From Arthrobacter sp. zg-Y20 (GTDB lineage: Bacteria > Actinomycetota > Actinomycetes > Actinomycetales > Micrococcaceae), in contig NZ_CP126241.1 of the NCBI RefSeq assembly GCF_030142075.1, positions 2,666,001 to 2,730,000 of the forward strand: a stretch of 64,000 nt of DNA, written 5' to 3'. The notes beneath the pieces are model-generated. The model had not been told where the DNA came from, did not search any database, and saw only the letters and a list, made by a program, of their open reading frames with translations. Each line of letters begins with the position of its first letter. Positions within the stretch are counted from its first letter, which is position 1. The translations under genes were made by a program, and so were the position numbers. Below are positions 1 through 64,000 of the stretch, in pieces.

Positions 1-1
1 G

Positions 2-31
2 GTACCGCACGAGATCCACGAAGGCTGGTGA
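2..31 (+). CDS. 3' end of an unidentified gene (partial)
   Basis: The first bases read in frame 2 as VPHEIHEGW followed by TGA at 29-31. This would be the C-terminus of a plus-strand gene that begins before the window. The support is weak: nine codons, and a hairpin just beyond (58-97) that could terminate transcription from both sides. Frame 1 is also open here, so the call is tentative. Confidence 0.3.
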   Translation, partial: VPHEIHEGW

Positions 32-57
32 CGATACAACCCTCGATCCGTAAACAA

Positions 58-97
58 GAAATGCCGCCCTCATACGTTTTCCGGAGGGCGGCATTTC
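58..97. terminator. Bidirectional terminator hairpin between ychF and the left-edge gene
   Basis: A perfect 13-bp inverted repeat (arm GAAATGCCGCCCT) with a 14-nt loop lies 20 bp beyond the ychF stop. The stem is bordered by T-rich sequence on the minus strand (TTTCTTGTTT), as expected for a Rho-independent terminator of ychF. The plus-strand side also ends TTTCT, so it may serve a converging gene too. Confidence 0.7.
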
Positions 98-117
98 TAT
101 TGAATTAGGCGAAGAAT

Positions 118-1203
118 CTATACATTAAATCTAAATTCCACCACGTCGCCGTCGGCCATAACGTATTCCTTGCCTTCGATGCGGACCTTGCCGCGGGACT
201 TGGCCTCAGCCATCGAGCCGGCGTCAACGAGGTCTTCGAAGGACACGATTTCGGCCTTGATGAAGCCGCGCTGGAAGTCGGAGTGGATGACGCCGGCAGC
301 TTGAGGCGCGGTGTCACCCTTGCGGATGGTCCAGGCACGGGTTTCCTTAGGGCCTGCCGTCAGGTAGGTCTGCAGGCCGAGAGTGTGGAAACCGACGCGT
401 GCAAGCTTGTCCAGGCCGGATTCCTCCTGGCCGCTCATTTCGAGCATCTCGCGGGCTTCTTCTTCGTCCAGCTCCACCAGATCTGCTTCAAGCTTGGCGT
501 CGAGGAAGATGGCGTCCGCCGGTGCCACCAGTTCACGCAGCTCGGCCTGGCGGTCCGGGTTGCCCAGGACGGCGTCATCCACGTTGAAGACGTAGATGAA
601 CGGCTTGGCCGTGAGCAGGCTCAGCTCGCGCAGGTGCTCCATGTCCAGCTTGTCGCTGGCCACGGAGGAGAAGATCGTGTCGCCGCGCTCCAGCACAGCC
701 TGGGCAGCCTGCATGGCAGCCAGCTGCGCGGCATCGCGCTTCTTGATCTTCACTTCCTTCTCCACCCGAGGGATCGCCTTTTCCAGCGTCTGCAGGTCAG
801 CGAGGATCAGTTCGGTGTTGATGGTTTCCATGTCCGAACGCGGGTCCACCTTGCCGTCCACGTGGATGACGTCGGGGTCATCGAACACGCGGATAACCTG
901 GGCAATGGCTTCGGCCTCACGGATGTTGGCGAGGAACTGGTTGCCCAGTCCTTCACCTTCGGAGGCGCCCTTCACGATCCCGGCGATGTCCACGAAGGAC
1001 ACGGTGGCCGGGAGGATGCGTGCGGAACCGTGGATTTCGGCCAGCTTGGCCAGGCGAGGGTCCGGCAAGGACACGACGCCGACGTTCGGTTCGATGGTGG
1101 CGAACGGATAGTTCGCCGCCAGCACGTTGTTGCGGGTCAGCGCATTGAACAGGGTTGATTTGCCGACGTTGGGCAGGCCGACGATGCCAATAGTAAGAGC
1201 CAC
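118..1203 (-). CDS. ychF: Redox-responsive ATPase/GTPase YchF (OLA1 family)
   Basis: Obg-like P-loop ATPase, 361 aa, the usual family length. Seen: G1 loop GLPNVGKST near residue 8, a [12 protein letters not shown] switch region, the NVDD variant of the NKxD motif (which in this family favours ATP), and a C-terminal TGS domain. YchF proteins bind ribosomes and affect translation and oxidative-stress responses. The GTG at 1203 is chosen because it gives [11 protein letters not shown], the standard N-terminus; the upstream extension is in another gene's territory. The stop of the DUF222-HNH gene lies one base upstream, so the two are probably cotranscribed. Confidence 0.97.
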
Positions 1204-1204
1204 G

Positions 1205-2869
1205 TTAGTAAATGATACCGGGAGTGGGGCCGGAACTCTCACGGCCCGGAGTGCCCGGCAGCGGTGGCGCGGTCGATCGGTAGCGGTGGCCAGTGGGAGT
1301 GGTGGTGTCGACCGTGTGGCTGGCAGAAGCCACCGGGGTGCTTGACGGCGATGGCGGCGGATCTTTCCTGTGCCCCCGGCGCCGGTCCGGATGGACAACG
1401 GTCGCCTTCCAACCGGGAGCCTCCTTCGCGTGGTTGCACGCCTCACACAGCCCCTGGATATTGGCCACCTCCGTAGGACCGTCGTCACGGCGCGGCCGGA
1501 TGTGGTCCTGGTGCCGGATCGGCGCATCACACCACGGGGTCCGGCAGGTCTGGTCCCGGACCGTGACCAGACGGGCCAGGGACGCCGGCACGAACCGGGC
1601 CTTGGAATCCATGGCCAGCAGCTCCCCAGAACTTGGGGCAGTGTAGACGCGGCGGACCCAGATACCGGCAGGGTCAGACGAGTTGTTCGAAGAATCGCCC
1701 GAAGCGTTATGTGAGGGCGGCTTCCCCAGGTTCCCGACTCCCTTACGCACCAAATCCCTCGCCCACGGTGCTGGAACCACCCCGTACCCGGCCAAGTGCG
1801 CAGGCTCCCGGTCTCCGGCCAGCAGGGTTCGGTCCGTCATTACCAGCTGCACTTCCACCGGCACCTGCTCAGCCTTTGCCTGGCCGGTGATGCGTTCAAC
1901 CATCGTGTCGGCCATGATCTGGCCCCGGCCACGGGCATCGCCCCGGGCCCGCAACGAATCCGCAGCACGGCTCAGTGCCGCATACACCGCAACCCCCTGG
2001 GCCACCGGCAGCAGACCCGTCAGGTAGGTCATGGTGTCCGGAGCCGGACGGCAGGACACAAACCGGTCCGCCTCCGCCTTCGCCGCCCGCCGCACCAACG
2101 CGGCCTGATCAAGCCGGTACGTGATCTTCCGGATCCTCGCTATCAGGCGCTGATCCCCCAATCCGTCCAGCCCGGCAGGATCCCCGGCGATTTCCTGATC
2201 TACCAGTTGCCGGTCCTCCACGGATAGGCAGGCGGTCTCGCGGACCAGCAGGGTCGCCCGCCACTCACTAATGTGGCCTTCCGAGAACGCTTTGAGCGTG
2301 CACGGCATCTCCTGGGTCAAGGCCTTCGCGAAGCCCAGGATCCGGCCGCCGCGGGCCGGAGACTCCCGCCGCGCCAACGCCACCTGCGCTCCAACGCCCA
2401 CACCCTGTTTCTCCGCGGGCAGTCCGGCCCGGGCATGAGCCGCACGCACGGACACGTCCAACGCCGCCGCGGCACGGGCCTGCGCCGCACACGCAGCAGC
2501 CTTCAGCTCCTCCAAAGCACGGAGCCGGTCAACAAGTTCCGCATCGGAATCAGCAGCAATCGCGGCCAGGGATTCCTCGGAGGCGAGCGCCCGGGACCAA
2601 GACGCCACCTCGACAGCAGACGAAACCTCGGCCGCAGAGGCCGCGTCCGAGCTTGGAGCATCTTCGGCTATGCGAGCTGAAAGGACCGCGAACCGCTGTC
2701 CAGTCGCTGGCGACCACGCGGGCGAGGTTGCCGGCGTCTTCCGCTTCGCCCCTGCCTCAACAAGAGCGGGGACAAAGGCCATGGGTGCCGCAAGTCGGGA
2801 AAAAGACGCGACGTCAGGACCGGGTACGTCAGTATAAAAGGAAGCCGCCGCTTCCAACGATTCGAACAT
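1205..2869 (-). CDS. DUF222 / HNH endonuclease domain protein (13E12-repeat type)
   Basis: 554 aa. The N-terminal two thirds resemble DUF222, and the C-terminus (about residues 425-475) is an HNH nuclease finger with CRTPWCDAP, HQDHI and GLCEACN metal-ligand motifs, followed by a disordered Pro/Thr/Ser-rich tail. These proteins are abundant multi-copy accessory genes in actinobacteria (13E12 family in mycobacteria); their biological role is unsettled. The ATG at 2869 (MFESLEAAA) is preferred over the TTG at 2905 because it is embedded in a perfect SOS box. It ends one base before ychF. Whether the nuclease is active cannot be told from sequence. Confidence 0.9.
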   Translation of the reverse strand: MFESLEAAASFYTDVPGPDVASFSRLAAPMAFVPALVEAGAKRKTPATSPAWSPATGQRFAVLSARIAEDAPSSDAASAAEVSSAVEVASWSRALASEESLAAIAADSDAELVDRLRALEELKAAACAAQARAAAALDVSVRAAHARAGLPAEKQGVGVGAQVALARRESPARGGRILGFAKALTQEMPCTLKAFSEGHISEWRATLLVRETACLSVEDRQLVDQEIAGDPAGLDGLGDQRLIARIRKITYRLDQAALVRRAAKAEADRFVSCRPAPDTMTYLTGLLPVAQGVAVYAALSRAADSLRARGDARGRGQIMADTMVERITGQAKAEQVPVEVQLVMTDRTLLAGDREPAHLAGYGVVPAPWARDLVRKGVGNLGKPPSHNASGDSSNNSSDPAGIWVRRVYTAPSSGELLAMDSKARFVPASLARLVTVRDQTCRTPWCDAPIRHQDHIRPRRDDGPTEVANIQGLCEACNHAKEAPGWKATVVHPDRRRGHRKDPPPSPSSTPVASASHTVDTTTPTGHRYRSTAPPLPGTPGRESSGPTPGIIY

Positions 2870-2877
2870 GTGTTCGA
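2862..2877 (-). promoter_or_regulatory. LexA (SOS) box overlapping the start codon of the DUF222-HNH gene
   Basis: Perfect 16-bp dyad, half sites TCGAAC and GTTCGA separated by 4 bp, matching the actinobacterial/Bacillus LexA consensus. The ATG start of the downstream gene (2867-2869) lies inside the box, which fits a leaderless or nearly leaderless transcript blocked by LexA. Several 13E12-family genes of M. tuberculosis are LexA-controlled, which supports the call. Confidence 0.85.
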
Positions 2878-3004
2878 TAGTAACTGCGGCCCAAGGCCGT
2901 AACAACGGGTGTTTTCGAGCCTGTGGACAAAGTACTTGGATGAACGGGTACGGGCTTTCCGGCGCGTCGTGGAGCGTCCGCTGGACCGTATGATCCGCGT
3001 AAAT

Positions 3005-3025
3005 CTGCGGCGTTGAATGCCGCAG
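3005..3025 (-). terminator. Possible weak terminator downstream of ispH
   Basis: A 7-bp stem (CTGCGGC/GCCGCAG) with a 7-nt loop is followed on the minus strand by ATTTAC. It is the only hairpin I see in the roughly 300-bp stretch 2870-3168 between ispH and the DUF222-HNH gene. The rest of that stretch has no supported gene; short open frames in it lack ribosome sites. Confidence 0.35.
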
Positions 3026-3168
3026 TCCTGGGACGGGGACGGCGGCCCGGTTGCTTACCTTACGGGTCAGGACCCGCAGGAACCAGCTCAGGCAGGCCCA
3101 GTGGGAGTCACCGCCTCACTAAGGGCTCTCACAACCCCCGTCCCCAGCCCAGCCCCGCGGAACCGAAC

Positions 3169-4260
3169 CTACCCCTGGACGTCGTCCCCGCGGCGTCGTC
3201 CGCCCAGTCCGCGGGAGGAGTCGCCCATGGCCTTCAGCGTGGCGCGGATTTCCTTGGGCAGGGAGAACATGATGTCCTCTTCGGCCGTCACTACTTCTTC
3301 GACGTCGCCGTAGCCGTACTGCGCCAGCAGGTGGAGCACATCCTGCACCAGGTTCTCGGGAACGGAAGCACCTGAGGTCACACCTACGGTGGCCACGCCC
3401 TCGAACCAGCTTTCGTCCACCTCGTTGGCGAAGTCCACTCGGTAGGAGGCCTTGGCTCCGTATTCCAGCGCCACCTCGACCAGCCGTACGGAGTTGGAGG
3501 AGTTGGCCGAGCCGACCACCAGCACCAAGTCCGCCTCGGGGGCGATCTTCTTGATGGCCGCCTGGCGGTTGGAGGTGGCGTAGCAAATGTCGTCGCTGGG
3601 CGGGTCCTGCAGGGACGGGAAACGCTCGCGCAGCAGGTTCACGGTGTGCATGGCTTCGTCCACGCTCAGCGTGGTCTGCGACAGCCAGATGACCTTATCG
3701 GGGTCCCGCACGGTGACCTTGTCCACGTCTTCGGGACCGTTGACAATCTGCATGTGTTCCGGCGCTTCGCCGTACGTGCCTTCGACCTCTTCGTGGCCGG
3801 CATGTCCGATCAGCAGGATGTCGAAATCGTCGCGGGCAAAGCGCACGGCTTCGCGGTGCACCTTGGTGACCAGCGGGCAGGTGGCGTCAATGGTCTGCAG
3901 GTTCCGGTCCTTGGCGGACTGGACAACGGCGGGCGACACACCGTGGGCGGAGAAAATCAGGCGGGCGCCTTCGGGCACCTCGTCGGTCTCGTCCACGAAA
4001 ATGGCACCCTTTTCCTCCAGGGTCTGGACCACGTGGAGGTTGTGCACAATCTGTTTGCGGACGTAAACGGGCGGCCCGTAGGCTTCCAGCGCCTTCTCGA
4101 CGGCGATGACCGCGCGGTCCACTCCGGCGCAGTAGCCGCGCGGTGCCGCCAGCATCACGCGCCGGGGCCCGTAGACGGGAGCGGCTGCAGCCACTTCATC
4201 GGGGGTGCGGCGCCGCCGGGGCACGGTGGGCATAGGCACGGAGATTACAGTGCTGGTCAT
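3169..4260 (-). CDS. ispH: 4-hydroxy-3-methylbut-2-enyl diphosphate reductase
   Basis: Last enzyme of the MEP isoprenoid pathway: a [4Fe-4S] protein that reduces HMBPP to IPP and DMAPP. The 363-aa product has the three cluster cysteines in [15 protein letters not shown] and CYATSN, plus HEEVEGT and the SSNS motif. There is no visible Shine-Dalgarno for the ATG at 4260. The first about 30 residues (Pro/Arg-rich) are not conserved in the family, so a start nearer MLAAPRG is conceivable. A candidate promoter lies at 4276-4304. The gene next to ychF and xseAB repeats the mycobacterial lytB arrangement. Confidence 0.97.
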
Positions 4261-4275
4261 GCACCCATGCTATCG

Positions 4276-4304
4276 GGTATAGCTGTCCTTCCCGGGCCTT
4301 CACA
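4276..4304 (-). promoter_or_regulatory. Candidate ispH promoter
   Basis: On the minus strand, TGTGAA and TATACC are separated by exactly 17 bp and end 15 bp upstream of the ispH ATG. The -10 matches the consensus at four positions and the -35 is weak, so this is a plausible but unproven housekeeping promoter. Confidence 0.4.
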
Positions 4305-4328
4305 CCGTGCGTACGCTCACAGCGTGAC

Positions 4329-5159
4329 CTACCGCCGCGAGCCGCGGACCACCCGTGCCAGCAGTCCCACCACCAGCGCGGCAACCCCTGCGAGCATCAG
4401 CCCGATGGTCCAGGTGCGCATGCTGTCTGTCACCTGGCCGGCGAAGGCCTCGGCAAAGGAAGATGCCACGGCGCTGCCGAACTGCTGAGCGGCAACCCGG
4501 TCCGGGAACATCCCGGCAGCCAGCCACAGCACCGCCCCGGCGAGCGCCACGCCCAGGCCGATCAGCGCAAAGGTGGTGGAGCGGCGCCGGGCAATCAGCA
4601 GGGCCAGGATCCCCGCCACGCCTGCAGCCAGGGCAAGGACCGGCCAGGCCTCCCCGGCACGCTGGACATTGGCCAACAGCTGCGCCCGCCCCGCGGCACT
4701 GACCTCCACCGGCACCTGCTCGGGCGCCGGAACGTCCACATTCAGTTCCCCGCCCACGCTTCCGGTGACCAATGACACCAGGGGTGCGACGTCGAGGGTC
4801 AGCGTGCCTGCCGCGGCCGACCCGCCGTCCTCGGCGAAGGTCAGCGCATGCGAGCGGCGCAGGGTCTCGTTCCAGGCCTGCGGATATTCCGGCAGCGCCT
4901 GGACGCCTTCGACGGCGGAGGTGACCAAGGGCTCCACCATTCCCGCCAGCGGGCCGGGAAGGTCCACGGATTCCGCGGCCCGCGCGGAAATCGCCGCAGC
5001 GAGTTCCTGCTGGAGCTGCGCGTCTTCGGCCAGCGGCTCCCCCAGGGCGGCAAAGCCGTCCTCCGACGCCACGTTGGTGTTCAGCCATGCTCCCGTGAAG
5101 GCAGCTGCGGTGAGCAGGACCGCCAGCAGTCCGAATACCGCTGAGGCGAATGTGCGCAT
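4329..5159 (-). CDS. Predicted membrane protein of unknown function
   Basis: 276 aa. An N-terminal membrane segment (about residues 4-26) is followed by an extracytoplasmic region of about 150 residues rich in Ala/Glu. Three hydrophobic segments then follow toward the C-terminus, around LALAAGVAGILALLIA, FALIGLGVALAGAVLW and TIGLMLAGVAALVVG, ending in a basic tail. I do not recognise a functional family. The ATG at 5159 is supported by GGAAG upstream; the open frame further upstream overlaps the xseA promoter region. It is divergent from xseA and upstream of ispH in the same direction. Confidence 0.8.
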   Translation of the reverse strand: MRTFASAVFGLLAVLLTAAAFTGAWLNTNVASEDGFAALGEPLAEDAQLQQELAAAISARAAESVDLPGPLAGMVEPLVTSAVEGVQALPEYPQAWNETLRRSHALTFAEDGGSAAAGTLTLDVAPLVSLVTGSVGGELNVDVPAPEQVPVEVSAAGRAQLLANVQRAGEAWPVLALAAGVAGILALLIARRRSTTFALIGLGVALAGAVLWLAAGMFPDRVAAQQFGSAVASSFAEAFAGQVTDSMRTWTIGLMLAGVAALVVGLLARVVRGSRR

Positions 5160-5305
5160 AAATTGCTTCCTTGTCCGTTGCCGCCGGCCGCCTGCGAAAA
5201 CGCGGCCGGAACCGGACCGGGGGATGCACCTGATAGACATTAAGCCTGTGCCGGTTTTCCATCCCGGCCCGAGAGCCAGTTCCAATCCACCGCGGGAGCA
5301 TCCAG

Positions 5306-6574
5306 ATGCAAGACGACAGCGGACCTTTGAGTCCCGAGAATACCCCGGAGAAGACAACCCTGCCCGCAACGGCCGCGCAGACCACCCCCGAGAACCCTTG
5401 GCCGCTGGCGCTGCTCTCCAAGAACCTCAAAAGCTACATTGACCGCGCGCCCGCCACCTGGGTGGAGGGCCAGGTCATCGAACTCAACCGCCGCGCCAAC
5501 GCCTCCTACATCACCCTGCGCGACGTCGACGCCGAGGTCTCGCTCTCGCTGACGGTGTGGAGCACGGTGATGAACAGGCTGGAACTGCCGCTCGAGCGCG
5601 GGGCCCGGGTGGTGGCGCAGGTGAAGCCCGACTTCTGGGTCAAGACCGGCCGGCTGTCCATGCAGACCCGCGACATCCGCCCCGTGGGGCTGGGCGACCT
5701 GCTGGCGCGGATTGAACGGCTGCGGCATGCCCTGGCGGCCGAAGGCCTGTTCAGCGAGGACCGCAAGCTGCCGCTGCCGCTGCTGCCGGGCAGGATCGGG
5801 CTGATCACCGGCCGGAACTCCGATGCCATGAAGGACGTCATGCGCAACGCCGCGCTGCGCTGGCCCGCCGTCGCCTTCGAGGTGCGCGAGGTCGCGGTCC
5901 AGGGCGTGAACGCCGTGGCCGAAGTGACCCGGGCGCTGGCCGAGCTGGACGCCATGGCGGAAGTGGACGTGATTGTGATTGCCCGCGGCGGCGGTTCCCT
6001 GGAGGACCTGCTGCCGTTCAGCCATGAGGACCTGGTCCGGGCTGTCTCCGCGGCGCAGACCCCGGTGGTGAGCGCCATCGGCCACGAAGCGGACCGGCCC
6101 CTGCTGGACGAGGTCGCCGACCTGCGCGCGTCCACGCCCACCGACGCCGCCAAACGCATAGTGCCCGACGTCGGCGAGGAACTGGCCCGTGTGCGGCAGT
6201 CCCGGGCGCAGCTGAGACGGATACTGACCATGCTGGTGAGCCGGGAAACCGACCGGCTGAACCACATCCGCTCCCGCCCCGTCCTGGCCGCACCGCAGTC
6301 CATGGTGGAGCGCCGGGAGGAAGAGATGTCCCGGCTGCGTTCCCGGGCACTGGCATCCGTTACCGCCGAGGTGCGCCGGGATGCCGACCGGATCGGGCAC
6401 CTGCGCGCGCAGGTGCGGGCCCTGTCGCCGCAGAACACGTTGGACCGCGGCTACGCCGTCGTCCAGCTCCAGGCAGACGGCAGCGTGGTCCGCGACGCCG
6501 CCGCGGTCCCGCCGGCGGCACGCCTGCGGATCCGGGTGGCCGTGGGCGAACTGGCCGCCACCGAGGGCGCCTGA
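5306..6574 (+). CDS. xseA: Exodeoxyribonuclease VII large subunit
   Basis: Catalytic subunit of ExoVII, which degrades single-stranded DNA from both ends. 422 aa, usual length. An N-terminal OB fold (about residues 30-130, [12 protein letters not shown]) is followed by the catalytic domain with [26 protein letters not shown] and [26 protein letters not shown], then a coiled-coil C-terminus. The ATG at 5306 has GGGAG 8 nt upstream. It sits 71 bp before xseB in the same direction. Confidence 0.97.
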
Positions 6575-6645
6575 CCGGGCAAGCCGTCCGCGCGCCAGCC
6601 CAGCCAGCTTTCAAACCAGCACCGAGAAACAGCAGAGGACAAGAC

Positions 6646-6873
6646 ATGAGTGAAACACCCGCAGTACCGGCCGACATCGAAGCCATGAGCTATGAGCAGG
6701 CCCGCGACGAACTGGTGGCCGTGGTTGGCCGGCTGGAAACCGGCGGCGCCAGCCTGGAGGAGTCGCTGGCCCTCTGGGAGCGCGGCGAGCTGCTGGCCAC
6801 CCGCTGCGAGTCCTGGCTCGAGGGTGCCCGCAAGCGCCTCGACGCCGCCCGGGAGCATGCTGCCGGCGAGTAG
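6646..6873 (+). CDS. xseB: Exodeoxyribonuclease VII small subunit
   Basis: 75-aa helical partner of XseA with the family pattern [34 protein letters not shown]. It stabilises the catalytic subunit, several copies per large subunit. It lies directly downstream of xseA and converges with the aminotransferase gene; only 3 bp separate the two stop codons. Confidence 0.95.
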
Positions 6874-6876
6874 GCC

Positions 6877-8094
6877 TTAGGGCTTGTAGCTGCCCAGGAA
6901 CTCGGCCAGCCGGGTCATGGCGTCCTCGATGTCTTCCACGCTGGGCAGGAACACCATCCGGAAGTGGTCCGGACGGACCCAGTTGAAGGCCGTCCCCACG
7001 GAGATCAGGATTTTCTGCTGCTTGAGCAGGTCCAGGGCAAACTGCTCGTCATCCTTGATGGGATAAACGTCCGGATCCAGGCGCGGGAAGAGGTACAGCG
7101 CGCCCTGCGCCGGTTCGCAGCTGACCCCGGGGATGTCATTGAGCATTTGGTAGGCCTTGTCCCGCTGGGCGCGCAGCCGCCCGCCGGGCAGGATCAGGTC
7201 GTTGATGCTCTGGTAGCCGCCCAGGGCGGTCTGGATGGCATGCTGGGCCGGCACATTTGCGCACAGGCGCATGTTGGCCAGGAGATTAATGCCTTCGATG
7301 TAGTCCGCAGCGTCGCGCTTCGGGCCGGAAATTGCCATCCAGCCGCTGCGGTACCCGGCTATCCGGTAGGCCTTGGAGAGCCCGCTGAAGGTCAGGCAGA
7401 GGACATCGTCGCCGGTGAGGGCGGCGGAGTTCACGTGCACGGCGTCGTCGTACACGATCTTTTCGTAAATTTCGTCCGAGAAGATGATCAGGCCGTGCTT
7501 GCGGGCCAGTTCCACGATCGACTTCACCACGTGCTCCGGGTACACCGCGCCGGTGGGGTTGTTCGGGTTGATCAGGACAATGCCTTTGGTCCGGTCCGTG
7601 ATCTTGGCGGCGATGTCGTCGACGTCGGGCCACCAGTTCCCGGCCTCGTCGCACATGTAATGCACCGCGGTGCCGCCGGCCAGGGAGACGGACGCCGTCC
7701 ACAGCGGGTAGTCCGGAGCGGGCACCAGGATCTCGTCACCGTTGTTCAGCAGCGCCTGCAGCGACAAGGTAATCAATTCGCTGACCCCGTTGCCGAGGTA
7801 TACGTCGTCGACGTCGATGTTGTTGATGCCGCGGCCCTGGTAGTACTGCACTACGGCCGTACGGGCGGAAAAGATGCCGCGGGAATCGCTGTAGCCCTGG
7901 GCTGTGGGCAGGTGGCGCATCATGTCCACCAGGATCGCCTCGGGGGCTTCGAAGCCGAAGGGCGCGGGGTTTCCGATGTTCAGTTTCAGGATCCGGTGGC
8001 CTGCGGCCTCCATCTGCTGCGCGTGCTGCAGCAAGGGTCCCCGGATGTCATAGAGGACGTTGTGGAGTTTGTGCGACTGCTTGAATTCGGCCAT
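6877..8094 (-). CDS. PLP-dependent aminotransferase, AlaA/glutamate-pyruvate type
   Basis: 405-aa fold-type I aminotransferase, class I/II. Seen: the N-terminal LNIGNPAPFGFEAP loop, LGNGVSELI, NPNNPTGAVY, SDEIYEK, and the PLP lysine in FSGLSKAYRIAGYRSGW. The N-terminal sequence (SHKLHNVLYDIRGP) is typical of AlaA/AlaT proteins, which interconvert pyruvate/glutamate and alanine/2-oxoglutarate, so alanine synthesis is the likely job. Substrate specificity cannot be proven from sequence. Confidence 0.9.
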   Translation of the reverse strand: MAEFKQSHKLHNVLYDIRGPLLQHAQQMEAAGHRILKLNIGNPAPFGFEAPEAILVDMMRHLPTAQGYSDSRGIFSARTAVVQYYQGRGINNIDVDDVYLGNGVSELITLSLQALLNNGDEILVPAPDYPLWTASVSLAGGTAVHYMCDEAGNWWPDVDDIAAKITDRTKGIVLINPNNPTGAVYPEHVVKSIVELARKHGLIIFSDEIYEKIVYDDAVHVNSAALTGDDVLCLTFSGLSKAYRIAGYRSGWMAISGPKRDAADYIEGINLLANMRLCANVPAQHAIQTALGGYQSINDLILPGGRLRAQRDKAYQMLNDIPGVSCEPAQGALYLFPRLDPDVYPIKDDEQFALDLLKQQKILISVGTAFNWVRPDHFRMVFLPSVEDIEDAMTRLAEFLGSYKP

Positions 8095-8113
8095 TTCCTT
8101 AGGATGCCATAAG

Positions 8114-8154
8114 CCGGCGCCCCGGCAGCGTATGTTTCGCTGCCGGGGCGCCGG
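8114..8154. terminator. Very stable GC-rich hairpin after the opuC operon
   Basis: A perfect 17-bp inverted repeat (arm CCGGCGCCCCGGCAGCG) around a 7-nt loop lies between the binding-protein stop (8180) and the aminotransferase start (8094). It has no clear T tract. It probably terminates the transporter operon and insulates the aminotransferase gene. Confidence 0.65.
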
Positions 8155-8179
8155 GGTGGAACAAACAGGGGCGGACGGA

Positions 8180-9133
8180 TCAGGCCAGGCCCTTTTCCTC
8201 CAGCCAGTCCTTCGCGGCTTCGCTCGGATCCAGCTTCTGGTCGCCGCTGACAGCCTGGTTCAGGGCGATCAGGTCCTCAGTGGTCAGCTGGGCCGACACC
8301 TTGTCCAACACCTCGCGGGCCTGGTCATTGACCTGGTCATCGGCAACGAGCGGAATGACCTGCTGGGCCGGCCAGTTCTGCTTCGGGTCCTCCAGCACCA
8401 CCAGGCTGTTTTCCTCGATGGCCGGGGTGGTGGTGAAGATGTCCGCCACCTGGATGTCGCCCTTGAGCAGTGCATCGACGGTCAGCGGCCCGCCGGCGTC
8501 ACCGATGGCGGTGAACTCCTTGAACTCGCAGCCGTACTTGTCCTTCAGGCCGGGCAGGCCCTGCGTGCGCTCGGCGAACTCAGCGGGGGCCCCGAGGGTG
8601 AGTTCCCCGCAGACCTTGGCCAGGTCCTCGATGCTCTCCAGCTGGTATTTTTCCGCGGTGGCGGCAGTGACCACCATGGCGTCCTTGTCTTCGGCGTCGG
8701 AGGGCTCAAGGACCACCAGGTTCTCCGGCAGCTTCTCCCCCAGCGCGTCCACGATCTCGCCGGGATCCACCAGATCCGTTTCCGGGTCCACGTTCACCAG
8801 CAGTGCCCCGGTGTACTCGGGGATGAGGTCAATCGAGCCGTCTTTCAGGGCCGGAATGTAGACCTCGCGCGAGCCGATGTTCAACTTGGTTTCGGCAGGG
8901 ATGCCTGCGGCGTTCAGGGCACCGGCGTAAATTTCGGCGATGGTGCTGCTCTCGGGGAAGTCGGCGGAACCGACTATCAGCGTTTCGGCGGAAGCGCTGC
9001 CGGAGGCGGCTGCCGTGCTTTCCTCCTGCAACGGGTCCCCTCCCCCGCTGCAGCCGGCCAGGGCCAGGGCCAGTCCGCCGGCCAGGACAGTCAGGGCCTT
9101 ACGCCGGGATGCCCGGGTCGCGTGCTGCTTCAT
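8180..9133 (-). CDS. opuCC: Osmoprotectant ABC transporter substrate-binding lipoprotein
   Basis: 317-aa extracytoplasmic binding protein of the OpuAC/OsmF family that captures glycine betaine, choline or related solutes. The signal peptide has lipobox LALAGC, with Cys about residue 28. The mature domain has ETLIVGSADFPESSTIAEIYAG and a GSIDLIPEYTGALL motif characteristic of this family. Its ATG overlaps the stop of the upstream permease by 4 bp, so it is the last gene of a four-gene operon ATPase-permease-permease-binding protein. Exact ligand is unknown. Confidence 0.93.
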   Translation of the reverse strand: MKQHATRASRRKALTVLAGGLALALAGCSGGGDPLQEESTAAASGSASAETLIVGSADFPESSTIAEIYAGALNAAGIPAETKLNIGSREVYIPALKDGSIDLIPEYTGALLVNVDPETDLVDPGEIVDALGEKLPENLVVLEPSDAEDKDAMVVTAATAEKYQLESIEDLAKVCGELTLGAPAEFAERTQGLPGLKDKYGCEFKEFTAIGDAGGPLTVDALLKGDIQVADIFTTTPAIEENSLVVLEDPKQNWPAQQVIPLVADDQVNDQAREVLDKVSAQLTTEDLIALNQAVSGDQKLDPSEAAKDWLEEKGLA

Positions 9134-9894
9134 GGTTTTCCTCCTTGTGCGCCGGCAGCGGGTCCTCCGCTGCCGGTCGATGTGCCGGCCGCCTGGCGGC
9201 GGCCGAGTCCAGTGGGGATCAGAAAGCGTGATCCCAAGGCAATCACGGCATCAACGGCGAGCGCCAGCAGGGCGATGACCACAGCACCGCCGAACACCCT
9301 TCCGTAATCAGCCAGGGCCAGTCCGTCGATCAGGTAGCGGCCCAGCCCGCCCAGGTTGATGGTGGCGACGACGGCGGCGGTGGCGACCACCTGCAGGGCC
9401 GCGCCGCGCAGTCCGCCGAGGATCACCCGCATGCCGTTGGGAACCTCCACCCGGAACAGGACCTGCGCTTCGGTCATGCCCAGGCTGCGGGCGGCGTCGA
9501 CGACGCTGCGGTCCACGGAGGCGACGCCGGCGTAGGCCCCGGCCAGCAGCGGCGGGACAGCCAGCAGCACCAGGGCCCAGATGGGCGGCATCAGCCCCAG
9601 CCCGGCCAGCAGCACGAACAGGGTGAGCATGCCCAGGGTGGGCAGGGCACGCAGCAGCCCGGAAACGGCCACCACCCCTACCTGTCCCCTGCCGGTGTGC
9701 CCGATGACCAGGCCAACAGGCACGGCAATGACGGCGGCGATCAGCAGCGCCAGGCCGGTGTACTGAAGGTGCTCCAGGACCCGTACCGGGATGCCGGCTG
9801 CCCCGCTCCAGTTGGCCGGGTCGGTCAGCCACTCCCAGCCCTGTCCCAGCGCATTGGTGCTGGTGTAATCGGTGTGCGGAACAGCCACGGTCAT
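9130..9894 (-). CDS. Osmoprotectant ABC transporter permease (second)
   Basis: 254-aa inner-membrane permease of the OpuC/ProW type with about five to six membrane segments and the EAA-loop signature DAARSLGMTEAQVLFRVEVP. It forms the translocation channel with the permease at 9891-10637 and is driven by the ATPase at 10639-11805. Both ends overlap neighbouring reading frames by 4 bp, indicating tight translational coupling. The C-terminal tail is Gly/Ala-rich and disordered. Confidence 0.93.
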   Translation of the reverse strand: MTVAVPHTDYTSTNALGQGWEWLTDPANWSGAAGIPVRVLEHLQYTGLALLIAAVIAVPVGLVIGHTGRGQVGVVAVSGLLRALPTLGMLTLFVLLAGLGLMPPIWALVLLAVPPLLAGAYAGVASVDRSVVDAARSLGMTEAQVLFRVEVPNGMRVILGGLRGAALQVVATAAVVATINLGGLGRYLIDGLALADYGRVFGGAVVIALLALAVDAVIALGSRFLIPTGLGRRQAAGTSTGSGGPAAGAQGGKP

Positions 9895-10637
9895 GCTCCC
9901 TTCAAAGCGGCTTCAGGAGCCGCCGCCAGGGGTGCCGGGCGCGGTGCCTGCCCCGGTCCGCTGCGGCCGTGCGGGCCGCCGGAAGAGCGGGAACCCTTTC
10001 CCTTGCCGGCACGCAGCCACGGGGTCAGCGAACGCTGCAGCAGGACAAACACCATGTCCATCACGAGGGCCAGGACCAAGGTGGCGAGGATGCCCACCAC
10101 GATCTCCGTCACGAAGTAGCGGCGCAGCCCGTCGCTGAAGAAGAAACCGAGGTTTTCGACGCCGATCAGCGCGCCCACGCTGACGATGGAAATGTTGCTC
10201 ACCGAGACCACCCGCAGCCCGGCGATCAGCACCGGAACGGACAGCGGCAGGTCAACGGTCAGGAATCGGCGCAGCGGCCGGTACCCCATGGCCACGGCGG
10301 CCTGCCGGACGCCGTCATCCACCGAATCGAAAGCATCAATACCTACCCGCAGCATCAGTGCCACGGCATAAATGGTCAGGGCGATGATGATGTTGGCCAT
10401 GTCGAGGATCCGGGTCCCCAGGATGGCCGGCAGCGTGACGAACAGTGCAAGCGAGGGAATCGTGTAGAGCAGGGAACCTGCCGAGAGGACAAAGCCGCGG
10501 ATTTTCGGCCGCCCCCGGACCAGCTGGGCCACCGGCAGGGCGATCAGCACCCCGATCAGCAGGGGCAGCACGGCCTGGTACAGGTGCAGGGCACTGAGCC
10601 GCAGCACGTCGTCGAGATGGGCCTGGAACCACTCCAT
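9891..10637 (-). CDS. Osmoprotectant ABC transporter permease (first)
   Basis: 248-aa permease homologous to the next one, with hydrophobic segments from about residue 20 (AVLPLLIGVLIALPVAQLV) and the EAA loop VRQAAVAMGYRPLRRFLTVDLP. In OpuC systems two permeases form a heterodimer. The ATG at 10637 follows the ATPase stop by one base. The C-terminal 30 residues are a low-complexity Pro/Gly/Ser tail. Confidence 0.93.
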   Translation of the reverse strand: MEWFQAHLDDVLRLSALHLYQAVLPLLIGVLIALPVAQLVRGRPKIRGFVLSAGSLLYTIPSLALFVTLPAILGTRILDMANIIIALTIYAVALMLRVGIDAFDSVDDGVRQAAVAMGYRPLRRFLTVDLPLSVPVLIAGLRVVSVSNISIVSVGALIGVENLGFFFSDGLRRYFVTEIVVGILATLVLALVMDMVFVLLQRSLTPWLRAGKGKGSRSSGGPHGRSGPGQAPRPAPLAAAPEAALKGA

Positions 10638-10638
10638 G

Positions 10639-11805
10639 TCAGCTGCCGCTCCGCGCGAGCCTGGCCGCTTCGATCAGGGCCAGGACTTCGGCCGCCTTCA
10701 CCACGCCAACGGCCCGGCCGGCACCGTCAACTGCCACGCCCAGGCCCGAAGGCGAGGACAGGGCAGCGTCCAGCGCGCGGCGCAGGCTTTCACCTTCGGG
10801 ATAGAGCGAACCCCCGGGCACCAGATCCCCGGCACCGGTGACGGCGGTGCGCCCGGCTGCCGGCACCCAGCCCAACGGTGCGCCGCCGGCATCTACGCAC
10901 AGTGCCCAGCCGTCCTGGACCTGGAAGGCGGGGTCCTGCAGCTGAGCTACGTCGACCAGCTGCACCGGGTGCACGGGCACCGCGTCCCCGTTCTGGAAGG
11001 ACAGGTGCCGGAAGCCGCGGTCGCGGCCCACAAAACCGGCCACGAAATCGTCCACCGGCGCCCGGAGGATCTCCTCGGGAGCGGCGTACTGGGCCAGCCT
11101 GCCGCCGATGCCGAAAACGGCCACCTTGTCCCCCAGGATGGTGGCCTCGTCAATGTCGTGCGTGACGAACACGATGGTCTTGGACAGGTCCTGCTGCAGG
11201 CGCAGCAGTTCCTCCTGCAGTTCGGCGCGCACCACCGGATCCACCGCGCTGAAGGGCTCGTCCATCAGCAGCACGGGCGGATCCGCGGCAAGGGCACGGG
11301 CCACGCCCACGCGCTGCTGCTGGCCGCCGGACAGCTGCCCCGGATACCGGTCCCCCAGGGTACGGGCCAGTCCGACGACGTCGAGCAGTTCCGCGGCCCG
11401 GCGGCGGGCCGCTGTGCGTGAGGTCCCGTTCAACCGCGGCACGGTGGCCACGTTGTCCAGCACGGTGCGGTGCGGCAGCAGCCCCGAGGACTGCATCACG
11501 TAGCCCATGGAGCGGCGCAGCTGCGCGGCCGGCACATCCGATACGTCCCGGCCGTCCACCTCAACGGTGCCCGAAGTGGGTTCCACCATCCGGTTGATCA
11601 TGCGCAGCGACGTGGTTTTGCCGCAGCCCGAGGGGCCGACAAAAACGGTGATCGAGCCCCGCTCGATGTCCAGGTCCAGGTTGTTGACGGCGGGCGCGGC
11701 GTCCCCGTAGGTCTTGGTCACCGCGCGGAAGCGGATCATGGGGGTTCCGGCAGGGCTGCCCGATGCATGCCGGCCGGGAACAGCGGGGTCTGGCGGCGGG
11801 GTCAT
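10639..11805 (-). CDS. opuCA: Osmoprotectant ABC transporter ATP-binding protein
   Basis: 388-aa ATPase energising the two permeases. It has Walker A GPSGCGKTTS, a Q loop, signature LSGGQQQRVGVARAL, Walker B LLMDEPFSAVDP and the H-loop THDIDEA. The C-terminus carries a CBS-like region (LRRALDAALSSPSGLGVAVD), as in OpuCA proteins that sense ionic strength. The ATG at 11805 has GGAAGG 8 nt upstream and is preferred; the next in-frame ATG (11739, MIRFRAVTK) is where family homology begins. The longer frame to 11943 runs into a tandem repeat and is rejected. Confidence 0.93.
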   Translation of the reverse strand: MTPPPDPAVPGRHASGSPAGTPMIRFRAVTKTYGDAAPAVNNLDLDIERGSITVFVGPSGCGKTTSLRMINRMVEPTSGTVEVDGRDVSDVPAAQLRRSMGYVMQSSGLLPHRTVLDNVATVPRLNGTSRTAARRRAAELLDVVGLARTLGDRYPGQLSGGQQQRVGVARALAADPPVLLMDEPFSAVDPVVRAELQEELLRLQQDLSKTIVFVTHDIDEATILGDKVAVFGIGGRLAQYAAPEEILRAPVDDFVAGFVGRDRGFRHLSFQNGDAVPVHPVQLVDVAQLQDPAFQVQDGWALCVDAGGAPLGWVPAAGRTAVTGAGDLVPGGSLYPEGESLRRALDAALSSPSGLGVAVDGAGRAVGVVKAAEVLALIEAARLARSGS

Positions 11806-11837
11806 GGTGCGTGCCTTCCGTGGGGTGCCATGGCATG

Positions 11838-11912
11838 GGAATGCCGGATTCAGGAATGCCGGGTTCAGGGACGCCGGGCCCAGGAATACCAGGCCCAGGG
11901 ATGCCGGTGGGT
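11838..11912. repeat. Five imperfect 15-bp tandem repeats upstream of opuCA
   Basis: Five consecutive units based on GGAATGCCGGRTTCA occupy the leader between the Nudix gene and opuCA, 33 bp before the opuCA start. They could encode peptides in either direction (a GMPG-like pattern on plus), but no ribosome site or homology supports that. Copy number variation here would change the opuCA leader length. Confidence 0.8.
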
Positions 11913-11949
11913 TGGCAGCTCGCGGCGTGCCGTGAAGCATCACGGTATT

Positions 11950-12447
11950 TCACAGGTGCGGGGTGCGTCCAGCAGGGCGGGCATCCGGCGTGATGGGCGG
12001 AGTGAGGGGCGGTGCGGCGGAGAGCAGGCGCAATCCGGCATCCACCAGCCCGGTTCGCTCCAGCGTACTGATGCCCTCCAGCGGAAACCATGCGGCTTGG
12101 TCAGTGCTTCCGCCCGTTTCATTGCGCAGTTCTCCGCCTTCGGGGCTGGCCCGGTAAATGATCCGCAGTGCGTGCAGCAGCCTGCCGCTTTCGCGGTGCA
12201 GGCGTTTCTCCGTGGGGATGAAGATGCTGTCCACTCCCAGGAGGCCCTCGAGCCGGGCGTCATAGCCGGTTTCCTCGCGGACCTCCCGCACTGCGGCTGT
12301 GGGGGCGTCCTCCCCCAGTTCCAGCCCGCCGCCGGGCAGTGTCCAGCGCGAGTTGCCGTGCTCGTTCCAATGCGCCAGCAGCAGCTGGCCGCCGCGGATG
12401 ATCACGGCGTACGCGCCCACCCGGACGTCGAATTCGGCGGCGGCCAT
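11950..12447 (-). CDS. Nudix hydrolase
   Basis: 165 aa. A complete Nudix box is visible: GGLELGE, seven residues, then REVREETGY, preceded by RWTLPGGG. Nudix enzymes cleave nucleoside diphosphates linked to another moiety; the substrate is not predictable here. The ATG at 12447 is chosen because it follows the kinase stop by one base (TGA-A-ATG); the longer frame would intrude into the kinase gene. The C-terminal 25 residues are Pro/Arg-rich and probably disordered. Confidence 0.88.
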   Translation of the reverse strand: MAAAEFDVRVGAYAVIIRGGQLLLAHWNEHGNSRWTLPGGGLELGEDAPTAAVREVREETGYDARLEGLLGVDSIFIPTEKRLHRESGRLLHALRIIYRASPEGGELRNETGGSTDQAAWFPLEGISTLERTGLVDAGLRLLSAAPPLTPPITPDARPAGRTPHL

Positions 12448-12448
12448 T

Positions 12449-13378
12449 TCAGCTCTCCGCGCCGGTACTGCGGGCCTGGTTCGCCAGCAGATACGCCACA
12501 CCGAACACAGGGTCCCCGGAAAGGAAGCGGATATCGGTCAACCCGGCTGCGGACAACCGGTCCCGCAGCAGGTCCTGCAGCAGCGGCTGGTGCGTCCCGA
12601 GCCCGCCGCCGATCACCACAGGCCCGGCGGTCTTCAGGAGGCGGGCGACGTCGAGAATGGTTCCGGCGAGGTATTCGGCGGCAGCGTGCACAATGTCGGC
12701 TGCAGCCGGATCTCCCGCCCGCGCCGCCTCGAAGACCAGCCCCGCTTTGCCCGCCCAGTAGCGGCGGTCAGTGGAGCCGTGGAACTTTCCGATGAGTTCG
12801 GCCGGCTCGGCCACTCCGCAGGCCGGCAGCAGCGCGTTGGTCAGCGCATCCGGTGTCCGTTCGAGGTCGCTGTGCCGCAGCACGTGGCGGACAGCTTCGC
12901 GCCCCACCCAGTAGCCGCTTCCTTCATCCCCCAGGAGGTAACCCCAGCCGCCGGAACGGGCCTGACGGCCCGATGCGTTTATCCCCCAGGCTACGGAGCC
13001 GGTGCCGGCGATGACGGCAATGCCTTCGGCGGCTTCCCCCGCAGCGAGGATCAGGCGGGTGTCGTGGATAACCCGGACGACGGCGTCGGGCACGTGTTCG
13101 GCGATCAGCGCCCGCAGCGCGGCCTCGTCTCCGGGAGTGTCCACTCCGCCGGAACCGGCCACTACCGTTTCCACGCCGTCGGTGCCGAGCTGCGCGAAGA
13201 TTTCCGCGAGGGCCGCCCGGGCCGCGTCCACGGAAACGTTCTGCACGTTGGCGCTTCCCGTCCGGGCCTCGGCCGTGACGGTGCCGTCCTGCAGCCGGAT
13301 GCCGTGTGTTTTGGTGCCGCCGATGTCGAGGCCGATGGCAATGCCGTCGGCGGGGTTGGTGCTGGGGAGAACATGCAT
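12449..13378 (-). CDS. BadF/BadG-type ATPase, N-acetylglucosamine kinase-like
   Basis: 309-aa ASKHA-fold sugar kinase. Phosphate 1 motif GLDIGGTKTHG is near the N-terminus, with AGTGSVAWG, GWGYLLGDEGSGYW and the adenosine motif VVIGGGLG. This combination fits the N-acetylglucosamine kinase branch of the BadF/BadG/BcrA/BcrD ATPase family. Amino-sugar phosphorylation is therefore likely, but glucosamine kinases of the same fold cannot be excluded. It lies 47 bp downstream of an MFS transporter and one base before the Nudix gene. Confidence 0.85.
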   Translation of the reverse strand: MHVLPSTNPADGIAIGLDIGGTKTHGIRLQDGTVTAEARTGSANVQNVSVDAARAALAEIFAQLGTDGVETVVAGSGGVDTPGDEAALRALIAEHVPDAVVRVIHDTRLILAAGEAAEGIAVIAGTGSVAWGINASGRQARSGGWGYLLGDEGSGYWVGREAVRHVLRHSDLERTPDALTNALLPACGVAEPAELIGKFHGSTDRRYWAGKAGLVFEAARAGDPAAADIVHAAAEYLAGTILDVARLLKTAGPVVIGGGLGTHQPLLQDLLRDRLSAAGLTDIRFLSGDPVFGVAYLLANQARSTGAES

Positions 13379-13425
13379 TCGTCCAGCCTACTTTCCCGCC
13401 GGGATCCGGCGAACCGGCGCAGGTG

Positions 13426-14670
13426 TCAGCGGGCGTGCGTGCGCCGTGCCCGCCGCAGGCTCAGGACGGCCAGCGTGAGGCAGGCGGCGGTGATGATGCC
13501 GGAGAACCAGGCCACGGACGGCTCCAGTCCCCAGATGCCGCCGGCCGCTCCGAGGCCGAGCACCGGCAAAGCGCTGCCCAGGTAGGTGATGACGTAGACG
13601 GTGCTGATGATGCGGGCATGTTCGGCAGCTTCCACGGCGGCGGCGACTTCATTGAAGACCACGCGGAAGGCCATGCCCTGGCCGAATCCGGCGGCCAGGC
13701 AGGCAACGGTCAGGAGGACCAGGCTGCCGGTGGCCCCGGCCACCGGAATCAGCGCAATGCCCAGCCCCATCATGGTGAGGCCCACCGGTGCGGTAAACCT
13801 TCCGCGGATGCCGGTGAGCTGGCTGACGGCCGACGCGCCCAGGGCCAGCGCAGCCAGCAGGCCGATGGCCGGGCGCCAGGTGGTGCCGGCAATCGAGGAG
13901 AAATAGGTGGGGGCCAGCGAAAGGCAGAACCCGAAGGCGGCGAAGCTGAGGAACCCCGTGATGGAGGCAATCCAGAACTGTGTCCGCGCCCGGTGCGACA
14001 CGGCGGGCTTGCGCGGCCGCAGCATGGCCAGCGGCCGGCCCTCGCTCAGCGAAATGGCGGGGCGGGCCTTGAGCAGGCACAGCGGAACCAGCAGGGCGGC
14101 GAGGACGGCGGAGTGGATCAGGAACGGCGTCATGGTGGGTGCCGGCAGCAGCGACAGCACGCCGCCGATCACCGGGCCCGCCGCCACCCCGCCAGCCGAC
14201 ACCAGCAGCGTAAAGCGGGTGGCCCATTCGGGCTTATGCGGCAGCAGTTCCCGCAGCGCGGCGGAGCTGGCTCCGGTGGCCAAGGCCACGGAAGCACCCT
14301 GCAGGGCGCGGCCCGCCATCAGGGCGCCGACGCCGGTGGCAGTGCCGAAGACCAGTCCCCCGGCGAGGGAAACGACGCCGGCCACCACCAGCGCGGCGCG
14401 GCGGCCAATGTAATCGGACCAGTGGCCCACCAGCAGCAGACCGGCCACCAGGACCAGCACGTAGGAGGCAAAGGCGAGCGTAACGCCGAAGTAGGACAGC
14501 CCAAGGGAGTCCCCCAGCAGCGGATACAGCGGGGTGGCCAGGTTGGCGCCGATCAGCAGGGTGCTCATCACCGCCAGCGTCAGGATAAGCCGGGGACGTA
14601 TGGCGGCGTCCCACTCCTTCCGGGTGGTCCGGGCGGCGGGCTGCATGCGCAGCTCACTGAGCACTGTCAC
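13426..14670 (-). CDS. MFS transporter
   Basis: 414 aa with about 12 hydrophobic segments and the loop 2-3 motif GHWSDYIGRRAALVV after the second segment. Major facilitator superfamily, probably a drug or metabolite exporter; the substrate cannot be inferred. It is divergent from an Lrp/AsnC-type regulator across a 133-bp spacer, which often means the regulator controls the exporter in response to an amino acid or related ligand. Confidence 0.88.
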   Translation of the reverse strand: MTVLSELRMQPAARTTRKEWDAAIRPRLILTLAVMSTLLIGANLATPLYPLLGDSLGLSYFGVTLAFASYVLVLVAGLLLVGHWSDYIGRRAALVVAGVVSLAGGLVFGTATGVGALMAGRALQGASVALATGASSAALRELLPHKPEWATRFTLLVSAGGVAAGPVIGGVLSLLPAPTMTPFLIHSAVLAALLVPLCLLKARPAISLSEGRPLAMLRPRKPAVSHRARTQFWIASITGFLSFAAFGFCLSLAPTYFSSIAGTTWRPAIGLLAALALGASAVSQLTGIRGRFTAPVGLTMMGLGIALIPVAGATGSLVLLTVACLAAGFGQGMAFRVVFNEVAAAVEAAEHARIISTVYVITYLGSALPVLGLGAAGGIWGLEPSVAWFSGIITAACLTLAVLSLRRARRTHAR

Positions 14671-14755
14671 TGGGTACTTCCGTCCTATTTGTAGCTAATG
14701 CTCCTACAGGATGAAGTGTCAGCGACCAGTCAGTAGAGACTAGAGTGAACATTTG

Positions 14756-14770
14756 ATTGATCTGCTCAAT
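14756..14770. promoter_or_regulatory. Candidate operator between the MFS gene and the Lrp-type regulator
   Basis: An ATTGA-TCTGC-TCAAT inverted repeat lies in the A+T-rich middle of the divergent spacer, 33 bp before the regulator start. Lrp-family sites are typically 15-bp A+T-rich dyads, so this is a reasonable autoregulatory/MFS operator candidate, without further proof. Confidence 0.4.
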
Positions 14771-14803
14771 ATGACCGCCCCACACTGACCGGAGATGCGC
14801 TAA

Positions 14804-15280
14804 ATGGCCAATCTGGACGCACTGGACCGCCGCCTGCTGCTGGAACTGGTAAGGGACCCCCGGGTCCAGATCAGCGACCTGAGCGAAAAGCTCGGCGTAG
14901 CCCGCAACACTGCGCAGAGCCATGTGCGGCACCTGATGCGGGCCGGCGTCATCCGCCCGGCCGGGCGCGACGTGGACCTGTCCCAGCTCGGCTACGACGT
15001 CCAGGCCTTCGTGACCATTGAGGTCACCCACCGCGAACTGGACGGCGTCATTGCCGGGCTGCGGACCCTGCCGCAGGTGTTGGAGGTACACGAAATATCC
15101 GGCCGCGGAGACGTGTGGTGCCGGCTCACCGCCACCGACACCCAGCAGCTGCAGCAGGCCCTGCGGTCGGTGCTGCGGATCAAGGGGGTCATTCGGACCG
15201 AAACCGTGCTGGCCCTGCATGAGCACATTCCCTACCGCACCGAGCCGCTGCTGGAAAAGCTGGTTCCGCCCCGCGAGTGA
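14804..15280 (+). CDS. Lrp/AsnC family transcriptional regulator
   Basis: 158 aa. An N-terminal winged helix-turn-helix (LDRRLLLELVRDPRVQISDL, then VARNTAQSHVRHL) is followed by an AsnC-type ligand/oligomerisation domain (FVTIEVTHRELDGV to VLEVHEISGRGDVWCRL). Such proteins form octamers that sense amino acids. Its divergent position suggests control of the MFS exporter gene and of itself. Confidence 0.93.
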   Translation: MANLDALDRRLLLELVRDPRVQISDLSEKLGVARNTAQSHVRHLMRAGVIRPAGRDVDLSQLGYDVQAFVTIEVTHRELDGVIAGLRTLPQVLEVHEISGRGDVWCRLTATDTQQLQQALRSVLRIKGVIRTETVLALHEHIPYRTEPLLEKLVPPRE

Positions 15281-15315
15281 TCCCTTCCCTGCCCGGCGGC
15301 GCGCGTTGCCTCCGG

Positions 15316-16575
15316 TCAGCCTTGCGCCGTCCGCAGCAGCTGCCGGGCGGTCTCCAGCCTGAGACGGGCCTGCTGGACGCGGCTCGTTCCGCGCACCGGG
15401 CGGGAGCCGGCCACCAGCGTCAGCACCACTCCGGCGGTCCGGGCGGCCAGGGATGCCGGATCAACCGCTTCTTCGAAGACCAGCCGGTAGCGCAGCAATG
15501 TTTCGCCCAGGTGCGGCAGGTGCGGATGGGCAGCCGCAAGGACGGACAGGTGCCCCATGATGCAGGCCAGGTCATCGGCGCGTTTGCCCGGACCCAGCCC
15601 GTCCACGTCCAGCAAACCCGTCACCTCGGAACCGGTGACCAGCAGGTTTCCTTCGTGGAAATCCCCGTGGACGGGCACGGTTGGACCGGCCGGGGCGGAC
15701 ACCAGGACCTCCTGGATGCCAGCTGCCAGTTCCCGGATCCGGCCTTCCTCGGCGGGCAGCACCGCGGCCGCGGTGCAGGCATAGTCACCCGCCCGCTCCG
15801 CCCAGGCATGCCGGTGCGGAAGCTCCAGTGCGGCAGCGGGAAGCTCATCCAACAACTGCAGAAGGGTCTCCGGTGCCGGGATAGCGGTCCCCGCCGGGAG
15901 TGCAGTACTTGAGGCCAGAAGGCGGAAGAGCGAGATGCCGGCCAGTCCGCCCAGGGCCACCGCATCACCGGCGTGCACAGGGGGCACCGCAAGGAGCGGC
16001 GGCACGGGAAGGCCCGCCGCAGCGAGCAGCTGGTGCCGCTGCCTCAGTCCCGGCAGCAGCGGCTTCGGCAGGAGCTTCAGGTAGGCCGTACTGCCGGCAT
16101 GCTCAGCCCGCACCACGGCCCGGCGCAACGGCCGGTAAGCCACCAGGGACAACCGGGCCGGGCTGCCGGTTCCGAAGACGTCCTGACCCACGGCCCCGGC
16201 GTCCACGGCCCAAGGCAGTGACGCCAGCACCGGGTCATGCGGATGCAGCCACATGCGCAGGTCCAGTCCGGCGATCCGTGCCCGGGTAAGGCCCGGGGCG
16301 GTATCCATGGCTGTGACAGCGGCAGTGGTAACCCCAATATGGAGGGTCAAGTCATCCGGCCCGGTTTTGCTGCCGGGGTTCCCGGTGCCGCACCGGACGC
16401 GGTAGAGGGCCGAAACTGCTCCTCCGGGACGGTGGTGGCTGCGCAGGTGGGCCCATTCCCGCAGCCGCAGTCCGCGGTCTGCCAGCATCTGCTGAAGAGG
16501 CCCGCGCATGGCCGCACCGGCAAAAACTGCCACGGCGTCGGACGCCCGGCCGGGACCGGAACTCCCGGATGCCAT
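15316..16575 (-). CDS. APH-fold phosphotransferase
   Basis: 419 aa. The C-terminal half has the aminoglycoside-phosphotransferase catalytic pattern VHGDFHEGNLLV and GLLDVDGLGPG (catalytic Asp and metal-binding Asp). The N-terminal part is divergent and contains LYRVR and VAYRPLRRAVVR, possibly a degenerate kinase N-lobe. Substrate could be a sugar, choline or an antibiotic; nothing in the neighbourhood decides. The ATG at 16575 lies 19 bp after the sepX-like stop; 16509 (MRGPLQQ) is an alternative start. It converges with the Lrp-type regulator gene. Confidence 0.82.
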   Translation of the reverse strand: MASGSSGPGRASDAVAVFAGAAMRGPLQQMLADRGLRLREWAHLRSHHRPGGAVSALYRVRCGTGNPGSKTGPDDLTLHIGVTTAAVTAMDTAPGLTRARIAGLDLRMWLHPHDPVLASLPWAVDAGAVGQDVFGTGSPARLSLVAYRPLRRAVVRAEHAGSTAYLKLLPKPLLPGLRQRHQLLAAAGLPVPPLLAVPPVHAGDAVALGGLAGISLFRLLASSTALPAGTAIPAPETLLQLLDELPAAALELPHRHAWAERAGDYACTAAAVLPAEEGRIRELAAGIQEVLVSAPAGPTVPVHGDFHEGNLLVTGSEVTGLLDVDGLGPGKRADDLACIMGHLSVLAAAHPHLPHLGETLLRYRLVFEEAVDPASLAARTAGVVLTLVAGSRPVRGTSRVQQARLRLETARQLLRTAQG

Positions 16576-16594
16576 CGCTGGGCCGCGTGCGGCG

Positions 16595-17623
16595 CTAGGC
16601 CCGCCGGCGCTGCAGAACGTCGTCGAGGTTGATTTTGCCGGTTTCCGGCCGTTCCTGGGCGGCCGGAGCCGGGACAGCGCCCGGGCGCAGCGGAGTCTTC
16701 GTGAGGGGACGAGGGGGCTCGGGCAGGGCAATGGGTTCGGGCGCGCGGCGTTCAGCCTTGGGCGCGTCCACGTAGATCGGCTTGGGAACCTCCACCGGCT
16801 GCCACGGGGTGGTGCCGGGCTTGACCGGCTGAGCCGCAGCGGCCACCTTCAGGGCCTCCGCGCGCAGTTCCTCCGCAGTGAACGGGGCAGGAGCTGTCGG
16901 TGCTGCGGCGGCGGGAGCTGCTTCGGCGCCCGGGGCGGTGTCCATTTCGGTCGAAACGCCCGTTTCCGTGGAAGCACCGGTGTGAGGGGAAGCGGCGGAT
17001 TCACGGTCGAAGAGGACGGTTTCTTTCTGTGGTTCGGCTGGTACTGCCCGGGCGGCGGTACCAACTGCTGCACCGTCGGCGCTGCTGTCCTGAACGGCTG
17101 CACGGTTCTGCGGCAACGGACCCATGGCGGCACGGAAGGCGTTCTCCATCCGGCGGCGGCGGTCCCGCAGCGCGAGCGAACGCAGGGCGGACACCACCAC
17201 TGCCGTTACGGCAAGCCCGGCCACCGGCAGCAGCCAGGAAACCGAGGTGACGGCTGCGAGGACCGCACCCAAGGGAATGGCCAGCAGCGCAATGAACCCG
17301 ACAACCGCCAGGACGGTCCTGCCGGTCCGGATCCGCAGGGGCGCCGCCGACGTCGCACGCGCCGTCGTTCCCGGCTCCCGGCCGTGTGGGAACCCGCCCC
17401 CGCTGGGTGTGTGGCTGCTGGTATTCATGATGTTCCCCTGGAACCCTGTGCCCGGCGAGGCGGGCGGTCGGACGGTGGTGACGGCGGCGGCGGAGAATCC
17501 AGCCGCCAGCGATTCGGCGGCTGGTCGCCGGAAGAAATAGGGACCCACCCAGAACAGCCACAGCGCCACGGCAAGTGCCAGCGCCAAAGAGCTGTTCAGG
17601 GAGCTGTTAAGAGGGAAGTCCAC
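16595..17623 (-). CDS. SepX/GlpR-like divisome membrane protein
   Basis: 342 aa. An N-terminal membrane segment (ALALAVALWLFWVGPYFF) and two more near residues 105-145 are followed by a long disordered Pro/Ala/Glu-rich cytoplasmic tail that ends in ETGKINLDDVLQRRRA. The topology and the position behind galU and rimJ match the actinobacterial divisome protein SepX/GlpR (Rv0996 locus), which organises FtsZ and in Corynebacterium is the membrane receptor for the gephyrin-like protein Glp. The family call is by topology and synteny, not by a strong motif. Start is GTG at 17623. The moeA/glp gene usually found here is missing. Confidence 0.7.
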   Translation of the reverse strand: MDFPLNSSLNSSLALALAVALWLFWVGPYFFRRPAAESLAAGFSAAAVTTVRPPASPGTGFQGNIMNTSSHTPSGGGFPHGREPGTTARATSAAPLRIRTGRTVLAVVGFIALLAIPLGAVLAAVTSVSWLLPVAGLAVTAVVVSALRSLALRDRRRRMENAFRAAMGPLPQNRAAVQDSSADGAAVGTAARAVPAEPQKETVLFDRESAASPHTGASTETGVSTEMDTAPGAEAAPAAAAPTAPAPFTAEELRAEALKVAAAAQPVKPGTTPWQPVEVPKPIYVDAPKAERRAPEPIALPEPPRPLTKTPLRPGAVPAPAAQERPETGKINLDDVLQRRRA

Positions 17624-17704
17624 ATCTACGACGGTAGAAGCTCCCGGGCACCGGCCCCCGCATTCAGTGCGGTGTGTCGGCGTGTCCGGTGTGAAAAAAG
17701 TTGC

Positions 17705-18322
17705 CTAACCGTGCCGGCGGGCATTCCACCGGTTCAAGAGCCCCTCCGGCACTTCCTCCGCGGTCAGGGCAAAACTGCGGTGGTCGGTCCATTCTCCGTC
17801 GATGTGCAGGTAGCGCAGGCGCATTCCCTCATCACGGAAACCGAGTTTTTCCACCACCCGCAGGCTGGGCCGGTTCTCGGGCCGGATATTGATTTCCATC
17901 CGGTGCAGGCCCAGTGCGGAGAAGCAGTAATCAGTGGCCAGGGCGACGGCGGTGGGGACAATGCCGCGGCCGGCACGCGCCTGGTCCACCCAGTAGCCCA
18001 GCGTAGCCATCCGCGCGGATCCCCACACAATGCTGGAGACCGTCAACTGCCCCACGATAGCCGGAGCGCGGGCAGGATCCTGCCGCTCGGTAATCACGAA
18101 CGGCAGCGCGGAGTCCTGCCGCGCCTGCCTATTGAGGCTGCGCACCATCTCCCCATAGGTGGGCGGTTCGCCGCCCGGTACGGGATTGGTCGCTTCCCAG
18201 GGACCGACCCACGCTGAATTGCGTGCACGGACGTCAGTCCATTCACGCCGGTCGCGGTGCCGGATCGGCCGGAGCACAACGTCGTCGCTCTCCAGCCTCA
18301 CCGGCCACGCAGGACCCTGCAT
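17705..18322 (-). CDS. rimJ: RimJ/RimL-type GNAT acetyltransferase
   Basis: 205-aa GCN5-related N-acetyltransferase: VVLRPIRHRDRREW at the start, acetyl-CoA loop region YWVDQARAGRGIVPTAV, and NRPSLRVVEKLGFRDEG near the end. RimJ-type enzymes acetylate N-termini of ribosomal or other proteins; the actual substrate in actinobacteria is unknown. The ATG at 18322 lies 8 bp after the galU stop, so it is translated from the same transcript. In mycobacteria moeA1 lies between these two genes; here nothing does. Confidence 0.88.
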   Translation of the reverse strand: MQGPAWPVRLESDDVVLRPIRHRDRREWTDVRARNSAWVGPWEATNPVPGGEPPTYGEMVRSLNRQARQDSALPFVITERQDPARAPAIVGQLTVSSIVWGSARMATLGYWVDQARAGRGIVPTAVALATDYCFSALGLHRMEINIRPENRPSLRVVEKLGFRDEGMRLRYLHIDGEWTDHRSFALTAEEVPEGLLNRWNARRHG

Positions 18323-18330
18323 CGCGGGTT

Positions 18331-19236
18331 CTAGGCTTCGAACGTACCGGTGAAGTCCTTGAGCCACTCGCGGAGTCCGGGGCCCAGGTCCTCACGCTCG
18401 GAGGCCAGGGTCACCACGGCCTTGAGGTAGCTCATCTTGTCGCCGGTGTCGTAGCGGCGTCCACGGAAGACCACACCGTATACACCCGCGCCTTCTCCCT
18501 CGGCGGAAGCAAGGGTCTGCAGTGCGTCGGTCAACTGGATCTCCCCGCCGCGGCCCGGGCCGGTCTGCTCCAGGACCTCGAAGACGGAGGGGTGCAGCAC
18601 ATACCGGCCGATCACGGCCAGGTTGGACGGGGCGTCAGCGGCGTCTGGCTTTTCGACAAGCTCGTTGACGCGGACGTAGTCCTCGCCTTCCACTACGGTG
18701 ATGTCGGCGCAGCCGTAGGCACTGATCTGCTCGGGGTCGACCTCGATCAGGGCAATCACCGACCCGCCGGTCTTGGCCTGGACGGCCACCATCTGTTCGA
18801 GCAGCTCGTCCCGGGCGTCAATGAGGTCATCGCCCAGCAGGACCGCGAAGGGCTCGTCGCCCACGTGCAGCTTTGCGCGCAGCACGGCGTGGCCCAGTCC
18901 CTTCGGGTCGCCCTGGCGGAGGTAGTGGATCTCGCCGAGCTCCGACGCTGCACGCACCATTGCGAGCTTGTCGAAGTCGCCCTTGTCTTCCAGGGTCTTC
19001 TCGATGAACGGCACGCGGTCGAAATGGTCCTCGAGCGAACGCTTGTTCCGTCCGGTGATCATCAGGATGTCCGACATGCCCGCGTTAACGGCTTCTTCAA
19101 CCACGTACTGGATGGCGGGCTTGTCCACCACCGGGAGCATTTCCTTCGGCATTGCCTTGGTGGCGGGCAGGAAGCGGGTACCGAGACCAGCGGCGGGGAT
19201 TACGGCTTTGGTTATGGTGGGGCGCGACGTCGTCAT
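18331..19236 (-). CDS. galU: UTP-glucose-1-phosphate uridylyltransferase
   Basis: Makes UDP-glucose for cell-envelope glycans, trehalose and glycogen-type metabolism. 301 aa with nucleotidyltransferase motif AVIPAAGLGTRFLPATKAMPKEMLP, VDKPAIQYVVEEA, LGDD and the VEKP sugar-binding motif, at the usual family length. The ATG at 19236 is used; the upstream TTG at 19254 lacks support. Divergent from the cyclo-ligase gene across 67 bp. Confidence 0.97.
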   Translation of the reverse strand: MTTSRPTITKAVIPAAGLGTRFLPATKAMPKEMLPVVDKPAIQYVVEEAVNAGMSDILMITGRNKRSLEDHFDRVPFIEKTLEDKGDFDKLAMVRAASELGEIHYLRQGDPKGLGHAVLRAKLHVGDEPFAVLLGDDLIDARDELLEQMVAVQAKTGGSVIALIEVDPEQISAYGCADITVVEGEDYVRVNELVEKPDAADAPSNLAVIGRYVLHPSVFEVLEQTGPGRGGEIQLTDALQTLASAEGEGAGVYGVVFRGRRYDTGDKMSYLKAVVTLASEREDLGPGLREWLKDFTGTFEA

Positions 19237-19303
19237 AGTCGTAAGACTACCCAAGTGTGCTCAGGTTGCACCAAATAAGCGTGCTATTGGGACAATAGGC
19301 CTT

Positions 19304-19906
19304 ATGCGCCAACTGACAAAGGACCAGGCACGGCAGGAATTCCTGCAGAACCGCCGTGGGCTGACGGATGCCGAGCGGACCGCAGCGGCCCGTGGCCTCG
19401 CCGTCCGGGGCTTGGACGGCGTCTGCGAGCTGCTGCCCGCCGGCGCTACGGTCGCCTGCTACCTCTCCGTTGGCACCGAACCGGGAACCGGCCTGCTGCT
19501 GCCGTCCCTGCACGGAGCCGGCTTCCACGTGGTGGCGCCGGTCTGCGAACCCGGCCGCCAGTTGTCGTGGTGCTCTTGGACACCCGGTATCGACATGGTG
19601 CCCGGGATCTATCCGAACCTGATGGAACCGGCCGGACCGCGCTACGCGGCCGCCGATCTGCCCGGCCTCGACCTGGTGTTTGTTCCCGCACTTGCCGCCG
19701 ATGACGCCGGGGGCCGGATGGGAAAGGGCGGCGGCTATTACGACCGGTTCCTGGCGCAGCTGCGGGCCGACGGCAACGCAGCACCCGCGGTGGCCGTGGT
19801 CTTCGAGCAGGAATTCGTCCCTGCCGGCACCTTTGAAACAACCCCCCTCGATGCGGCCGTGGACGCTGTGCTGACCCCTGCTGCTTGGCGGAAAGTACCG
19901 GTTTAA
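19304..19906 (+). CDS. 5-formyltetrahydrofolate cyclo-ligase
   Basis: 200 aa, usual length. Converts 5-formyl-THF to 5,10-methenyl-THF using ATP. The family's ATP/folate motif GGRMGKGGGYYDRFL is intact, with an N-terminal RQEFLQNRRGLT region. The ATG at 19304 has no Shine-Dalgarno. A GACAAT element ends 7 bp before it, so a leaderless transcript is plausible. Same divergent pairing with galU as in M. tuberculosis (Rv0992c/Rv0993). Confidence 0.93.
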   Translation: MRQLTKDQARQEFLQNRRGLTDAERTAAARGLAVRGLDGVCELLPAGATVACYLSVGTEPGTGLLLPSLHGAGFHVVAPVCEPGRQLSWCSWTPGIDMVPGIYPNLMEPAGPRYAAADLPGLDLVFVPALAADDAGGRMGKGGGYYDRFLAQLRADGNAAPAVAVVFEQEFVPAGTFETTPLDAAVDAVLTPAAWRKVPV

Positions 19907-19912
19907 CGCATG

Positions 19913-19944
19913 TATACTTAGCACTCAAGGCCATAGAGTGCCAA
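19913..19944 (+). promoter_or_regulatory. CIRCE operator (HrcA) overlapping the ruc promoter
   Basis: TTAGCACTC at 19918-19926, nine bases, then GAGTGCCAA at 19936-19944. This is the CIRCE consensus with a single mismatch and the canonical 9-bp spacer. A TATACT -10 element (19913-19918) runs into the left arm, and the right arm touches the Shine-Dalgarno AAGGAGGA of the zinc-ribbon gene. The arrangement predicts tight HrcA repression released by heat or unfolded-protein stress. Confidence 0.88.
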
Positions 19945-19957
19945 GGAGGATTACAGA

Positions 19958-20245
19958 GTGCCCACGTACGCCTACGCCTGCAAGGACTGCTCCCATTCGT
20001 TCGATATCCAGCAGTCCTTCAGCGAAGATTCCCTGACGGTCTGCCCCGAATGCGGCGGCCGTCTTCGCAAGAAATTCAACAGCGTTGGAGTTGTTTTTAA
20101 GGGATCCGGTTTCTACCGCACCGATTCCCGCGACGCAGCTTCCTCCGTCCCGGCTGCACCTGCCAAGGCCGACGCCGGCCCGGCGCCGGCCGCCAAGGCC
20201 GAAAGCGGCACTTCTTCCGCCGCGGCAACCTCCTCCCCCGCCTAG
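19958..20245 (+). CDS. FmdB-type zinc ribbon protein, Ruc-like redox-regulated chaperone
   Basis: 95 aa. The N-terminal zinc ribbon has CKDC (about residues 8-11) and CPEC (about 29-32), followed by the conserved LRKKFNSVGVVFKGSGFYRTDSR and then a disordered Ala/Pro/Ser tail. The best-known homologue is Rv0991c/Ruc of M. tuberculosis, a holdase activated by oxidation of these cysteines and controlled by HrcA. The location behind the cyclo-ligase gene and the CIRCE operator match that locus. GTG start with AAGGAGGA 7 nt upstream. Confidence 0.9.
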   Translation: MPTYAYACKDCSHSFDIQQSFSEDSLTVCPECGGRLRKKFNSVGVVFKGSGFYRTDSRDAASSVPAAPAKADAGPAPAAKAESGTSSAAATSSPA

Positions 20246-20327
20246 GCCGACCCCGCCTCCACAGCAGGCCTTCCCTCCGCGGGCGGGCATCGCCGCCACC
20301 CCGCCGCTCCCCCGGCGCCTTTGGAGG

Positions 20328-20352
20328 GCCGCACCACGCCTAGCGTGGCGGC
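20328..20352 (+). promoter_or_regulatory. Hairpin between the Shine-Dalgarno and ATG of the SAF gene
   Basis: The segments GCCGC/CCACGC and GCGTGG/CGGC can pair around a 3-nt loop, ending exactly at the ATG. Folding would bring GGAGG (20323-20327) close to the start codon; unfolded, the spacing is about 25 nt. This is suggestive of structure-dependent translation but could be incidental GC-rich pairing. Confidence 0.3.
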
Positions 20353-21138
20353 ATGCCTTTTCGACGCCGGATTGTTCCCGGCCCCCCAGGTTCCGCCCCG
20401 TCTCTTTTCACCGGCGACCGCGCCGTGGGCGTGCATCCACACAGCCGACGACGACGCCTGCGCCGCTTTGTCGCGCGCCGCCGCAGGCTGTTGGCTGCCC
20501 TGGCCTGCTGCGCTGCTGCCGGCGTCGCGGTCCAGGCACTGATTCCGCCGGACGCGGAGCGGACCGTGGTGGTCCGTGCCGCCCGGGACCTGCCGGCCGG
20601 CGCGGTGCTGGAGGCCGGATCACTGGCAACTGCCAGCATCCCCTCCGAAGCTGTTCCGCCCGGCGCCCATGACACTCTCGAACCGCTGGTGGGGCGGCGC
20701 CTGGCCACGCCGCTGTTACGGGGCAGTCCCGTTACTGAAATCTCGCTCGCCGGTTCGGGACTGCTGGCAGGGGCACCACCCGGCACGGTTGCCGTCCCCC
20801 TTCGCCCGGCTGATCCTTCGGTGCTCGGCCTGCTGGGGCCGGGTCAACTGGTCACCGTGGTGGCGGCGTCCGGCGAGGCGGACTACAGCGCGGGCGCGGC
20901 AGCGCAGGACAGTACTGCGCAGGACGGCGCTGTGGTTCTTGCTACGGCGGTTCCGGTGCTGTGGGTCTCCGGCGCCTCCCCCGGGGCAGGTTTCCCCGGT
21001 GCCGGCTCCGCAGCCGGCGACTGGACGGCAGGCGCCGGCGAAGGCCTGGTGGTGGTTGCCGCCGACCGTGAGGACGCGGCCCGGCTTACTGCGGCGTCCG
21101 GAACCGGCGGGATATACCTGGTCCTCACGGGAGGGTAG
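20353..21138 (+). CDS. SAF-domain protein with N-terminal membrane anchor
   Basis: 261 aa. After about 45 Arg-rich residues comes one membrane segment (LLAALACCAAAGVAVQALI), then a SAF/CpaB-like domain (VVVRAARDLPAGAVLEAGSLATASIP, PLLRGSPVTEISL) and a Gly/Ala-rich C-terminal region. SAF domains occur in Flp pilus assembly protein CpaB and FlgA; here no pilus gene is nearby, and the pairing with ruc is as in mycobacteria, as far as I recall. The ATG follows an in-frame stop at 20341. Its Shine-Dalgarno (GGAGG, 20323-20327) is separated from it by a hairpin. Confidence 0.8.
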   Translation: MPFRRRIVPGPPGSAPSLFTGDRAVGVHPHSRRRRLRRFVARRRRLLAALACCAAAGVAVQALIPPDAERTVVVRAARDLPAGAVLEAGSLATASIPSEAVPPGAHDTLEPLVGRRLATPLLRGSPVTEISLAGSGLLAGAPPGTVAVPLRPADPSVLGLLGPGQLVTVVAASGEADYSAGAAAQDSTAQDGAVVLATAVPVLWVSGASPGAGFPGAGSAAGDWTAGAGEGLVVVAADREDAARLTAASGTGGIYLVLTGG

Positions 21139-21159
21139 CCCCCCGCGGGCGGAAGGGAG

Positions 21160-21381
21160 TCAGCCCCAGTGCGGCGGCCGCTGCTCCAGCAGCCAGGAGT
21201 CACGGTCCTCCGGACCATCGCCCCACACCCTGGGATCGTCCTCCTTGGCCTTGAAGGGAACCAGCCCTGATGGCCCGATCGATCCTGCACGGCGGTTGCC
21301 CCGCCGGCGCGGTGCCGCATGCTCCGGCGACGGCTGCTCGTTGCCGTCACCGGAACCGTGCGGCTCCTGGTGCTTCATCAC
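21160..21381 (-). CDS. Small conserved-looking hypothetical protein
   Basis: 73 aa, charged and Pro/Gly-rich, ending KAKEDDPRVWGDGPEDRDSWLLEQRPPHWG. The C-terminal half looks like a conserved motif of a Micrococcales small-protein family, but I know no function. GTG at 21381 or ATG at 21378; AAGGAG lies in the 3' end of the preceding helicase gene, whose stop is 4 bp upstream, so translation is coupled to it. It converges with the SAF gene. Confidence 0.65.
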   Translation of the reverse strand: MMKHQEPHGSGDGNEQPSPEHAAPRRRGNRRAGSIGPSGLVPFKAKEDDPRVWGDGPEDRDSWLLEQRPPHWG

Positions 21382-21385
21382 TGCT

Positions 21386-24300
21386 TCATTCTCCTTGCGT
21401 GCTCTCCGGAAGGGATCCGGCCCTCCGATCGCGCATCCGGCTGCTGCCGTGCGGGGTCACCGTGACGGTGGCGCTGCCGCCCGGCTGCGTGCCGGTGCTG
21501 CCGGCCGCCGCTCCGCGGTTCACCGGCTGCGGTGCCGCATTGTCCGTTTCGGGCAGGCCCAGGTAGCGGCCGACCAAGTCGGCGCAGGCCGACGGATCGC
21601 TGAAGACCTCAATGGTCCACAACGGCATGTACCGCCAACCGCGGCGCTCCAGCAGCTGCGGACGCAGGCGGCTGCGTTCCCGGACGGACATGGCCCGGTA
21701 CCGGTCCGTGCCGTCGGACTCGATAGCCAGCGGAACCGACATGCTGGCCGAGTCTCCGGCCAGGGGCGCGGCCGCGACAATGTCGATGGCGCCGTCGTAG
21801 TGGTCCCACACCTTGGCGCCCCGTCCGCGCAGGCGCTCGACCAGGTCCGCGACCAGCGGGTCCTCTTCCATGATGCCACCGGTTGCCGGTCCTTCCACGG
21901 CCTTGGCCGTTTCCGGCTCCAGTTCGCGTTTGATCAGTTCGTAGAAGTCCAGCGCTCCGTATCCCAGCCGGGTCCGGTCTAGGTCCGCCGGCTGGAAGCA
22001 GGTGAGTACATGCTGCTTGTAGCGGGCGCGGGTCATGGCCGTGACGAATTTCTTGCGTCCGTCCGGTGCCGAGAGAGGGCCGAAGTTGTGCAGCGCACGG
22101 CCGTGCGGGGTGCGGCCGAAGCCCAGGGAGAAGATCACGCAGTCGCGCACCATTCCCACGGCCCGGTCCACCGGAACCACCCGGAAGGACTCGGTTTTGG
22201 CGGTGAAAAAGTCAGCTGCCCAGGGGAAGTTGGCCATTTGTACACGGATGGCCTCGGCTACCCGGACGGCATGGCGCGGGCTGGCCGTGATAACGCCCAG
22301 GGAGTGGTGCGGGCGGCGGCGGATGTGTTCAAAGACCAGGTCGACCACGCGGTTGACCTCGGCCGCCACGCTTTCCACACCCTCATGGTCGGCACTGGGC
22401 ATGCCGGTGCCGTCGGCCAGGTATTCCACGGACAGGGAACGGTGGCCGCTGGTGACCTCTTCAGCGCTCGGCACCATGGAGAGCCGGCCGTCATAGAAGG
22501 AGTCGCTGAGCTGGCGCAGCAGCGCCTTGTCAGTCCCCCGGTACACAGTGGACAGGGTTCGGGTGGGCAGCACACGCTCCAGTGCGTCAAACGCACTGAG
22601 CAGTTCAACGTGCTGCAGCGGCGCCCCGGCCGGTTCCACACCAATGGTGAACGGCCGCGGTCCGCCCAGCCAGCTGTCGCCGAAGGCAATGACCTGGGAG
22701 GCGCGGGCCAGGGCGGGCACCGCGGACTGCAGGCTGGTGGACTCGGCATCCAGCAGGACCACCGTGTCGAAGCGCCGGTCCTCGGGCAGGACCATCGGCA
22801 GCACCAGGGGGCTGGCAGCCCACACGGGCAGCAGGGCCGAGACGAGTTCCTCGGACTGCTCGCAGAGGCTGTCCAGGGACAGCTCGCCGTCCTTGATCAG
22901 CTCGCGCAGCTGGTTGGCAGCTCCCGCGGAGCGGTCGACGCCGGAACGCCAGCGTGAGGCCAGGCTCCAGCGCAGGCGGGCACTGCCGGAGGCGATGTGG
23001 GCATTGTCCGCGAGCCGGTATTCCGCTTCCAGGCGGCGCAGGCTGTTGCCGTCGGACATGGCCAGGTAATCATCACCGCTGATCATGGCTTCCAGCGCGG
23101 ACTGCCACCAGGCCAGTTCCAGTTCATAACCCACGTGCTTGGGCTGGACCTGCCGTTCGGCCAGGTCATCCAGCAGTTCGCCCAGGCCCTGGGCCCGCAT
23201 TTCATCCAGAAGCAGGGTGCGCTCGGGCAGCGTTTCCAGTGTTTGGCGGTCCCCTGCCAGCTCGCTGAGCTGTTTCTCCAGCTCATCCAGCTGCAGGGAA
23301 GCCAGGTCAGGGTGCAGCGGCGTCTCGGCCAGGATCCCGGTCAGGGTGTCCAGCTGGTTCTTGACCAACACGTAGGACCGGTTGATCTCCGCCAGGCCGG
23401 TGGGTACCGAGGGGTGGCGCTGGGTGGTGGCGTACCGGGTCCAGGTGGCCCGCTGCTGCTGCACTTCGGTCAGGGACGCGTGCAGGTCCGAGATGTGGAC
23501 GCCGGGACGCACATATTCCTTGGCCACCCGGCGCAGGCGGGAACGGGTCATCGAGCTCATGTCGATTCCGCGCTCGCGCCGCCAGGAAGAAGAGGCGGTG
23601 GCGGAAATCAGGTCGGTGACCGGGCGGTCGAAAATATCCGGCGTGAACTTGTCCAGGCTTTCGCGCACGGCGACCAGCAGTTCCAGCTGTTCGCCCCACT
23701 GTGCGAAGGTTTCGCCCAAACGGATTTCGGAGTGCTCGGCTACGTCTTGGACCTTCGCGCGCAGGGCGGGCAGATCCGTGGCAAGGGTTTGGGTCAGCGC
23801 GTAGGCTTCTTCGGTTTCCTTGCGGTTGAGCAGCTTGGCACCGTACCAGGGGCTGGTGGTGGCCGCGCGGCTGAAACTGCCCAGTTCGGCGGCCCGGCGC
23901 AGGCGTCCGGTCAGCTCAGTGCGGTCCGTGATGCTGTCCAGCACGCTCCGCTTGAGCCGGACGGTGGTGGCCGGCGCGGGGCTCATGCTGGTCAGCTCCG
24001 CCAGGGACTGCATGGCCTGGTACGGCGAGCAGCCCCAGCGGCGGCGCACGTTGTGCAGGGACTTGACGTGGTCCCGCAGTTGGTGCCGGTTTTCGAGCAG
24101 GACCTTGTGCAGGCCCGCTACTTCCGGGGCCTGGGCTTTCTCGTTGCGCACGATGGCCCGGATCAGCTGGTCCTTGAGCTGCTGCTGGGTGAGGCCTGCG
24201 TTGACCTGCAGGACCAGGGAGCCCAGCTGCAGGGCATCGAGTTCGGACACGAACTGGTTCAGGGTGCCGCGGCGTTCGGCGACCACGAGCACTGACTTGC

Positions 24301-25231
24301 CCGCGTTGGCCAGGGCCGCGACGGCGTTCAGGGCCGTTTGGGTCTGCCCGGTGCCGGCCGGAGCCGAGACCACCAGGGACTGCCCGGCATTGACCAGGTC
24401 CAGGACTTCCTGCTGCTGCCGGTCCGCGTCGAGGATCAGCAGTTCGTCTGCGGGGTCGCGGTCGTCCAGCGGCGGCAGGTCCAGCGGCCGGGCGGAGGCC
24501 GGCGCGGCAGAACCGTCGCGGGCGGCGTCGATCAGCGCGCGGAGGATCGGGTGCGCGGGGTCCAGCGCCGGGTCCTCGGCGAGGTCCGCGAGGTCGGCGA
24601 AGGTGGATACCAGCAGCCGGTGCTCGATGTTGATGCCGCGGACGCTGCCGGTGACGGCCCGGAGCCGTTCCAGCACCGGGTGCGGATCGAAGCGGGCGGT
24701 GCCGTAGGCCAGGCGGGTCAGGGCGTCGACGTCGATGTCCAGGCCCTGTTCCTGCTGCAGGTGGCGTACCAGCGCGGGGTTCAGTGCTGCCTTTTCGGTC
24801 AGCTGGAGTTCGTAGTCATCCTGGGAGGCATGGATGGTCAGGGCCACGGGGGTCAGCAGCACCGGCGCGGTGAGCGACTCGGGGCGCAGTGCCTCGTCCG
24901 AGGCGTACCGCCAGGAGGCGGTACCGGCGGCCATGTACCCAACGTCGATGCCGCGGTCGGTGCCCAGCTCGTAAATCTTGGCGCGAAGCAGGCGCCCGGC
25001 CTTCATGGCGGCACCATACTGATCCGGGTCCCGCAGCAGCGTGGACAGGCGGGTGCGGCGGCCGGCCAGCAGCTGGGCCAGGCCGGAGGGATGCGCGTGC
25101 GTCAGGTCGATGCTGTTCGCGGCTGAGGGGGTGAAATGCAGCAAAGTGTCCGTTCCGGCGTGCTGTCCCAATTGTCCCAGCCACGGCAGCAGGAAGTCCG
25201 AGGGATTCTCCCCGGTATTCTGCTCAGACAC
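21386..25231 (-). CDS. DUF4011 - SF1 helicase-like - REase_MTES_1575-like large protein with degenerate ATPase motifs
   Basis: 1281 aa. Residues about 10-240 resemble DUF4011 (TAPVLLTPVAL, NPALVRHLQQEQG). An SF1 helicase-like core follows, with P-loop SAPAGTGQTQ (about 289-298), motif II VVLLDAEST, motif III AFGDSW and motif VI FVTAMTRARYKQH. The C-terminal about 110 residues look like the MTES_1575-type restriction-endonuclease fold (GAIDIVAA, then AIESDG and RERSRLRPQLLERRGW). The P-loop lysine is glutamine and motif II reads DAES instead of DEAS, so ATP hydrolysis is doubtful. DUF4011-helicase-nuclease proteins occur among antiphage systems. GTG 25231 has AGAGGG upstream; the longer frame is rejected. 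Confidence 0.8.
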   Translation of the reverse strand: MSEQNTGENPSDFLLPWLGQLGQHAGTDTLLHFTPSAANSIDLTHAHPSGLAQLLAGRRTRLSTLLRDPDQYGAAMKAGRLLRAKIYELGTDRGIDVGYMAAGTASWRYASDEALRPESLTAPVLLTPVALTIHASQDDYELQLTEKAALNPALVRHLQQEQGLDIDVDALTRLAYGTARFDPHPVLERLRAVTGSVRGINIEHRLLVSTFADLADLAEDPALDPAHPILRALIDAARDGSAAPASARPLDLPPLDDRDPADELLILDADRQQQEVLDLVNAGQSLVVSAPAGTGQTQTALNAVAALANAGKSVLVVAERRGTLNQFVSELDALQLGSLVLQVNAGLTQQQLKDQLIRAIVRNEKAQAPEVAGLHKVLLENRHQLRDHVKSLHNVRRRWGCSPYQAMQSLAELTSMSPAPATTVRLKRSVLDSITDRTELTGRLRRAAELGSFSRAATTSPWYGAKLLNRKETEEAYALTQTLATDLPALRAKVQDVAEHSEIRLGETFAQWGEQLELLVAVRESLDKFTPDIFDRPVTDLISATASSSWRRERGIDMSSMTRSRLRRVAKEYVRPGVHISDLHASLTEVQQQRATWTRYATTQRHPSVPTGLAEINRSYVLVKNQLDTLTGILAETPLHPDLASLQLDELEKQLSELAGDRQTLETLPERTLLLDEMRAQGLGELLDDLAERQVQPKHVGYELELAWWQSALEAMISGDDYLAMSDGNSLRRLEAEYRLADNAHIASGSARLRWSLASRWRSGVDRSAGAANQLRELIKDGELSLDSLCEQSEELVSALLPVWAASPLVLPMVLPEDRRFDTVVLLDAESTSLQSAVPALARASQVIAFGDSWLGGPRPFTIGVEPAGAPLQHVELLSAFDALERVLPTRTLSTVYRGTDKALLRQLSDSFYDGRLSMVPSAEEVTSGHRSLSVEYLADGTGMPSADHEGVESVAAEVNRVVDLVFEHIRRRPHHSLGVITASPRHAVRVAEAIRVQMANFPWAADFFTAKTESFRVVPVDRAVGMVRDCVIFSLGFGRTPHGRALHNFGPLSAPDGRKKFVTAMTRARYKQHVLTCFQPADLDRTRLGYGALDFYELIKRELEPETAKAVEGPATGGIMEEDPLVADLVERLRGRGAKVWDHYDGAIDIVAAAPLAGDSASMSVPLAIESDGTDRYRAMSVRERSRLRPQLLERRGWRYMPLWTIEVFSDPSACADLVGRYLGLPETDNAAPQPVNRGAAAGSTGTQPGGSATVTVTPHGSSRMRDRRAGSLPESTQGE

Positions 25232-25382
25232 TAGTGCCCTCTTTTCTGCACTTCCGCGCGTTTTCGACCAAATTGGCATACGTTCAAAACTATCGCGTCG
25301 GGCACGGTTTCCCGAACATAGCAACGCGGGGGACAAACAGAGGGGCCAACACCGGGGACGGTACCGGGCAGCACCGGATACG

Positions 25383-25420
25383 AAGCTGGGGACGGCCAAA
25401 ATGGCCGTCCCCAGCTTTTT
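25383..25420. terminator. Strong hairpin terminator between guaA and the helicase-like gene
   Basis: A perfect 16-bp stem (arm AAGCTGGGGACGGCCA) with a 3-nt AAA loop lies just past the guaA stop. The run of five T residues is on the plus-strand side, so its best-formed terminator reads toward guaA. On the minus strand the stem is followed only by CGTATCC. It probably ends guaA transcripts and also blocks antisense transcription into guaA. The remaining spacer 25232-25382 shows no gene. Confidence 0.75.
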
Positions 25421-25423
25421 ACG

Positions 25424-27013
25424 CTATTCCCACTCGATTGTTCCGGGTGGCTTGGACGTGACATCCAGCACTACGCGGTTGATTCCGTCTACCTCGTTGG
25501 TGATGCGGTTGGAAATACGTGCCAGCAGGTCGTACGGCAGGCGTGACCAGTCTGCTGTCATTGCGTCTTCGCTCGAGACCGGGCGCAGGACGATGGGGTG
25601 GCCGTAGGTCCGGCCGTCGCCCTGCACGCCCACGCTGCGCACGTCGGCGAGCAGGACCACCGGCATCTGCCACACCTCGTTGTCCAGGCCGGCAGCGGTC
25701 AGCTCGGCGCGGGCAATGGCGTCGGCACGGCGGAGCAGGTCCAGGCGTTCCTTGGTGACCTCGCCGACAATGCGGATACCCAGGCCGGGGCCGGGGAACG
25801 GCTGGCGTCCCACGATTTCGGCGGGCAGGCCGAGCTCGGCACCCACGGCGCGGACTTCGTCCTTGAACAGCGCCCGCAGGGGCTCCACGAGTTCGAACTT
25901 CATGTCCTCGGGCAGCCCGCCCACGTTGTGGTGGCTCTTGATGTTGGCTGCGCCTTCACCGCCGCCGGACTCGACGACGTCGGGGTACAGGGTGCCCTGG
26001 ACCAGGAAGCGGATGGGCTCGCCCTCGGCTTCGGCCTTGGCCATGATGGCCCGCTCGGCTTCTTCGAAGGCCCGGATGAACTCGCGGCCGATGATCTTGC
26101 GCTTCGTCTCCGGATCCGACACCCCGGCAAGTGCGCTCAGGAAGCGCTCCTGCTCGTTGGCCACATACAGGTTGACGCCGGTGGCGGCCACGAAATCGCG
26201 TTCCACCTGCTCGGCTTCGCCTTCACGCAGCAGCCCGTGGTCCACGAAGACACAGGTCAGCTGGTCGCCGACGGCGCGCTGGACCAGGGCGGCGGCTACA
26301 GCGGAGTCGACGCCGCCGGAGAGTCCGCAGATAACCCGGGAAGTGCCGACCTGGGCGCGGATGCGGGCAACCTGCTCTTCCACGATGTTGCCCGTGGTCC
26401 AGCTGCGGTCCAGCTTGGCGCCCTTGAAGAGGAAGTTCTCCAGCACGGTCTGGCCGTGGGCGGAGTGCTTGACCTCGGGGTGCCACTGCACGCCGTAGAG
26501 GCCCTTTTCCTCATTCGCGAAGGCCGCCACCGGTGCTCCGGCAGTGCTGGCGAGCACGTCGAAGCCTTCCGGGGCTTCCTGGACGCTGTCGCCGTGGCTC
26601 ATCCACGTGTTCTGCTCCTCGGGGGTGCCCTCAAGGATGGACCGGGCACCGCCGACGGCGCGGGCATCGGTGGAGCCGTACTCGCGCAGGCCCGTCTTGG
26701 CCACCTTGCCGCCCAGGGCGGCAGCCATGGCCTGGAAGCCGTAGCAGATGCCGAATACGGGCACGCCGGCTTCGAACAGGTCGGTGTGCACGGTCGGGGC
26801 GCCTTCGGCGTAAACGCTGGAGGGGCCGCCGGAAAGGATGATGGCAGCCGGGTTCTTCGCCAGCAGCTGCTCGGTGGTGTAGGTGTGGGGAACCACCTCG
26901 GAGTAGACGTCGGCTTCGCGCACCCGGCGGGCAATCAACTGGGCGTACTGTGCTCCGTAGTCCACAACAAGGACGGGCCGCTCTTCAATGGGGTCAGTCG
27001 CGGGATTAGTCAC
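25424..27013 (-). CDS. guaA: GMP synthase (glutamine-hydrolysing)
   Basis: Converts XMP to GMP with glutamine and ATP. 529 aa. An N-terminal class I glutamine amidotransferase domain (FGICYGFQ nucleophile Cys, HxE in QWHPEV) is followed by the ATP pyrophosphatase P-loop [13 protein letters not shown] and the C-terminal dimerisation domain ending [12 protein letters not shown] start at 27013 without an obvious Shine-Dalgarno. It works with guaB, encoded 5 kb away on the same strand. Confidence 0.98.
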
Positions 27014-27050
27014 GTTTCAAGGATAGTCGGCCCGCCGCCGGGCATGCACA

Positions 27051-27086
27051 CCGGCCGGCGGACGCTTTGCTGCATCCGCCGGCCGG
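27051..27086 (-). terminator. Hairpin terminator after DUF3817
   Basis: A 12-bp perfect stem (CCGGCCGGCGGA) with a 12-nt loop lies 10 bp beyond the DUF3817 stop and 38 bp before guaA. No T tract. It likely separates the SURF1-DUF3817 transcript from guaA. Confidence 0.55.
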
Positions 27087-27095
27087 CAGGTCCGC

Positions 27096-27515
27096 TTAGT
27101 ACCGCTTGGCCGCTTCAGGATGGGCGTCGAGCTCGGCCAGGACCTGCTTGTGGACGCGTCCCTCGACAATAAAGGAGAGGAACGGCACAACGCCGCCGAG
27201 GGCGATGAGGATGAACTTGGAGAACGGCCAGCGCATCAGCTGCCACAGCCGGAAGTCCGAAAGCAGGTAAACCACGTACATCCAGCCGTGCAGGATCAGC
27301 ACGCCGATGGACAGGTTGACCCCGCCCACAATGATTTCGGTATTGAAGCCGTACTTGGCGACCATCTCCACCACCAGGGCCAGCAGCAGCACGCCGGTGA
27401 CGTAGGCAAAGACCTTGTAGAACCCCAGGGCGGAGCGGATCTGGGCGTGCGTACCCCCGAACCGGCGCTTCTTTTTCTTCGGGGTTGCTTTGGCGGTGCC
27501 TGCGGATTCGCTCAC
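27096..27515 (-). CDS. DUF3817 family membrane protein
   Basis: 139 aa with a Lys-rich cytoplasmic N-terminus and about three membrane segments (VTGVLLLALVVEMV, LSIGVLILHGWMYVVYLLS, FILIALGGVVPFLSFIVE). The HGWMYVVYL pattern is typical of DUF3817 integral membrane proteins of unknown function. Its ATG overlaps the SURF1 stop by 4 bp, and the pair is a frequent neighbour of guaA in Micrococcaceae, as far as I recall. Confidence 0.85.
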   Translation of the reverse strand: MSESAGTAKATPKKKKRRFGGTHAQIRSALGFYKVFAYVTGVLLLALVVEMVAKYGFNTEIIVGGVNLSIGVLILHGWMYVVYLLSDFRLWQLMRWPFSKFILIALGGVVPFLSFIVEGRVHKQVLAELDAHPEAAKRY

Positions 27516-28321
27516 TTGGTTACCTCACTGCTGGGGTGGTCGGCTTCGGGTTCTGCATCGTCGTCGTCATACTCGTCTTCGTATTCGTCGTCCTCAAGGC
27601 TGCGCCGGTAGTCGTCGGCCACCAGCCGCCACCACAGGAACACGGAGAAACCGGCGAAAACAATCCATTCCAGGGCGTAGAAAATGTTCAGCCAGTTGAC
27701 CGGGGTTTCCTCCGGCTGGGCTTGAACCTGCACGGGCTGCATGCTGCCCGTCTCCGGTGCCACGCCGTCGACCGTGAGCTCATGCGCGGTCACGAACGCC
27801 GAATACGACGGGGTGTCCCACAGGTTGATCAGCTCGGCGGTGGACAGCGATGGAACACGGCCCTCTGCGGGGGTCTTGGCCACCGGGGCCTCAGTGGGCA
27901 GCAGGCGGCCGACGACGGCGGCGTCACCGGCCGGGGCCGGCTCGGCGTCGTCGGGGTCCTGGACCCAGCCGCGGACCACGGGGATCACTTCGCCGGCCGG
28001 AGCACCGTCGACCTTGAAGGCGGTGACCACCCAGTAGCCCTCCTGTCCGTCCTGGAGCCGCTGCTCCACGAGGACGGATTTTTCCGGTTCAAAATGCCCG
28101 GTGAAGGAGACCATCTGGTCGGCTTCGGATTCGAAGATCGGTTTGCCGGGGGTGAAGGCTTCGGTCAGCGGGCGGACGTCTTCGGTGGCCCGGGGGCCGG
28201 TGGACTCCTCCGGTTCGGCGCTGGAGAACTGCCATTGGCTCAACAGCACAAAGACCGTCGAGATTGCTAGGGCAAAGAGCAGGCCGGCTATCCAGCGCGG
28301 CTGCAGGGCAGTTTTGAGCAC
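27512..28321 (-). CDS. SURF1 family protein, cytochrome oxidase assembly
   Basis: 269 aa with the SURF1 topology: one membrane segment at each end (WIAGLLFALAISTVFVLL and WIVFAGFSVFLWWRLV) flanking an extracytoplasmic domain with VSFTGHFEPE, GYWVVTAF and VIPVVRGWV. SURF1 proteins help insert heme into cytochrome c oxidase. The C-terminal tail is very acidic (EDDEYEDEYDDDD). GTG start at 28321. No oxidase subunit gene is nearby. Confidence 0.87.
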   Translation of the reverse strand: MLKTALQPRWIAGLLFALAISTVFVLLSQWQFSSAEPEESTGPRATEDVRPLTEAFTPGKPIFESEADQMVSFTGHFEPEKSVLVEQRLQDGQEGYWVVTAFKVDGAPAGEVIPVVRGWVQDPDDAEPAPAGDAAVVGRLLPTEAPVAKTPAEGRVPSLSTAELINLWDTPSYSAFVTAHELTVDGVAPETGSMQPVQVQAQPEETPVNWLNIFYALEWIVFAGFSVFLWWRLVADDYRRSLEDDEYEDEYDDDDAEPEADHPSSEVTK

Positions 28322-28375
28322 GCGTTAACGGTACTTCGTCCGGCTGTAGAAAACCCAATGGCGTTTGGCTGGTGC

Positions 28376-28870
28376 CTAGTGGTCGAAGAACACCAGGGAG
28401 GAATTGATCAGTTCCGCAATAACCTCGGCATCGTTGGCCCGGCGCAGGGAATCCCTGAACGCGGGCCGGAACAGGGACCGCGCAATGGTGGCCAGCACTT
28501 CCAGGTGCTGGGAGAAGGACGCAGAAGGTGTGGCGATGAGCAAGATCACAGTTGCCGGGCCGTCGGCGGCACCGAAATCCACGCTGTGCCCGTACCGGGC
28601 TATGCCCACGGCGATGGATGTCTCGCGGACGTACTCGCTGCGGGCGTGGGGCAGCCCGATCCCGCCGGGCAGCCCGGTGGCCATCTGGTGTTCCCGGGCA
28701 CGCACCTGCTCCAGGAAGCCCTCCAAGTTACTGATCCGCCCGGTGTCATAGAGCCGCGCCGCCAACTGCGCCGCGGCGTCGTACCGGTCCGCTGCCTCCA
28801 TTTCCAGGATCACCAGCGCAGGTTCGGTGAGCACCGCCCCCGCTTCGTTCAGTGAAAGTTCTTCAGCCAA
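28376..28870 (-). CDS. PTS sugar transporter subunit IIA (fructose/mannitol-Ntr type)
   Basis: 164-aa EIIA-2 domain protein; the phosphorylated histidine is in GIGLPHARSEYV. Stands alone: no EIIB, EIIC, HPr or EI gene lies nearby, so it either serves a permease encoded elsewhere or acts as a regulatory EIIA. The stop of glpD lies 15 bp upstream of its start, so it is probably cotranscribed with glpD, which hints at a link to glycerol or carbon regulation. Confidence 0.88.
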   Translation of the reverse strand: MAEELSLNEAGAVLTEPALVILEMEAADRYDAAAQLAARLYDTGRISNLEGFLEQVRAREHQMATGLPGGIGLPHARSEYVRETSIAVGIARYGHSVDFGAADGPATVILLIATPSASFSQHLEVLATIARSLFRPAFRDSLRRANDAEVIAELINSSLVFFDH

Positions 28871-28885
28871 GGTTTCCGATTCCGC

Positions 28886-30610
28886 CTAGATCCTGGGGGC
28901 AATGTCTTCAGCGGCCAGGCGGGCGGCGTCGGCACTCTTGTCGTCGGGCTGTTCCTGGCTGAGCCGTTCAGCCTCCACCCGGGCCGCGTAATGCGCCACT
29001 TCGCTTTCGGTCCGGGCCACGTCCCAGCCCAGCAGCGGAGCCATCAGCTCGGCGGCCACCGGCGCAGCGGACACCCCGCGGTCCCAGGTCTCAATGGAGA
29101 TGCGTGTGCGGCGGGCCAGGACGTCCTCCACATGCCGGGCGCCCTCATGCGTGGTGGCGTAGACGACCTCGGCGCGCAGGTAGTCGTCGGCGCCGGGCAG
29201 CGGTTCGGCCAGGGCCGGATCCTCGCGGATCAGGTCCAGCACGTCGTAGGCCATGGAGCCGTACCGGTTGAGCAGGTGTTCAACCCGGGCTACGTGCACC
29301 CCGTACTCGTCGGCGGTCCGGTGCCGCCGGTTCCAGGCCGCCGCGTAGCCCACCGCTCCCAGCAGCGGGATGGTCTGGGTGCAGCTTTCGGGCACCTTTT
29401 CGTCCAGCGCCCGGGCGGCCTCGTCAACGGCGTCCTTGGCCATCACGCGGTAGGTGGTCCATTTTCCGCCGGCCACCACCACCAGGCCGGGCACGGGGTG
29501 GGCCACCACGTGCTCGCGGGACAGCTTGGCCGTGGAGTCATTCTCCCCGGCCAGCAGCGGCCGGAGCCCGGCGTAGACCCCCTCCACATCCGCGCGCCCC
29601 AGCGGCGTCTTCAGCACCAGGTTCACATGCTCAAGGATGTAGTCGATGTCCGCCGAGGTAGCCGCGGGATGGGCCTTGTCCAGGTTCCAGTCAGTGTCGG
29701 TGGTGCCGATGATCCAGTGCCGTCCCCACGGGATGACGAACAGCACGGACTTCTCGGTCCGCAGGATCATGCCCACGGTGGACTGGATGCGGTCCTTGGG
29801 GACCACCAGGTGCACCCCCTTGGAGGCCCGGACCTTCAGCTGGCCGCGGTCGGTGACCAGGGCCTGGGTTTCGTCCGTCCATACACCGGTGGCGTTGACC
29901 ACCTGGCTGGCGGCAATATCGAACTCGGCACCAGTCTCCTGGTCGCGGACGCGGGCGCCAACCACCCGCTCCCCCTCGCGCAGGAACTCGACCACGGCCA
30001 GGCGGTTGACCACGGCTGCCCCGTAATGCGCCGCGGTCCGGACCATGTTGGCCACGTACCGGGCGTCGTCCACCTGCCCGTCGTAGTAGCGGATGGCACC
30101 CACCATCGCGTCATCCTTCAGGCTCGGGGCCATGCGCAGGGTCTGCTTGCGGGTCAGGTGCTTCTGCATGGGCACGCCCCGGGAATTGCCAGAGGTCATG
30201 CCCATGGTGTCGTAGAGGAAGATGCCTGCACCCACGTAGGGCCGCTCGATGACCCGCTTGGTGAGCGGATACAGGAACGCCACGGGCTTCACCAGGTGCG
30301 GGGCGATCCGCTGGAGCAGCAGGCCGCGCTCCTTCAGTGCCTCCTGCACGAGGGCGAAGTCCAGCATTTCCAGGTAGCGCAGGCCGCCGTGGATGAGTTT
30401 GGAGGACCGTGACGATGTTCCCGACGCCCAGTCACGGGCCTCCACCATGCCCACCTTCAAGCCCCGCGTTACGGCGTCCAGGGCTGCTCCGGCGCCCACG
30501 ACGCCGCCACCCACAATCAGGATGTCCAGTTCATTTCCGGGTTGCGCGGTGGACCGCAGCCGGTCCATCGCATCAATCCGGTACTCGGGGCTCAGGGCGT
30601 CTGCAGACAT
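28886..30610 (-). CDS. glpD: Aerobic glycerol-3-phosphate dehydrogenase
   Basis: 574-aa FAD enzyme oxidising glycerol-3-phosphate to dihydroxyacetone phosphate and feeding electrons to quinone. FAD-binding ILIVGGGVVGAGAALDA near residue 30, then SSRSSKLIHGGLRYLE and IPLLGAVGY, with a C-terminal helical domain (YGSMAYDVLDL). The ATG at 30610 has GAGAGGAA 8 nt upstream; the TTG two codons earlier is not preferred. It is followed by the PTS EIIA gene. Confidence 0.95.
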   Translation of the reverse strand: MSADALSPEYRIDAMDRLRSTAQPGNELDILIVGGGVVGAGAALDAVTRGLKVGMVEARDWASGTSSRSSKLIHGGLRYLEMLDFALVQEALKERGLLLQRIAPHLVKPVAFLYPLTKRVIERPYVGAGIFLYDTMGMTSGNSRGVPMQKHLTRKQTLRMAPSLKDDAMVGAIRYYDGQVDDARYVANMVRTAAHYGAAVVNRLAVVEFLREGERVVGARVRDQETGAEFDIAASQVVNATGVWTDETQALVTDRGQLKVRASKGVHLVVPKDRIQSTVGMILRTEKSVLFVIPWGRHWIIGTTDTDWNLDKAHPAATSADIDYILEHVNLVLKTPLGRADVEGVYAGLRPLLAGENDSTAKLSREHVVAHPVPGLVVVAGGKWTTYRVMAKDAVDEAARALDEKVPESCTQTIPLLGAVGYAAAWNRRHRTADEYGVHVARVEHLLNRYGSMAYDVLDLIREDPALAEPLPGADDYLRAEVVYATTHEGARHVEDVLARRTRISIETWDRGVSAAPVAAELMAPLLGWDVARTESEVAHYAARVEAERLSQEQPDDKSADAARLAAEDIAPRI

Positions 30611-30674
30611 GGTCAAGGTTCCTCTCTAGGGTCCTGCCGTAGCTGCGTCCACTCTAGGCAATGAGCGGCGGTTA

Positions 30675-31814
30675 TTACAGGTTGTACTGGTACGGCGAAA
30701 CCAACACCTCAATACGCTGGAACGCCTTGAGGTCCGAATACCCGGTGGTCGCCATGGCCCGGCGCAGCGCGCCCATCAGGTTCGAGGTGCCGTTGGTGTG
30801 GTGGGAGGGGCCCCACAGGACTTCCCGAAGCGGTCCCACGGTGTCCAGCCGGACCCTGTCGCCGCGCGGCAGCTCGCTGTGGTGGGCTTCCTGGCCCCAG
30901 TGCCAGCCCTGCCCCGGCGCCTCTTCGGCGCGGGCCAGAGCGGAACCGAGCATTACCGCGTCGGCGCCCATGGCGAAGGCCTTGATGATGTCGCCGCTGG
31001 TGCCCATGCCGCCGTCGGCAATGACGTGCACGTACCGGCCGCCGGACTCATCCATGTAGTCCCGGCGCGCTTCGGCAATGTCGGAGATGGCCGTAGCCAT
31101 GGGGGCGTGGATGCCCAGGGCGCGGCGGGTGGTGGTGGTGGCTCCGCCGCCGAAGCCGACCAGCACGCCGGCGGCGCCGGTGCGCATCAGGTGCAGGGCC
31201 GGGGTGTAGCCGGCAGCGCCGCCGACAATTACGGGGACATCGAGTTCGTAGATGAACTGCTTCAGGTTCAGCGGTTCCACGTTCTTGGACACGTGCTCGG
31301 CCGAAACGGTGGTGCCGCGGATGACGAAAACGTCGACGCCGGCAGCCAGGACCGTCTTGTAGAACTCCTGGGTGCGCTGCGGGGTGAGCGAACCGGCAAC
31401 CGTCACGCCGGCGTCGCGCATCTCGGCCAGCCGGGAACTGATCAGCTCGGCGCGGATGGGAGCGTCGTAGATTTCCTGCAGGCGGGCGGTGGCGGCGGGA
31501 TTGAAGTTGTCGCGGCTGAGCTCGGCAATTTCGTCCAGCAGCGGCTGCGGATCTTCGTACCGGGTCCACAGGCCTTCGAGGTTCAGCACACCCAGGCCGC
31601 CCAGCTTGCCCAGCGCAATGGCGGAGGCCGGGGACATGACCGAGTCCATGGGCGCGCCGATGACCGGCATCTCGAACTGGTAGGCGTCTATCTGCCAGTT
31701 GATCGAGACGTCCTGCGGATCACGGGTACGCCGCGAGGGCACAATTGCCACGTCATCCAGGGAGTAGGCTCTGCGCCCTTGCTTGCCACGGCCAATTTCA
31801 ATCTCGTTACTCAC
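30675..31814 (-). CDS. guaB3: GuaB3 family IMP dehydrogenase-related protein
   Basis: 379 aa, TIM-barrel of the IMPDH/GMP reductase superfamily without CBS domains. Conserved start VSNEIEIGRGKQGRRAYSLDD; the GTG at 31814 fits it, and upstream TTG/GTG extensions do not. The position of the catalytic-cysteine loop reads GFGGGATTTTRRALGIH, so threonine replaces the cysteine, and the whole protein contains no cysteine. IMPDH and GMP reductase chemistry needs that cysteine, so its reaction is uncertain. Located directly behind guaB, as in mycobacteria (guaB2-guaB3). Confidence 0.93.
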   Translation of the reverse strand: MSNEIEIGRGKQGRRAYSLDDVAIVPSRRTRDPQDVSINWQIDAYQFEMPVIGAPMDSVMSPASAIALGKLGGLGVLNLEGLWTRYEDPQPLLDEIAELSRDNFNPAATARLQEIYDAPIRAELISSRLAEMRDAGVTVAGSLTPQRTQEFYKTVLAAGVDVFVIRGTTVSAEHVSKNVEPLNLKQFIYELDVPVIVGGAAGYTPALHLMRTGAAGVLVGFGGGATTTTRRALGIHAPMATAISDIAEARRDYMDESGGRYVHVIADGGMGTSGDIIKAFAMGADAVMLGSALARAEEAPGQGWHWGQEAHHSELPRGDRVRLDTVGPLREVLWGPSHHTNGTSNLMGALRRAMATTGYSDLKAFQRIEVLVSPYQYNL

Positions 31815-31855
31815 ACTCCCTAGGTTATCCCAGTGTGTGACGGGAGGCTTAAACA

Positions 31856-31896
31856 CCAAGGGCAGCCGCCGCGCAGTGCGCAGGAGCTGCCCTTGG
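31856..31896 (-). terminator. guaB terminator
   Basis: An 11-bp perfect stem (arm CCAAGGGCAGC) lies 12 bp past the guaB stop; on the minus strand it is followed by TGTTTAAG. It separates guaB from guaB3, so guaB3 probably has its own promoter in the A+T-richer 31800-31855 segment. Confidence 0.65.
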
Positions 31897-31907
31897 CCGG
31901 AAACCGG

Positions 31908-33488
<1,581 letters not shown>

Positions 33489-33511
33489 CTAAAACGAAAG
33501 CGCCCGTGCCC

Positions 33512-35566
33512 CTATTCCACGGGTTGGTAACCTTCGGCCGGAACGGGTTCACCGTCCCAGCCGGTGGTCGCCAGTATCCGCTGGGAAAGGACCCGCGCGG
33601 TGGTCTCCAGGTAGGTCTTGCCCAGATGGTCGTGGTCCATGTACACGAGCATGTTGCCCACGATGCCCGGGCACTCCCCCTCCGTGCACAGCCGGTCGCT
33701 CATATCCACCACAGCTGTCCCCGGAATCCGCTCGGATAAGCCCTCAAGCGGGGAAACCGGGGCCAGGACCCGGCTGCGCGGCATGCTGCAGCTCGCCGGA
33801 TCCAGCTCGTTGCTTTCCAGGCACTTGACCATGTCGTAGTCGAAACGGGGGTTGTCGCGCAGGGCGATAACGCCGATCCCCGCCTCGGCGAAAGGCCGCA
33901 CGCCGTCGTCGTAACCCGGGACCAGGATCTCCTCCGGCGAGCTTTCGCGTGTGAGCGATGCCACCGTAAAGACGGCGTCGGGAGTTCTTTCCAGCACGTA
34001 CCGTGCGGCGGCGGCATTAAAGGAATTGCATTCGGCACTGCGCTCCGGCACGTCGCCGCCGTAGCGGCAGCCGGGCTTGAGCACGGCGATCAGGTGCCAC
34101 GAGTTCGTCCGGGCCACAGGACCCATCGCGGCCATCCACTGCTGGGCATGCGAGTCCCCGAGGACCACGATGGTGCGCTCGGCGCCTTCCGGCGACCCGA
34201 TTTCCAGGCACTTGCCCAGCAGCGGATCGGCAGGCGCGTACTCCGGCGCGCAGGCGCCGTCGAAGTCCGCCCATTCACTGCCGATGCTGCTCACGGCCGG
34301 TTTGAGCACGGCTTCAGCCGGCACGGACTCCACGAAGGCCGGATCCAGGGCCAGGGCACCCGGGTTTTCCGCCACGCCCTGGCTCATGACCTTGATCTGA
34401 GTCCCGTGCACCTGCCGCTGCCAGCCGGCCAGGGGTGCAGCCACCACGGCCAGCAGGGCGGCAATTACGACGGCGGAACGCCATCGTCCGGCTCCGCTCC
34501 AGGACAAGGACCGCACGGGCGCTTCCACGAACCGGGTACTGAGCACGGCCAGGACCAGGGACGCTGCGATGACCAGTGCACCGTCTACCGGCCCGGCGGA
34601 ATCCTGCCCGGAATACACCAGCCAGAACACCAGGACCGGCCAATGCCACAGGTACAGGCCGTAGGAGCTGTTGCCCAGCTTCACCAGGGGCGGTGCGGCA
34701 AGGAAACGGTCCACCCCCGCCCTGCTGCCGGTCTGCCCCGCCACAATGATCATGGCGGCGGCCAGCAGGGGCCAGAGGGCAATATATCCGGGGAACTGCT
34801 GCTGGACCTGGAGCAGCACGCCGCAGCTGAGCATGGCAGCCAGGCCGACCCAGCCCATAATAATCCGGAGCAGGCGCGGCAGGTTGAGGTACGGCAGTGC
34901 CAGGGCCAGCAGCGACCCCAGTGCGAACTCCCACAGGCGGGTGCGGGTGTCGAAGTAGGCGTAGGCCTGGTTCACGGCAGTTTCGCGGACGGAAAAGGCC
35001 AGGGAGAGGGTAAAGACCGTGCCGAACACTGCCAGCAGTACCGGGCGGAAGCGCCATCCGAAGGCCGCCGCGGCCCCGGCAGCCAGGGCAAAGAGCAGGG
35101 GCCAGAGGATGAACACCTGGCCTTGGACCGACAGTGACCAGAAGTGCTGGAGCGGACTGGCGCTGCTGTGGTCGCGGGCGTAGTAATCCACCGAGCCGTG
35201 GGCCAGGGTCCAGTTCTGCACATAAAACAGTGAGGACCAGGCCTGCCGGAACACGCCCGTCCAGTCGCTGGCCGGCAGCAGGACGCGGGCCGCAGCCAGC
35301 ACGGCCAGCAGCACTGCCGCCGCGGAGGGCAGCAGCCGGGGAAACAGGTGCAGCCAATACCGGCCCAGCGCCAGCGGCCGGCCGGCTTCCATCTTCCGTA
35401 CAAAGGACCCGGTGAGCAGGAACGCGGACAGGAGCAGGAAAATATCCACGCCGCCGGAAACCCGGTCCAGCCACACGTGGTAAACCATCACCAGCACCAC
35501 GGCGAGGGCGCGCAGGCCCTGCACTTCGGGCCGGTAGCGCCGCTCCTGCTGGTGTGTGTCCGGCAC
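33512..35566 (-). CDS. Membrane acyltransferase 3 with C-terminal SGNH domain (OafA type)
   Basis: 684 aa. The N-terminal about 360 residues form about ten membrane segments with RYRPEVQGLRALAVVLVMVYHV and PLQHFWSLSVQGQ, the acyltransferase-3 signatures. The C-terminal extracytoplasmic SGNH domain has VVLGDSHAQQWMA (Ser block) and YMDHDHLGKTY (Asp/His block). Such fusions acetylate cell-surface glycans; the target is unknown. GTG start at 35566 with AAGGG 6 nt upstream. Between guaB and groEL, with no adjacent polysaccharide genes. Confidence 0.9.
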   Translation of the reverse strand: MPDTHQQERRYRPEVQGLRALAVVLVMVYHVWLDRVSGGVDIFLLLSAFLLTGSFVRKMEAGRPLALGRYWLHLFPRLLPSAAAVLLAVLAAARVLLPASDWTGVFRQAWSSLFYVQNWTLAHGSVDYYARDHSSASPLQHFWSLSVQGQVFILWPLLFALAAGAAAAFGWRFRPVLLAVFGTVFTLSLAFSVRETAVNQAYAYFDTRTRLWEFALGSLLALALPYLNLPRLLRIIMGWVGLAAMLSCGVLLQVQQQFPGYIALWPLLAAAMIIVAGQTGSRAGVDRFLAAPPLVKLGNSSYGLYLWHWPVLVFWLVYSGQDSAGPVDGALVIAASLVLAVLSTRFVEAPVRSLSWSGAGRWRSAVVIAALLAVVAAPLAGWQRQVHGTQIKVMSQGVAENPGALALDPAFVESVPAEAVLKPAVSSIGSEWADFDGACAPEYAPADPLLGKCLEIGSPEGAERTIVVLGDSHAQQWMAAMGPVARTNSWHLIAVLKPGCRYGGDVPERSAECNSFNAAAARYVLERTPDAVFTVASLTRESSPEEILVPGYDDGVRPFAEAGIGVIALRDNPRFDYDMVKCLESNELDPASCSMPRSRVLAPVSPLEGLSERIPGTAVVDMSDRLCTEGECPGIVGNMLVYMDHDHLGKTYLETTARVLSQRILATTGWDGEPVPAEGYQPVE

Positions 35567-35648
35567 CCGCTGCCCTTCTGTTCTGGAACATATAACCGGA
35601 AGAGTTTACCCGCTGCGTAAGCCCGGCACCGCCGCCCGGACAGCGCAA

Positions 35649-35681
35649 GGCCCCGCCGCGGAAGGGTTCCGGGGCGGGGCC
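35649..35681 (-). terminator. groEL terminator
   Basis: A 9-bp G+C-rich stem (GGCCCCGCC/GGCGGGGCC) with a 15-nt loop lies 28 bp beyond the groEL stop, followed by TTGCG on the minus strand. No other terminator candidate is seen in this spacer. Confidence 0.55.
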
Positions 35682-35708
35682 AGGTGCCTGGTGAGGGCGG
35701 CTGTTCAG

Positions 35709-37698
<1,990 letters not shown>

Positions 37699-37791
37699 TC
37701 GGGCTCTCCTTTGCGTAGTTTCTAACAGAATGGGGCCGTTGGTTGGCGCTGGCCGTCGTCGCGGTGCCGGTTCGCGCTGTCCCTTCGGGAG

Positions 37792-37818
37792 TTAGCACCC
37801 TCACGTTCGGAGTGCTAA
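37792..37818 (-). promoter_or_regulatory. CIRCE operator 1 of groESL
   Basis: TTAGCACCC, nine bases, then GAGTGCTAA: one mismatch from the CIRCE consensus. It covers the predicted transcription start of groES (about 37817), so HrcA binding here should block initiation directly. Confidence 0.92.
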
Positions 37819-37823
37819 GTGAG

Positions 37824-37852
37824 ACTTTATGCAACGGTTAGCACTCGGTCAA
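37824..37852 (-). promoter_or_regulatory. groESL promoter
   Basis: On the minus strand TTGACC (37852-37847) and TAAAGT (37829-37824) are separated by exactly 17 bp, a good primary-sigma promoter lying between and partly inside the two CIRCE elements. Confidence 0.8.
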
Positions 37853-37864
37853 GGTGAGTGCCAG
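37838..37864 (-). promoter_or_regulatory. CIRCE operator 2 of groESL
   Basis: TTAGCACTC, nine bases, then GAGTGCCAG: a second CIRCE with two mismatches in the right arm, overlapping the -35 element. Two operators on one promoter predict tight HrcA control. Confidence 0.85.
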
Positions 37865-37923
37865 CGCGGGCCGATTCCCGCCGTCTCCGGCGGTCCATTG
37901 CGCGGCTAATGCCGGAAAGCTAA

Positions 37924-37942
37924 TTTGCTTAGGCTTACCTAA
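37924..37942 (+). promoter_or_regulatory. DtxR/IdeR iron box before the siderophore transporter
   Basis: The 19-mer TTTGCTTAGGCTTACCTAA matches 16 of 19 positions of the DtxR/IdeR consensus and overlaps a candidate promoter (TTGCTT, 17 bp, TAGTTT). It predicts repression when iron is plentiful. The divergent groES-transporter spacer 37699-38030 holds this box, the groESL promoter with its CIRCE pair, and no gene. Confidence 0.85.
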
Positions 37943-38030
37943 GCGGATAGTTTTCATCTGCGCGCATCATTAGAAAACATTTCTGTGCCCTATTTCCGAA
38001 ACAGGCACCACGACTCTTACCGGAGCCCCC

Positions 38031-38972
38031 ATGATCACCACGTCCCGCCTGCTGGCCGGAACCGCCCTTGTGTCCCTCCTGGCCCTCAGCGCCTGCTCCA
38101 CCGAAGCCGCAGAAGCCGACGCCGAGTCCACGCAGGCCTCCACCGTGACGGTCGAGCACGCGCAGGGCAGCACCGAAGTACCGGTGAACCCCGAGACCGT
38201 CTACACCTTCGACCTCGGTGCACTGGACACGATGGATGCCCTCGACATTGACGTCGACGGCGTCCCGGCGGCCAACTTCCCTGAGAGCCTGTCCAAGTAC
38301 GCGGCGGATGACATCACCAAGATCGGCAGCATGAAGGAACCGGACTTCGAAGCCATTAGCGCCGAGGCACCGGATTTGATCATCATTTCCGGCCGCGTTG
38401 CGGATTCCTACGAGGAACTGAACAAGATCGCCCCGACCATCGACCTGAGTGTCGACAACACCGATGCGTGGAACTCCTTCGAGGAAAACACCCGGACCAT
38501 CGGAAAGATCTTCGGCAAGGACGACATGGTCGAGGACAAGCTCTCGGCGCTGGAGTCCAAGGTCGGGGACACCAAGAAGCTGTCAGCCGACGCCGGCAAC
38601 GGCCTGATCGTGATGACCAGCGGCGGCGAAATGACCGCCTACGGCGCCGGCTCGCGTTTCGGCATCATCCATGACGTCCTCGGCGTCGAGCCCGCTGCCG
38701 AAGTGAAGACCGAAGGCGCCCACGGCGAGTCCGTGTCCTTCAACTACATTGCCGACACCAACCCCGACCACTTGTTCGTGATTGACCGGGACGTTGCCGT
38801 CGGCGAATCCGGCGAAGCCGCGTCCGCCGTGCTGGACAACGAACTGGTCAAGAGCACCAAGGCAGCTCAGAACAACAACATCACCATGCTGGACTCCGCC
38901 AGCTGGTACCTGGTCGGATACGGCCTGAACAACGTCGACTCGATGGTTTCTACCATCCACGACGCCCTCTAG
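38031..38972 (+). CDS. Siderophore ABC transporter substrate-binding lipoprotein (FatB/YclQ type)
   Basis: 313 aa. Signal peptide with lipobox LALSAC (Cys about residue 22), then a class III binding protein fold: VYTFDLGALDTMDALDIDV, PDLIIISGR, and the late LDSASWYLVGYGLNNVDSMV. Resembles FatB and YclQ, receptors for catecholate-type siderophores such as petrobactin; the exact ligand is not predictable. First gene of a four-gene operon under an iron box. No siderophore biosynthesis gene lies in the window. Confidence 0.92.
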   Translation: MITTSRLLAGTALVSLLALSACSTEAAEADAESTQASTVTVEHAQGSTEVPVNPETVYTFDLGALDTMDALDIDVDGVPAANFPESLSKYAADDITKIGSMKEPDFEAISAEAPDLIIISGRVADSYEELNKIAPTIDLSVDNTDAWNSFEENTRTIGKIFGKDDMVEDKLSALESKVGDTKKLSADAGNGLIVMTSGGEMTAYGAGSRFGIIHDVLGVEPAAEVKTEGAHGESVSFNYIADTNPDHLFVIDRDVAVGESGEAASAVLDNELVKSTKAAQNNNITMLDSASWYLVGYGLNNVDSMVSTIHDAL

Positions 38973-38986
38973 CCGCGCCTCCCCCG

Positions 38987-39020
38987 CTCCGCGGCCCGGC
39001 ACCTGTGCCGGGCCGCGGAG
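38987..39020 (+). promoter_or_regulatory. Stable intercistronic hairpin after the siderophore-binding protein gene
   Basis: A perfect 15-bp stem (arm CTCCGCGGCCCGGCA) with a 4-nt loop CCTG sits 15 bp after the stop codon. The right arm includes part of GGAGG (39017-39021), the apparent Shine-Dalgarno of the permease gene. It likely protects the upstream mRNA from 3' decay and reduces permease translation, giving more binding protein than channel. Confidence 0.7.
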
Positions 39021-39035
39021 GAACTGGACATCACT

Positions 39036-40061
39036 ATGACCGCTACCGCCGCGCAGCCGGCACCAGCCCCCGCCGCCGTTGAACGGCGGCGCTTTGTGCG
39101 TTCGGCCTCCGGACTCGCCGCGGGTGTATGCATTGTTATCCTCCTGGCAGCCCTCAGCCTCTTTGTGGGCGTGGGCGACCTGTCCCTGTCCTCGCTGCTT
39201 GCCGGGGATCCCACCACGCAGATGCTCTTCTGGGCCAGCCAACTCCCCCGCACCCTGAGCATCGTCCTGGCAGGCATGGCCCTGAGCGTGGCCGGCCTGA
39301 TCATGCAGCTGATGGCCCGCAACAAGTTCGTGGAGCCCTCCACTGTGGGAACGGTGGAATCGGCGCAGCTGGGCATCCTCGCCGTCACGGTGCTGCTGCC
39401 GGGTGCGTCCATGTTCCTGAAGATGTCCGCGGCCTCGGTCTTCGCCGCTGCCGGGACCGCACTGTTCCTGCTGGTCCTGCGCCGGATTCCGTTGCGCAAC
39501 ACCCTGATTGTCCCCCTGGTGGGAATCATGCTCGGCGGCGTCATTTCCGCCGTCACCACGTTCTTCGCCTACCGCACCGACCTGCTGCAGACCCTCAACA
39601 GCTGGATGATCGGCGACTTCTCAGGTGTCCTGCGCGGACGCTACGAGCTGCTGTGGATTGTGGGCGCCCTGACCCTGATCGGCTACCTTGCCGCAGACCG
39701 CTTCACCGTGGCCGGCATGGGGGCGGATTTCACCACCAACCTCGGCCTGGACTACAACCGGGTCATGGCACTGGGCCTGGTCATCGTGTCCCTGATCAGT
39801 GCCGTGGTTGTGGTCAGCGTCGGCTCCATACCCTTCCTGGGACTGATCGTGCCGAACCTGGTCTCGCTGCTGATCGGTGACAACGTGCGCCGGGCTGTTC
39901 CCTGGGTTGCCGTGTTCGGTGCTGGTTTCGTGCTGCTGTGCGACATCATCGGCCGCACCATCCGCTACCCGTATGAAATTCCCGTAGGCGTTATTGTGTC
40001 CGCCGTCGGCAGTGTCATCTTCCTGTACCTTCTGCTGCGCAAACGGGGTTCCCGTGCCTGA
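39036..40061 (+). CDS. Siderophore ABC transporter permease (FatD/YclN type)
   Basis: 341 aa, FecCD-family permease with about nine membrane segments. Seen: PRTLSIVLAGMALSVAGLIMQ (the FecCD signature with G after the first helices) and the coupling-loop region SVGSIPFLGLIVPNLVSLLIGDNVR. Pairs with the next permease as a heterodimer. Its last 8 bp overlap the start of the second permease gene. Confidence 0.93.
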   Translation: MTATAAQPAPAPAAVERRRFVRSASGLAAGVCIVILLAALSLFVGVGDLSLSSLLAGDPTTQMLFWASQLPRTLSIVLAGMALSVAGLIMQLMARNKFVEPSTVGTVESAQLGILAVTVLLPGASMFLKMSAASVFAAAGTALFLLVLRRIPLRNTLIVPLVGIMLGGVISAVTTFFAYRTDLLQTLNSWMIGDFSGVLRGRYELLWIVGALTLIGYLAADRFTVAGMGADFTTNLGLDYNRVMALGLVIVSLISAVVVVSVGSIPFLGLIVPNLVSLLIGDNVRRAVPWVAVFGAGFVLLCDIIGRTIRYPYEIPVGVIVSAVGSVIFLYLLLRKRGSRA

Positions 40062-41070
40062 GTCCTCCCCCAGCGTGCTGCCCGCAGCCCTCACGGAGCA
40101 CCGGCGCCGGCCGGTCCGGACGGTGCCGGCGAAATTCTGGATCATCACCCTGGGCGTGGTGGCTGCGGCCCTCGTCGCCGTGTTCATGACCATCGAGCTC
40201 CGCGGCAACCTGGGCTACATCCTGCCCCGGCGTGCCGTGAAGGTGGGTTCCATGATCCTGGTGGCCTACGCCGTCGGCGTCTCCACGGTGCTGTTCCAGA
40301 CCGTGACTGCCAACCGCATCCTCACCCCCTCCATCATGGGCTTCGACGCCCTGTACGTCCTGATCCAGACCGTGCTCGTTTTCGCCCTGGGCGGCGGGGC
40401 GCTGCTGTCCCTGGGCGCCCCCGCCCGGTTCGGCATCGAAGTGCTGCTGATGGTGGGCTTCTCCTTCCTGCTGTACCGCTGGCTGTTCACCGGCGGGGGC
40501 AAGTCGCTGCACCTGATGCTGCTGGTCGGCATTGTCTTCGGCACCATGTTCCGCGGCTTCTCCTCGCTGCTGCAGCGGCTGATCGACCCGAGCGAATTCA
40601 TCATCCTGCAGGACCTGTTCTTCGCCAGTTTCAACAACGTGGACGCCGGGCTGCTCGGCTATTCGGCCGTTGCCGTCGCCGTCGTCAGTGCCATGGCCTG
40701 GCGCATGCGGCACTCCTTCGACGTGCTGGCGCTGGGCCGGGAAACCGCAGTGAACCTTGGCGTGGACCACAAGCGCGCGGTGACCGCCACGCTGGTCATC
40801 TGCTCCGTGCTGGTGGCGGTGTCCACCGCCCTGGTGGGCCCGGTGACCTTCTTCGGCCTGCTCGTCGCGTCCCTGGCCTACCAGCTGTGCGCCCAGTTCC
40901 GCCACGCAGCTGTCCTGCCCATTGCCGTGCTCCTGGGCATCATTGCCCTGGTGGGCGGGCAGCTGGTGCTGGAGCGGATCTTCGACTTCGATACCGCCCT
41001 GAGCATCGTCATTGAATTCGTGGGCGGCATTGTCTTCCTCATCCTGCTCCTGCGGGGATCGGTGAAATGA
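40054..41070 (+). CDS. Siderophore ABC transporter permease (FatC/YclO type)
   Basis: 338 aa, second FecCD-family permease: VSTVLFQTVTANRILTPSIMGFDALYVL, and GPVTFFGLLVASLAYQL near the coupling loop. The GTG at 40054 lies inside the end of the preceding gene (8-bp overlap) and is chosen because membrane homology starts soon after; the longer frame would be hidden in the first permease gene. Confidence 0.92.
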   Translation: MPESSPSVLPAALTEHRRRPVRTVPAKFWIITLGVVAAALVAVFMTIELRGNLGYILPRRAVKVGSMILVAYAVGVSTVLFQTVTANRILTPSIMGFDALYVLIQTVLVFALGGGALLSLGAPARFGIEVLLMVGFSFLLYRWLFTGGGKSLHLMLLVGIVFGTMFRGFSSLLQRLIDPSEFIILQDLFFASFNNVDAGLLGYSAVAVAVVSAMAWRMRHSFDVLALGRETAVNLGVDHKRAVTATLVICSVLVAVSTALVGPVTFFGLLVASLAYQLCAQFRHAAVLPIAVLLGIIALVGGQLVLERIFDFDTALSIVIEFVGGIVFLILLLRGSVK

Positions 41071-41107
41071 TCCCGTCCCCGCTGCACCGCCAGAAAGGCC
41101 CCGCATC

Positions 41108-41866
41108 ATGATTTCCGTTTCCGGCGTGACCAAACGCTACTCCTCCGCCGTCGTGGTGGACGGTGTCAGCTGCGAAATCAAGGAAGGCGGCATCACCTCG
41201 ATCATTGGGCCCAACGGCGCCGGCAAATCCACGCTGCTTTCCATGATCAGCCGGCTGCTGGGGATGGACTCGGGGACGGTCACCGTGGACGGGCTCGACG
41301 TCGTCACCACGCCGGGGCGCGACCTCGCGAAGAAGATGGCCATCCTGCGCCAGGACAACCAGCTCACTGTCCGCCTGACTGTGCGGGACCTGGTCGGGTT
41401 TGGCCGCTACCCGCACAACGGCGGACGTCCCGGGCCTGCGGACAAGGCCCACATCAATACCGCCATGGAGTACCTGGACCTAACTGCCCTGGCGGACAAG
41501 TTCGTGGACGAGCTGTCCGGCGGCCAGCGCCAGCGCGCGTTCATTGCCATGGTGCTGGCCCAGGACACGGACTACCTGCTGCTGGATGAGCCGCTGAACA
41601 ACCTGGACATGAAGCACTCCGTGGAAATGATGCGGCTGCTGCGCCGGCTTACCGATGACTTCGGCAAGACCGTGGTGCTGGTCATCCACGACATTAACTT
41701 CGCGTCCTGCTATTCGGACGACATCATCGCCATGTGTGACGGCCGGCTGATTCATCAGGGGCCGCCGTCGGACATCATGCGCCCGGAAGTCCTGAAGGAC
41801 ATTTACGACATCGATATCCGGATCGAGGAAATTGAAGGCAACCGGATAGGCGTGTACTTCGCCTGA
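41108..41866 (+). CDS. Siderophore ABC transporter ATP-binding protein (FatE/YclP type)
   Basis: 252-aa ATPase: Walker A GPNGAGKSTLL, signature LSGGQRQRAFIAMVL, Walker B YLLLDEPLNNLD and H-loop VIHDINFASC. Fourth gene of the iron importer; the ATG follows AGAAAGG. It converges with the EspG-like gene, with 10 bp between the stop codons. Confidence 0.95.
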   Translation: MISVSGVTKRYSSAVVVDGVSCEIKEGGITSIIGPNGAGKSTLLSMISRLLGMDSGTVTVDGLDVVTTPGRDLAKKMAILRQDNQLTVRLTVRDLVGFGRYPHNGGRPGPADKAHINTAMEYLDLTALADKFVDELSGGQRQRAFIAMVLAQDTDYLLLDEPLNNLDMKHSVEMMRLLRRLTDDFGKTVVLVIHDINFASCYSDDIIAMCDGRLIHQGPPSDIMRPEVLKDIYDIDIRIEEIEGNRIGVYFA

Positions 41867-41876
41867 CCGGCCCCGA

Positions 41877-42845
41877 TCAGCGGCCCTGCCCGCGTTGCTG
41901 CTGCTTCCGCCCGCCACGGCCGCGGCTCGCCGGCAGCGCAGATCCGAGCTGCTCGGGGAGAGCATAAACGAGGCACATGAGGATGTCCTGGAGCGTGGAA
42001 GATGCAATCGCCTCAAGCGCCGTGCCGCCCCCGGGCAGTGACTGTGCAGCCCATATGCCGGCCCCGGCAGCGCTGATCCAGGTGAATCCCTGCCCCGAGG
42101 ACTGGTCGGCCAGGGTCCATTCCGTCCAGTCCGTTTCCAGCATGTCCCGGATCTCTGCGCCGGCTCCCTCCGGGGACGGCAACCGGAAACCGTTCAGCCG
42201 GTCCTCATACTCCCGCGCGTCAAGAACCAGGACCTGATGCCCTCCCGGTGCGGCGGCGGATCCGGGCCCTGCGTGCGGTGACGCGGCCCGGCGGGCCAGT
42301 ACAGGTGTCAGGCTGCCCAACGGCAGCAGGGACAGCTGCTCGTTTCCGCTGGACGCGCGGGGCCCGGAGAGCAAATCCGGTCCCGTGAGCACGTCGGTTC
42401 CCGTAAGCAGCAGTGCCTCGCGTTCTCCGGTCCAGATGTCCAGCCTGGTGCTGCTGCCATAATTGCGGCTGCACAGTGCCAGCCTTCTATCGGCCCGTCG
42501 CCAGGGCCCGGCCAGGCGGTGTCCCCGGGCGGTGAGGAAAGCATCTGCAGTCAGCAGGTCCGCGTCCTGCAGTTCGGCCACCGCAGCCGGCTGTAGCCTC
42601 CGACGACGCCGTTCCAAGGCCGCGCGCGAAACCATGGCCGCCAGTAACTCCAGCGCCGATGCTGAAAGCATGAAACTGTCCAGCGCTTCCGGGAGTGTCC
42701 CCTGAGCGGGAGCGGGTGCGGGAAAGGGCCCAGCCGGCTGTGTGCGGACGATACTGTGCCGGGCGGTACTGTGCCGGGCGATACTGTGCCGGGCGGTACT
42801 GTGCAGGGCACTAATTTCCCCGGTGGTGCGGCCGTATACCGGCAT
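41877..42845 (-). CDS. EspG-like type VII secretion-associated protein with repeat-bearing N-terminus
   Basis: 322 aa. Residues about 60-300 align by eye with the C-terminal half of the protein at 43409-44821 (LLTADAFLTARGHRLAGPW, SLLPLGSLTPVLARRAA, DWTEWTLADQSS) and have the general pattern of ESX chaperones of the EspG family. EspG proteins bind newly made ESX substrates in the cytoplasm. The N-terminus carries four copies of ARHS(T/I) encoded by a DNA repeat. ATG 42845 has AGGGGG 8 nt upstream. The family call is an inference from pattern and context. Own promoter at 42877-42926. Confidence 0.6.
   Translation of the reverse strand: MPVYGRTTGEISALHSTARHSIARHSTARHSIVRTQPAGPFPAPAPAQGTLPEALDSFMLSASALELLAAMVSRAALERRRRRLQPAAVAELQDADLLTADAFLTARGHRLAGPWRRADRRLALCSRNYGSSTRLDIWTGEREALLLTGTDVLTGPDLLSGPRASSGNEQLSLLPLGSLTPVLARRAASPHAGPGSAAAPGGHQVLVLDAREYEDRLNGFRLPSPEGAGAEIRDMLETDWTEWTLADQSSGQGFTWISAAGAGIWAAQSLPGGGTALEAIASSTLQDILMCLVYALPEQLGSALPASRGRGGRKQQQRGQGR
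42750..42809. repeat. Four 15-bp tandem repeats inside the EspG-like gene
   Basis: Four head-to-tail 15-bp units, alternately starting GATACTGTGCC and GGTACTGTGCC, form two 30-bp higher-order units. They encode the ARHSTARHSI-type stretch at the N-terminus of the EspG-like protein. Being in-frame multiples, copy changes would lengthen or shorten the protein without frameshift. Confidence 0.9.
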
Positions 42846-42876
42846 TGTTGCTGCCCCCTGATTGACGTGTGGTTCC

Positions 42877-42926
42877 AACGTACGGGCGGAGGCAAAAACC
42901 GTCGATGGGTAGAACTACCCATCGAC
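42877..42926 (-). promoter_or_regulatory. Promoter and 26-bp palindromic operator of the EspG-like gene
   Basis: A perfect dyad with 12-bp arms GTCGATGGGTAG separated by AA lies at 42901-42926. A candidate -10 TACGTT is at 42882-42877, so the dyad centre is 36.5 bp from the near edge of the -10, overlapping the -35 position. The same core and spacing occur at 47025-47072. The plus-strand STAS-like gene begins 148 bp beyond the dyad, so it could also be affected. Confidence 0.75.
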
Positions 42927-43073
42927 TACCTGCCCCGCACCGTGCACCATGAAGCCCAACGGCAAATACGCAGGCCCGGCGGCCAGTTAACCGCCCCTTG
43001 TATTGCGCCGTCCCAGACCGTTCTCCTAGGTTGGGACCCCAAGCTTCCGCCGCCCGCAAGAAAAGGACCTGCC

Positions 43074-43376
43074 GTGGACCCCAAGCTCCGTGTGGCCATC
43101 CGGCTCGACCTCGATCTCCAGCAGGCACGGCTGGTGGTGCACGGGCGGGTCACTGACCAGAACTGCAGGGTGCTGTACGTGCTGGCGCGCCGAGCCAACG
43201 CCACCCTTCCGGGCCTCAACGTAGTCCTGGACCTGCGCCGGGCCGTTGTCACCGAGAGCGCCATGGCCGGCCTGACCCGCAGCTCCGAAACGGGCGAACT
43301 GCCGGTGCTGACGGGGCGGCCGGAGACGGAGGCACTTGCACCTCGGCAGCTGAGCATCCTGGCTCCGGCGGCTTAG
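43074..43376 (+). CDS. Small STAS-like hypothetical protein
   Basis: 100 aa. Alternating hydrophobic strands (LRVAIRLDLDLQQARLVVHGRV) and NVVLDLRRAVVTESAM look like an anti-sigma-antagonist-type STAS fold, but no phosphorylatable DS(S/T)G motif is seen, so the assignment is tentative. GTG start with AAAGGA 7 nt upstream. It is encoded opposite to, and between, the two EspG-like genes. The longer open frame upstream through the tandem repeats is not credible coding sequence. Confidence 0.6.
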   Translation: MDPKLRVAIRLDLDLQQARLVVHGRVTDQNCRVLYVLARRANATLPGLNVVLDLRRAVVTESAMAGLTRSSETGELPVLTGRPETEALAPRQLSILAPAA

Positions 43377-43408
43377 CCCTCCGGACGCCTCCAGCCTTCC
43401 GCCACTGC

Positions 43409-44821
43409 TCAGCGGGTGGGCGCCCCGTTCCCCGGGCGGTGGACAATGTCCTCGTGGGATCGGGCGTGCAGCCATGCGGAAGGGACATCCGCACCGAGAT
43501 CCAGCGGTGCTCCCGTTGCTGCAGTATGAACCGTTCTGGCGATGGCATCCCAGACCAGGGAGGACGGCTGCGCATCCAGCCGGATACCGCCGTCGGCCGG
43601 GATCACCGAGTAGTGGCCTGCCTCGCCGGCATGAAGCCAGCGGAAGCCGGCATTGGCCTCGATATGGGTAATGTCCCAGCTCGTCCACTGGGCGGCCCAC
43701 AATCGGTGCTCCGCTTCCCCGGCGTTGGGGGCAGGGACAGACGAGGAAGCTACCCTCGCGTGGAACACTCCTTCGCTCACGACAAGCGGATCATGCCGCA
43801 TGGCCCATGCCGGAGCCACGCCGGCCCATGATGCCAGGACCAACGGCAGAAGGGCGGGGGGAAGTATACGGACTTCGCGTTCCCCGGGCCCATAAGCCGG
43901 CTCGGAGGACGGACCGAAGAACGACGGACCGGCGACCAACAAGGCCAGTCCTTCACCAATCCATACGTCTGCCGCTGTTTCCTCGTTACCGCGCCGGGCT
44001 GTAAGGGACAGCCTGGCGGTGGGATCGGTGAGCGGATAGAGGCAGGCAGCACCGTTCTCCGTGATAACCCCCTCGGCGGTCAGCAGCCCGGCCTCCACCA
44101 GTTCGGCCGCTGCAGACCGGTTGCCGGCAAGATCAAACCGGCCCAGTTTCTTCCGTCCTTGAAGGCTCTGCAGGAGGTCGGCGGCAGCAGTGGTCAACAG
44201 CCACCCCTCCGGTTGGTAAGGCTGTTCAGCGCTGACCCGGGTGAGGTCCTCGAGAGAGGTTCCACGCTGCTCCGAGGCGAAAACGTCGGGACGGGGATCC
44301 CTGTCCCGGTCCAGCTCCGCTCCGTCCGGAATCCGGTTACTGCCGTGGCCGGTGATTGTCAGTTGGTCAACCAGGTATTCGATGAGGGTCTTTTGTCCGG
44401 TGTGGTCCTCCAGGGCATAGCTGCCGGTCGCTTCGACCAGGCCCGCGCCGAGCACCCAGATCCACCGGTCCACGCATACGGTTTGGCCTTCTCCCTGATA
44501 GACGAAACGCTGCCTTCGTCCGGGGACGGCCCGCCCCAGCGACGGGTCAAAAACTTTGGGCCATTCGTCCACGGACAGAACGTGGAGTGCGGCGAACTGA
44601 GCCATGGTGGCGGCAAGCCCCGTGGTGGCCACCCATTCCAGCGGATGGCCATCGTTCCGCCCGATGCGAATCACAAGGTTGGGGCGGAAATGGCCCTCCG
44701 GTACCGGTGGGTGCGCCAGTACCCAGGTGTCATCGGGGCCTTCCTCCTGCACCCAGCCCGGAGGAAGGGCAGCGTTCACCCCGCGAAAGCTGACCGGAGA
44801 AAAACCTGAAAACAGTTCCAA
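43409..44821 (-). CDS. LpqN-like domain fused to an EspG-like domain
   Basis: 470 aa. Residues 15-160 (ALPPGWVQEEGPDDTWVLAHP, FRPNLVIRI, SYALEDHTGQKTLIEYLVDQL) fit the LpqN/DUF1795 fold. Residues about 195-450 resemble the EspG-like protein at 41877 (LLTAEGVITENGAACLYPL, ILPPALLPLVLASWAG, WTSWDITHIEANAGFRWLHAG). A cytoplasmic chaperone or adaptor for the neighbouring ESX substrates is the best guess. TTG start at 44821 with AGGGG 8 nt upstream; GTG at 44779 is an alternative. I know no described protein with this fusion. Confidence 0.65.
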   Translation of the reverse strand: MELFSGFSPVSFRGVNAALPPGWVQEEGPDDTWVLAHPPVPEGHFRPNLVIRIGRNDGHPLEWVATTGLAATMAQFAALHVLSVDEWPKVFDPSLGRAVPGRRQRFVYQGEGQTVCVDRWIWVLGAGLVEATGSYALEDHTGQKTLIEYLVDQLTITGHGSNRIPDGAELDRDRDPRPDVFASEQRGTSLEDLTRVSAEQPYQPEGWLLTTAAADLLQSLQGRKKLGRFDLAGNRSAAAELVEAGLLTAEGVITENGAACLYPLTDPTARLSLTARRGNEETAADVWIGEGLALLVAGPSFFGPSSEPAYGPGEREVRILPPALLPLVLASWAGVAPAWAMRHDPLVVSEGVFHARVASSSVPAPNAGEAEHRLWAAQWTSWDITHIEANAGFRWLHAGEAGHYSVIPADGGIRLDAQPSSLVWDAIARTVHTAATGAPLDLGADVPSAWLHARSHEDIVHRPGNGAPTR

Positions 44822-44882
44822 TGGGTGTGCCCCTATAGTTGTCGACGAATAAAGCCGGCGCGCCGGTAAGCGGATCAGGCGT

Positions 44883-45296
44883 TCACTCAGCGCTTACGGA
44901 TCCGGCTTGGATTTCCTTCCGCCGCTTCCGATCGGCCTGCCGCGCCCGTTTTCGCTCGGCATTTTCTTCCCGGATAAACCGGGGCTTGAGGAAATTCGGC
45001 ATCCAGAAACCACCAATCACCCCCACGACACCGCTACCAAGAATCACAAAGGCGACGACAAGCTCGACAAATTCATTCAGGTTGGCTGTATCGACCATGT
45101 CCCAAAACGGGATGAGGATGAAAAAAAGTCCAATGTAGGTGGACGCCAGCGCAGGCTCACCACTCGAAAAGCTGTTCAGACCCGCCCTGAACGCCAGGAA
45201 ACGACCGTTATAGACCAAGAGCCCAACCACCATCAGAAACCCGCCGAAGGGCAGGGAAAAAATCGCAAGGAAAAGGTCCTGTTTCAAGGGGATCAC
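44883..45296 (-). CDS. Small membrane protein, candidate immunity protein
   Basis: 137 aa with three or four hydrophobic segments (FLAIFSLPFGGFLMVVGLLV, LASTYIGLFFILIPFW, LVVAFVILGSGVVGVIGGF) and a highly basic cytoplasmic tail (RKRARQADRKRRK). It lies immediately behind a glycine-zipper ESX effector candidate, the usual place of a membrane immunity protein. Base composition is low for this genome (two rows counted gave 53% and 48% GC), a sign of recent acquisition. GTG start at 45296 is uncertain because no clear Shine-Dalgarno precedes it. Confidence 0.7.
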   Translation of the reverse strand: MIPLKQDLFLAIFSLPFGGFLMVVGLLVYNGRFLAFRAGLNSFSSGEPALASTYIGLFFILIPFWDMVDTANLNEFVELVVAFVILGSGVVGVIGGFWMPNFLKPRFIREENAERKRARQADRKRRKEIQAGSVSAE

Positions 45297-45369
45297 CTAT
45301 CTGTGTCTGTGGGCTCTTGCGGCACACGCTGGAATGCGGCGCAGAATTGGAAGATACCCCAGGTCCGGG

Positions 45370-46590
45370 TCATCGTCCGAATACGCTCTTGAACATAGCT
45401 GCGCCGGCCTTGCCAATGGCACCCTCCACAGCCTCCTTGGCATCACTGGCCAGCTCTTTGGCCTTGGCGGCTGCCTTCACAACCGTTTCGTTCTCGGTAA
45501 CGGAATTCCAGACGTCCCGGGCTTTGTCACCTGCCGCCTGTGTCAAGCTACGGCCACCAAAGATATCCAACTCGGTGTCCACCGCCCATGAAATGGCCAT
45601 GCCAACGCCAAAGCCCACTACGGTCCCCACCGGGCCGCCGATCATCGTACCGACTGCGGCACCCGCATAGCCTGCACCCAGACCCGCGACCACACTCGTC
45701 CCGGCACGGAAAATGGCTTTCTCATTCGCCTGCCCTTCAATGTCCGCCTCCGACATCCCGGGATTTGCTTCCCGCAACCGGTTAATCTCGTCCTGGCGTT
45801 CATTACCGAAAGTTAGCAGGCCCCCGCCAACCACCATCACGGGACCGGCTGCACGCGCCGCCTTGCTGATCTTCGTGGCATCACGGAATTCATCTGGAAC
45901 CACCGCCCACTTGTCCGGGTTCGCATCCACGTATCTTGCGTAGCGCTGCGAGGCGTTATACAGCTTTTCGTTGACCTCGGGCCGGAGATCGTAGTAGTTG
46001 CGGGGGCCTGCAGCCGAGTGTGCACCCCGGGATTTCGCGCCGCCGCGCAACGTATCAACCGTATTAAGGATGAATCCACCGTTTTCAGTCGACGCGAAGG
46101 AGAAGAGCGGATTGGTTTCCCCCGTGGCCTCGGAAAGGGCCTGAACGCATTCCTGTTCCAGTTGGAGGATTTCGGCGGCAAGGGTGTTGACCCGGCCCTG
46201 GAGCAGATCGCCCGCGGCACGCATCTGCGGTGCGTCTTCCTCGGTGCAGGCTGCGCTGTTGACGAAAGCATTATGGCCGGCGATATCGGCCCACAGGACA
46301 GCCCGCGCTCCTTCCAACGCGGCAATGCCGTCGGCAAACGCCTCCAAGGCCCTTGCGGCCTGCACCGAAACAGCACTGACGAAGTTGCCGTGCGGCGTGA
46401 TGTCGGAGAACACGCCGTACACCTGGTCGGCCTCAGGGGCAATATACGCAGTCTGCAAACCATTCCATGTCGCCGAGACATCCAGGATGGCGTTTTCAAG
46501 CTGCGGGCCGGCATCTGAGAGTCCCCTGGCCCCGGCTTGCAGGTGCGCCGGCGAGGGCCAGCCGGACAAGCCTGTTGTGTCGATGGCCAT
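45370..46590 (-). CDS. Candidate ESX (type VII) effector with WxG-type head and glycine-zipper tail
   Basis: 406 aa. The first about 150 residues are helical, with GWPSPAHLQAG and a WNG (W42-G44) hairpin motif like WXG100/LXG heads. The middle is variable. The C-terminal part has a hydrophobic glycine-rich stretch (247-261) and a glycine zipper (about 297-336, GLGAGYAGAAVGTMIGGPVG), then a Lys/Ala helix. Glycine-zipper regions in known LXG toxins insert in membranes. The ATG at 46590 follows the small ESX partner's stop by one base, so it is translationally coupled. A resident membrane role rather than a toxin is not excluded. Confidence 0.72.
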   Translation of the reverse strand: MAIDTTGLSGWPSPAHLQAGARGLSDAGPQLENAILDVSATWNGLQTAYIAPEADQVYGVFSDITPHGNFVSAVSVQAARALEAFADGIAALEGARAVLWADIAGHNAFVNSAACTEEDAPQMRAAGDLLQGRVNTLAAEILQLEQECVQALSEATGETNPLFSFASTENGGFILNTVDTLRGGAKSRGAHSAAGPRNYYDLRPEVNEKLYNASQRYARYVDANPDKWAVVPDEFRDATKISKAARAAGPVMVVGGGLLTFGNERQDEINRLREANPGMSEADIEGQANEKAIFRAGTSVVAGLGAGYAGAAVGTMIGGPVGTVVGFGVGMAISWAVDTELDIFGGRSLTQAAGDKARDVWNSVTENETVVKAAAKAKELASDAKEAVEGAIGKAGAAMFKSVFGR

Positions 46591-46591
46591 G

Positions 46592-46960
46592 TCAGGACAC
46601 CGCCGAAACGCTGCGGGCACCCGAGGCTGCCGGGTCGTGATCCAGTTGCGGTACCTGGTTCACGCTCCGCCGGCCCGATTCGGCCATGTCCATGTCGCCC
46701 TGGATGTATGCGCTGACCGCTTGCCCCACACCGTCCACGGCATTTTCCACACGGGCAGCCGCGAATTGTCCCTGCTGGGAAAGCATTTCGCCCACTTCGA
46801 TAAGCGCTGCTGCCACGGCAGCGCTCCCACAACTGTTAGCGGCGTCATCGTAGGCGACGTCGACCGCTCTGATTGCATTCCAAATGCCTTCGTCATCACG
46901 CGCCCTCGCCAATATCCCCGAGCACGTAGCAACATCTATGCTGTAACCGTTCAGACCCAT
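46592..46960 (-). CDS. Small helical ESX-substrate-like protein with YxxxD motif
   Basis: 122 aa. Two predicted amphipathic helices, then AYIQGDMDMAESGRR, where Y85-D89 forms the YxxxD/E type VII secretion signal in the usual place after the second helix. Resembles the DUF6507 / EspC-like group of actinobacterial small proteins. It probably pairs with the effector encoded next (one-base gap) to form the secreted heterodimer. Preceded by the palindromic promoter at 47025-47072. Confidence 0.72.
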   Translation of the reverse strand: MGLNGYSIDVATCSGILARARDDEGIWNAIRAVDVAYDDAANSCGSAAVAAALIEVGEMLSQQGQFAAARVENAVDGVGQAVSAYIQGDMDMAESGRRSVNQVPQLDHDPAASGARSVSAVS

Positions 46961-47024
46961 GATTTACTGATCCCCCGATAGTTCATTTACAGGCCGCAAA
47001 ACAATGTGCATTGTCCGGAACGGA

Positions 47025-47072
47025 ACATTACCGGCGATCACCGCCTTTTACCATGGGCAGAACTACCCATGG
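47025..47072 (-). promoter_or_regulatory. Promoter and palindromic operator of the ESX effector operon
   Basis: A dyad with arms CCATGGGCAG and CTACCCATGG around AA (47051-47072, one mismatch) shares the core ATGGGYAGAACTACCCAT with the dyad at 42901-42926. A candidate -10 TAATGT at 47030-47025 places the dyad centre 36.5 bp from its near edge, exactly as at the other site. Start codon is 65 bp downstream of the -10. Confidence 0.75.
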
Positions 47073-47095
47073 AAATGCTGCATATACCGGCCCGG

Positions 47096-48250
47096 CTACC
47101 GCAGGGCGGCCGAGGCGGCCAGCCGTGACACGGCCTCGGTAAGCACCTCGGATGAACAGGCGAAATTCAGGCGGGCGAATCCGGCACCCTGCCGGCCGAA
47201 CCGCAGTCCCGGTTCCAACGCCACCCGCGCATGGTCCAAGGCGAACGCAGCCGGATCATCACCCCAGCCCGCCGCACCGAAGTCCAGCCAGGCAAGGTAG
47301 CCGGCCGACGGCGCACGGTAGCCGACCCCGGGCAAATGCTCCGCCAGCAGCTCCCCCAGCAGTATCCGGTTTTCCGCCAGTGATTCCATCACCCCGGCCA
47401 GCCAAGGGCCGCCGTCGTTGTACGCCGCTGTTGTGGCATGCAGGCCCAGGATGCTGGTGCGGGCGGACACTTCCGCCGGCATGGAGTCCAGCTGCAGCCG
47501 GGTCCGTTCACTTGCCGCCGCCATCACGGCGCACTTGGTGCCGGCAATGTTCCAGGCCTTGCTGGCGGCGGTGACGCAGATGCCGAACTCCCGCGCGTTG
47601 TCGGACACCGTGAGGTACGGGGTGAAGGAGTCTGGCGAATACGTCAGCGGCGCATGGATTTCGTCGCTGATCACGGCCACGCCGTACTTCGCGGACAGGT
47701 CGGCGAGCGCACGCAGGGTGCCGGCGGAGTGGACCAGTCCCAGCGGGTTGTGCGGATTGCACAGCAACAGGGCATCAGCGCCGCGGGCAAAGGCGCGCTC
47801 GATGTTGGCCAGGTCCAGCGTCCAGCCCTCTGCGCTGGGCAGCAGCGGCACTTCCACCACGGAGGCATCAGCTTCCACTGGCAGTTCGAAGAACGGCGGA
47901 TACACCGGCGGGGTGATCACCACACTGCCGTCCACCGGCACCGTCTGCCGCAGGCATTCCACAATCGCCACGCTCACGTCCGTAGTGCACCGGACATCCC
48001 CCGGCTCCACCGTCCAGCCCCAGGTCCGGGCAGCGAACCCGGCAAAGGCCTGCGCCACCATACCGGGCCCGGCGATGTAACCCGTGTCCGATGCCAGCAC
48101 CCGGTCGATGACGGCCTGCTGCACGGGTTTGGCCAGCGGATAATCCATTTCGGCCACGAACAGGGGCAGCACGTCCTGCGGATACGTCTGCCATTTCCAG
48201 CTGGTCCGCTCCCGCAGTGCGGCCAGCGGCTCGGCGGAGATCTTCGTCAT
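47096..48250 (-). CDS. MalY/PatB-type PLP-dependent C-S lyase or aminotransferase
   Basis: 384 aa, fold-type I. Seen: FVAEMDYPLAKPV, the NPHNPLG motif, SDEIHAPLTY and the PLP lysine in TAASKAWNIAGTK. The ATG at 48250 gives MTKISAEPLAAL; the frame further upstream lies over a divergent gene. MalY/PatB proteins cleave cystathionine (methionine synthesis) and sometimes moonlight as regulators; which one applies is open. Divergent from the methyltransferase gene. Confidence 0.9.
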   Translation of the reverse strand: MTKISAEPLAALRERTSWKWQTYPQDVLPLFVAEMDYPLAKPVQQAVIDRVLASDTGYIAGPGMVAQAFAGFAARTWGWTVEPGDVRCTTDVSVAIVECLRQTVPVDGSVVITPPVYPPFFELPVEADASVVEVPLLPSAEGWTLDLANIERAFARGADALLLCNPHNPLGLVHSAGTLRALADLSAKYGVAVISDEIHAPLTYSPDSFTPYLTVSDNAREFGICVTAASKAWNIAGTKCAVMAAASERTRLQLDSMPAEVSARTSILGLHATTAAYNDGGPWLAGVMESLAENRILLGELLAEHLPGVGYRAPSAGYLAWLDFGAAGWGDDPAAFALDHARVALEPGLRFGRQGAGFARLNFACSSEVLTEAVSRLAASAALR

Positions 48251-48304
48251 GCCGCCCAACCTACAGCTAACGCGGCTGCACGCAGAAGAACTAGGCTGGT
48301 GGGC

Positions 48305-49534
48305 ATGCCTGATACTTCCCTTGCACACGTTCTGACCCCCGAGGGATGGCAGCTGCTGAACTCGCTCCCCCCGTATCTCGAATCCGAGTCCCTGAAGCTG
48401 AACACGGAGCTGCGCAAGGCCGGGCATTCCCCCGAGCTGGTGGCCGCCGTGCTGACCCAGGCGAAGCTGCGGATGAAGGCCCGGGCAAAGTTCGGCCCGT
48501 TCGCGGAGCACATGGTCTTCACCGCCCCGGGATTGGAGCAGGCCACCAGGCTCAATGTTGCGGCCCTGCATGCCCAGCGCTACCAGGCGGCCGGCCTGGC
48601 CAAGGTGGCCGACCTCGGCTGCGGAATCGGCGCCGATTCCCTGGCCCTGGCCACGCTGGACCGACAGGTAACCTCCGTGGAGCTCGACGAGGTTACGGCC
48701 GCCGCGGCCACCATCAACCTGATGCCCTGGCCCGAGGCCACCGTGGTGCAGGGACGGGCGGAGGAGTTCGACCTGACCGGATTCGACGGCGTGTGGCTGG
48801 ATCCCGCGCGCCGCACCACCTCGACGTCGGGAACCACCCGCATCTTTGACCCGGAGGCCTTTTCCCCTCCCCTGTCCTTTGTGGAGTCCCTGGCCGATTC
48901 CGGGCTGCCGGTAGGCGTGAAGATGGGCCCGGGCATTCCGCACGAGGCGCTGCCGGCGAACTGCGAAGCGCAGTGGGTCTCCGTAGACGGCGACGTCACG
49001 GAAGCCACGCTGTGGTTCAACGCGCTCCGCCGCGACGGCGTCCGCCGGGCGGCGCTGGTTATCGGCGCCGCCGGTGCCGCTGAACTGACCTCGCCGGTGG
49101 ATTACGACGCCGGCGCCCAGGACGTGCAGGTGGGTCCGGCCGAGGGCTACCTCTACGAACCCGACGGCGCCGTGATCCGAGCCGGGCTGGTGGCCGATGT
49201 CGCCCGCACCTTGGAGGGGCATCTGCTGGATGAGCACATTGCCTACATCTGCGCACCTGAGCTGCGCGAGACGCCGTTTGCCCGGGCCTACCGCATCCTC
49301 GAGGTGCGCCCCTACAACGTCAAGGCGCTGAAGGCCTGGGTGAAGGAAAACCGCATCGGCGTGCTGGACATCAAAAAGCGCGGCATGTCCGTGACGCCCG
49401 AGGAAGTACGCAAGGCCCTGCTCGCCGGTTCCGGAAAGGGACCGGGCAAAGCGGACAACAAGGCCACACTGGTCCTCACCCGGATCGGGGAAGACCGTGT
49501 GGCCCTGGTGGTGGAGCCGGTCCCCGCCGCCTGA
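48305..49534 (+). CDS. Class I SAM-dependent methyltransferase with THUMP-like C-terminus
   Basis: 409 aa. The SAM-binding motif VADLGCGIGADSLALA is near residue 100 and WLDPARRT follows, the DPAR variant of the NPPY catalytic motif seen in RNA methyltransferase-like proteins. The C-terminal part (RAYRILEVRPYNVKALKAWV) is the THUMP-like domain of actinobacterial homologues. Target RNA unknown. The ATG at 48305 is preferred to any start inside the antisense malY gene. Confidence 0.88.
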   Translation: MPDTSLAHVLTPEGWQLLNSLPPYLESESLKLNTELRKAGHSPELVAAVLTQAKLRMKARAKFGPFAEHMVFTAPGLEQATRLNVAALHAQRYQAAGLAKVADLGCGIGADSLALATLDRQVTSVELDEVTAAAATINLMPWPEATVVQGRAEEFDLTGFDGVWLDPARRTTSTSGTTRIFDPEAFSPPLSFVESLADSGLPVGVKMGPGIPHEALPANCEAQWVSVDGDVTEATLWFNALRRDGVRRAALVIGAAGAAELTSPVDYDAGAQDVQVGPAEGYLYEPDGAVIRAGLVADVARTLEGHLLDEHIAYICAPELRETPFARAYRILEVRPYNVKALKAWVKENRIGVLDIKKRGMSVTPEEVRKALLAGSGKGPGKADNKATLVLTRIGEDRVALVVEPVPAA

Positions 49535-49576
49535 GCCGCATACCGGGAGCCGCCGGCGGCCGGCAGGGACGCTCCC

Positions 49577-50389
49577 TCAGGCGCGGGAGAACTCGCTGGC
49601 CGCCCGGACCTGCTCAGGCGTGGGCCGCACACCCGTGTAAAGCACAAACTGCTCCTCGGCCTGGATGGCAATGACCTCCGCGCCAGTGATGACCGGTTTG
49701 CCGGCAGCCCGCGCGGCCGTGATCAGCGGGGTCTCGGCAGGCAGCGCGACGACGTCGAACACCACCTTCGCGGCAGCCACGGCGTCGTCAGTGAAGGACT
49801 GCACGTCCTCGTCCCGGCCCGCCATGCCCAGCGGTGTCACGTTGATGAGCAGGTCCGCCGTCGAGGTTCCCGGGTCCGGCTGCCACGCGAAGTCATACAG
49901 GTCCGCCAGCGTCCGCCCGGCGGCCTCGTTGCGGGCCGCCACGGTGACGTCGGAGAAGCCCGCATCCCGCAGGGCCGCGGCGACAGCCTTGGCCATGCCG
50001 CCGGACCCGCGCAGCAGCACTGAGTGCGAGGCCGGGACGCTGTGGTCCCGCAGCAGCCGGGCGATGGCGAGGTAGTCCGTGTTGTAAGCGGTGAGCACGC
50101 CGTCGTCGTTGACGATGGTGTTCACGGAGTCGATGGCCTTGGCAGAAGGGTCCATCCGGTCCACCAGTGCAATCACCTCCTCCTTGTACGGCATGGACAC
50201 TGCCGCGCCCCGGATCGGCAGCCCGCGCACCCCGGCAATGGCCTGCGCCAAGTCGGTGGGGGCAAAGGCCTTGTAGACGTAGTTCAGGCCCAGCTCGTCA
50301 TACAGGTAGTTGTGGAAACGGGTTCCGATGTTGCTCGGCCTGGCGGCCAGGGAGATGCACAGGGTCATGTCTTTGTTCAGGATCGGCAT
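49577..50389 (-). CDS. Shikimate dehydrogenase-like protein (AroE family)
   Basis: 270 aa with a C-terminal Rossmann domain (LLRGSGGMAKAVAAALRDAG) and NTDYLAIARLL; the catalytic Lys-Asp context is SMPYKE and NTDY. The usual shikimate-binding N-terminal motif (HSxSPxxHN) is replaced by ARPSNIGTRFHN, so the substrate may not be shikimate. A separate aroE for aromatic amino acid synthesis is therefore expected elsewhere. A CATAAT element ends 6 bp upstream of the ATG, suggesting a leaderless mRNA. It is divergent from the YbdK-type gene. Confidence 0.8.
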   Translation of the reverse strand: MPILNKDMTLCISLAARPSNIGTRFHNYLYDELGLNYVYKAFAPTDLAQAIAGVRGLPIRGAAVSMPYKEEVIALVDRMDPSAKAIDSVNTIVNDDGVLTAYNTDYLAIARLLRDHSVPASHSVLLRGSGGMAKAVAAALRDAGFSDVTVAARNEAAGRTLADLYDFAWQPDPGTSTADLLINVTPLGMAGRDEDVQSFTDDAVAAAKVVFDVVALPAETPLITAARAAGKPVITGAEVIAIQAEEQFVLYTGVRPTPEQVRAASEFSRA

Positions 50390-50395
50390 CTGTCC

Positions 50396-50401
50396 ATTAT
50401 G
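50396..50401 (-). promoter_or_regulatory. Candidate -10 element giving a leaderless aroE-like transcript
   Basis: CATAAT on the minus strand is followed by GGACAG and then the ATG at 50389, so transcription would begin at or next to the start codon. No convincing -35 is visible. The rest of the spacer 50402-50564 contains no other feature I can support. Confidence 0.4.
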
Positions 50402-50564
50402 GCTGCCGGCACGGCTGCAGCTCGCGCCGGTGCCGCGGCGCAGGACCGGTTCGGCGTAACAGGTCTGCCGGTGCTGTCCGCGGCGATAGGATTGGGAAGG
50501 TTCTCAAGCGCAAAGATGCGGGTCCGGGCGCTGTTAGTTGGTAATGCATGAAGCAGGAGACAGT

Positions 50565-51710
50565 TTGGAAATCGAGTTCGCCAAGTCCGCGCAGTCAACC
50601 CTTGGAGTCGAGTGGGAACTCGCCCTCGTGGACGGCCGTACGGGCGACCTGGTCTCAGTAGCGGACCAGGTGCTGTCCGGTGTCAACGCCAATGATCCTG
50701 CACTGCGGGCCGATGAAGAGCATCCGCACATCAAGCAGGAACTGCTGGAAAACACCGTGGAGCTGGTGACCGGCGTATGCACCACCGTGGCCGAAGCCAA
50801 GGCCGACCTCACCCGTTCACTGGAGGCGGTCCGCCGGGTCACCGACCCGATGGGCGTGGAACTGTTCTGCTCCGGTTCGCACCCGTTCAGCACGCCGCGC
50901 TCCCAGCCGGTCACGGACAAGGAACGCTACGCCAAACTCATTGACCGCACGCAGTGGTGGGGCCAGCAGATGCTGATCTACGGCGTGCACGTGCATGTGG
51001 GCCTGGACAGCCGGGACAAGGTGCTGCCCGTCCTCGACGGCCTGGTCAACTACTTCCCGCATTTCCAGGCCCTTTCCGCTTCCTCGCCGTTCTGGTCCGG
51101 GGATGACACGGGCTACGCCTCCCAGCGGGCCCTGATGTTCCAGCAGCTGCCCACCGCCGGACTGCCGTTCCAGTTCGGTTCCTGGACCGAATACGAGGCT
51201 TACGTCGCGGACATGTTCACCACCGGGGTCATTGACTCCATCAGTGAAATCCGCTGGGATATCCGGCCCGTCCCCGGCCTGGGCACCATTGAAATGCGGG
51301 TATGCGACGGACTGGCGAACCTGCAGGACGTGGGTGCCATAGCCGCCCTGACCCAGTGCCTGGTCCACGAATTCTCCTCGATCATCGACGCCGGCGGCAC
51401 CATTGCCACCATGCCCCCGTGGCATGTGCAGGAAAACAAATGGCGGGCGGCCCGCTACGGGCTGGAAGCCATCGTGATCCTGGACGCGGAGGGCAACGAA
51501 AAGCTGGTCACCGAGCACCTGCTCGAAGACGTGCTGCCCCGGCTGGAACCGGTTGCGGAGCAGCTGGGATGCAGCGCGGAACTGGCCGACGTGCGGACCA
51601 TCATCGAGCGCGGTGCCGGCTACCAGCGGCAGCGGCGGGTGGCTGCGGAGAACGACGGCGACCTGCGCGCCGTCGTCCTCGACGGGATCGCCCAGCTCCG
51701 CGGCGCCTAG
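50565..51710 (+). CDS. Carboxylate-amine ligase YbdK, glutamate-cysteine ligase type 2
   Basis: 381 aa (TTG start) of the GCS2/YbdK family: [21 protein letters not shown] at the beginning, [11 protein letters not shown] and [17 protein letters not shown] in the active-site region. YbdK proteins have weak glutamate-cysteine ligase activity; in actinobacteria a role in glutathione-like or other amide formation is possible. TTG 50565 has AGGAG 4 nt upstream and matches homologues; the ATG at 50544 lies in frame without a ribosome site. Its stop overlaps the stop of tsaD. Confidence 0.88.
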
Positions 51711-52786
51711 GCGCCGGCCGGCAGGTGGACTGTGGTCACCGGCAGGGACGGGTCCGTGCCGAAGCCGATGCCGGAGGGTTCGCCGCCGGCCATGACCACC
51801 TGGGCTCCCAGCGCCGCCACCATGGCCCCGTTGTCGGTGCACAGCGAAATGGGCGGTACCCGCAGGGTGATTCCGGCAGCGGCGCACCGTTCACCGGTCA
51901 GTGCCCGGAGCCGCGAATTGGCGGCCACTCCCCCTCCCAGCAGCAGGTTCGTGATGCCGTGCTCGGTGCAGGCCAGCACTGCCTTGGCGGTGATGACGTC
52001 CACCACGGCTTCCTGGAAGGACGCTGCAATATCAGCCACCGGCGGTTCCTGCCCCGCGGCCTCGTACTGCTCCACGCAGCGGGCCACGGCCGTCTTCAGC
52101 CCGGAGAAGGACCAGTCGTAACGGTGCGGCCCGGGCGCATCCGGCGTCCCCATGTACTTGGGCTGGGTGAGTCCGCGCGGGAAGCGGATGGCCAACGGAT
52201 CACCCTCGCGGGCCAGCCGGTCGATGGCCGGTCCGCCGGGGTACCCCAGGCCGAGGATGCGGGCCACCTTGTCGTAGGCCTCGCCCGCGGCGTCGTCGAT
52301 GGTGGAGCCGAGCAGTTCCACGTTGTCGGTCAGGGAAGCCACCTTCAGGATTTCGGTGTGCCCGCCGGAAACCAGCAGCGCCCCGAGGTTCTCCGGCAGC
52401 GCCCCGCCGTCGAGCACACCCACACCCACGTGCGCCACGAGGTGGTTGATGGCGTACAGCGGTTTGCCGGTGGCCAGGGCCAGGGCCTTGGCGGCGCTGA
52501 CGCCCACCATCAACGCACCGGACAGGCCGGGGCCGGAGGTCACCGCAATGGCGTCGAGCTCGGCAAGGCTGACGCCTGCTTCGGCCAGGGCGGCCTGCAG
52601 GGCCGGCACCACGGCGTCCAGGTGCGCCCGGGACGCGATCTCCGGAATGACCCCGCCGAAGCGGACGTGTTCGTCCATGGAGGAGGACACCGTGTTGGTC
52701 AGCAGCGCCGTGCCGCGGACAATCCCGATGCCGGTCTCGTCGCAGGAGGATTCGATGCCAAGCACCAGGGGTTCGGTGCGGTTCAT
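51707..52786 (-). CDS. tsaD: tRNA N6-threonylcarbamoyladenosine synthase catalytic subunit
   Basis: 359 aa. Transfers threonylcarbamoyl to A37 of ANN-decoding tRNAs together with TsaB and TsaE. Seen: [15 protein letters not shown], the metal-binding [10 protein letters not shown] (HxxxH), VSGGHTEI and the C-terminal [12 protein letters not shown]. Last gene of the alr-tsaE-tsaB-rimI-tsaD block; its ATG overlaps the rimI stop by 4 bp. In M. tuberculosis tsaD is followed by groES; here 14 kb separate them. Confidence 0.97.
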
Positions 52787-53277
52787 TTGCTGTCCTTCTT
52801 ATCTGGTGCACCGGACCACGCGGCCAGCGGCAGGCGCATGATCAGGGCGCTGGCGCCGTCGCGGTAGTAGCGGGGGCGGATGTGGATCTGTTCGAAGCCG
52901 AACCAGCGGTAGAGGCGCTGGGCGCGGGGGTTGTCATCGCGTACTTCCAGCAGCACGTCTTCGGCGCCGCGCTGCTGGGCCTCGTCCACGAGCATGGCCA
53001 GCAACCGGGAGCCAATGCCGGCGCCTTCCTTCTCGGGTACCACGGCAATGGTCTGGACGTCCGCGATCGGCAGCACGCACATCAGCCCGGCGTAGCCGAT
53101 CACCGTGCCGTCCGCGTCTTCGGCCACGTAGTAGGAGCGCGTCTCGGTCTGCGCCAGTTCGTCGTGGAACATCTGCAGCGGCCACGCGTCGACCGGGAAC
53201 AGCCGGCGTTCCAGGGCGTCCACGGCGGGAATGTCCTCGGCGGTCATGGGCCGCAGCCGTACGCCGGGGGCGCTCAC
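52783..53277 (-). CDS. rimI: Ribosomal protein alanine N-acetyltransferase
   Basis: 164-aa GNAT enzyme. [20 protein letters not shown] starts the domain; the acetyl-CoA pattern is [16 protein letters not shown], then [19 protein letters not shown]. RimI acetylates the N-terminus of ribosomal protein S18. The GTG at 53277 overlaps the tsaB stop by 4 bp and fits the family start; longer readings run into tsaB. Confidence 0.93.
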
Positions 53278-53951
53278 AGGGCGCGCTTCCGCGGGCCGGG
53301 AACCTTGGCATCGGATTCGCGCAGGTACAGCGGGGTGCTCGCCAGCAGGGGCAGGCCCCGGGCCAGCCGGACGACGGCGGTTCGGCCCAACGCTTCGGCG
53401 GTGGGCTGGGCGGCGGCAAAGTCCTCCACGGCATGCAGGATTTCGGGATAGAGCCCGGCACCGGCACCGTAGACGGGCAGCGCCGGTACTGCGGCCGGGT
53501 CCCCGACGTGCGGCCCCTCGAGCAGTTCGGGTGTTCCGCCGGTGCTTCGGTAGCTGGCCCAGTAGACCTCTTTGCGGCGAGCGTCGGTGGCGACGGCGAA
53601 CTCGTCGATGCCCAGGCGCCACGCGTCCAGGGCGGCGTCCACGGCGATCGCGTCCAGGCTCATCACCCCGTGCAGCGGTTTATCCCAGGCGAAGGCGAGG
53701 GTGCGGGCCGTTGCGATCCCGGCGCGCAGTCCGGTGAACGGTCCCGGGCCGACGCCCACCACCACGGCGTCGAGGTCCGCTCCGGCGACACCGGCCTCAG
53801 CCAGCAGGGCGGCGATGCCGGGAGCCAGGACTTCGGCGTGGGAGCGGGTGTCGGCGGTGGCAAAGGAGCCCAGGACCTCCCCTTCCCCGTTGAGCAGAGC
53901 CGCACTGGCTATGGCGGAGGTATCGATGGAGAGAATCAGCACGGGTACCAT
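53274..53951 (-). CDS. tsaB: tRNA threonylcarbamoyladenosine biosynthesis protein TsaB
   Basis: 225 aa, ASKHA-fold partner of TsaD. Seen: [16 protein letters not shown] at the N-terminus, [30 protein letters not shown] and [13 protein letters not shown]. It forms the TsaB-TsaD heterodimer that TsaE activates. ATG at 53951; 27 bp separate it from tsaE, the only real gap in the block. Confidence 0.95.
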
Positions 53952-53978
53952 TCTACCGGCGCGTGCCGGGCGCTCCCT

Positions 53979-54512
53979 TCAGCCCAGGTCCGGGGCCGTG
54001 GCCCACCGCGGACCGTAGCCGGCCAGACGGATCAGCCGCTCTTCGTCCGTGTCCTCTGCGGAGAAGTCGGTGCCCGGCCCGTCCGGCCCGGAGGAGGCCC
54101 CGCCGACGGCGCGGACCAGGGTGATTTCCAGCCGGCTGTCGGAGAGGTGCTCCACCAGTCCGGCACCCCACTCGACCACGGTGACCGAGCGGTCCATGGA
54201 GGCCTCCAGGTCGATGTCGTCGACCTCCCCTTCGGAACCCAGCCGGTAGGCGTCCACGTGGACGAGGTCCGGACCGCCGGCCATGTTGGGGTGCTCGCGC
54301 ACCAGCACGAAGGTGGGCGAAATGATGCCCGGGCGTACGCCCATGCCTTCGCCCAGGCCCTGCGTGAACGTGGTTTTGCCGGCGCCGAGTTCCCCTGTCA
54401 GCAGCAGCAGGTCACCGCGCTGCAGCAGGGCGCCAAGGCGTGCGGCGAGTGCCTTCGTTTCACCGGCACCGGTGGTGGTGTACTCCGCCTCCCAGGCGGC
54501 TGCCTGCGTCAC
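53979..54512 (-). CDS. tsaE: tRNA threonylcarbamoyladenosine biosynthesis protein TsaE
   Basis: 177-aa ATPase of the TsaBDE complex. P-loop LLLLTGELGAGKTTFTQGLG and SPTFVLVREHP are intact, with HVDAYRLGSE. The C-terminal 40 residues (SSGPDGPGTDF and on) extend beyond the core domain and are probably disordered. Its ATG overlaps the alr stop by 4 bp. Confidence 0.95.
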   Translation of the reverse strand: MTQAAAWEAEYTTTGAGETKALAARLGALLQRGDLLLLTGELGAGKTTFTQGLGEGMGVRPGIISPTFVLVREHPNMAGGPDLVHVDAYRLGSEGEVDDIDLEASMDRSVTVVEWGAGLVEHLSDSRLEITLVRAVGGASSGPDGPGTDFSAEDTDEERLIRLAGYGPRWATAPDLG

Positions 54513-55759
54513 TGGGCCTGTACCTTCTGCGCAGCCGGACCGCCCGCATTCTGCTCAGCCGCTTCCAAGGCAATGGGAGGTGCGTCGGCCGGGGCCGGCT
54601 CGCCCGCAGCACTGTCCACATACCGGCGGGGCACCCGGCCGCTGATCCGAGTGATGATCTCGTAGTTGATGCTGCCGGCGGCCGACGCCCATTCGTCCAC
54701 GCCGGGCGCGCCTTCCCCGCCGAAGAGGACCGCTTCGTGGCCCACAAGCGACTCGGGGGTCCCGGCGATTCCCGTCCGGTGCAGGTCAATGACCATCTGG
54801 TCCATGGCGATGCGGCCCACCACCGGGTAAACCTGCCCGTCCACCTGTACCGGACCGCCGGTGGCCACCCGCGGAACGCCGTCGGCGTAGCCCAGGGGCA
54901 CCAGCGCCAGGGTGGTGGGTTCCTTCGTCCGGTAGTGCAGCCCGTAGGACACACCCTGCCCGGCGGGGACCTCCTTGCAGGCCGCAATGGTGGTTTTCAG
55001 CGTCATTGCCGGGCGCAGGCCAAGCTCGGCCGGTGTCTGCCCCGCGAACGGGGACAGCCCGTACATGCCCAGGCCAATGCGGACCAGGTCGAAGTGGGCG
55101 TCGGGCCGGGACAGCGCTCCGGGAGTGTTGGCGATGTGCCGCACTTCGCGGTCCACACCGGCGTCTTCTGCCACGGCGACGGCAATGCGGAACTTCTGCA
55201 GCTGCTCGTCGGTTTCCGGGCGGTGCGGCTCATCGGCCACGGCAAAGTGCGAGAAGATGCCCACTACGCGCAGCAGGCCCTCCTCCTGGTAGGCCAGGGC
55301 GCGCCCAACGAAGGCCTCCCAAAGGTCCTCCGGGCAGCCGTTGCGGCCCAGCCCGGTGTCGATTTTCAGGTGCACGCGGGCGGGTATCTGGAGTTCCCGC
55401 GCGGCTGCGACGACGGCGTCCAGGTCCCAGCCGGACACCCCGACATCCACATTGGCCCGGATCGCTTCGCCGAAGTCCGCGTCCCGGGTATGCAGCCAGG
55501 CCAGGACCGGTTCGGTAATACCCGCGGCCCGCAGCTCCAGCGCTTCACTGATGTGCGCAACCCCCAGCCATGCCGCGCCTGCCTCGACCGCTGCCCGGGC
55601 GGTCTGCACTGCACCGTGCCCGTAGCCGTCCGCCTTCACTACCGCCATCACCCGTGCGGGGCTGACAACGTGGGACAGGTGGCGGACATTGTGGCGGATC
55701 GCAGCGAGGTCGATGACGGCCGACCGTTCTGCGTGGGACTGGGATTCTGCATAGTTCAC
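54509..55759 (-). CDS. alr: Alanine racemase
   Basis: 416 aa, fold-type III PLP enzyme converting L- to D-alanine for peptidoglycan. The PLP lysine is in MAVVKADGYGHGA; the substrate region has GIFSHFAVAD and the C-terminal domain PVVGRIAMDQMVIDL and EIITRISGRVPRRYV. The GTG at 55759 follows the GNAT stop (55764) within a few bases and gives the expected N-terminus; the longer frame would cover the GNAT gene. Same position before tsaE as in mycobacteria. Confidence 0.96.
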   Translation of the reverse strand: MNYAESQSHAERSAVIDLAAIRHNVRHLSHVVSPARVMAVVKADGYGHGAVQTARAAVEAGAAWLGVAHISEALELRAAGITEPVLAWLHTRDADFGEAIRANVDVGVSGWDLDAVVAAARELQIPARVHLKIDTGLGRNGCPEDLWEAFVGRALAYQEEGLLRVVGIFSHFAVADEPHRPETDEQLQKFRIAVAVAEDAGVDREVRHIANTPGALSRPDAHFDLVRIGLGMYGLSPFAGQTPAELGLRPAMTLKTTIAACKEVPAGQGVSYGLHYRTKEPTTLALVPLGYADGVPRVATGGPVQVDGQVYPVVGRIAMDQMVIDLHRTGIAGTPESLVGHEAVLFGGEGAPGVDEWASAAGSINYEIITRISGRVPRRYVDSAAGEPAPADAPPIALEAAEQNAGGPAAQKVQAQ

Positions 55760-55763
55760 GTAC

Positions 55764-56297
55764 CTATTCTTCCACCCCTGTACCGGTCCGTCCGCCGGGG
55801 CGCTGCAGGGAGCGGTACATGATGTGCAGTCCGGTAAGCCCTGCGACGGGATGGTCGAAGGCTTCGGGCACGGTGGCCAGGATGCGGAACCCCAGCGACT
55901 CCCAGAGGCGTACGGCCCGGGTATTGGTTTGCACCACGGCGTTGAACTGCATGGACCGGTACCCGCGCCGGGAGGCCTCCGCGAGGACATGTTCCGCGAG
56001 GGCGCGGGCAATGCCGCGGCCGCTGAACTGTGCCCCGGTCATAAAGGACGCGTTCGCCACGTGGCTGCCGTTTCCGGACCGGTTCGGATGCAGCTGGGCG
56101 GTGCCGGCCACCGTCCCGTCCAGCTCCGCCACGAACACCTCCGTGGGCGCCGGCTCCAGCCACAGCTCCCGGGCCTGCGGTTCGTCGGTGCCGGTGTCCC
56201 AGCAGTACGTCTCGCCGGCACGCACAATGGGCTCCATCAGGTTCCAGATGCCCGGCCAGTCGCCCGGCCGGGCCGTCCGGATGGTAACTTCCGCCAT
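55764..56297 (-). CDS. GNAT family N-acetyltransferase
   Basis: 177 aa. TIRTARPGDWPGIWNLM begins the GNAT fold; acetyl-CoA binding GAQFSGRGIARALAEHVL and NTRAVRLWESLGFRI follow. Substrate unknown. The ATG abuts the stop of the aldo/keto reductase gene with no spacer, and 4 bp separate its stop from the alr start, so it is part of the same operon. Confidence 0.88.
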   Translation of the reverse strand: MAEVTIRTARPGDWPGIWNLMEPIVRAGETYCWDTGTDEPQARELWLEPAPTEVFVAELDGTVAGTAQLHPNRSGNGSHVANASFMTGAQFSGRGIARALAEHVLAEASRRGYRSMQFNAVVQTNTRAVRLWESLGFRILATVPEAFDHPVAGLTGLHIMYRSLQRPGGRTGTGVEE

Positions 56298-57353
56298 TTA
56301 CGCTTCGAGGGCCGCTGCCCAGAGGTTGATCTTGGAGTCGACGGCGTATTCGTCAATGCGGTGCAGTTCGTCCGCGCTGAACTCCAGGTTGTTAACCGCA
56401 GCCAGCGAGTCCTCCAACTGCTTGACGCTTGAGGCGCCGATGAGCGCGGAGGTGATGGACGCGCCGTCGGCCCGGGTGCGCAGGACCCAGGCGATGGCCA
56501 TCTGCGCCAGGCTCTGGCCGCGAAATTCGGCAATGCTGTTCAGCCCGCGGACCCGTTCCAGGTTTTCTTCCGAGAGCTGGGACTTGTCCAGGGACTTCCC
56601 CGCGGCGGCACGGGAATCTTCCGGAACGCCGCCCAGGTACTTGTTGGTGAGCAGCCCCTGGGCCAGCGGCGAGAAGGCGATGGAGCCGGCGCCGACTTCA
56701 TCCAGTGCGGCGAACAGGTCGGGCTCGCCGTCCTCCACCCAGCGGTTGAGCATCGAGTAGGAGGGCTGGTGGATGAGCAGCGGGGTGCCCATTTCCCGCA
56801 GGATGCGTGCCGCCTCAATGGTCCGTTCCGGCGAATAGGAGGAGATGCCCGCGTAAAGCGCCCGGCCGGAGCGCACTGCCGTGTCCAGGGCACCCATGGT
56901 TTCCTCCAGCGGGGTTTCCGGGTCGGGGCGGTGGCTGTAGAAAATATCCACGTAATCCAGGCCCATGCGCGCCAGGGACTGGTCCAGGGAAGAGAGCAGG
57001 TACTTGCGGGATCCCCAGTTTCCGTAGGGGCCGGGCCACATGTCGTAACCGGCCTTGCTGGAAATCACCAGCTCGTCGCGGTACGGACGGAAATCGTCGC
57101 GCATGTGCCGGCCGAAGTTGGTCTCTGCGGAACCGTAGGGCGGGCCATAGTTGTTGGCCAGGTCAAAGTGGGTGACTCCCAGGTCGAACGCACGGCGCAG
57201 GATGGCCCGCTGCGTTTCGAAGGGCTTGTCATCACCGAAGTTGTGCCACAGCCCGAGCGAGACGGCCGGGAGCTGGAGTCCGCTCTGTCCGACGCGGCGG
57301 TAGGGCATGGATTCATATCGGTTCTCTGCAGCAACATAAGTCATGGGCACCAT
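56298..57353 (-). CDS. Aldo/keto reductase (YghZ/MgrA type)
   Basis: 351-aa TIM-barrel NADPH oxidoreductase: FDLANNYGPPYGSAE with catalytic Asp/Tyr, SSKAGYDMWPGPYG (Lys), and IFYSHRPDPETPLEETM. The GPYGNWGSRKYL stretch is typical of the YghZ/MgrA subgroup, which reduces L-glyceraldehyde 3-phosphate and methylglyoxal. First gene of the operon that runs to tsaD. Start is ATG 57353 or, three codons in, 57344; neither has a clear Shine-Dalgarno. Confidence 0.88.
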   Translation of the reverse strand: MVPMTYVAAENRYESMPYRRVGQSGLQLPAVSLGLWHNFGDDKPFETQRAILRRAFDLGVTHFDLANNYGPPYGSAETNFGRHMRDDFRPYRDELVISSKAGYDMWPGPYGNWGSRKYLLSSLDQSLARMGLDYVDIFYSHRPDPETPLEETMGALDTAVRSGRALYAGISSYSPERTIEAARILREMGTPLLIHQPSYSMLNRWVEDGEPDLFAALDEVGAGSIAFSPLAQGLLTNKYLGGVPEDSRAAAGKSLDKSQLSEENLERVRGLNSIAEFRGQSLAQMAIAWVLRTRADGASITSALIGASSVKQLEDSLAAVNNLEFSADELHRIDEYAVDSKINLWAAALEA

Positions 57354-57418
57354 ACTGCCACTGTTGCCTCGCTCACGGTGCCCCCCGGCCCGGCCCGTCT
57401 CCGGGACGGCTTAATCCG

Positions 57419-57467
57419 CTGCAGCCGGCGCCCGGCAGGAGAATAACCTGCGGGACACCGGCTGCAG
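57419..57467 (-). terminator. Hairpin after treZ
   Basis: Outer arms CTGCAGCCGG/CCGGCTGCAG enclose a second pairing CCCGGCAGG with CCTGCGGG. It lies 21 bp past the treZ stop and 66 bp before the aldo/keto reductase start. No T tract follows, so it is a probable rather than certain terminator. Confidence 0.5.
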
Positions 57468-57487
57468 TGGACGCTGCGGTGCTGCTA

Positions 57488-59227
57488 TCAGGCCAGGATG
57501 GCTGCGCCGTACGCGGGCAGCTGCACGCCGTCGCCGGAAACCTCTGACGGGCCGGTTTCCAGCAGGATATCGACCTGCTTCCCGAACGGAACCGGCACCT
57601 CGCGGGGGGTGTCCGCGAAGTTCAGGACCACCGTGGTGGACCCGCGCTGCATTACCAGCCAGCGTCCCGCTTCGTCATAGTCCACCCTGACGTTGCGCAG
57701 GTCCGGGTCCATCAGGTCGGGGGTTTCCCGGCGCAGCGTCAGGAGCCGGCGGTACAGGTCCAGGAGCCGTCCGTGGTTCCCTTGCTCCACCTCGGACCAG
57801 TCCAGCTTCGAGTTGGTGAAGGTTGCCGGATCCTGGGGATTGGGAACCGTGTCCGGATCCCATCCCATCCGCTCGAATTCCTTCAGACGGCCCTCCGCCG
57901 TGGCTTTCCCCAGCTCCGGTTCCGGATGGGAGGTGAAGAACTGCCACGGGGTAGACGCACCGAACTCCTCCCCCATGAACAGCATGGGGGTGAACGGGGA
58001 GGCCAGGCTCAGCACCGCGCCAAGGGCGAGCTGCTCGTACCCCAGGGTCGCGCTGAGCCTGTCGCCTGCCGCCCGGTTGCCGATTTGGTCATGGTTCTGG
58101 ATGGCGGTGACCAGCTGGCGCGCGGTCACCACGTCCTTGTCCAGCGGACGGCCGTGCCCGCGTTCCCTGAAGGAAGAGAATGTGCCGTTGTGGAAGAACC
58201 CCTCCTGCAGGACCTTCGCCAGCGCCCCGACCGAGTCGAAGTCCGCGTAGTAGCCGCCCTTTTCACCGGTGAGGTTGGTGTGGGCTGCATGATGGAAGTC
58301 ATCGGACCACTGGCCGGTGAGGCCGTAGCCGTTGACGCTGCGCGGGGTGATGAGACGGGGGTTGTTCAGGTCCGACTCCGCGATAAGGAACAGCGGCTTG
58401 CCCAGGGTCTCTGCGCAGTTCTCCGTCGCTGCTGCCATTTCCTCGAGGATGTGCACGGCCCGTTCGTCGTGCAGGGCGTGCACCGCATCCAGGCGCAGCC
58501 CGTCCACGTGATAGTCGCGGAACCACATCAGCACGTTGTCCACGATGTACTGGCGGACGGCGTCGGACAGCGGCCCGTCCAGGTTCACCGAGTCGCCCCA
58601 TGTGTTCGACTTCCCCTCCGTGAGGTAGGGGCCGAACATCGGCAGGTAGTTGCCGCTGGGTCCGAGGTGGTTGTACACCACGTCCTGGATGACGCCCAGG
58701 CCCTTGCGGTGGGCTGCGTCGACAAAGCGCTGGTAAGCCTCGGGCCCGCCGTAGGTTTCCTGCACGGCGTACCAGAGCACGCCGTCGTAACCCCAGTTGT
58801 GCGTACCGTTGAAGGCGTTGACCGGCAGCAGTTCCACAAAGCGGACGCCCAGGTCCACCAGGTAGTCCAGTTTGCCGATTGCTGCGTCCAGCGTGCCTTC
58901 GGGGGTGAAGGTGCCCACGTGCATTTCATAGATTGCGCCGCCGTCGAGCCCCGGGGACACCCAGCCGGAGTCCTGCCACTGGAACAGATCGGGGTCGAAG
59001 GTGCGCGAGAGGGCGTGGACTCCTTCGGGCTGCCGGCGGGAGCGGGGATCGGGAACCGGAGTTTCCGCATCGTCGATGAGGTAGCCGTAGTCGACGTCTT
59101 CGGTGAGCTCGGCGTGCTGGGCGTGCCACCAGCCGTTCTCGCCGCGGCTCATAGACAGGCGCCGGCCGTCGGCCAGCAGCGTCATGGTGTTGGCCTTGGG
59201 CGCCCACACCTCGAAAGTGGTCCTCAT
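57488..59227 (-). CDS. treZ: Malto-oligosyltrehalose trehalohydrolase
   Basis: 579 aa, GH13. Releases trehalose from maltooligosyl-trehalose. An N-terminal beta-sandwich ([14 protein letters not shown]) precedes the barrel. Seen: [14 protein letters not shown], nucleophile in [11 protein letters not shown], acid/base in [12 protein letters not shown], and [12 protein letters not shown]. Last of three genes; its ATG overlaps the treY stop by 4 bp. Confidence 0.96.
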
Positions 59228-61554
59228 TCCCCGTCCTCCCGAACAAGCAGTGCCACCGGATAGGTGCCAAACAGTTCCGCTGCGGCCAGCCGGCCGCTGC
59301 TGCGGTGCGTACTGCCCGTGATGACATCCCGGTACGTGCCCGGAGCCAGCACGACGGCGGTATCCTGCCAGCCGCCGGCCTGTTCAAGTCCCAGCGGCAG
59401 CCTGGTCAGCAGGGCAACCGCGCCGCCGCGGTCAAATCCGAACAGGTGTTCCGCAGCCGGTCCGTGCACGGCCACCGGCACATAGCCGGTGAACAGTTCG
59501 GGGCGGCCGCGCTTGAGCTGCAGGGCACGGGAGGTGACCAGCAGCTTGGCCGCGGCTTCCTCGTCCACGGCCGGAACGCCGGCGTCGGCAAATGATGCCG
59601 CCGTCCGGCGCCGCCGGGCGTAGTCCACCGCACGGCGGTTGTCCGGGTCCACCAGGGAGCGGTCCCAGAATTCGGTGCCCTGGTACACGTCGGGCACTCC
59701 CGGCATGGCCAGCTGCAGGAGCTTGGCCGAAAGCGAATTGCTGTAACCGGCTTCCCTGACCCGCTCCACGAAACCGGTGATCAGCGCGTTTACCTCCGCG
59801 TTGTCGAACGCGGCGTCCACGGCCGCATGCATCCGGTCCTCGAATTCAGCGTTGGGCGCGGTCCAGGTGGTGCTGGCTGATGCTTCCCGCGATGCCTTCT
59901 CGGCATATGCATGGGCCCGTTCCCGGCTCAGCGGCCAGGCGCCGGCGATGGCCTGCCAGAGCAGGTTGGCCATCGGCCCGTCGCCCATGGGCACCAGGGC
60001 GTCAAGACGGGTGAAGGTTTCGCTCCACTGGTCCGGGACCTCGGCCAGGACCGAGATCCGGGCCCGGGTGTCCTCGCTGCGCTTGGTGTCGTGGGTGGTC
60101 AGTGCCGTCATGGCTGCCGGCTGTTCCAGCTGCCGGCGGAGCAGCCGGGCATGCAGCTGCGAAGGGGCCACGGCAAAGTGCGCCGGGTCCGCGCCCACCT
60201 CGTTGAGCGAGGTCAGCCGGGAATAGCGGTAGAACGCGGTGTCCTCCACGCCCTTGGCCATGACCATGCCGGAGGTCTGCTGGAAACGCACTGCCAGCTC
60301 GCCCAGGTCCTGCAGAGACACCGGAGCGGAGGCGCCGGGCAGCGGGTCCAGTAGGCCGTGCAGGGTCTGCAGGGCCGCGGCAAGATCCGGCCTGTGGACC
60401 GTGGCGGCAATAACGGCGTCGGTCAGGTAACCGGCGCCTTCAGGCAGGTAGCTCCGGTAGACCGGGAAGCACGCCAGCAGTTCCGCCAGCGCATCGGCGG
60501 CCGTTGCGGAATCCAGTCCGGAACCGGCCGGCAGCAGCCGCACCAGCCGCTGCACCTCGGAGTGGAGCAGCCCGTCGGCGATGGCCCGCTTGGTGCCGTG
60601 GATCATGTCGGCGTACGGCTCCAGGGGAACCATGGCGGTGAGGGTGTCCTCGCCGGCCGGATCCACGAACAGCCGGTCGACGTCGGCGAGCGCGTCATAA
60701 CCGGTGGTGCCTTCGGTCTCCCAGTCCGCGGGAAGCTCCTCCCCCGGCTCCAGGATCTTTTCGACCAGGATGTAGGCACCTCCGGTCAGTTCCCGCAGCC
60801 GGGCGAGGTACCCCTTGGGATCGGCGAGGCCGTCCGGGTGGTCGATCCGCAGGCCGTCCACCAGGCCCTCGTCGAACCAGCGCTTCACTTCGGCGTGGGC
60901 CTCGTCGAAGACCCACTGCTCCTCCACGCGGATGCCGGCCAGCGTGTTGACCCCGAAGAACCGGCGGTAGTTCAGTTCGTTGTCGGCGCGGCGCCAGTTC
61001 ACCAGTTCGTAGTGCTGGCGGGCATGGACATCCACGGCCGAGTCGCCAACGGACGCCGTGCCGTGTGCCACCGGGTAGCGGTTGTCGTAGTAGTGCAGCT
61101 CGCCGTCTACCAGCTTCAGCTGCTCCAGTTCGTTTTCGCCGTCGCCCAGGACGGGGAGGCGCAGCTTTCCGTCTGCCGCATCCCAGTCAATGTCGAACGC
61201 TTCGGCGTAGCGGGAGGCGCGGCCTTCGGCCAGCACGGACCACCACCACTTGTTCGCCGCCGGGGTGGCAACACCCATGTGGTTGGGCACAATGTCCACC
61301 AGCACGCCCATGCCCGCTGCGTGGGCGGCGTCGGACAGGGCCCGGAGTCCGTCCGCACCGCCGCGGGCGGGATCCACTGCGGAGGGGTCAACCACGTCGT
61401 AGCCGTGGTCGGACCCCTCTTCAGCGGTCAGGATGGGCGAGAGGTACACCCAGTCCGCGCCGAGGTCCGCGAGGTACGGCACCAGTTCAGCGGCGTCGTA
61501 CAGGGTGAAAGAAGGGCGGATCTGCAGCCGGTAGGTGGACAGCGGGGTCCTCAT
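59224..61554 (-). CDS. treY: Malto-oligosyltrehalose synthase
   Basis: 776 aa, GH13. Converts the reducing end of malto-oligosaccharides to a trehalose linkage. Seen: [16 protein letters not shown] at the start, DIVPNHMGV, nucleophile in [18 protein letters not shown], acid/base in [14 protein letters not shown], and [15 protein letters not shown]. It overlaps glgX and treZ by 4 bp at each side, so the three act as one unit from glycogen to trehalose. Confidence 0.96.
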
Positions 61555-63740
61555 ACCGCACCCTCGGACATGTGCGCCTTGGATCCGGCCAGCGCTGCCA
61601 GGGAGGCGGCGACCGAATGGTCGTGCTCCTCTTCCTCCGCGTGGGCCCGCAGGACCACCATGGATTTGGCAGCCACGGTCAGCTGGCCGTCAGCGGCCAC
61701 CGGTTCCGAGTCGGCGTATTCTCCGGCAGTGTCGATCACCAGGTCCCACATGGGGGCGTATTCCTTGGACGGAAGGGTGATCTTCACGGCCTCGTCGTGG
61801 GCGTTGAAGTACAGCAGGAAGTTCAGGTCGGTGATGCGCTGTCCGCGTGTATCCTTCCCGGAAATGCCCTGTCCGTTGAGGAAGACACCCAGGGACCGGG
61901 CCACCGGAGTGTCCCAGTCATCCGGGGACATGGTGGAACCGTCCTCGTTCAGCCAGACGATGTCCGGCAGCGCCTCGCCCTCGCCGCGCCGCACGGGACG
62001 GCCGTCGAAGAACCGGCGCCGGCGGAACGTGGGGTGCTCGGCGCGCAGCGTGTTCACCGCTGCCGTGAATTCCATCAGCGGAGCATCCATGGTCTCCCAG
62101 TTGATCCAGCTGAGCTCGGAGTCCTGCGCGTAGGTGTTGTTGTTGCCCTGCTGGGTGCGGCCCAGCTCGTCGCCGTGGGCGATCATGGGCACGCCCTGGG
62201 ACAGGAGCAGGGTGGCAAGGAAGTTGCGCTGCTGGCGGGCCCGCAGGGACAGGACCGCGGGATCATCCGTGGGCCCCTCCACACCGCAGTTCCAGGAGCG
62301 GTTGTGGGACTCGCCGTCGTTGTTGTCCTCACCGTTGGCCTCGTTGTGCTTCTCGTTGTAGGACACGAGGTCCTGCAGCGTGAAGCCGTCGTGGGCGGTG
62401 ACGAAGTTGATGGACGCCACCGGGCGGCGGGCGGAGGACTCGTACAGGTCCGCCGAGCCGGTGATGCGGGAGGCGAACTCGCCCAGGGTGGAGGGCTCTC
62501 CGCGCCAGAAATCGCGGACCGTGTCGCGGTACTTGCCGTTCCATTCGGTCCACTGCGGAGGGAAGTTGCCTACCTGGTAGCCGCCGGGGCCAACGTCCCA
62601 CGGCTCGGCGATCAGCTTGACCTGTGACACTACCGGGTCCTGCTGCACCAATTCGAAGAAGGCGGACAGGCGGTCCACGTCGTAGAACTCTCGGGCCAGC
62701 GTCGAGGCCAGGTCAAAGCGGAAACCGTCCACATGCATTTCCGTGACCCAGTAACGCAGCGAGTCCATCAGCAGCTGCAGCGAGTGCGGGTTGCCCACGT
62801 TCAGCGAATTGCCCGTGCCCGTGTAGTCCATGTAGTACTGCTTGTCGTCCTCCACCAGCCGGTAGTAGGAGGCGTTGTCGATGCCGCGGAAGGACAGCGT
62901 GGGGCCCATGTGGTTGCCCTCGGCCGTGTGGTTGTAGACCACGTCCAGAATCACTTCGATGCCGGCCAGGTGCAGTGCACGCACCATGGCCTTGAATTCC
63001 TGTACCTGCTGGCCCTGATCGCCGGTGGCGCTGTAGGTGTTGTGCGGGGCGAAGAAACCGATGGTGTTGTAGCCCCAGTAGTTCGACAGTCCCTTTTCCT
63101 GCAGGGTCGAGTCGTTGACGAACTGGTGAACCGGCATCAGTTCGATGGCGGTGATGCCCAGCTTCTGCAGGTGGGCGATCACCGAAGGATGCGCAACGCC
63201 GGCGTAGGTGCCGCGCTGTTCTTCGGGCACATCGGGGTGCAGCTCGGTCAGGCCCTTGACGTGCGCTTCGTAGATGACCGACTGGTGGTAGGGAACCTTC
63301 GGCCTGCGGTCGCCGTCCCAGTCGAAGAACGGGTTGATCACGACGCCCATCATCATGTGCGCGGCGGAGTCCTCGTCGTTGCGGGAATGCTCGTCACCGA
63401 AGTTGTAGCCGAAGAGCGACTGGTCCCAGTCGATTTCACCGGCCACGGCCTTGGCGTAAGGATCCAGCAACAGCTTGTTGGGGTTGCACCGGTTGCCGTT
63501 CTCCGGGTCATTCGGCCCGTCTACGCGGTAACCGTACTTCTGGCCGGGCAGCACCTGCGGCAGGTAGCAGTGCCAGACATACCCGTCGACCTCGGTCAGC
63601 CGGACCTGGTGCTCGGTGCCGTCCTCATCAAACAGACACAACGTGACAGAGTCTGCGACTTCGCTGTACAGCGCAAAGTTAGTGCCGTTTCCGTCGTAGG
63701 TCGCGCCCAGCGGGTAGGCATCTCCCGGCCAAACTTCCAT
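61551..63740 (-). CDS. glgX: Glycogen debranching enzyme GlgX/TreX
   Basis: 729 aa, GH13 isoamylase-type. Removes branches to give linear chains for TreY. A CBM48-like N-terminus ([19 protein letters not shown]), [10 protein letters not shown], nucleophile in [10 protein letters not shown], acid/base in [14 protein letters not shown] and [10 protein letters not shown] are seen. ATG at 63740 with CAGGAG 6 nt upstream. First gene of the treXYZ operon; an A+T-rich leader (63741-63815) precedes it without a clear promoter. Confidence 0.96.
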
Positions 63741-63815
63741 GTAGTGCTCCTGAACTAGTTCCTGACAACACCAAAATTAATATGTCTGCTTACTTTTGTA
63801 CCCCAGACGCGGTGT

Positions 63816-63998
63816 TTACTTGAATTTTGGGTTTCGCCGTGGGGTGAATTCCGCGACCAGCGACCGGATCAGCGGGCCAAGCTGCGAGGGTTCCACGGGT
63901 CCGGCGGCGGACGCCAGGACACCTGCCCGGCCATGCAGGCTTGCGGCCGCTGCGGCCAGCCGTGCGTAGTGGCCCGGCTCTCGTTCGGCGCCAGGCGT
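63816..63998 (-). CDS. C-terminal end of an unidentified gene (partial at window edge)
   Basis: The minus strand is open from the window edge to a TAA at 63818-63816, reading GHYARLAAAAASLHGRAGVL and ending AEFTPRRNPKFK. The Ala/Leu-rich helices and basic tail look like a real C-terminus, and the stop lies 75 bp upstream of glgX in the same direction. I do not recognise the family from this fragment. The gene continues past the window. Confidence 0.6.
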   Translation of the reverse strand, partial: TPGAEREPGHYARLAAAAASLHGRAGVLASAAGPVEPSQLGPLIRSLVAEFTPRRNPKFK

Positions 63999-64000
63999 GC

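Follow-up and report, generated by a model that had tools for sequence, protein, structure and literature searches.

The window analysed here, a stretch of 64,000 nucleotides from the genome of Arthrobacter sp. zg-Y20 (contig NZ_CP126241.1, positions 2,666,001 to 2,730,000), contains a gene for a small FmdB-type zinc-ribbon protein that is preceded by a 5-formyltetrahydrofolate (5-FTHF) cyclo-ligase gene and followed by a gene for a SAF-domain protein. An inverted repeat of the CIRCE type lies at the promoter of the zinc-ribbon gene, and two further CIRCE elements are present elsewhere in the window. The features are listed below with positions counted from the first nucleotide of the window.

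19305..19907, + strand: 5-FTHF cyclo-ligase gene (PF01812, E = 7e-31, with the longer ORF 18968-19906)
19913..19918, + strand: -10-like hexamer TATACT of the ruc promoter, no clear -35 (position conserved in relatives)
19918..19944, + strand: CIRCE, the predicted HrcA operator, TTAGCACTC-N9-GAGTGCCAA (pattern match and conservation)
19943..19949, + strand: Shine-Dalgarno sequence AAGGAGG of ruc (from the sequence)
19958..20245, + strand: ruc orthologue, 95-aa FmdB-type zinc-ribbon protein, GTG start (profile matches and cysteines)
20258..20263, + strand: TCCACA core, degenerate window copy (CCTCCACAG) of a DnaA-box-like element (conserved spacer motif of relatives)
20341..20346, + strand: TAGCGT, putative -10 of leaderless type for the SAF gene, 6 nt before the ATG (TANNNT conservation)
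20353..21138, + strand: SAF/RcpC-CpaB-like protein, 261 aa (PF08666, E = 4e-10; PF16976, E = 1.5e-7)
37792..37818, + strand: first CIRCE upstream of groES-groEL, genes on the - strand (pattern match)
37838..37864, + strand: second CIRCE upstream of groES-groEL, genes on the - strand (pattern match)

The 95-aa product carries an N-terminal zinc ribbon of the FmdB family (PF09723, Zn_ribbon_8, E = 1.6e-15; TIGR02605, E = 1e-18, above the cut-off). Its cysteines at positions 8, 11, 29 and 32 recur in all 110 loci checked, and its C-terminal tail (residues 52-95), which in composition is rich in Ala, Ser and Pro, may be disordered. Cysteines 8, 11, 29 and 32 are also the residues mutated in Ruc (Rv0991c) of Mycobacterium tuberculosis (PMC7448276), which shares the zinc ribbon and the low-complexity C-terminus. 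M. tuberculosis Ruc is an oxidation-activated holdase that passes its clients to DnaK, and its gene is controlled by HrcA and SigH (PMC7448276); the original prediction had relied on this orthologue being HrcA-regulated and redox-activated, as is already published. The cyclo-ligase gene, whose start we took as the putative ATG at 19305 (the longer ORF was used for the profile search), ends about 50 nt upstream of ruc on the same strand, and a cyclo-ligase gene is a conserved same-strand neighbour 5' of ruc in most ruc loci. M. tuberculosis has the same succession of genes, with the 5-FTHF cyclo-ligase gene first, then ruc and then the SAF-position gene. The identical cysteine positions and the matching neighbours support the assignment of the window gene as an orthologue of M. 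tuberculosis ruc.

The promoter of ruc contains the HrcA/CIRCE inverted repeat (TTAGCACTC-N9-GAGTGCTAA) in the form TTAGCACTC-AAGGCCATA-GAGTGCCAA at 19918-19944, with a 9-bp spacer and one mismatch (T to C at 19942), at a threshold of ≤3 mismatches at which dinucleotide shuffles of the window gave an expectation of 0 matches. The element is thus confirmed as originally described, and HrcA would be expected to bind at 19918-19944. Its first base is also the last T of the hexamer TATACT; this single shared base bears out the reported overlap with the -10, and the contact is conserved in relatives. Since a sigma-70 consensus scan of the window returned no promoter pair, the -10 calls rest on conservation. 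From the position of the hexamer, transcription of ruc likely starts inside the left arm of the CIRCE, in which case HrcA should work at the DNA level, as an obstacle to polymerase. The second overlap that had been described, with the Shine-Dalgarno sequence, stands in part: two A's of AAGGAGG are shared with the operator, but the GGAGG core only adjoins it and is left uncovered. In relatives, the CIRCE lies anywhere from about 9 to 176 nt before the start codon; this overlap is therefore not conserved and appears incidental.

The same observations bear on a mainly RNA-level function of the CIRCE, either as a hairpin in the 5' UTR or by masking of the Shine-Dalgarno sequence. In the window the right arm does touch AAGGAGG, 8 nt before the start codon. 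However, the widely varying distance to the start codon in relatives argues against such a function, and an mRNA starting within the left arm, as the conserved -10 suggests, would lack the full hairpin. We rejected the RNA-level role, which we regard as very improbable, because the CIRCE has no constant spacing from the start codon. The compact leader of the window seems to be the result of a loss between the repeated GAGTGCC stretches. In five loci of the same genus (L093-L095, L099 and L100), an additional half-site, GAGAGTGCC, lies between the CIRCE and the Shine-Dalgarno sequence.

An HrcA operator overlapping the promoter is common to this ruc gene and that of M. tuberculosis, but the window operator abuts a sigmaA-like TATACT and lacks a SigH-type GGAAT-N18-GTT, a box present in mycobacterial, nocardial and rhodococcal loci. 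A SigH/SigR box was looked for under the window operator and none was found, leaving the TANNNT type as the only one present there. All congeners have the -10 at the same position, as TATACT or TATAGT, and in other Micrococcales it reads TAGAAT or TAGACT; throughout the Micrococcales, the TANNNT hexamer (TATACT, TATAGT, TAGAAT) ends on the first CIRCE base. The element that ends on this same base in Mycobacterium, Nocardia, Rhodococcus, Amycolatopsis and some others is a SigH/SigR-type GGAAT-N18-GTT. The register between the operator and the predicted -10 is thus fixed while the promoter type changes between sigmaA-like and SigH/SigR-like, and this swap under a fixed operator is one of the most interesting leads of the analysis. 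Both elements are superposed before the CIRCE in Sinomonas and several Cellulomonas (L016, L029, L031, L040, L041 and L044).

The genome, a single contig of 3.53 Mb, contains eight CIRCEs at ≤3 mismatches, compared with none for a reversed control pattern. They fall at six promoters, namely those of groEL2 (two sites), groES-groEL (two sites), hrcA, two Hsp20 genes and ruc, so that all eight are located at a chaperone gene or at hrcA. HrcA itself is intact (C-terminal domain PF01628, E = 1e-52, plus an HTH region), and its own promoter bears a CIRCE. The 9-9-9 CIRCEs at groES-groEL, groEL2 and hrcA correspond to the classical HrcA/CIRCE regulon of groE and hrcA, which here differs by the addition of ruc and two Hsp20 genes. 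The CIRCEs of the two Hsp20 small heat-shock genes (L003:1501-1527 and L007:1501-1527; genome positions 2052593 and 927426) mean that the HrcA regulon of this organism is not confined to groE, hrcA and ruc. At genome position 2895224 (L011) lies another FmdB-type zinc-ribbon gene, with about 30% identity to Ruc and without a CIRCE; about half of the congeners likewise have a second, similarly weak FmdB-type match.

The composition of this regulon is relevant to whether the window protein is a chaperone or has a different zinc-ribbon function, such as the regulatory one hinted at by the family name FmdB. No solved structure came up as a convincing relative by sequence, and FmdB-like proteins are mostly uncharacterised, which would leave room for such a role. 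We nevertheless consider it quite unlikely, because the genes co-regulated by HrcA are all chaperone genes or hrcA, the Ruc cysteine spacing is present in 110 of 110 loci, and the neighbours match those described for the M. tuberculosis gene. A literature search for HrcA tied to an FmdB zinc-ribbon heat-shock gene in Corynebacterium returned nothing.

The operator was present upstream of ruc in all 29 genomes of the genus (the window and 28 fetched congeners). At ≤4 mismatches within 300 bp, the whole-genome samples gave 22 of 40 other Micrococcaceae, 41 of 60 Actinomycetes sampled across the class, and 6 of 60 genomes from elsewhere in the phylum; this threshold was not attained by any of 3200 shuffled regions. 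A search of the 250 bp upstream in named actinobacterial loci, allowing ≤5 mismatches of 18, gave a CIRCE-like element for 71 of 80; the mean for shuffles was about 8. The proposed check, CIRCE conservation upstream of orthologues, thus came out positively for genus, family and class, and the proposed extension of HrcA regulation to the Micrococcaceae is upheld by operator conservation. Beyond the genus, the predicted operator is patchy, although common across the Actinomycetes. Since roughly half of the other Micrococcaceae and a third of the class sample are without it, HrcA control of ruc would have been lost or gained repeatedly.

No CIRCE was found at ruc in 17 of the 18 sampled genomes with no or a truncated HrcA match, the exception being a genome at 94% completeness (L128), and Fisher tests of HrcA status against the operator gave p of about 0.001, uncorrected for shared ancestry. 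Six small genomes of 1.3-1.4 Mb, all of one family (f86: G251, G265, G277, G287, G297 and G305), have a partial HrcA profile match, and their ruc upstream regions (L135, L136 and L175-L178) are all devoid of a CIRCE. As these genomes represent a single family, the absence of CIRCE together with a truncated HrcA is not phylogenetically independent.

Downstream of ruc, the SAF gene is the same-strand neighbour in 104 of 110 loci, a set that includes a few near-duplicate genomes. Its product is probably anchored by one N-terminal hydrophobic segment. Scoring 69 bits against the CpaB equivalog TIGR03177, it falls below the cut-off of 71, and the neighbours examined (ruc and the 5-FTHF cyclo-ligase gene) include no pilus genes; an identity as CpaB/RcpC of a Flp pilus is thus not indicated. 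The counterpart in M. tuberculosis is presumably Rv0990c (Hsp22.5), which we take to be a heat-shock protein of unassigned function encoded downstream of ruc. Mycobacterial SAF proteins at this position have about 214-226 aa, a size consistent with Rv0990c, and the likely identity is based on position and size. The window protein shares the position after ruc with Rv0990c, for which an association with heat shock has been reported (PMC7448276, PMC8557902), but at 261 aa it is longer, and the two are equated by position and size alone.

The original prediction had placed the SAF gene in the same HrcA regulon as ruc. A TANNNT hexamer, usually TAGCGT at 6 nt, occurs 5-8 nt before the SAF start in 95 of 104 loci versus 2.7 expected; this count allowed several first start codons and therefore includes some false positives, and 80 of 104 match at the first one. 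Shine-Dalgarno sequences precede only 4 SAF starts in these 104 loci versus 96 of 110 ruc starts, and TANNNT occurs at 5 of 110 ruc starts. Actinobacterial leaderless promoters have TANNNT about 12 nt ahead of the start codon (PMC3898074, PMC3160421). The SAF gene, with TAGCGT-N6-ATG at its predicted start and without a Shine-Dalgarno sequence, is alike, with no difference seen. A hairpin followed by a T-run was found in 10 of 102 ruc-SAF spacers, mostly in congeners, versus 1 of 510 shuffles, and strong intrinsic terminators separate the two genes in L012, L013, L105, L110, L111, L113 and L119. The genome-wide scan placed no CIRCE at the SAF gene's own start. Taken together, the SAF gene is probably its own transcription unit.

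If ruc and SAF instead formed one HrcA-controlled heat-shock operon, the leaderless promoter would provide only basal SAF expression. This alternative gains weight from the same-strand arrangement in 104 of 110 loci, from the absence of a T-tailed terminator in a consensus scan of the window spacer, and from M. tuberculosis, where rv0991c-rv0990c has been described as an HrcA operon and rv0990c as heat-shock associated (PMC8557902). It is countered by the conserved TAGCGT-N6-ATG without a Shine-Dalgarno sequence, by the terminators in the congeners L105, L110, L111, L113 and L119, and by the length of the spacer, which is 107 nt in the window and longer in many congeners. We judge a single operon to be a serious but somewhat doubtful alternative. 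Placing the SAF gene in the ruc regulon is thereby weakened: its own conserved promoter and the congener terminators speak against it, and the M. tuberculosis operon speaks for it. Because of that reported operon, we keep possible readthrough from ruc, and thereby dual control of the SAF gene, in view.

The spacer itself contains a conserved motif. The core TCCACA was found on either strand within 150 nt after the ruc stop codon in 85 of 110 loci (L012-L121; 4.4 expected), and exact TTRTCCACA in 32 of 110 (0.2 expected). Flanking controls and ruc upstream regions had TCCACA at or below chance. The motif came to light in this original set; in a subsequent test on 40 newly retrieved genomes of the class (L282-L321), the core was present in 31 of 40 (1.25 expected) and GTCCACAG in 20 of 40 (0.1 expected). 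In the original set, 23 of 40 exact copies are located 50-54 nt upstream of the SAF start. Only the TCCACA core of the 9-mer is kept in the window spacer (20246-20352). The sequence TTGTCCACA is a high-affinity DnaA box of M. tuberculosis and Streptomyces coelicolor (PMC4285127). Exact TTRTCCACA was not enriched genome-wide in Mycobacterium celatum (25 sites versus 28 for the reversed control). Tentatively, the spacer could be a conserved regulatory node of the Actinomycetes, at which DnaA or another reader of TCCACA controls the SAF gene separately from HrcA-controlled ruc; the 9-mer in question is TTRTCCACA or GTCCACAG on either strand, often 50-54 nt from the leaderless SAF start. We rather doubt that this reading is correct, and regard the conserved motif itself as one of the most interesting leads. 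In the terminators of L012, L013, L105, L110, L111, L113 and L119, the TCCACA motif lies in or beside the hairpin loop.

We assign a probability of about 0.88 to the explanation that ruc is repressed by HrcA through the CIRCE, derepressed by heat and encodes a holdase, with the SAF gene transcribed mainly from a leaderless promoter of its own. HrcA dimers bound at normal temperature to the CIRCE at 19918-19944 would occlude the last part of the -10 together with the probable transcription start, and RNA polymerase would be blocked. Under heat or protein-folding stress, HrcA would become inactive and ruc would be transcribed together with groES-groEL, groEL2, the two Hsp20 genes and hrcA. Ruc would then serve as an oxidation-activated holdase handing its clients to DnaK, an activity demonstrated for the M. 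tuberculosis protein; heat induction of ruc and holdase activity would both be expected in this species. The SAF/RcpC-like gene would be transcribed mainly from its leaderless promoter, with possible readthrough from ruc.

The CIRCE on the ruc promoter is confirmed, and the interpretation first given to it is partly supported. Since HrcA control of M. tuberculosis ruc has been published, the window gene adds a member to a known kind; it is a further example of that arrangement, ordinary in kind and well conserved. HrcA repression of the redox chaperone Ruc, as known from M. tuberculosis, would thus be a common arrangement in the Actinomycetes in which the repressor site is fixed and the sigma promoter changes, and the gene gives a non-pathogenic system from the Micrococcaceae for testing Ruc. 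The analysis also corrects a likely over-extension: the adjacent SAF gene appears to be served by a conserved promoter of its own, and a conserved motif that is so far unexplained accompanies it. Both offer a way to approach by experiment a protein family of unassigned function.

What the first reader, a model, noticed from the sequence alone, without database searches (positions are those of the whole stretch)
30675..31814. GuaB3 without any cysteine
The loop that in IMPDH carries the catalytic cysteine (SICTTR) reads ATTTTR, and no cysteine occurs in the 379 residues. IMPDH and GMP reductase both use that cysteine covalently. The protein is nevertheless kept next to guaB. It may be a regulator, a nucleotide sensor or an enzyme with different chemistry.
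Basis: partly seen in the sequence, partly recalled or inferred. Interest (0 to 1): 0.5.

Follow-up and report, generated by a model that had tools for sequence, protein, structure and literature searches.

The report
Retired IMP dehydrogenase kept beside replacement
This actinobacterial gene encodes an old relative of the enzyme that starts guanine-nucleotide synthesis; it has lost the cysteine and other parts that the chemistry seems to need, sits next to the standard enzyme, and is still strongly preserved for a reason that has not been shown.

Summary
A minus-strand GuaB3 (TIGR01304) of 379 residues has no cysteine; Thr227 stands at the catalytic-cysteine position. A sequencing error is excluded: all 28 intact copies in the genus agree. 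It is not peculiar to this window: the missing cysteine is in print for M. tuberculosis GuaB3, and 87 of 92 genomes of the class whose sequence I saw lack it. In most sampled actinobacteria outside the class GuaB3 keeps the cysteine and a C-terminal TEGK tail and usually lies directly upstream of guaA; in 51 of 53 such genomes tested no other IMPDH-like gene was found. In this class canonical guaB stands upstream of guaB3, and cysteine and tail are mostly gone. Intermediates exist: cysteine without guaB, cysteine with guaB, glycine with the tail kept. The Cys-to-Ser form of Synechocystis GuaB3 is titled catalytically inactive in the PDB. The gene is under strong purifying selection (dN/dS about 0.05). 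Best reading: a superseded IMPDH kept as a non-catalytic, probably regulatory, purine-site protein. Different chemistry is disfavoured, because no residues visibly became fixed with the loss. The role itself is unproven.

The parts
30675..31814 (-). guaB3, Cys-less GuaB3 protein, 379 aa (GTG start)
   Evidence: TIGR01304 572 bits, cut-off 342; translation; AF2 model pLDDT 85.8, best matches 8p37/8p4q Z 52.5, 2qr6 Z 50.0
31125..31142 (-). loop A225-R230 (ATTTTR); the T227 codon (31134-31136) stands at the catalytic-cysteine column
   Evidence: alignment columns; 144 of 258 rows have Cys here, 114 do not (rows include duplicates); model pLDDT of residues 221-230 is 57
31008..31016 (-). D267-G268-G269, IMP phosphate/ribose motif (ADGG), retained
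   Evidence: aligned with DGG of GuaB and ADGG of GuaB1; the role is recalled from IMPDH literature
30888..30902 (-). H305-E309 HWGQE, in place of HWGMA of Cys-type GuaB3 (YRGMG of GuaB)
   Evidence: Met308 column: M in 144 of 144 Cys rows, 33 of 114 non-Cys rows; hhalign
30675..30707 (-). C-terminus without the TEGKxLQxxQxVGMG tail
   Evidence: tail in 142 of 144 Cys rows (the other two, L187 and L189, cut by contig ends) and 2 of 114 non-Cys rows; tail also in 8p4q and aligned with the GuaB1 tail
31820..31829 (-). GATAACCTAG, conserved promoter -10-like element just before the GTG (probably a leaderless start; inference)
   Evidence: in 29 of 29 sequences looked at: 28 of the genus and L032 of the sister genus; the rest of the intergenic region varies. 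The generic sigma-70 scan found nothing
31908..33428 (-). guaB, canonical IMPDH with SICTTR and CBS domains
   Evidence: TIGR01302 590 bits, cut-off 481.5; CBS PF00571
28886..30616 (-). glycerol-3-phosphate dehydrogenase-like gene downstream of guaB3
   Evidence: NF008899 340 bits, below its cut-off of 360
25424..27013 (-). guaA, GMP synthase, the usual direct neighbour of Cys-type guaB3
   Evidence: NF000848 769 bits; neighbourhood survey

Best explanation
The protein is a non-catalytic descendant of a GuaB3-type IMP dehydrogenase. In the older arrangement, still seen in many actinobacteria outside this class and in a few lineages inside it, GuaB3 bears the cysteine and is usually the only IMPDH candidate; outside the class its gene lies directly upstream of guaA. 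In the ancestry of this class a canonical guaB came to stand upstream of guaB3 and took over the reaction. GuaB3 then lost the nucleophilic cysteine, the GPG turn, the base-contacting Met and the C-terminal TEGK tail, but kept its barrel and, in this lineage, the phosphate/ribose motifs (DGG, GS). It is kept by strong purifying selection, probably as a purine-nucleotide-binding regulatory or structural partner, with GuaB the likeliest client. Shown here: the loss, its distribution, the neighbourhood difference, the selection, the predicted fold. Inferred: the direction of the change and the lack of IMPDH/GMPR activity. Conjectured: ligand binding and the regulatory role.
For: (1) In 296 Actinobacteriota genomes GuaB3 is found in 232 at 1e-60. 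The loop is Cys in 183 (171 by DNA pattern; 12 more by sequence), not Cys in 48 (35 genomes of the class: 33 by sequence, 2 by absence of the pattern only; 13 outside the class by sequence) and undetermined in 1 (G006, split). Canonical GuaB at 1e-110 is present in 46 of 48 Cys-less genomes and 11 of 183 Cys genomes. Of the two Cys-less exceptions G276 has a guaB whose frame breaks off and G286 shows only a GuaB1-type hit. (2) 51 of 53 chosen Cys genomes have no TIGR01302 hit at 1e-40; the other two have hits of 313 and 324 bits, in the GuaB1 range (in three of the 53 only 25 of 27-34 candidates were scored). (3) guaA is within 700 bp downstream on the same strand in 86 of 98 Cys loci with at least 2.4 kb on both sides (in the locus at all in 90), against 4 of 27 Cys-less loci (6 in the locus at all); guaB is upstream on the same strand in 93 of 94 loci that hold it. 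(4) In-class intermediates: Cys with no GuaB found in the genome (G299, G430), Cys with guaB adjacent (G303, G319, G331), Gly with the tail kept and guaB adjacent (G302 = L246; L179). (5) 8p37, the AASTSR variant of 8p4q, is titled a catalytically inactive mutant. (6) dN/dS median 0.046 for guaB3 and 0.068 for most of guaB in the same 28 genomes, 374 pairs. (7) After the loss the position wanders: H 57, T 17, S 14, D 6, N 2, G 2, L 1, A 1, R 1 in 101 rows (duplicates included). (8) M. tuberculosis: papers report GuaB2 as the only active IMPDH (passages).
Against: No activity or binding was measured. 11 of 183 Cys genomes also have GuaB (six of these hits lie below the curated cut-off), so the two coexist without loss of Cys. 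The association is not many independent events: the tree needs 3 changes of Cys state, the AU test does not reject one clade of all Cys-less rows (p 0.585, the held tree even more likely), and independent pairs number 2-3, too few for a sign test. Direction is inferred from the cyanobacterial outgroup and the intermediates; no GuaB tree was made. A regulatory role has no direct support: 3 of 196 genomes of the class show no GuaB3 and do have GuaB, guaB3 in this genus may have its own promoter, and mycobacterial-type members have lost the DGG motif (ADGD). One paper's table lists Rv3410c as an ortholog of C. diphtheriae GuaB with the active-site Cys conserved (PMC5504048, passage); this conflicts and I take it for a mix-up with Rv3411c.
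Confidence: 0.75

Rival explanations
1. A working enzyme with different, cysteine-free chemistry on a purine nucleotide, with the pocket rebuilt around His/Ser/Thr and the nearly invariant Arg317.
For: Very low dN/dS; Arg317 kept in 113 of 114 Cys-less rows and the DGG aspartate in 92 of 114; His is the commonest replacement (57 of 101 rows).
Against: The replacement residue takes nine letters; 19-20 of the 21 columns fixed in Cys-less core proteins were already as in the window in Cys-bearing class members L244, L247 and L260, so nothing was visibly gained with the loss; M308, G269 and the tail are lost or variable.
Confidence: 0.12
2. The specific form of the best explanation in which GuaB3 is a dedicated allosteric subunit: it senses IMP/XMP/GMP and binds GuaB oligomers to tune flux.
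For: guaB upstream on the same strand in 93 of 94 loci that hold it; nucleotide motifs retained in the window lineage; IMPDH fold predicted.
Against: The neighbourhood may simply be inherited from the guaB3-guaA arrangement; the genes are kilobases apart in sister lineages; possible own promoter; I saw no interaction data in the listings or in the passages of the papers opened.
Confidence: 0.35
3. Residual IMPDH or GMP reductase activity without the cysteine.
For: Fold and parts of the IMP site retained.
Against: Cys is invariant in the GuaB, GuaB1 and Cys-type GuaB3 alignments made here; the Cys-to-Ser form is titled inactive; only GuaB2 is reported active in M. tuberculosis.
Confidence: 0.04
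4. A decaying pseudogene or a sequencing error at the loop.
For: One of 29 genomes of the genus (G478) has guaB3 in two frames.
Against: 28 of 28 intact copies share the loop and dN/dS is 0.046; 193 of 196 genomes of the class hold the gene.
Confidence: 0.01

Closest known systems
Actinomycete GuaB3 (NCBIfam TIGR01304; M. tuberculosis Rv3410c; C. glutamicum structure 2qr6)
   Same: Same family, no Cys at the loop, IMPDH barrel without CBS domains; beside guaB2 in M. tuberculosis.
   Different: The window lineage keeps DGG and GS; 2qr6 has a shortened loop and ADGS.
Cyanobacterial GuaB3 (Synechocystis 8p4q, 8p37), called an IMP dehydrogenase; Hernandez-Gomez et al. 2023 is not held and is known here from citing passages in PMC13273366 and PDB titles
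   Same: 47% identity, Z 52.5 over 374 residues; no CBS domains (passage).
   Different: Has the cysteine and the TEGK tail; guaB3 is reported essential in S. elongatus (passage).
Canonical GuaB/IMPDH (TIGR01302)
   Same: Catalytic barrel, Z about 36.
   Different: Window GuaB has SICTTR, a DRYF flap (flap role recalled) and CBS domains; window GuaB3 scores 126 against a cut-off of 481.5.
GuaB1-type GMP reductase (NF052358)
   Same: Same superfamily; its C-terminus aligns with the TEGK tail of Cys-type GuaB3.
   Different: GuaB1-type proteins have GPGAMCTT; the window protein lacks Cys and tail and scores 65 against 675.

Membership tests
GuaB3 family (TIGR01304) | Score over the curated cut-off, full length | tested here: met
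   572.4 bits against 342.1, profile 1-365 of 365
GuaB3 family (TIGR01304) | IMPDH/GMPR barrel without CBS domains | tested here: met
   PF00478 matched, no CBS match; fold match to 8p4q and 2qr6
IMP dehydrogenase (enzyme) | Catalytic cysteine in the GPGSxCTTR-type loop | tested here: not met
   Thr227 at the Cys column
IMP dehydrogenase (enzyme) | Curated score for IMPDH (TIGR01302) | tested here: not met
   126.3 bits against 481.5
IMP dehydrogenase (enzyme) | IMP to XMP turnover with NAD+ | not testable with these tools
   needs purified protein
Catalytically active GuaB3 (cyanobacterial type) | Cys plus C-terminal TEGK tail | tested here: not met
   both absent in the window; both present in 8p4q
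GMP reductase | Catalytic cysteine and curated score | tested here: not met
   no Cys; at most 64.7 bits against cut-offs of 344 to 675
Pseudoenzyme | Fold retained, catalytic residues lost, gene under selection | tested here: met
   (fold by prediction)
Pseudoenzyme | Absence of activity shown | not testable with these tools
   only indirect: 8p37 title and the M. tuberculosis statements

The most novel reading that the evidence does not exclude
In the ancestry of this class (by inference the Actinomycetia) the cell's only IMP dehydrogenase, a GuaB3, was replaced on the spot by a canonical GuaB placed directly upstream, and the old enzyme was not discarded but turned into a dedicated non-catalytic purine-nucleotide regulator still conserved across the class, while actinobacteria of the Acidimicrobiia and Thermoleophilia type still run on Cys-GuaB3 alone, encoded with guaA.
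Probability: 0.35. Interest if true: 0.65.

Novelty: new member of a known kind. Interest (0 to 1): 0.4.

Why it matters
GuaB3 is listed as a third IMPDH-like protein of mycobacteria with unknown function (passages). The survey gives it a history and a clear prediction: Cys-GuaB3 should complement a guaB mutant, Cys-less GuaB3 should not, and the lineages with Cys plus guaB, or Gly plus tail, are the places to test what the protein does once the reaction is taken over. It also points to actinobacterial groups whose only IMPDH candidate is a GuaB3.

Tried and rejected
Sequencing error: rejected. Absence of all cysteines as the signal: weak, neighbours are Cys-poor too. Gain of new pocket residues with the loss of Cys: looked for, 21 candidate columns found, but 19-20 of them are already so in three Cys-bearing members of the class. 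Counting independent losses: the tree gives 3 changes but one origin is not rejected, so no number of losses is claimed. Correlated-evolution test: too few independent pairs; the Fisher test ignores kinship and is not used. A first DNA pattern was mis-spaced by one codon and found nothing; corrected. hhalign of Cys-type GuaB3 with GuaB stopped before the C-terminus, so equating the TEGK tail with the ESHPHD end of GuaB is not shown; with GuaB1 it aligned. The generic promoter/terminator scan found nothing near guaB3.

Limits of counts. In some searches only the best five to six candidates per genome were scored. Of 64 genomes without a GuaB3 hit, 30 have GuaB and 34 have neither at these strict thresholds; two of them (G184, G291) hold GuaB3 fragments at 1e-40. 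Rows dropped before counts: five short fragments (L116, L118, L119, L241, L242). The 258 rows hold duplicates (the window gene three times; L085/L086 repeat L054/L063). In one search, 11 of 111 rows lacked genome-level GuaB data, and G276 was counted as lacking GuaB, which one search corrects. The class count (87 of 92 Cys-less) is 87 of 90 genomes in the alignment plus G319 and G331; the other class genomes with GuaB3 were not read.

Not tried: a GuaB tree, a second structure job, a GuaB-GuaB3 complex (no tool), cyanobacterial genomes beyond the PDB sequence (no genome scans left). Literature: the 2023 GuaB3 paper is not held. Searches for GuaB3, Rv3410c, pseudoenzyme, Acidimicrobi and IMP dehydrogenase-related showed me no functional study of Cys-less GuaB3; I read passages of 10 of the 19 papers listed and only titles and abstract starts of the rest, and subscription journals are mostly outside the library.

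Full report
WHAT IS THERE. The gene is on the minus strand, 31814 to 30675, 379 residues, no cysteine. It is a full-length GuaB3 (TIGR01304, 572 bits, cut-off 342) and not an IMPDH, GMP reductase or GuaB1 by curated score. Canonical guaB with SICTTR and CBS domains lies 93 bp upstream. Downstream come a glycerol-3-phosphate dehydrogenase-like gene, further genes and, about 3.7 kb away, guaA. The AF2 model (33 sequences, pLDDT 85.8; 57 over residues 221-230) matches Synechocystis GuaB3 (Z 52.5), C. glutamicum GuaB3 2qr6 (Z 50.0) and IMPDH catalytic domains (Z about 36).

THE LOSS IS REAL AND OLD. In the genus, 28 intact copies, the window's included, have an identical loop and no cysteine at all; one further genome, G478, has the gene in two frames. 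dN/dS by a simple Nei-Gojobori count is 0.046 (median of 374 pairs) against 0.068 for the part of guaB in hand (470 codons) in the same genomes. This is not a decaying gene. In M. tuberculosis the missing cysteine was remarked on in 2015 (PMC4594927, figure-legend passage), and only GuaB2 is reported active (PMC10912719 and PMC3315515, passages). A table in PMC5504048 (passage) gives Rv3410c as the ortholog of a Cys-bearing GuaB; I take this for a mix-up with the neighbouring guaB2, Rv3411c.

THE REST OF THE PHYLUM IS MOSTLY DIFFERENT. Of 296 Actinobacteriota genomes, 232 have GuaB3 at 1e-60. The cysteine is present in 183, absent in 48, undetermined in 1. All 35 sampled genomes of the window's class are in the absent group (33 by sequence, 2 by absence of the Cys pattern only), with 13 outside the class (families f16, f65, f66, and G231 of f31). 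Canonical GuaB (TIGR01302, 1e-110) is present in 46 of 48 Cys-less and 11 of 183 Cys genomes. One Cys-less exception, G276, has a guaB whose frame breaks off; the other, G286, is a 92% complete draft with a GuaB1-type hit only. A laxer search (1e-40) in 53 chosen Cys genomes found nothing in 51 and GuaB1-like scores in two. A denser look at the class found GuaB3 in 193 of 196 genomes; of 92 whose sequence I saw, in 35 families, 87 lack the Cys and five keep it. Organism names from another collection place Cys-type GuaB3 among bins labelled Acidimicrobiia, Thermoleophilia, Solirubrobacterales and Rubrobacter, with the caution that these are metagenome bins and some labels look wrong. The name Actinomycetia for the window's class is my inference from Streptomyces, Streptosporangium and Thermobifida rows lying among class rows in the tree.

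THE NEIGHBOURHOOD TELLS THE STORY. Among loci with at least 2.4 kb on both sides, guaA is within 700 bp downstream on the same strand in 86 of 98 Cys loci (in the locus at all in 90) and in 4 of 27 Cys-less loci (6 in the locus at all). Where guaB is in the locus it is upstream on the same strand in 93 of 94, within 300 bp by open frames in 91 of 94. So the common pair outside the class is guaB3-guaA, and guaB stands in front of guaB3 in this class. Inside the class, G299 and G430 keep Cys and show no GuaB, G303, G319 and G331 keep Cys with guaB adjacent, and G302 (with L179) has Gly, guaB adjacent and the tail still present.

WHAT ELSE WENT. Cys-type GuaB3 ends in a TEGKxLQxxQxVGMG-like tail, as does Synechocystis GuaB3; the profile of this end aligns with the end of GuaB1. 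It is present in 142 of 144 Cys rows, the other two being cut by contig ends, and in 2 of 114 Cys-less rows (rows include duplicates). The Met of HWGM (aligned with YRGM of GuaB and FGM of GuaB1) is kept in 144 of 144 Cys and 33 of 114 Cys-less rows; the third residue of DGG in 144 of 144 and 70 of 114; Arg317 in 144 of 144 and 113 of 114. Among representatives (46 Cys, 52 Cys-less of the class), 67 columns are conserved in both groups and 44 conserved in Cys-type are relaxed in the Cys-less core. The window lineage keeps DGG and GS; mycobacterial-type members read ADGD, so nucleotide binding may not be common to all.

NO SIGN OF A NEW ACTIVE SITE. The former cysteine position is H, T, S, D, N, G, L, A or R in 101 Cys-less rows outside the f16-type group. 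The 21 columns fixed in the Cys-less core but not in Cys-type as a whole are already the window's residue in 19-20 of 21 cases in Cys-bearing class members L244, L247 and L260. They mark the class, not the loss. The PDB title of 8p37 calls that form of Synechocystis GuaB3 a catalytically inactive mutant, and its sequence differs from 8p4q at the loop by Ser for Cys; Ser stands there naturally in several Cys-less lineages.

LIMITS. The tree needs three changes of Cys state, yet a single clade of all Cys-less rows is not rejected, and the held tree even had the higher likelihood; independent pairs are too few to test the link with guaB. Direction rests on the cyanobacterial outgroup and the intermediates. 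Adjacency to guaB is not strict, and in this genus a conserved GATAACCTAG element five bases before the GTG (29 of 29 sequences) suggests that guaB3 has its own leaderless transcript. A text in print says guaB2 and guaB3 form an operon in M. tuberculosis (PMC5073100, passage). Three of 196 genomes of the class show GuaB and no GuaB3, so GuaB seems able to work alone there.

VERDICT. A correct observation about a known family, partly already in print. The added value is the family history, which makes the open question of what actinomycete GuaB3 does directly testable.

Noticed in passing
window 31820-31829: GATAACCTAG is invariant five bases upstream of the guaB3 GTG in all 28 genus members looked at and in one sister-genus genome, amid a highly variable intergenic region: probable leaderless promoter.
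   Followed up: partly
window 31856-31896: A GC-rich inverted repeat (CCAAGGGCAGC...GCTGCCCTTGG) follows guaB; by eye several genus members have a different hairpin at this place. Possible terminator, not found by the generic scan.
   Followed up: no
L329/L330 (genome G478, same genus): guaB3 is split into two overlapping frames in a 94% complete single-contig genome: real frameshift or assembly error.
   Followed up: no
L104, L050, L216, and genome G223 (family f31, genus g129): One genus holds several states: Cys-GuaB3 with GuaB (G154, G281), GuaB3 with a loop deletion and GuaB (G231), GuaB with no GuaB3 found (G223).
   Followed up: partly
L143, L165: Metagenome bins titled Bifidobacterium breve carry GuaB3 next to guaA of the Cys type; the labels are probably wrong.
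   Followed up: no
L235-L237, L239, L240 (family f80): These class members have Asp at the Cys column and ADGG changed to AHG[GD], a separate style of decay, while G430 of the same family code keeps Cys.
   Followed up: no

What the first reader, a model, noticed from the sequence alone, without database searches (positions are those of the whole stretch)
43409..44821. Fusion of an LpqN-like domain to an EspG-like chaperone domain
The N-terminal 160 residues follow the LpqN/DUF1795 pattern while the remainder is similar to the stand-alone EspG-like protein at 41877-42845. Fusing these suggests that the LpqN-like fold takes part in cytoplasmic substrate handling for ESX export rather than acting as a lipoprotein; there is no signal peptide.
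Basis: inference. Interest (0 to 1): 0.6.

Follow-up and report, generated by a model that had tools for sequence, protein, structure and literature searches.

The report
Two-domain chaperone for a zipper toxin
This soil-type actinobacterium encodes one protein that joins two kinds of chaperone (one shaped like those that mask membrane-inserting toxin segments in type VI secretion, one shaped like the EspG chaperones of type VII secretion), beside a predicted type VII-exported, membrane-inserting toxin that it probably keeps harmless and escorts out of the cell.

Summary
The 470-aa protein is confidently predicted (pLDDT 90.6) to join a Mog1/PsbP-fold domain (residues ~2-160; the fold of LpqN, DcrB and the T6SS Eag chaperones) to an EspG-fold domain (~172-442; best matches EspG3/EspG1). 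It has no signal peptide. It is the last gene of a five-part cassette kept in order in about 40 loci from at least nine Micrococcaceae genera, with a similar order in other families: DUF6507 partner with YxxxD; effector with WXG/PPE-like helical head and glycine-zipper tail; small membrane protein; Mog1-fold; EspG-fold. The last two are separate, often overlapping genes in about half the loci and fused in the rest. All 33 family genomes with the chaperone also encode EccC (59 of 245 do). Among 64 loci with the same helical head in the genus, the chaperone accompanies every glycine-zipper effector (23/23) and no other (0/41); DUF6507 accompanies most of both. Best explanation: a cytoplasmic dual chaperone/antitoxin that masks the zipper (Mog1 side, as Eag or ExiB do) and engages the helical head (EspG side) until T7SS export. 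Folds and linkage are computed; binding and export are inferred. I found no description of this architecture in the searchable literature.

The parts
43409..44821 (-). Fused Mog1/PsbP-fold + EspG-fold protein (470 aa, TTG start)
   Evidence: ORF; start matches the ATG of close homologues; AF2 pLDDT 90.6, pTM 0.89; fold matches
44342..44821 (-). N domain, residues 1-160, Mog1/PsbP/DcrB fold (Eag- and LpqN-like), no signal peptide
   Evidence: VIA-align Z 12-16 to 3lyd, PsbP, EagT6, SciW, LpqN, DcrB; stand-alone gene in about half of the relatives; no lipobox or signal peptide
43496..44308 (-). C domain, residues 172-442, EspG fold
   Evidence: VIA-align Z 9.8-10.9 to EspG1/3/5, Foldseek E 3e-6; hhalign to PF14011 members E 5e-5 in one direction, 0.0019 in the other
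45370..46590 (-). Predicted T7SS effector (406 aa from ATG 46590): WXG/PPE-like helical head, glycine-zipper membrane segment near the C-terminus
   Evidence: Alignment A5, motifs, AF2, fold search
46120..46590 (-). Effector residues 1-157: three-helix trafficking head with W42 at the turn (TWNGL); found on other effectors in the genus with other C-terminal domains
   Evidence: pLDDT mostly 83-98; EsxB rmsd 1.7 A over 81 residues, PPE4/15/41 Z 9.6-10.1; 80 matches in 21 of 29 genomes
45577..45678 (-). Glycine zipper of the effector (tandem GxxxG, residues ~305-338)
   Evidence: Invariant G310, G314, G326 in 38 sequences; 40 of 41 cassette effectors have overlapping GxxxGxxxG in the C-terminal part
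46592..46960 (-). DUF6507 protein (122 aa) with Y/FxxxD-type motif; probable partner of the effector head
   Evidence: PF20117 E 2e-12; alignment with near-invariant D89 in AYxxGDxxMA
44883..45296 (-). Small membrane protein (137 aa, 3 predicted TM segments); probable immunity protein
   Evidence: Conserved between effector and N domain, extra copies in some loci; distance partial correlation with the zipper part 0.35
41877..42878 (-). Stand-alone EspG-like paralogue of the C domain, divergent, with a 15-bp repeat in its 5' part; probably a decaying duplicate
   Evidence: 30% identity, E 2e-16; long branch 2.09; tandem repeat 42741-42809

Best explanation
The protein is a cytoplasmic dual chaperone/antitoxin for a type VII-secreted, membrane-inserting antibacterial effector encoded two genes upstream. 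Proposed steps: (1) the DUF6507 protein pairs with the WXG/PPE-like head of the effector and supplies the YxxxD export motif; (2) the EspG-fold domain engages the head of that pair; (3) the Mog1/PsbP-fold domain covers the effector's glycine-zipper segment, as Eag chaperones cover T6SS effector transmembrane segments and as ExiB covers the EsxX zipper; (4) the complex docks at the ESX-type EccC motor encoded elsewhere in the genome, the chaperone is stripped off, and the effector is exported; (5) the small membrane protein protects sister cells from exported toxin. Fusion of the two chaperone domains, which are separate, often overlapping genes in relatives, fixes their 1:1 stoichiometry. Shown by computation: the two folds, the cassette, fused and split forms, linkage to EccC, linkage to the zipper. 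Inferred: every binding event, the export, the toxicity and the immunity role.
For: Folds. Five-part cassette in conserved order and strand, about 40 loci; similar order in other families (L142 fused; L143 and L144 split without a detected DUF6507; L148 with Mog1-fold plus a short next gene). Split pairs lie next to each other and overlap in several loci. All 33 of 245 family genomes with the chaperone lie among the 59 with EccC, P 5e-25 before correcting for relatedness. DUF6507 plus a protein with the same head sit beside EccC/EccD/WXG100 genes in this genome. In the genus, of 64 loci with that head, 23/23 zipper effectors have the chaperone next door (one by coordinates, as the fetched locus ended early) and 0/41 non-zipper effectors do (7 versus 17 clusters at 50% identity, none mixed). 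Non-zipper ones carry alpha/beta-hydrolase or weakly REase-like C-termini, so the head is an LXG-like carrier. Effector head: EsxB rmsd 1.7 A over 81 residues, PPE Z ~10. Distance partial correlations fit the wiring: DUF6507-head 0.45, EspG domain-head 0.34, membrane protein-zipper 0.35, Mog1-EspG 0.43. Precedents: Eag chaperones bind effector TM segments (PMC7773334); EsxX zipper held by soluble ExiAB, membrane ExiCD protects from outside (PMC12744356); EspG-fold chaperones in several T7SS types (PMC11217815).
Against: No complex was modelled and no binding is shown. The EspG domain is absent beside non-zipper effectors that share the head, so it is not a general head chaperone here and may itself serve the zipper. 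The Mog1 domain-zipper partial correlation is weak (0.16). The effector tail is low-confidence in AF2. Zipper, membrane protein and chaperone could travel together by common descent alone; only 7 sequence clusters carry them. The cassette is far from the ESX locus in this genome.
Confidence: 0.6

Rival explanations
1. Pure cytoplasmic immunity: both domains together form an antitoxin that sequesters the zipper (like ExiA/ExiB), with no role in export targeting; the EspG resemblance is a shared fold only.
For: The chaperone tracks the zipper, not the trafficking head: 23/23 versus 0/41. Some Mog1-fold proteins are T6SS immunity proteins (Tsi3, Tli4/TplEi). The EsxX precedent shows a soluble zipper-binding heterodimer.
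Against: The EspG-fold domain co-varies with the effector head (partial 0.34) more than with the zipper (0.16). EspG-fold proteins studied so far act as T7SS chaperones (PMC11217815).
Confidence: 0.25
2. The complex is not exported: effector, membrane protein and chaperone form an intracellular or membrane assembly, for example a stress- or phage-triggered membrane depolarizer kept in check by the fused protein.
For: The cassette lies away from the ESX locus; in one genome the membrane protein and chaperone domains are in one open frame.
Against: 33/33 co-occurrence with EccC; WXG/PPE-like head, YxxxD-type partner, and the same head and partner inside the ESX locus; the head is re-used on enzyme-type effectors.
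Confidence: 0.08
3. The first domain is a general LpqN/MTC28-type envelope or lipid-binding protein that merely became fused to an EspG-like protein, unrelated to the neighbouring effector.
For: Same fold as LpqN and MTC28.
Against: No signal peptide or lipobox; Mog1- and EspG-fold genes are adjacent even when unfused, beside the zipper effector.
Confidence: 0.04

Closest known systems
EspG chaperones of mycobacterial ESX systems (PF14011)
   Same: Fold of the C domain (Z 9.8-10.9); cytoplasmic; beside a PE/PPE-like small-partner/long-helix pair
   Different: No PF14011 hit; fused or paired with a Mog1-fold domain; restricted to glycine-zipper effectors; encoded away from the ESX locus
Eag (DUF1795) T6SS effector chaperones, e.g. 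EagT6, SciW
   Same: Fold of the N domain (Z 13.3-13.7); gene next to an effector with a glycine-rich membrane segment; no signal peptide
   Different: Type VII rather than type VI setting; zipper near the effector's C-terminus, not an N-terminal prePAAR TM domain; joined to an EspG-fold domain; no DUF1795/DcrB model hit
EsxX-LapX-ExiAB-ExiCD system of Staphylococcus aureus (T7SSb)
   Same: Kinds of parts: small helical partners, long-helix head plus glycine-zipper toxin, soluble two-part zipper binder, membrane immunity with orphan copies
   Different: ExiAB are DUF5085 (GyrI-like) proteins; here Mog1- and EspG-fold; different phylum and T7SS type
TspA/TsaI and TelD/TipD clusters (LXG membrane toxins with DUF443 immunity and DUF4176)
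   Same: Partner - toxin - membrane immunity - globular accessory protein
   Different: Accessory protein is DUF4176, not a Mog1/EspG pair; the head belongs to the LXG family
LpqN / MTC28 (PF10738)
   Same: Mog1/PsbP fold (Z 13.1-13.2)
   Different: Secreted lipoprotein or secreted protein; here cytoplasmic, no PF10738 hit
3LYD, uncharacterised protein of Jonesia denitrificans
   Same: Best structural match of the N domain (Z 15.9), also reached by sequence profile (hmmsearch E 0.0068)
   Different: Stand-alone protein of unknown function

Membership tests
EspG chaperone family (PF14011) | Sequence match to PF14011 | tested here: not met
   No match in the genome at E<=1; none of the 24 and 21 family members scanned matches; hhalign to 26 EspG rows E 5e-5 / prob 67% one way, E 0.0019 / prob 14% the other
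EspG chaperone family (PF14011) | EspG fold | tested here: met
   Foldseek E 3e-6 to 2e-4, VIA Z 9.8-10.9 over 206-218 residues
EspG chaperone family (PF14011) | Binds the tip of a PE-PPE-type helical bundle and is needed for its ESX export | not testable with these tools
   Only indirect: PPE/WXG100-like neighbour, partial correlation with its head 0.34
Eag / DUF1795 T6SS chaperones | Mog1/DcrB fold without signal peptide | tested here: met
   Z 13.7 EagT6, 13.3 SciW; no signal peptide
Eag / DUF1795 T6SS chaperones | Sequence match to the DUF1795/DcrB model | tested here: not met
   No such Pfam hit in any member scanned
Eag / DUF1795 T6SS chaperones | Partner effector with N-terminal prePAAR and TM domain in a T6SS | tested here: not met
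   The partner has a T7SS-type head and a glycine zipper near the C-terminus; the setting is EccC/T7SS
Eag / DUF1795 T6SS chaperones | Shields the effector's membrane segment | not testable with these tools
   Gene association with the zipper 23/23 versus 0/41 is compatible
LpqN/LpqT lipoproteins (PF10738) | Lipobox / signal peptide and PF10738 match | tested here: not met
   No lipobox or signal peptide; no PF10738 match in the genome
LpqN/LpqT lipoproteins (PF10738) | Mog1/PsbP fold | tested here: met
   LpqN 6e5d Z 13.2, rmsd 2.8 over 139 residues
T7SS glycine-zipper effector cassette (EsxX/TspA type) | WXG/LXG-type helical head plus C-terminal glycine zipper | tested here: met
   LXG family membership itself is not supported (no Pfam hit)
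T7SS glycine-zipper effector cassette (EsxX/TspA type) | Membrane immunity protein, often in extra or orphan copies | tested here: inconclusive
   A 2-3 TM protein is present in nearly all cassettes with extra copies in L092, L093, L097, L123, L124; protection not tested
T7SS glycine-zipper effector cassette (EsxX/TspA type) | Toxicity and T7SS-dependent export | not testable with these tools
   Only co-occurrence with EccC

The most novel reading that the evidence does not exclude
A single polypeptide joins a type VI-style membrane-segment-masking chaperone fold (Eag/Mog1) to a type VII-style EspG targeting fold, making a bifunctional chaperone that couples hiding of a glycine-zipper toxin to its delivery to an actinobacterial ESX-type export motor. 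It would be the first Mog1-fold chaperone assigned to type VII secretion that I know of, and would define an antibacterial, LXG-like polymorphic effector class (DUF6507-partnered) for actinobacterial T7SS outside mycobacteria.
Probability: 0.5. Interest if true: 0.8.

Novelty: new variant of a known kind. Interest (0 to 1): 0.68.

Why it matters
It shows the Mog1/PsbP fold, known in secretion from type VI chaperones, next to (and fused with) the type VII EspG fold, suggesting that one problem (keeping a membrane-inserting effector soluble before export) has been solved with the same fold in unrelated machines. It also points to a carrier-head plus DUF6507 system for diverse effectors in Arthrobacter-like bacteria, for whose ESX-type systems I found no described substrates, and gives a natural test of what EspG-fold proteins recognise: here they occur only with zipper effectors.

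Tried and rejected
Standard annotation (Pfam, NCBIfam, PDB sequence search) found nothing for the target, so family names could not be assigned by sequence. PDB sequence search with the N profile gave MazF3 hits at E 0.004-0.006: rejected as chance because they cover a short stretch, do not recur with the full profile and do not appear among the fold matches listed; 3lyd did recur. The relation to ExiAB was not tested by fold: DUF5085/GyrI-like proteins were not among the rows shown, which is no evidence against it. The effector head also matches BAR domains at equal Z: treated as a generic long-helix match; the EsxB fit (rmsd 1.7 A, whole chain) and W42 at the turn were given more weight. A triple fusion of membrane protein + Mog1 + EspG in one genome (L097) was noted but not relied on: one genome, and the internal ATG matches the usual start. 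The weak Rhabdo_ncap hit of the ESX-locus effector is below cut-off and ignored. One miss in the association table (L095 17473) is a locus-end artefact (its fused gene is at G015:C2:488208).

Full report
WHAT IS THERE. The open frame at 43409-44821 is on the minus strand, 470 codons from a TTG; close relatives begin with ATG at the same point. These two are the only matches in the genome. No Pfam or NCBIfam model matches the protein or its relatives, PF14011 and PF10738 give no match at all in the genome, and the PDB has no convincing sequence match for the single protein.

FOLDS. An alignment of 49 fused, EspG-part-only and Mog1-part-only relatives gave an AlphaFold2 model with mean pLDDT 90.6 and pTM 0.89; only the linker (161-167) and the last 20 residues are uncertain. 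The PDB matches fall into two groups. Residues 2-160 are a Mog1/PsbP fold: 3lyd (Z 15.9), PsbP (14.7), EagT6 (13.7), SciW (13.3), LpqN (13.2), MTC28 (13.1), DcrB (12.7). Residues 204-442 match EspG3 and EspG1 (Z 10.9) and EspG5 (9.8); the EspG matches have Foldseek E-values from 3e-6 to 2e-4. Profile comparison with 26 EspG sequences is suggestive only (E 5e-5 and probability 67% in one direction, E 0.0019 and 14% in the other), and the N profile reaches 3lyd by sequence at E 0.0068. So the fold assignments are firm and the sequence-family memberships are not met. No signal peptide or lipobox is present in this protein or in the relatives inspected.

FUSION AND SPLIT. Among the relatives on the tree, 27 are fused and 22 are separate genes. 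The separate Mog1-fold gene lies directly before the EspG-fold gene, with overlapping or abutting ends in several loci (for example L034, L042, L047, L048). The two states changed at least twice on starred branches, four times on the best tree; one split pair (L107) nests inside the fused clade that holds the window gene.

CASSETTE. In about 40 loci from at least nine genera the order on one strand is DUF6507 - effector - small membrane protein - Mog1-fold - EspG-fold. In other families a similar order recurs: L142 with the fused form; L143 and L144 with effector, membrane protein and split pair but no DUF6507 detected; L148 with DUF6507, effector, membrane protein and Mog1-fold gene followed by a short gene whose EspG-like nature was not shown. 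One genome (G015) carries three cassettes in about 20 kb. In the window the parts are 46592-46960 (PF20117, E 2e-12), 45370-46590, 44883-45296 and 43409-44821. The DUF6507 proteins have a Y/F-x-x-x-D type motif with a near-invariant D. The effector has a confident helical head (pLDDT mostly 83-98) with an invariant W at the first turn, matching EsxB with rmsd 1.7 A over 81 residues and PPE4/15/41 with Z 9.6-10.1; BAR domains score as well, so the fold match alone is not specific. Near its C-terminus it carries tandem GxxxG repeats, present in 40 of 41 cassette effectors, with three invariant glycines; this part is low-confidence in the model.

LINK TO TYPE VII SECRETION. In the same sample of 245 family genomes, 33 have the chaperone and 59 have EccC; all 33 are among the 59 (hypergeometric 5e-25, without correction for relatedness). 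The window's genome has EccC, EccD and WXG100 genes around 1.187 Mb, followed by a DUF6507 gene and an 1107-aa protein with the same head as the window effector.

THE ZIPPER TEST. The head alone, used as a profile, finds 80 matches in 21 of 29 genomes of the genus. I read 64 head-bearing loci. The head is followed by different tails: glycine zipper, alpha/beta hydrolase (PF06259), a weak Tox-REase-5, or unnamed. All 23 zipper effectors have the Mog1/EspG genes next to them (22 in the fetched stretch; the 23rd by coordinates, because the stretch ended early); none of the 41 others has either domain anywhere in the fetched stretch. DUF6507 is upstream of most of both kinds. Clustered at 50% identity this is 7 clusters against 17, none mixed. 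So DUF6507 goes with the head, while the chaperone and membrane protein go with the zipper. Common descent of one ancestral zipper cassette could explain part of this. Within complete cassettes (31), partial correlations of evolutionary distances are highest for DUF6507-head (0.45), Mog1-EspG (0.43), membrane protein-zipper (0.35) and EspG-head (0.34), low for Mog1-zipper (0.16) and nil for Mog1-head (0.01). This is one exploratory analysis.

MECHANISM. The best-supported reading is a cytoplasmic dual chaperone/antitoxin. Precedents: Eag chaperones, same fold as the N domain, mimic helix packing to hold effector transmembrane segments in type VI secretion (PMC7773334); in S. aureus the T7SS toxin EsxX has its glycine zipper held by the soluble pair ExiA-ExiB before export, while membrane proteins ExiCD protect from outside and occur as orphans (PMC12744356); EspG-fold chaperones bind the tip of PE-PPE bundles and occur in several T7SS types (PMC11217815). 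TelD-type clusters have the order partner, partner, toxin, membrane immunity, globular protein (PMC9600955). Zhang et al. already proposed PsbP/MOG1-like proteins as adaptors next to T6SS toxins (PMC3482391). By analogy the Mog1-fold domain masks the zipper and the EspG-fold domain engages the head. The main difficulty is that non-zipper effectors with the same head lack the EspG-fold gene, so the EspG-fold domain may instead be part of the zipper clamp (rival 1).

NOVELTY. No paper in the searchable library mentions DUF6507, and searches for Mog1/LpqN/DcrB/Eag with EspG or type VII found no such architecture. The library is partial, so this is absence in that library only. I file it as a new variant of a known kind: a T7SS effector-chaperone-immunity cassette with a chaperone architecture not described there.

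Noticed in passing
window 41877-42878 minus: Stand-alone EspG-like paralogue with a 15-bp tandem repeat (42741-42809) coding for a repetitive N-terminus, a long branch and no Mog1-fold partner: probably a decaying duplicate.
   Followed up: partly
G000:C1 near 684688, 1197885 and 2161823 (loci L181, L141, L182): Three further proteins with the same helical head in this genome; two carry Abhydrolase_8 domains and one, in the ESX locus, is a 1107-aa chain with an unnamed tail: an LXG-like effector family of Micrococcaceae.
   Followed up: partly
L141:910-3434: Two near-copies of a pair of small genes (one WXG100-type) lie on either side of a minus-strand gene in the ESX locus, next to the DUF6507 gene.
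   Followed up: no
L097:7509-9308 minus: One genome has the small membrane protein, the Mog1-fold and the EspG-fold domain in a single open frame of 599 codons; true fusion or lost stop codon not resolved.
   Followed up: partly
L095 and L096 (G015:C2:469000-498000): Three complete cassettes (one split, two fused) within about 20 kb.
   Followed up: no
L145, L146, L147, L149: Stand-alone Mog1-fold genes in another actinobacterial family without a detected EspG-fold neighbour; in L145 a helical pair of T7SS-substrate type lies about 1.5 kb away.
   Followed up: no
window 41877-46960: The cassette genes have weak host codon bias compared with their neighbours, and in many genomes the cassette sits near groES/groEL and a siderophore-type ABC transporter: possible insertion site.
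   Followed up: no
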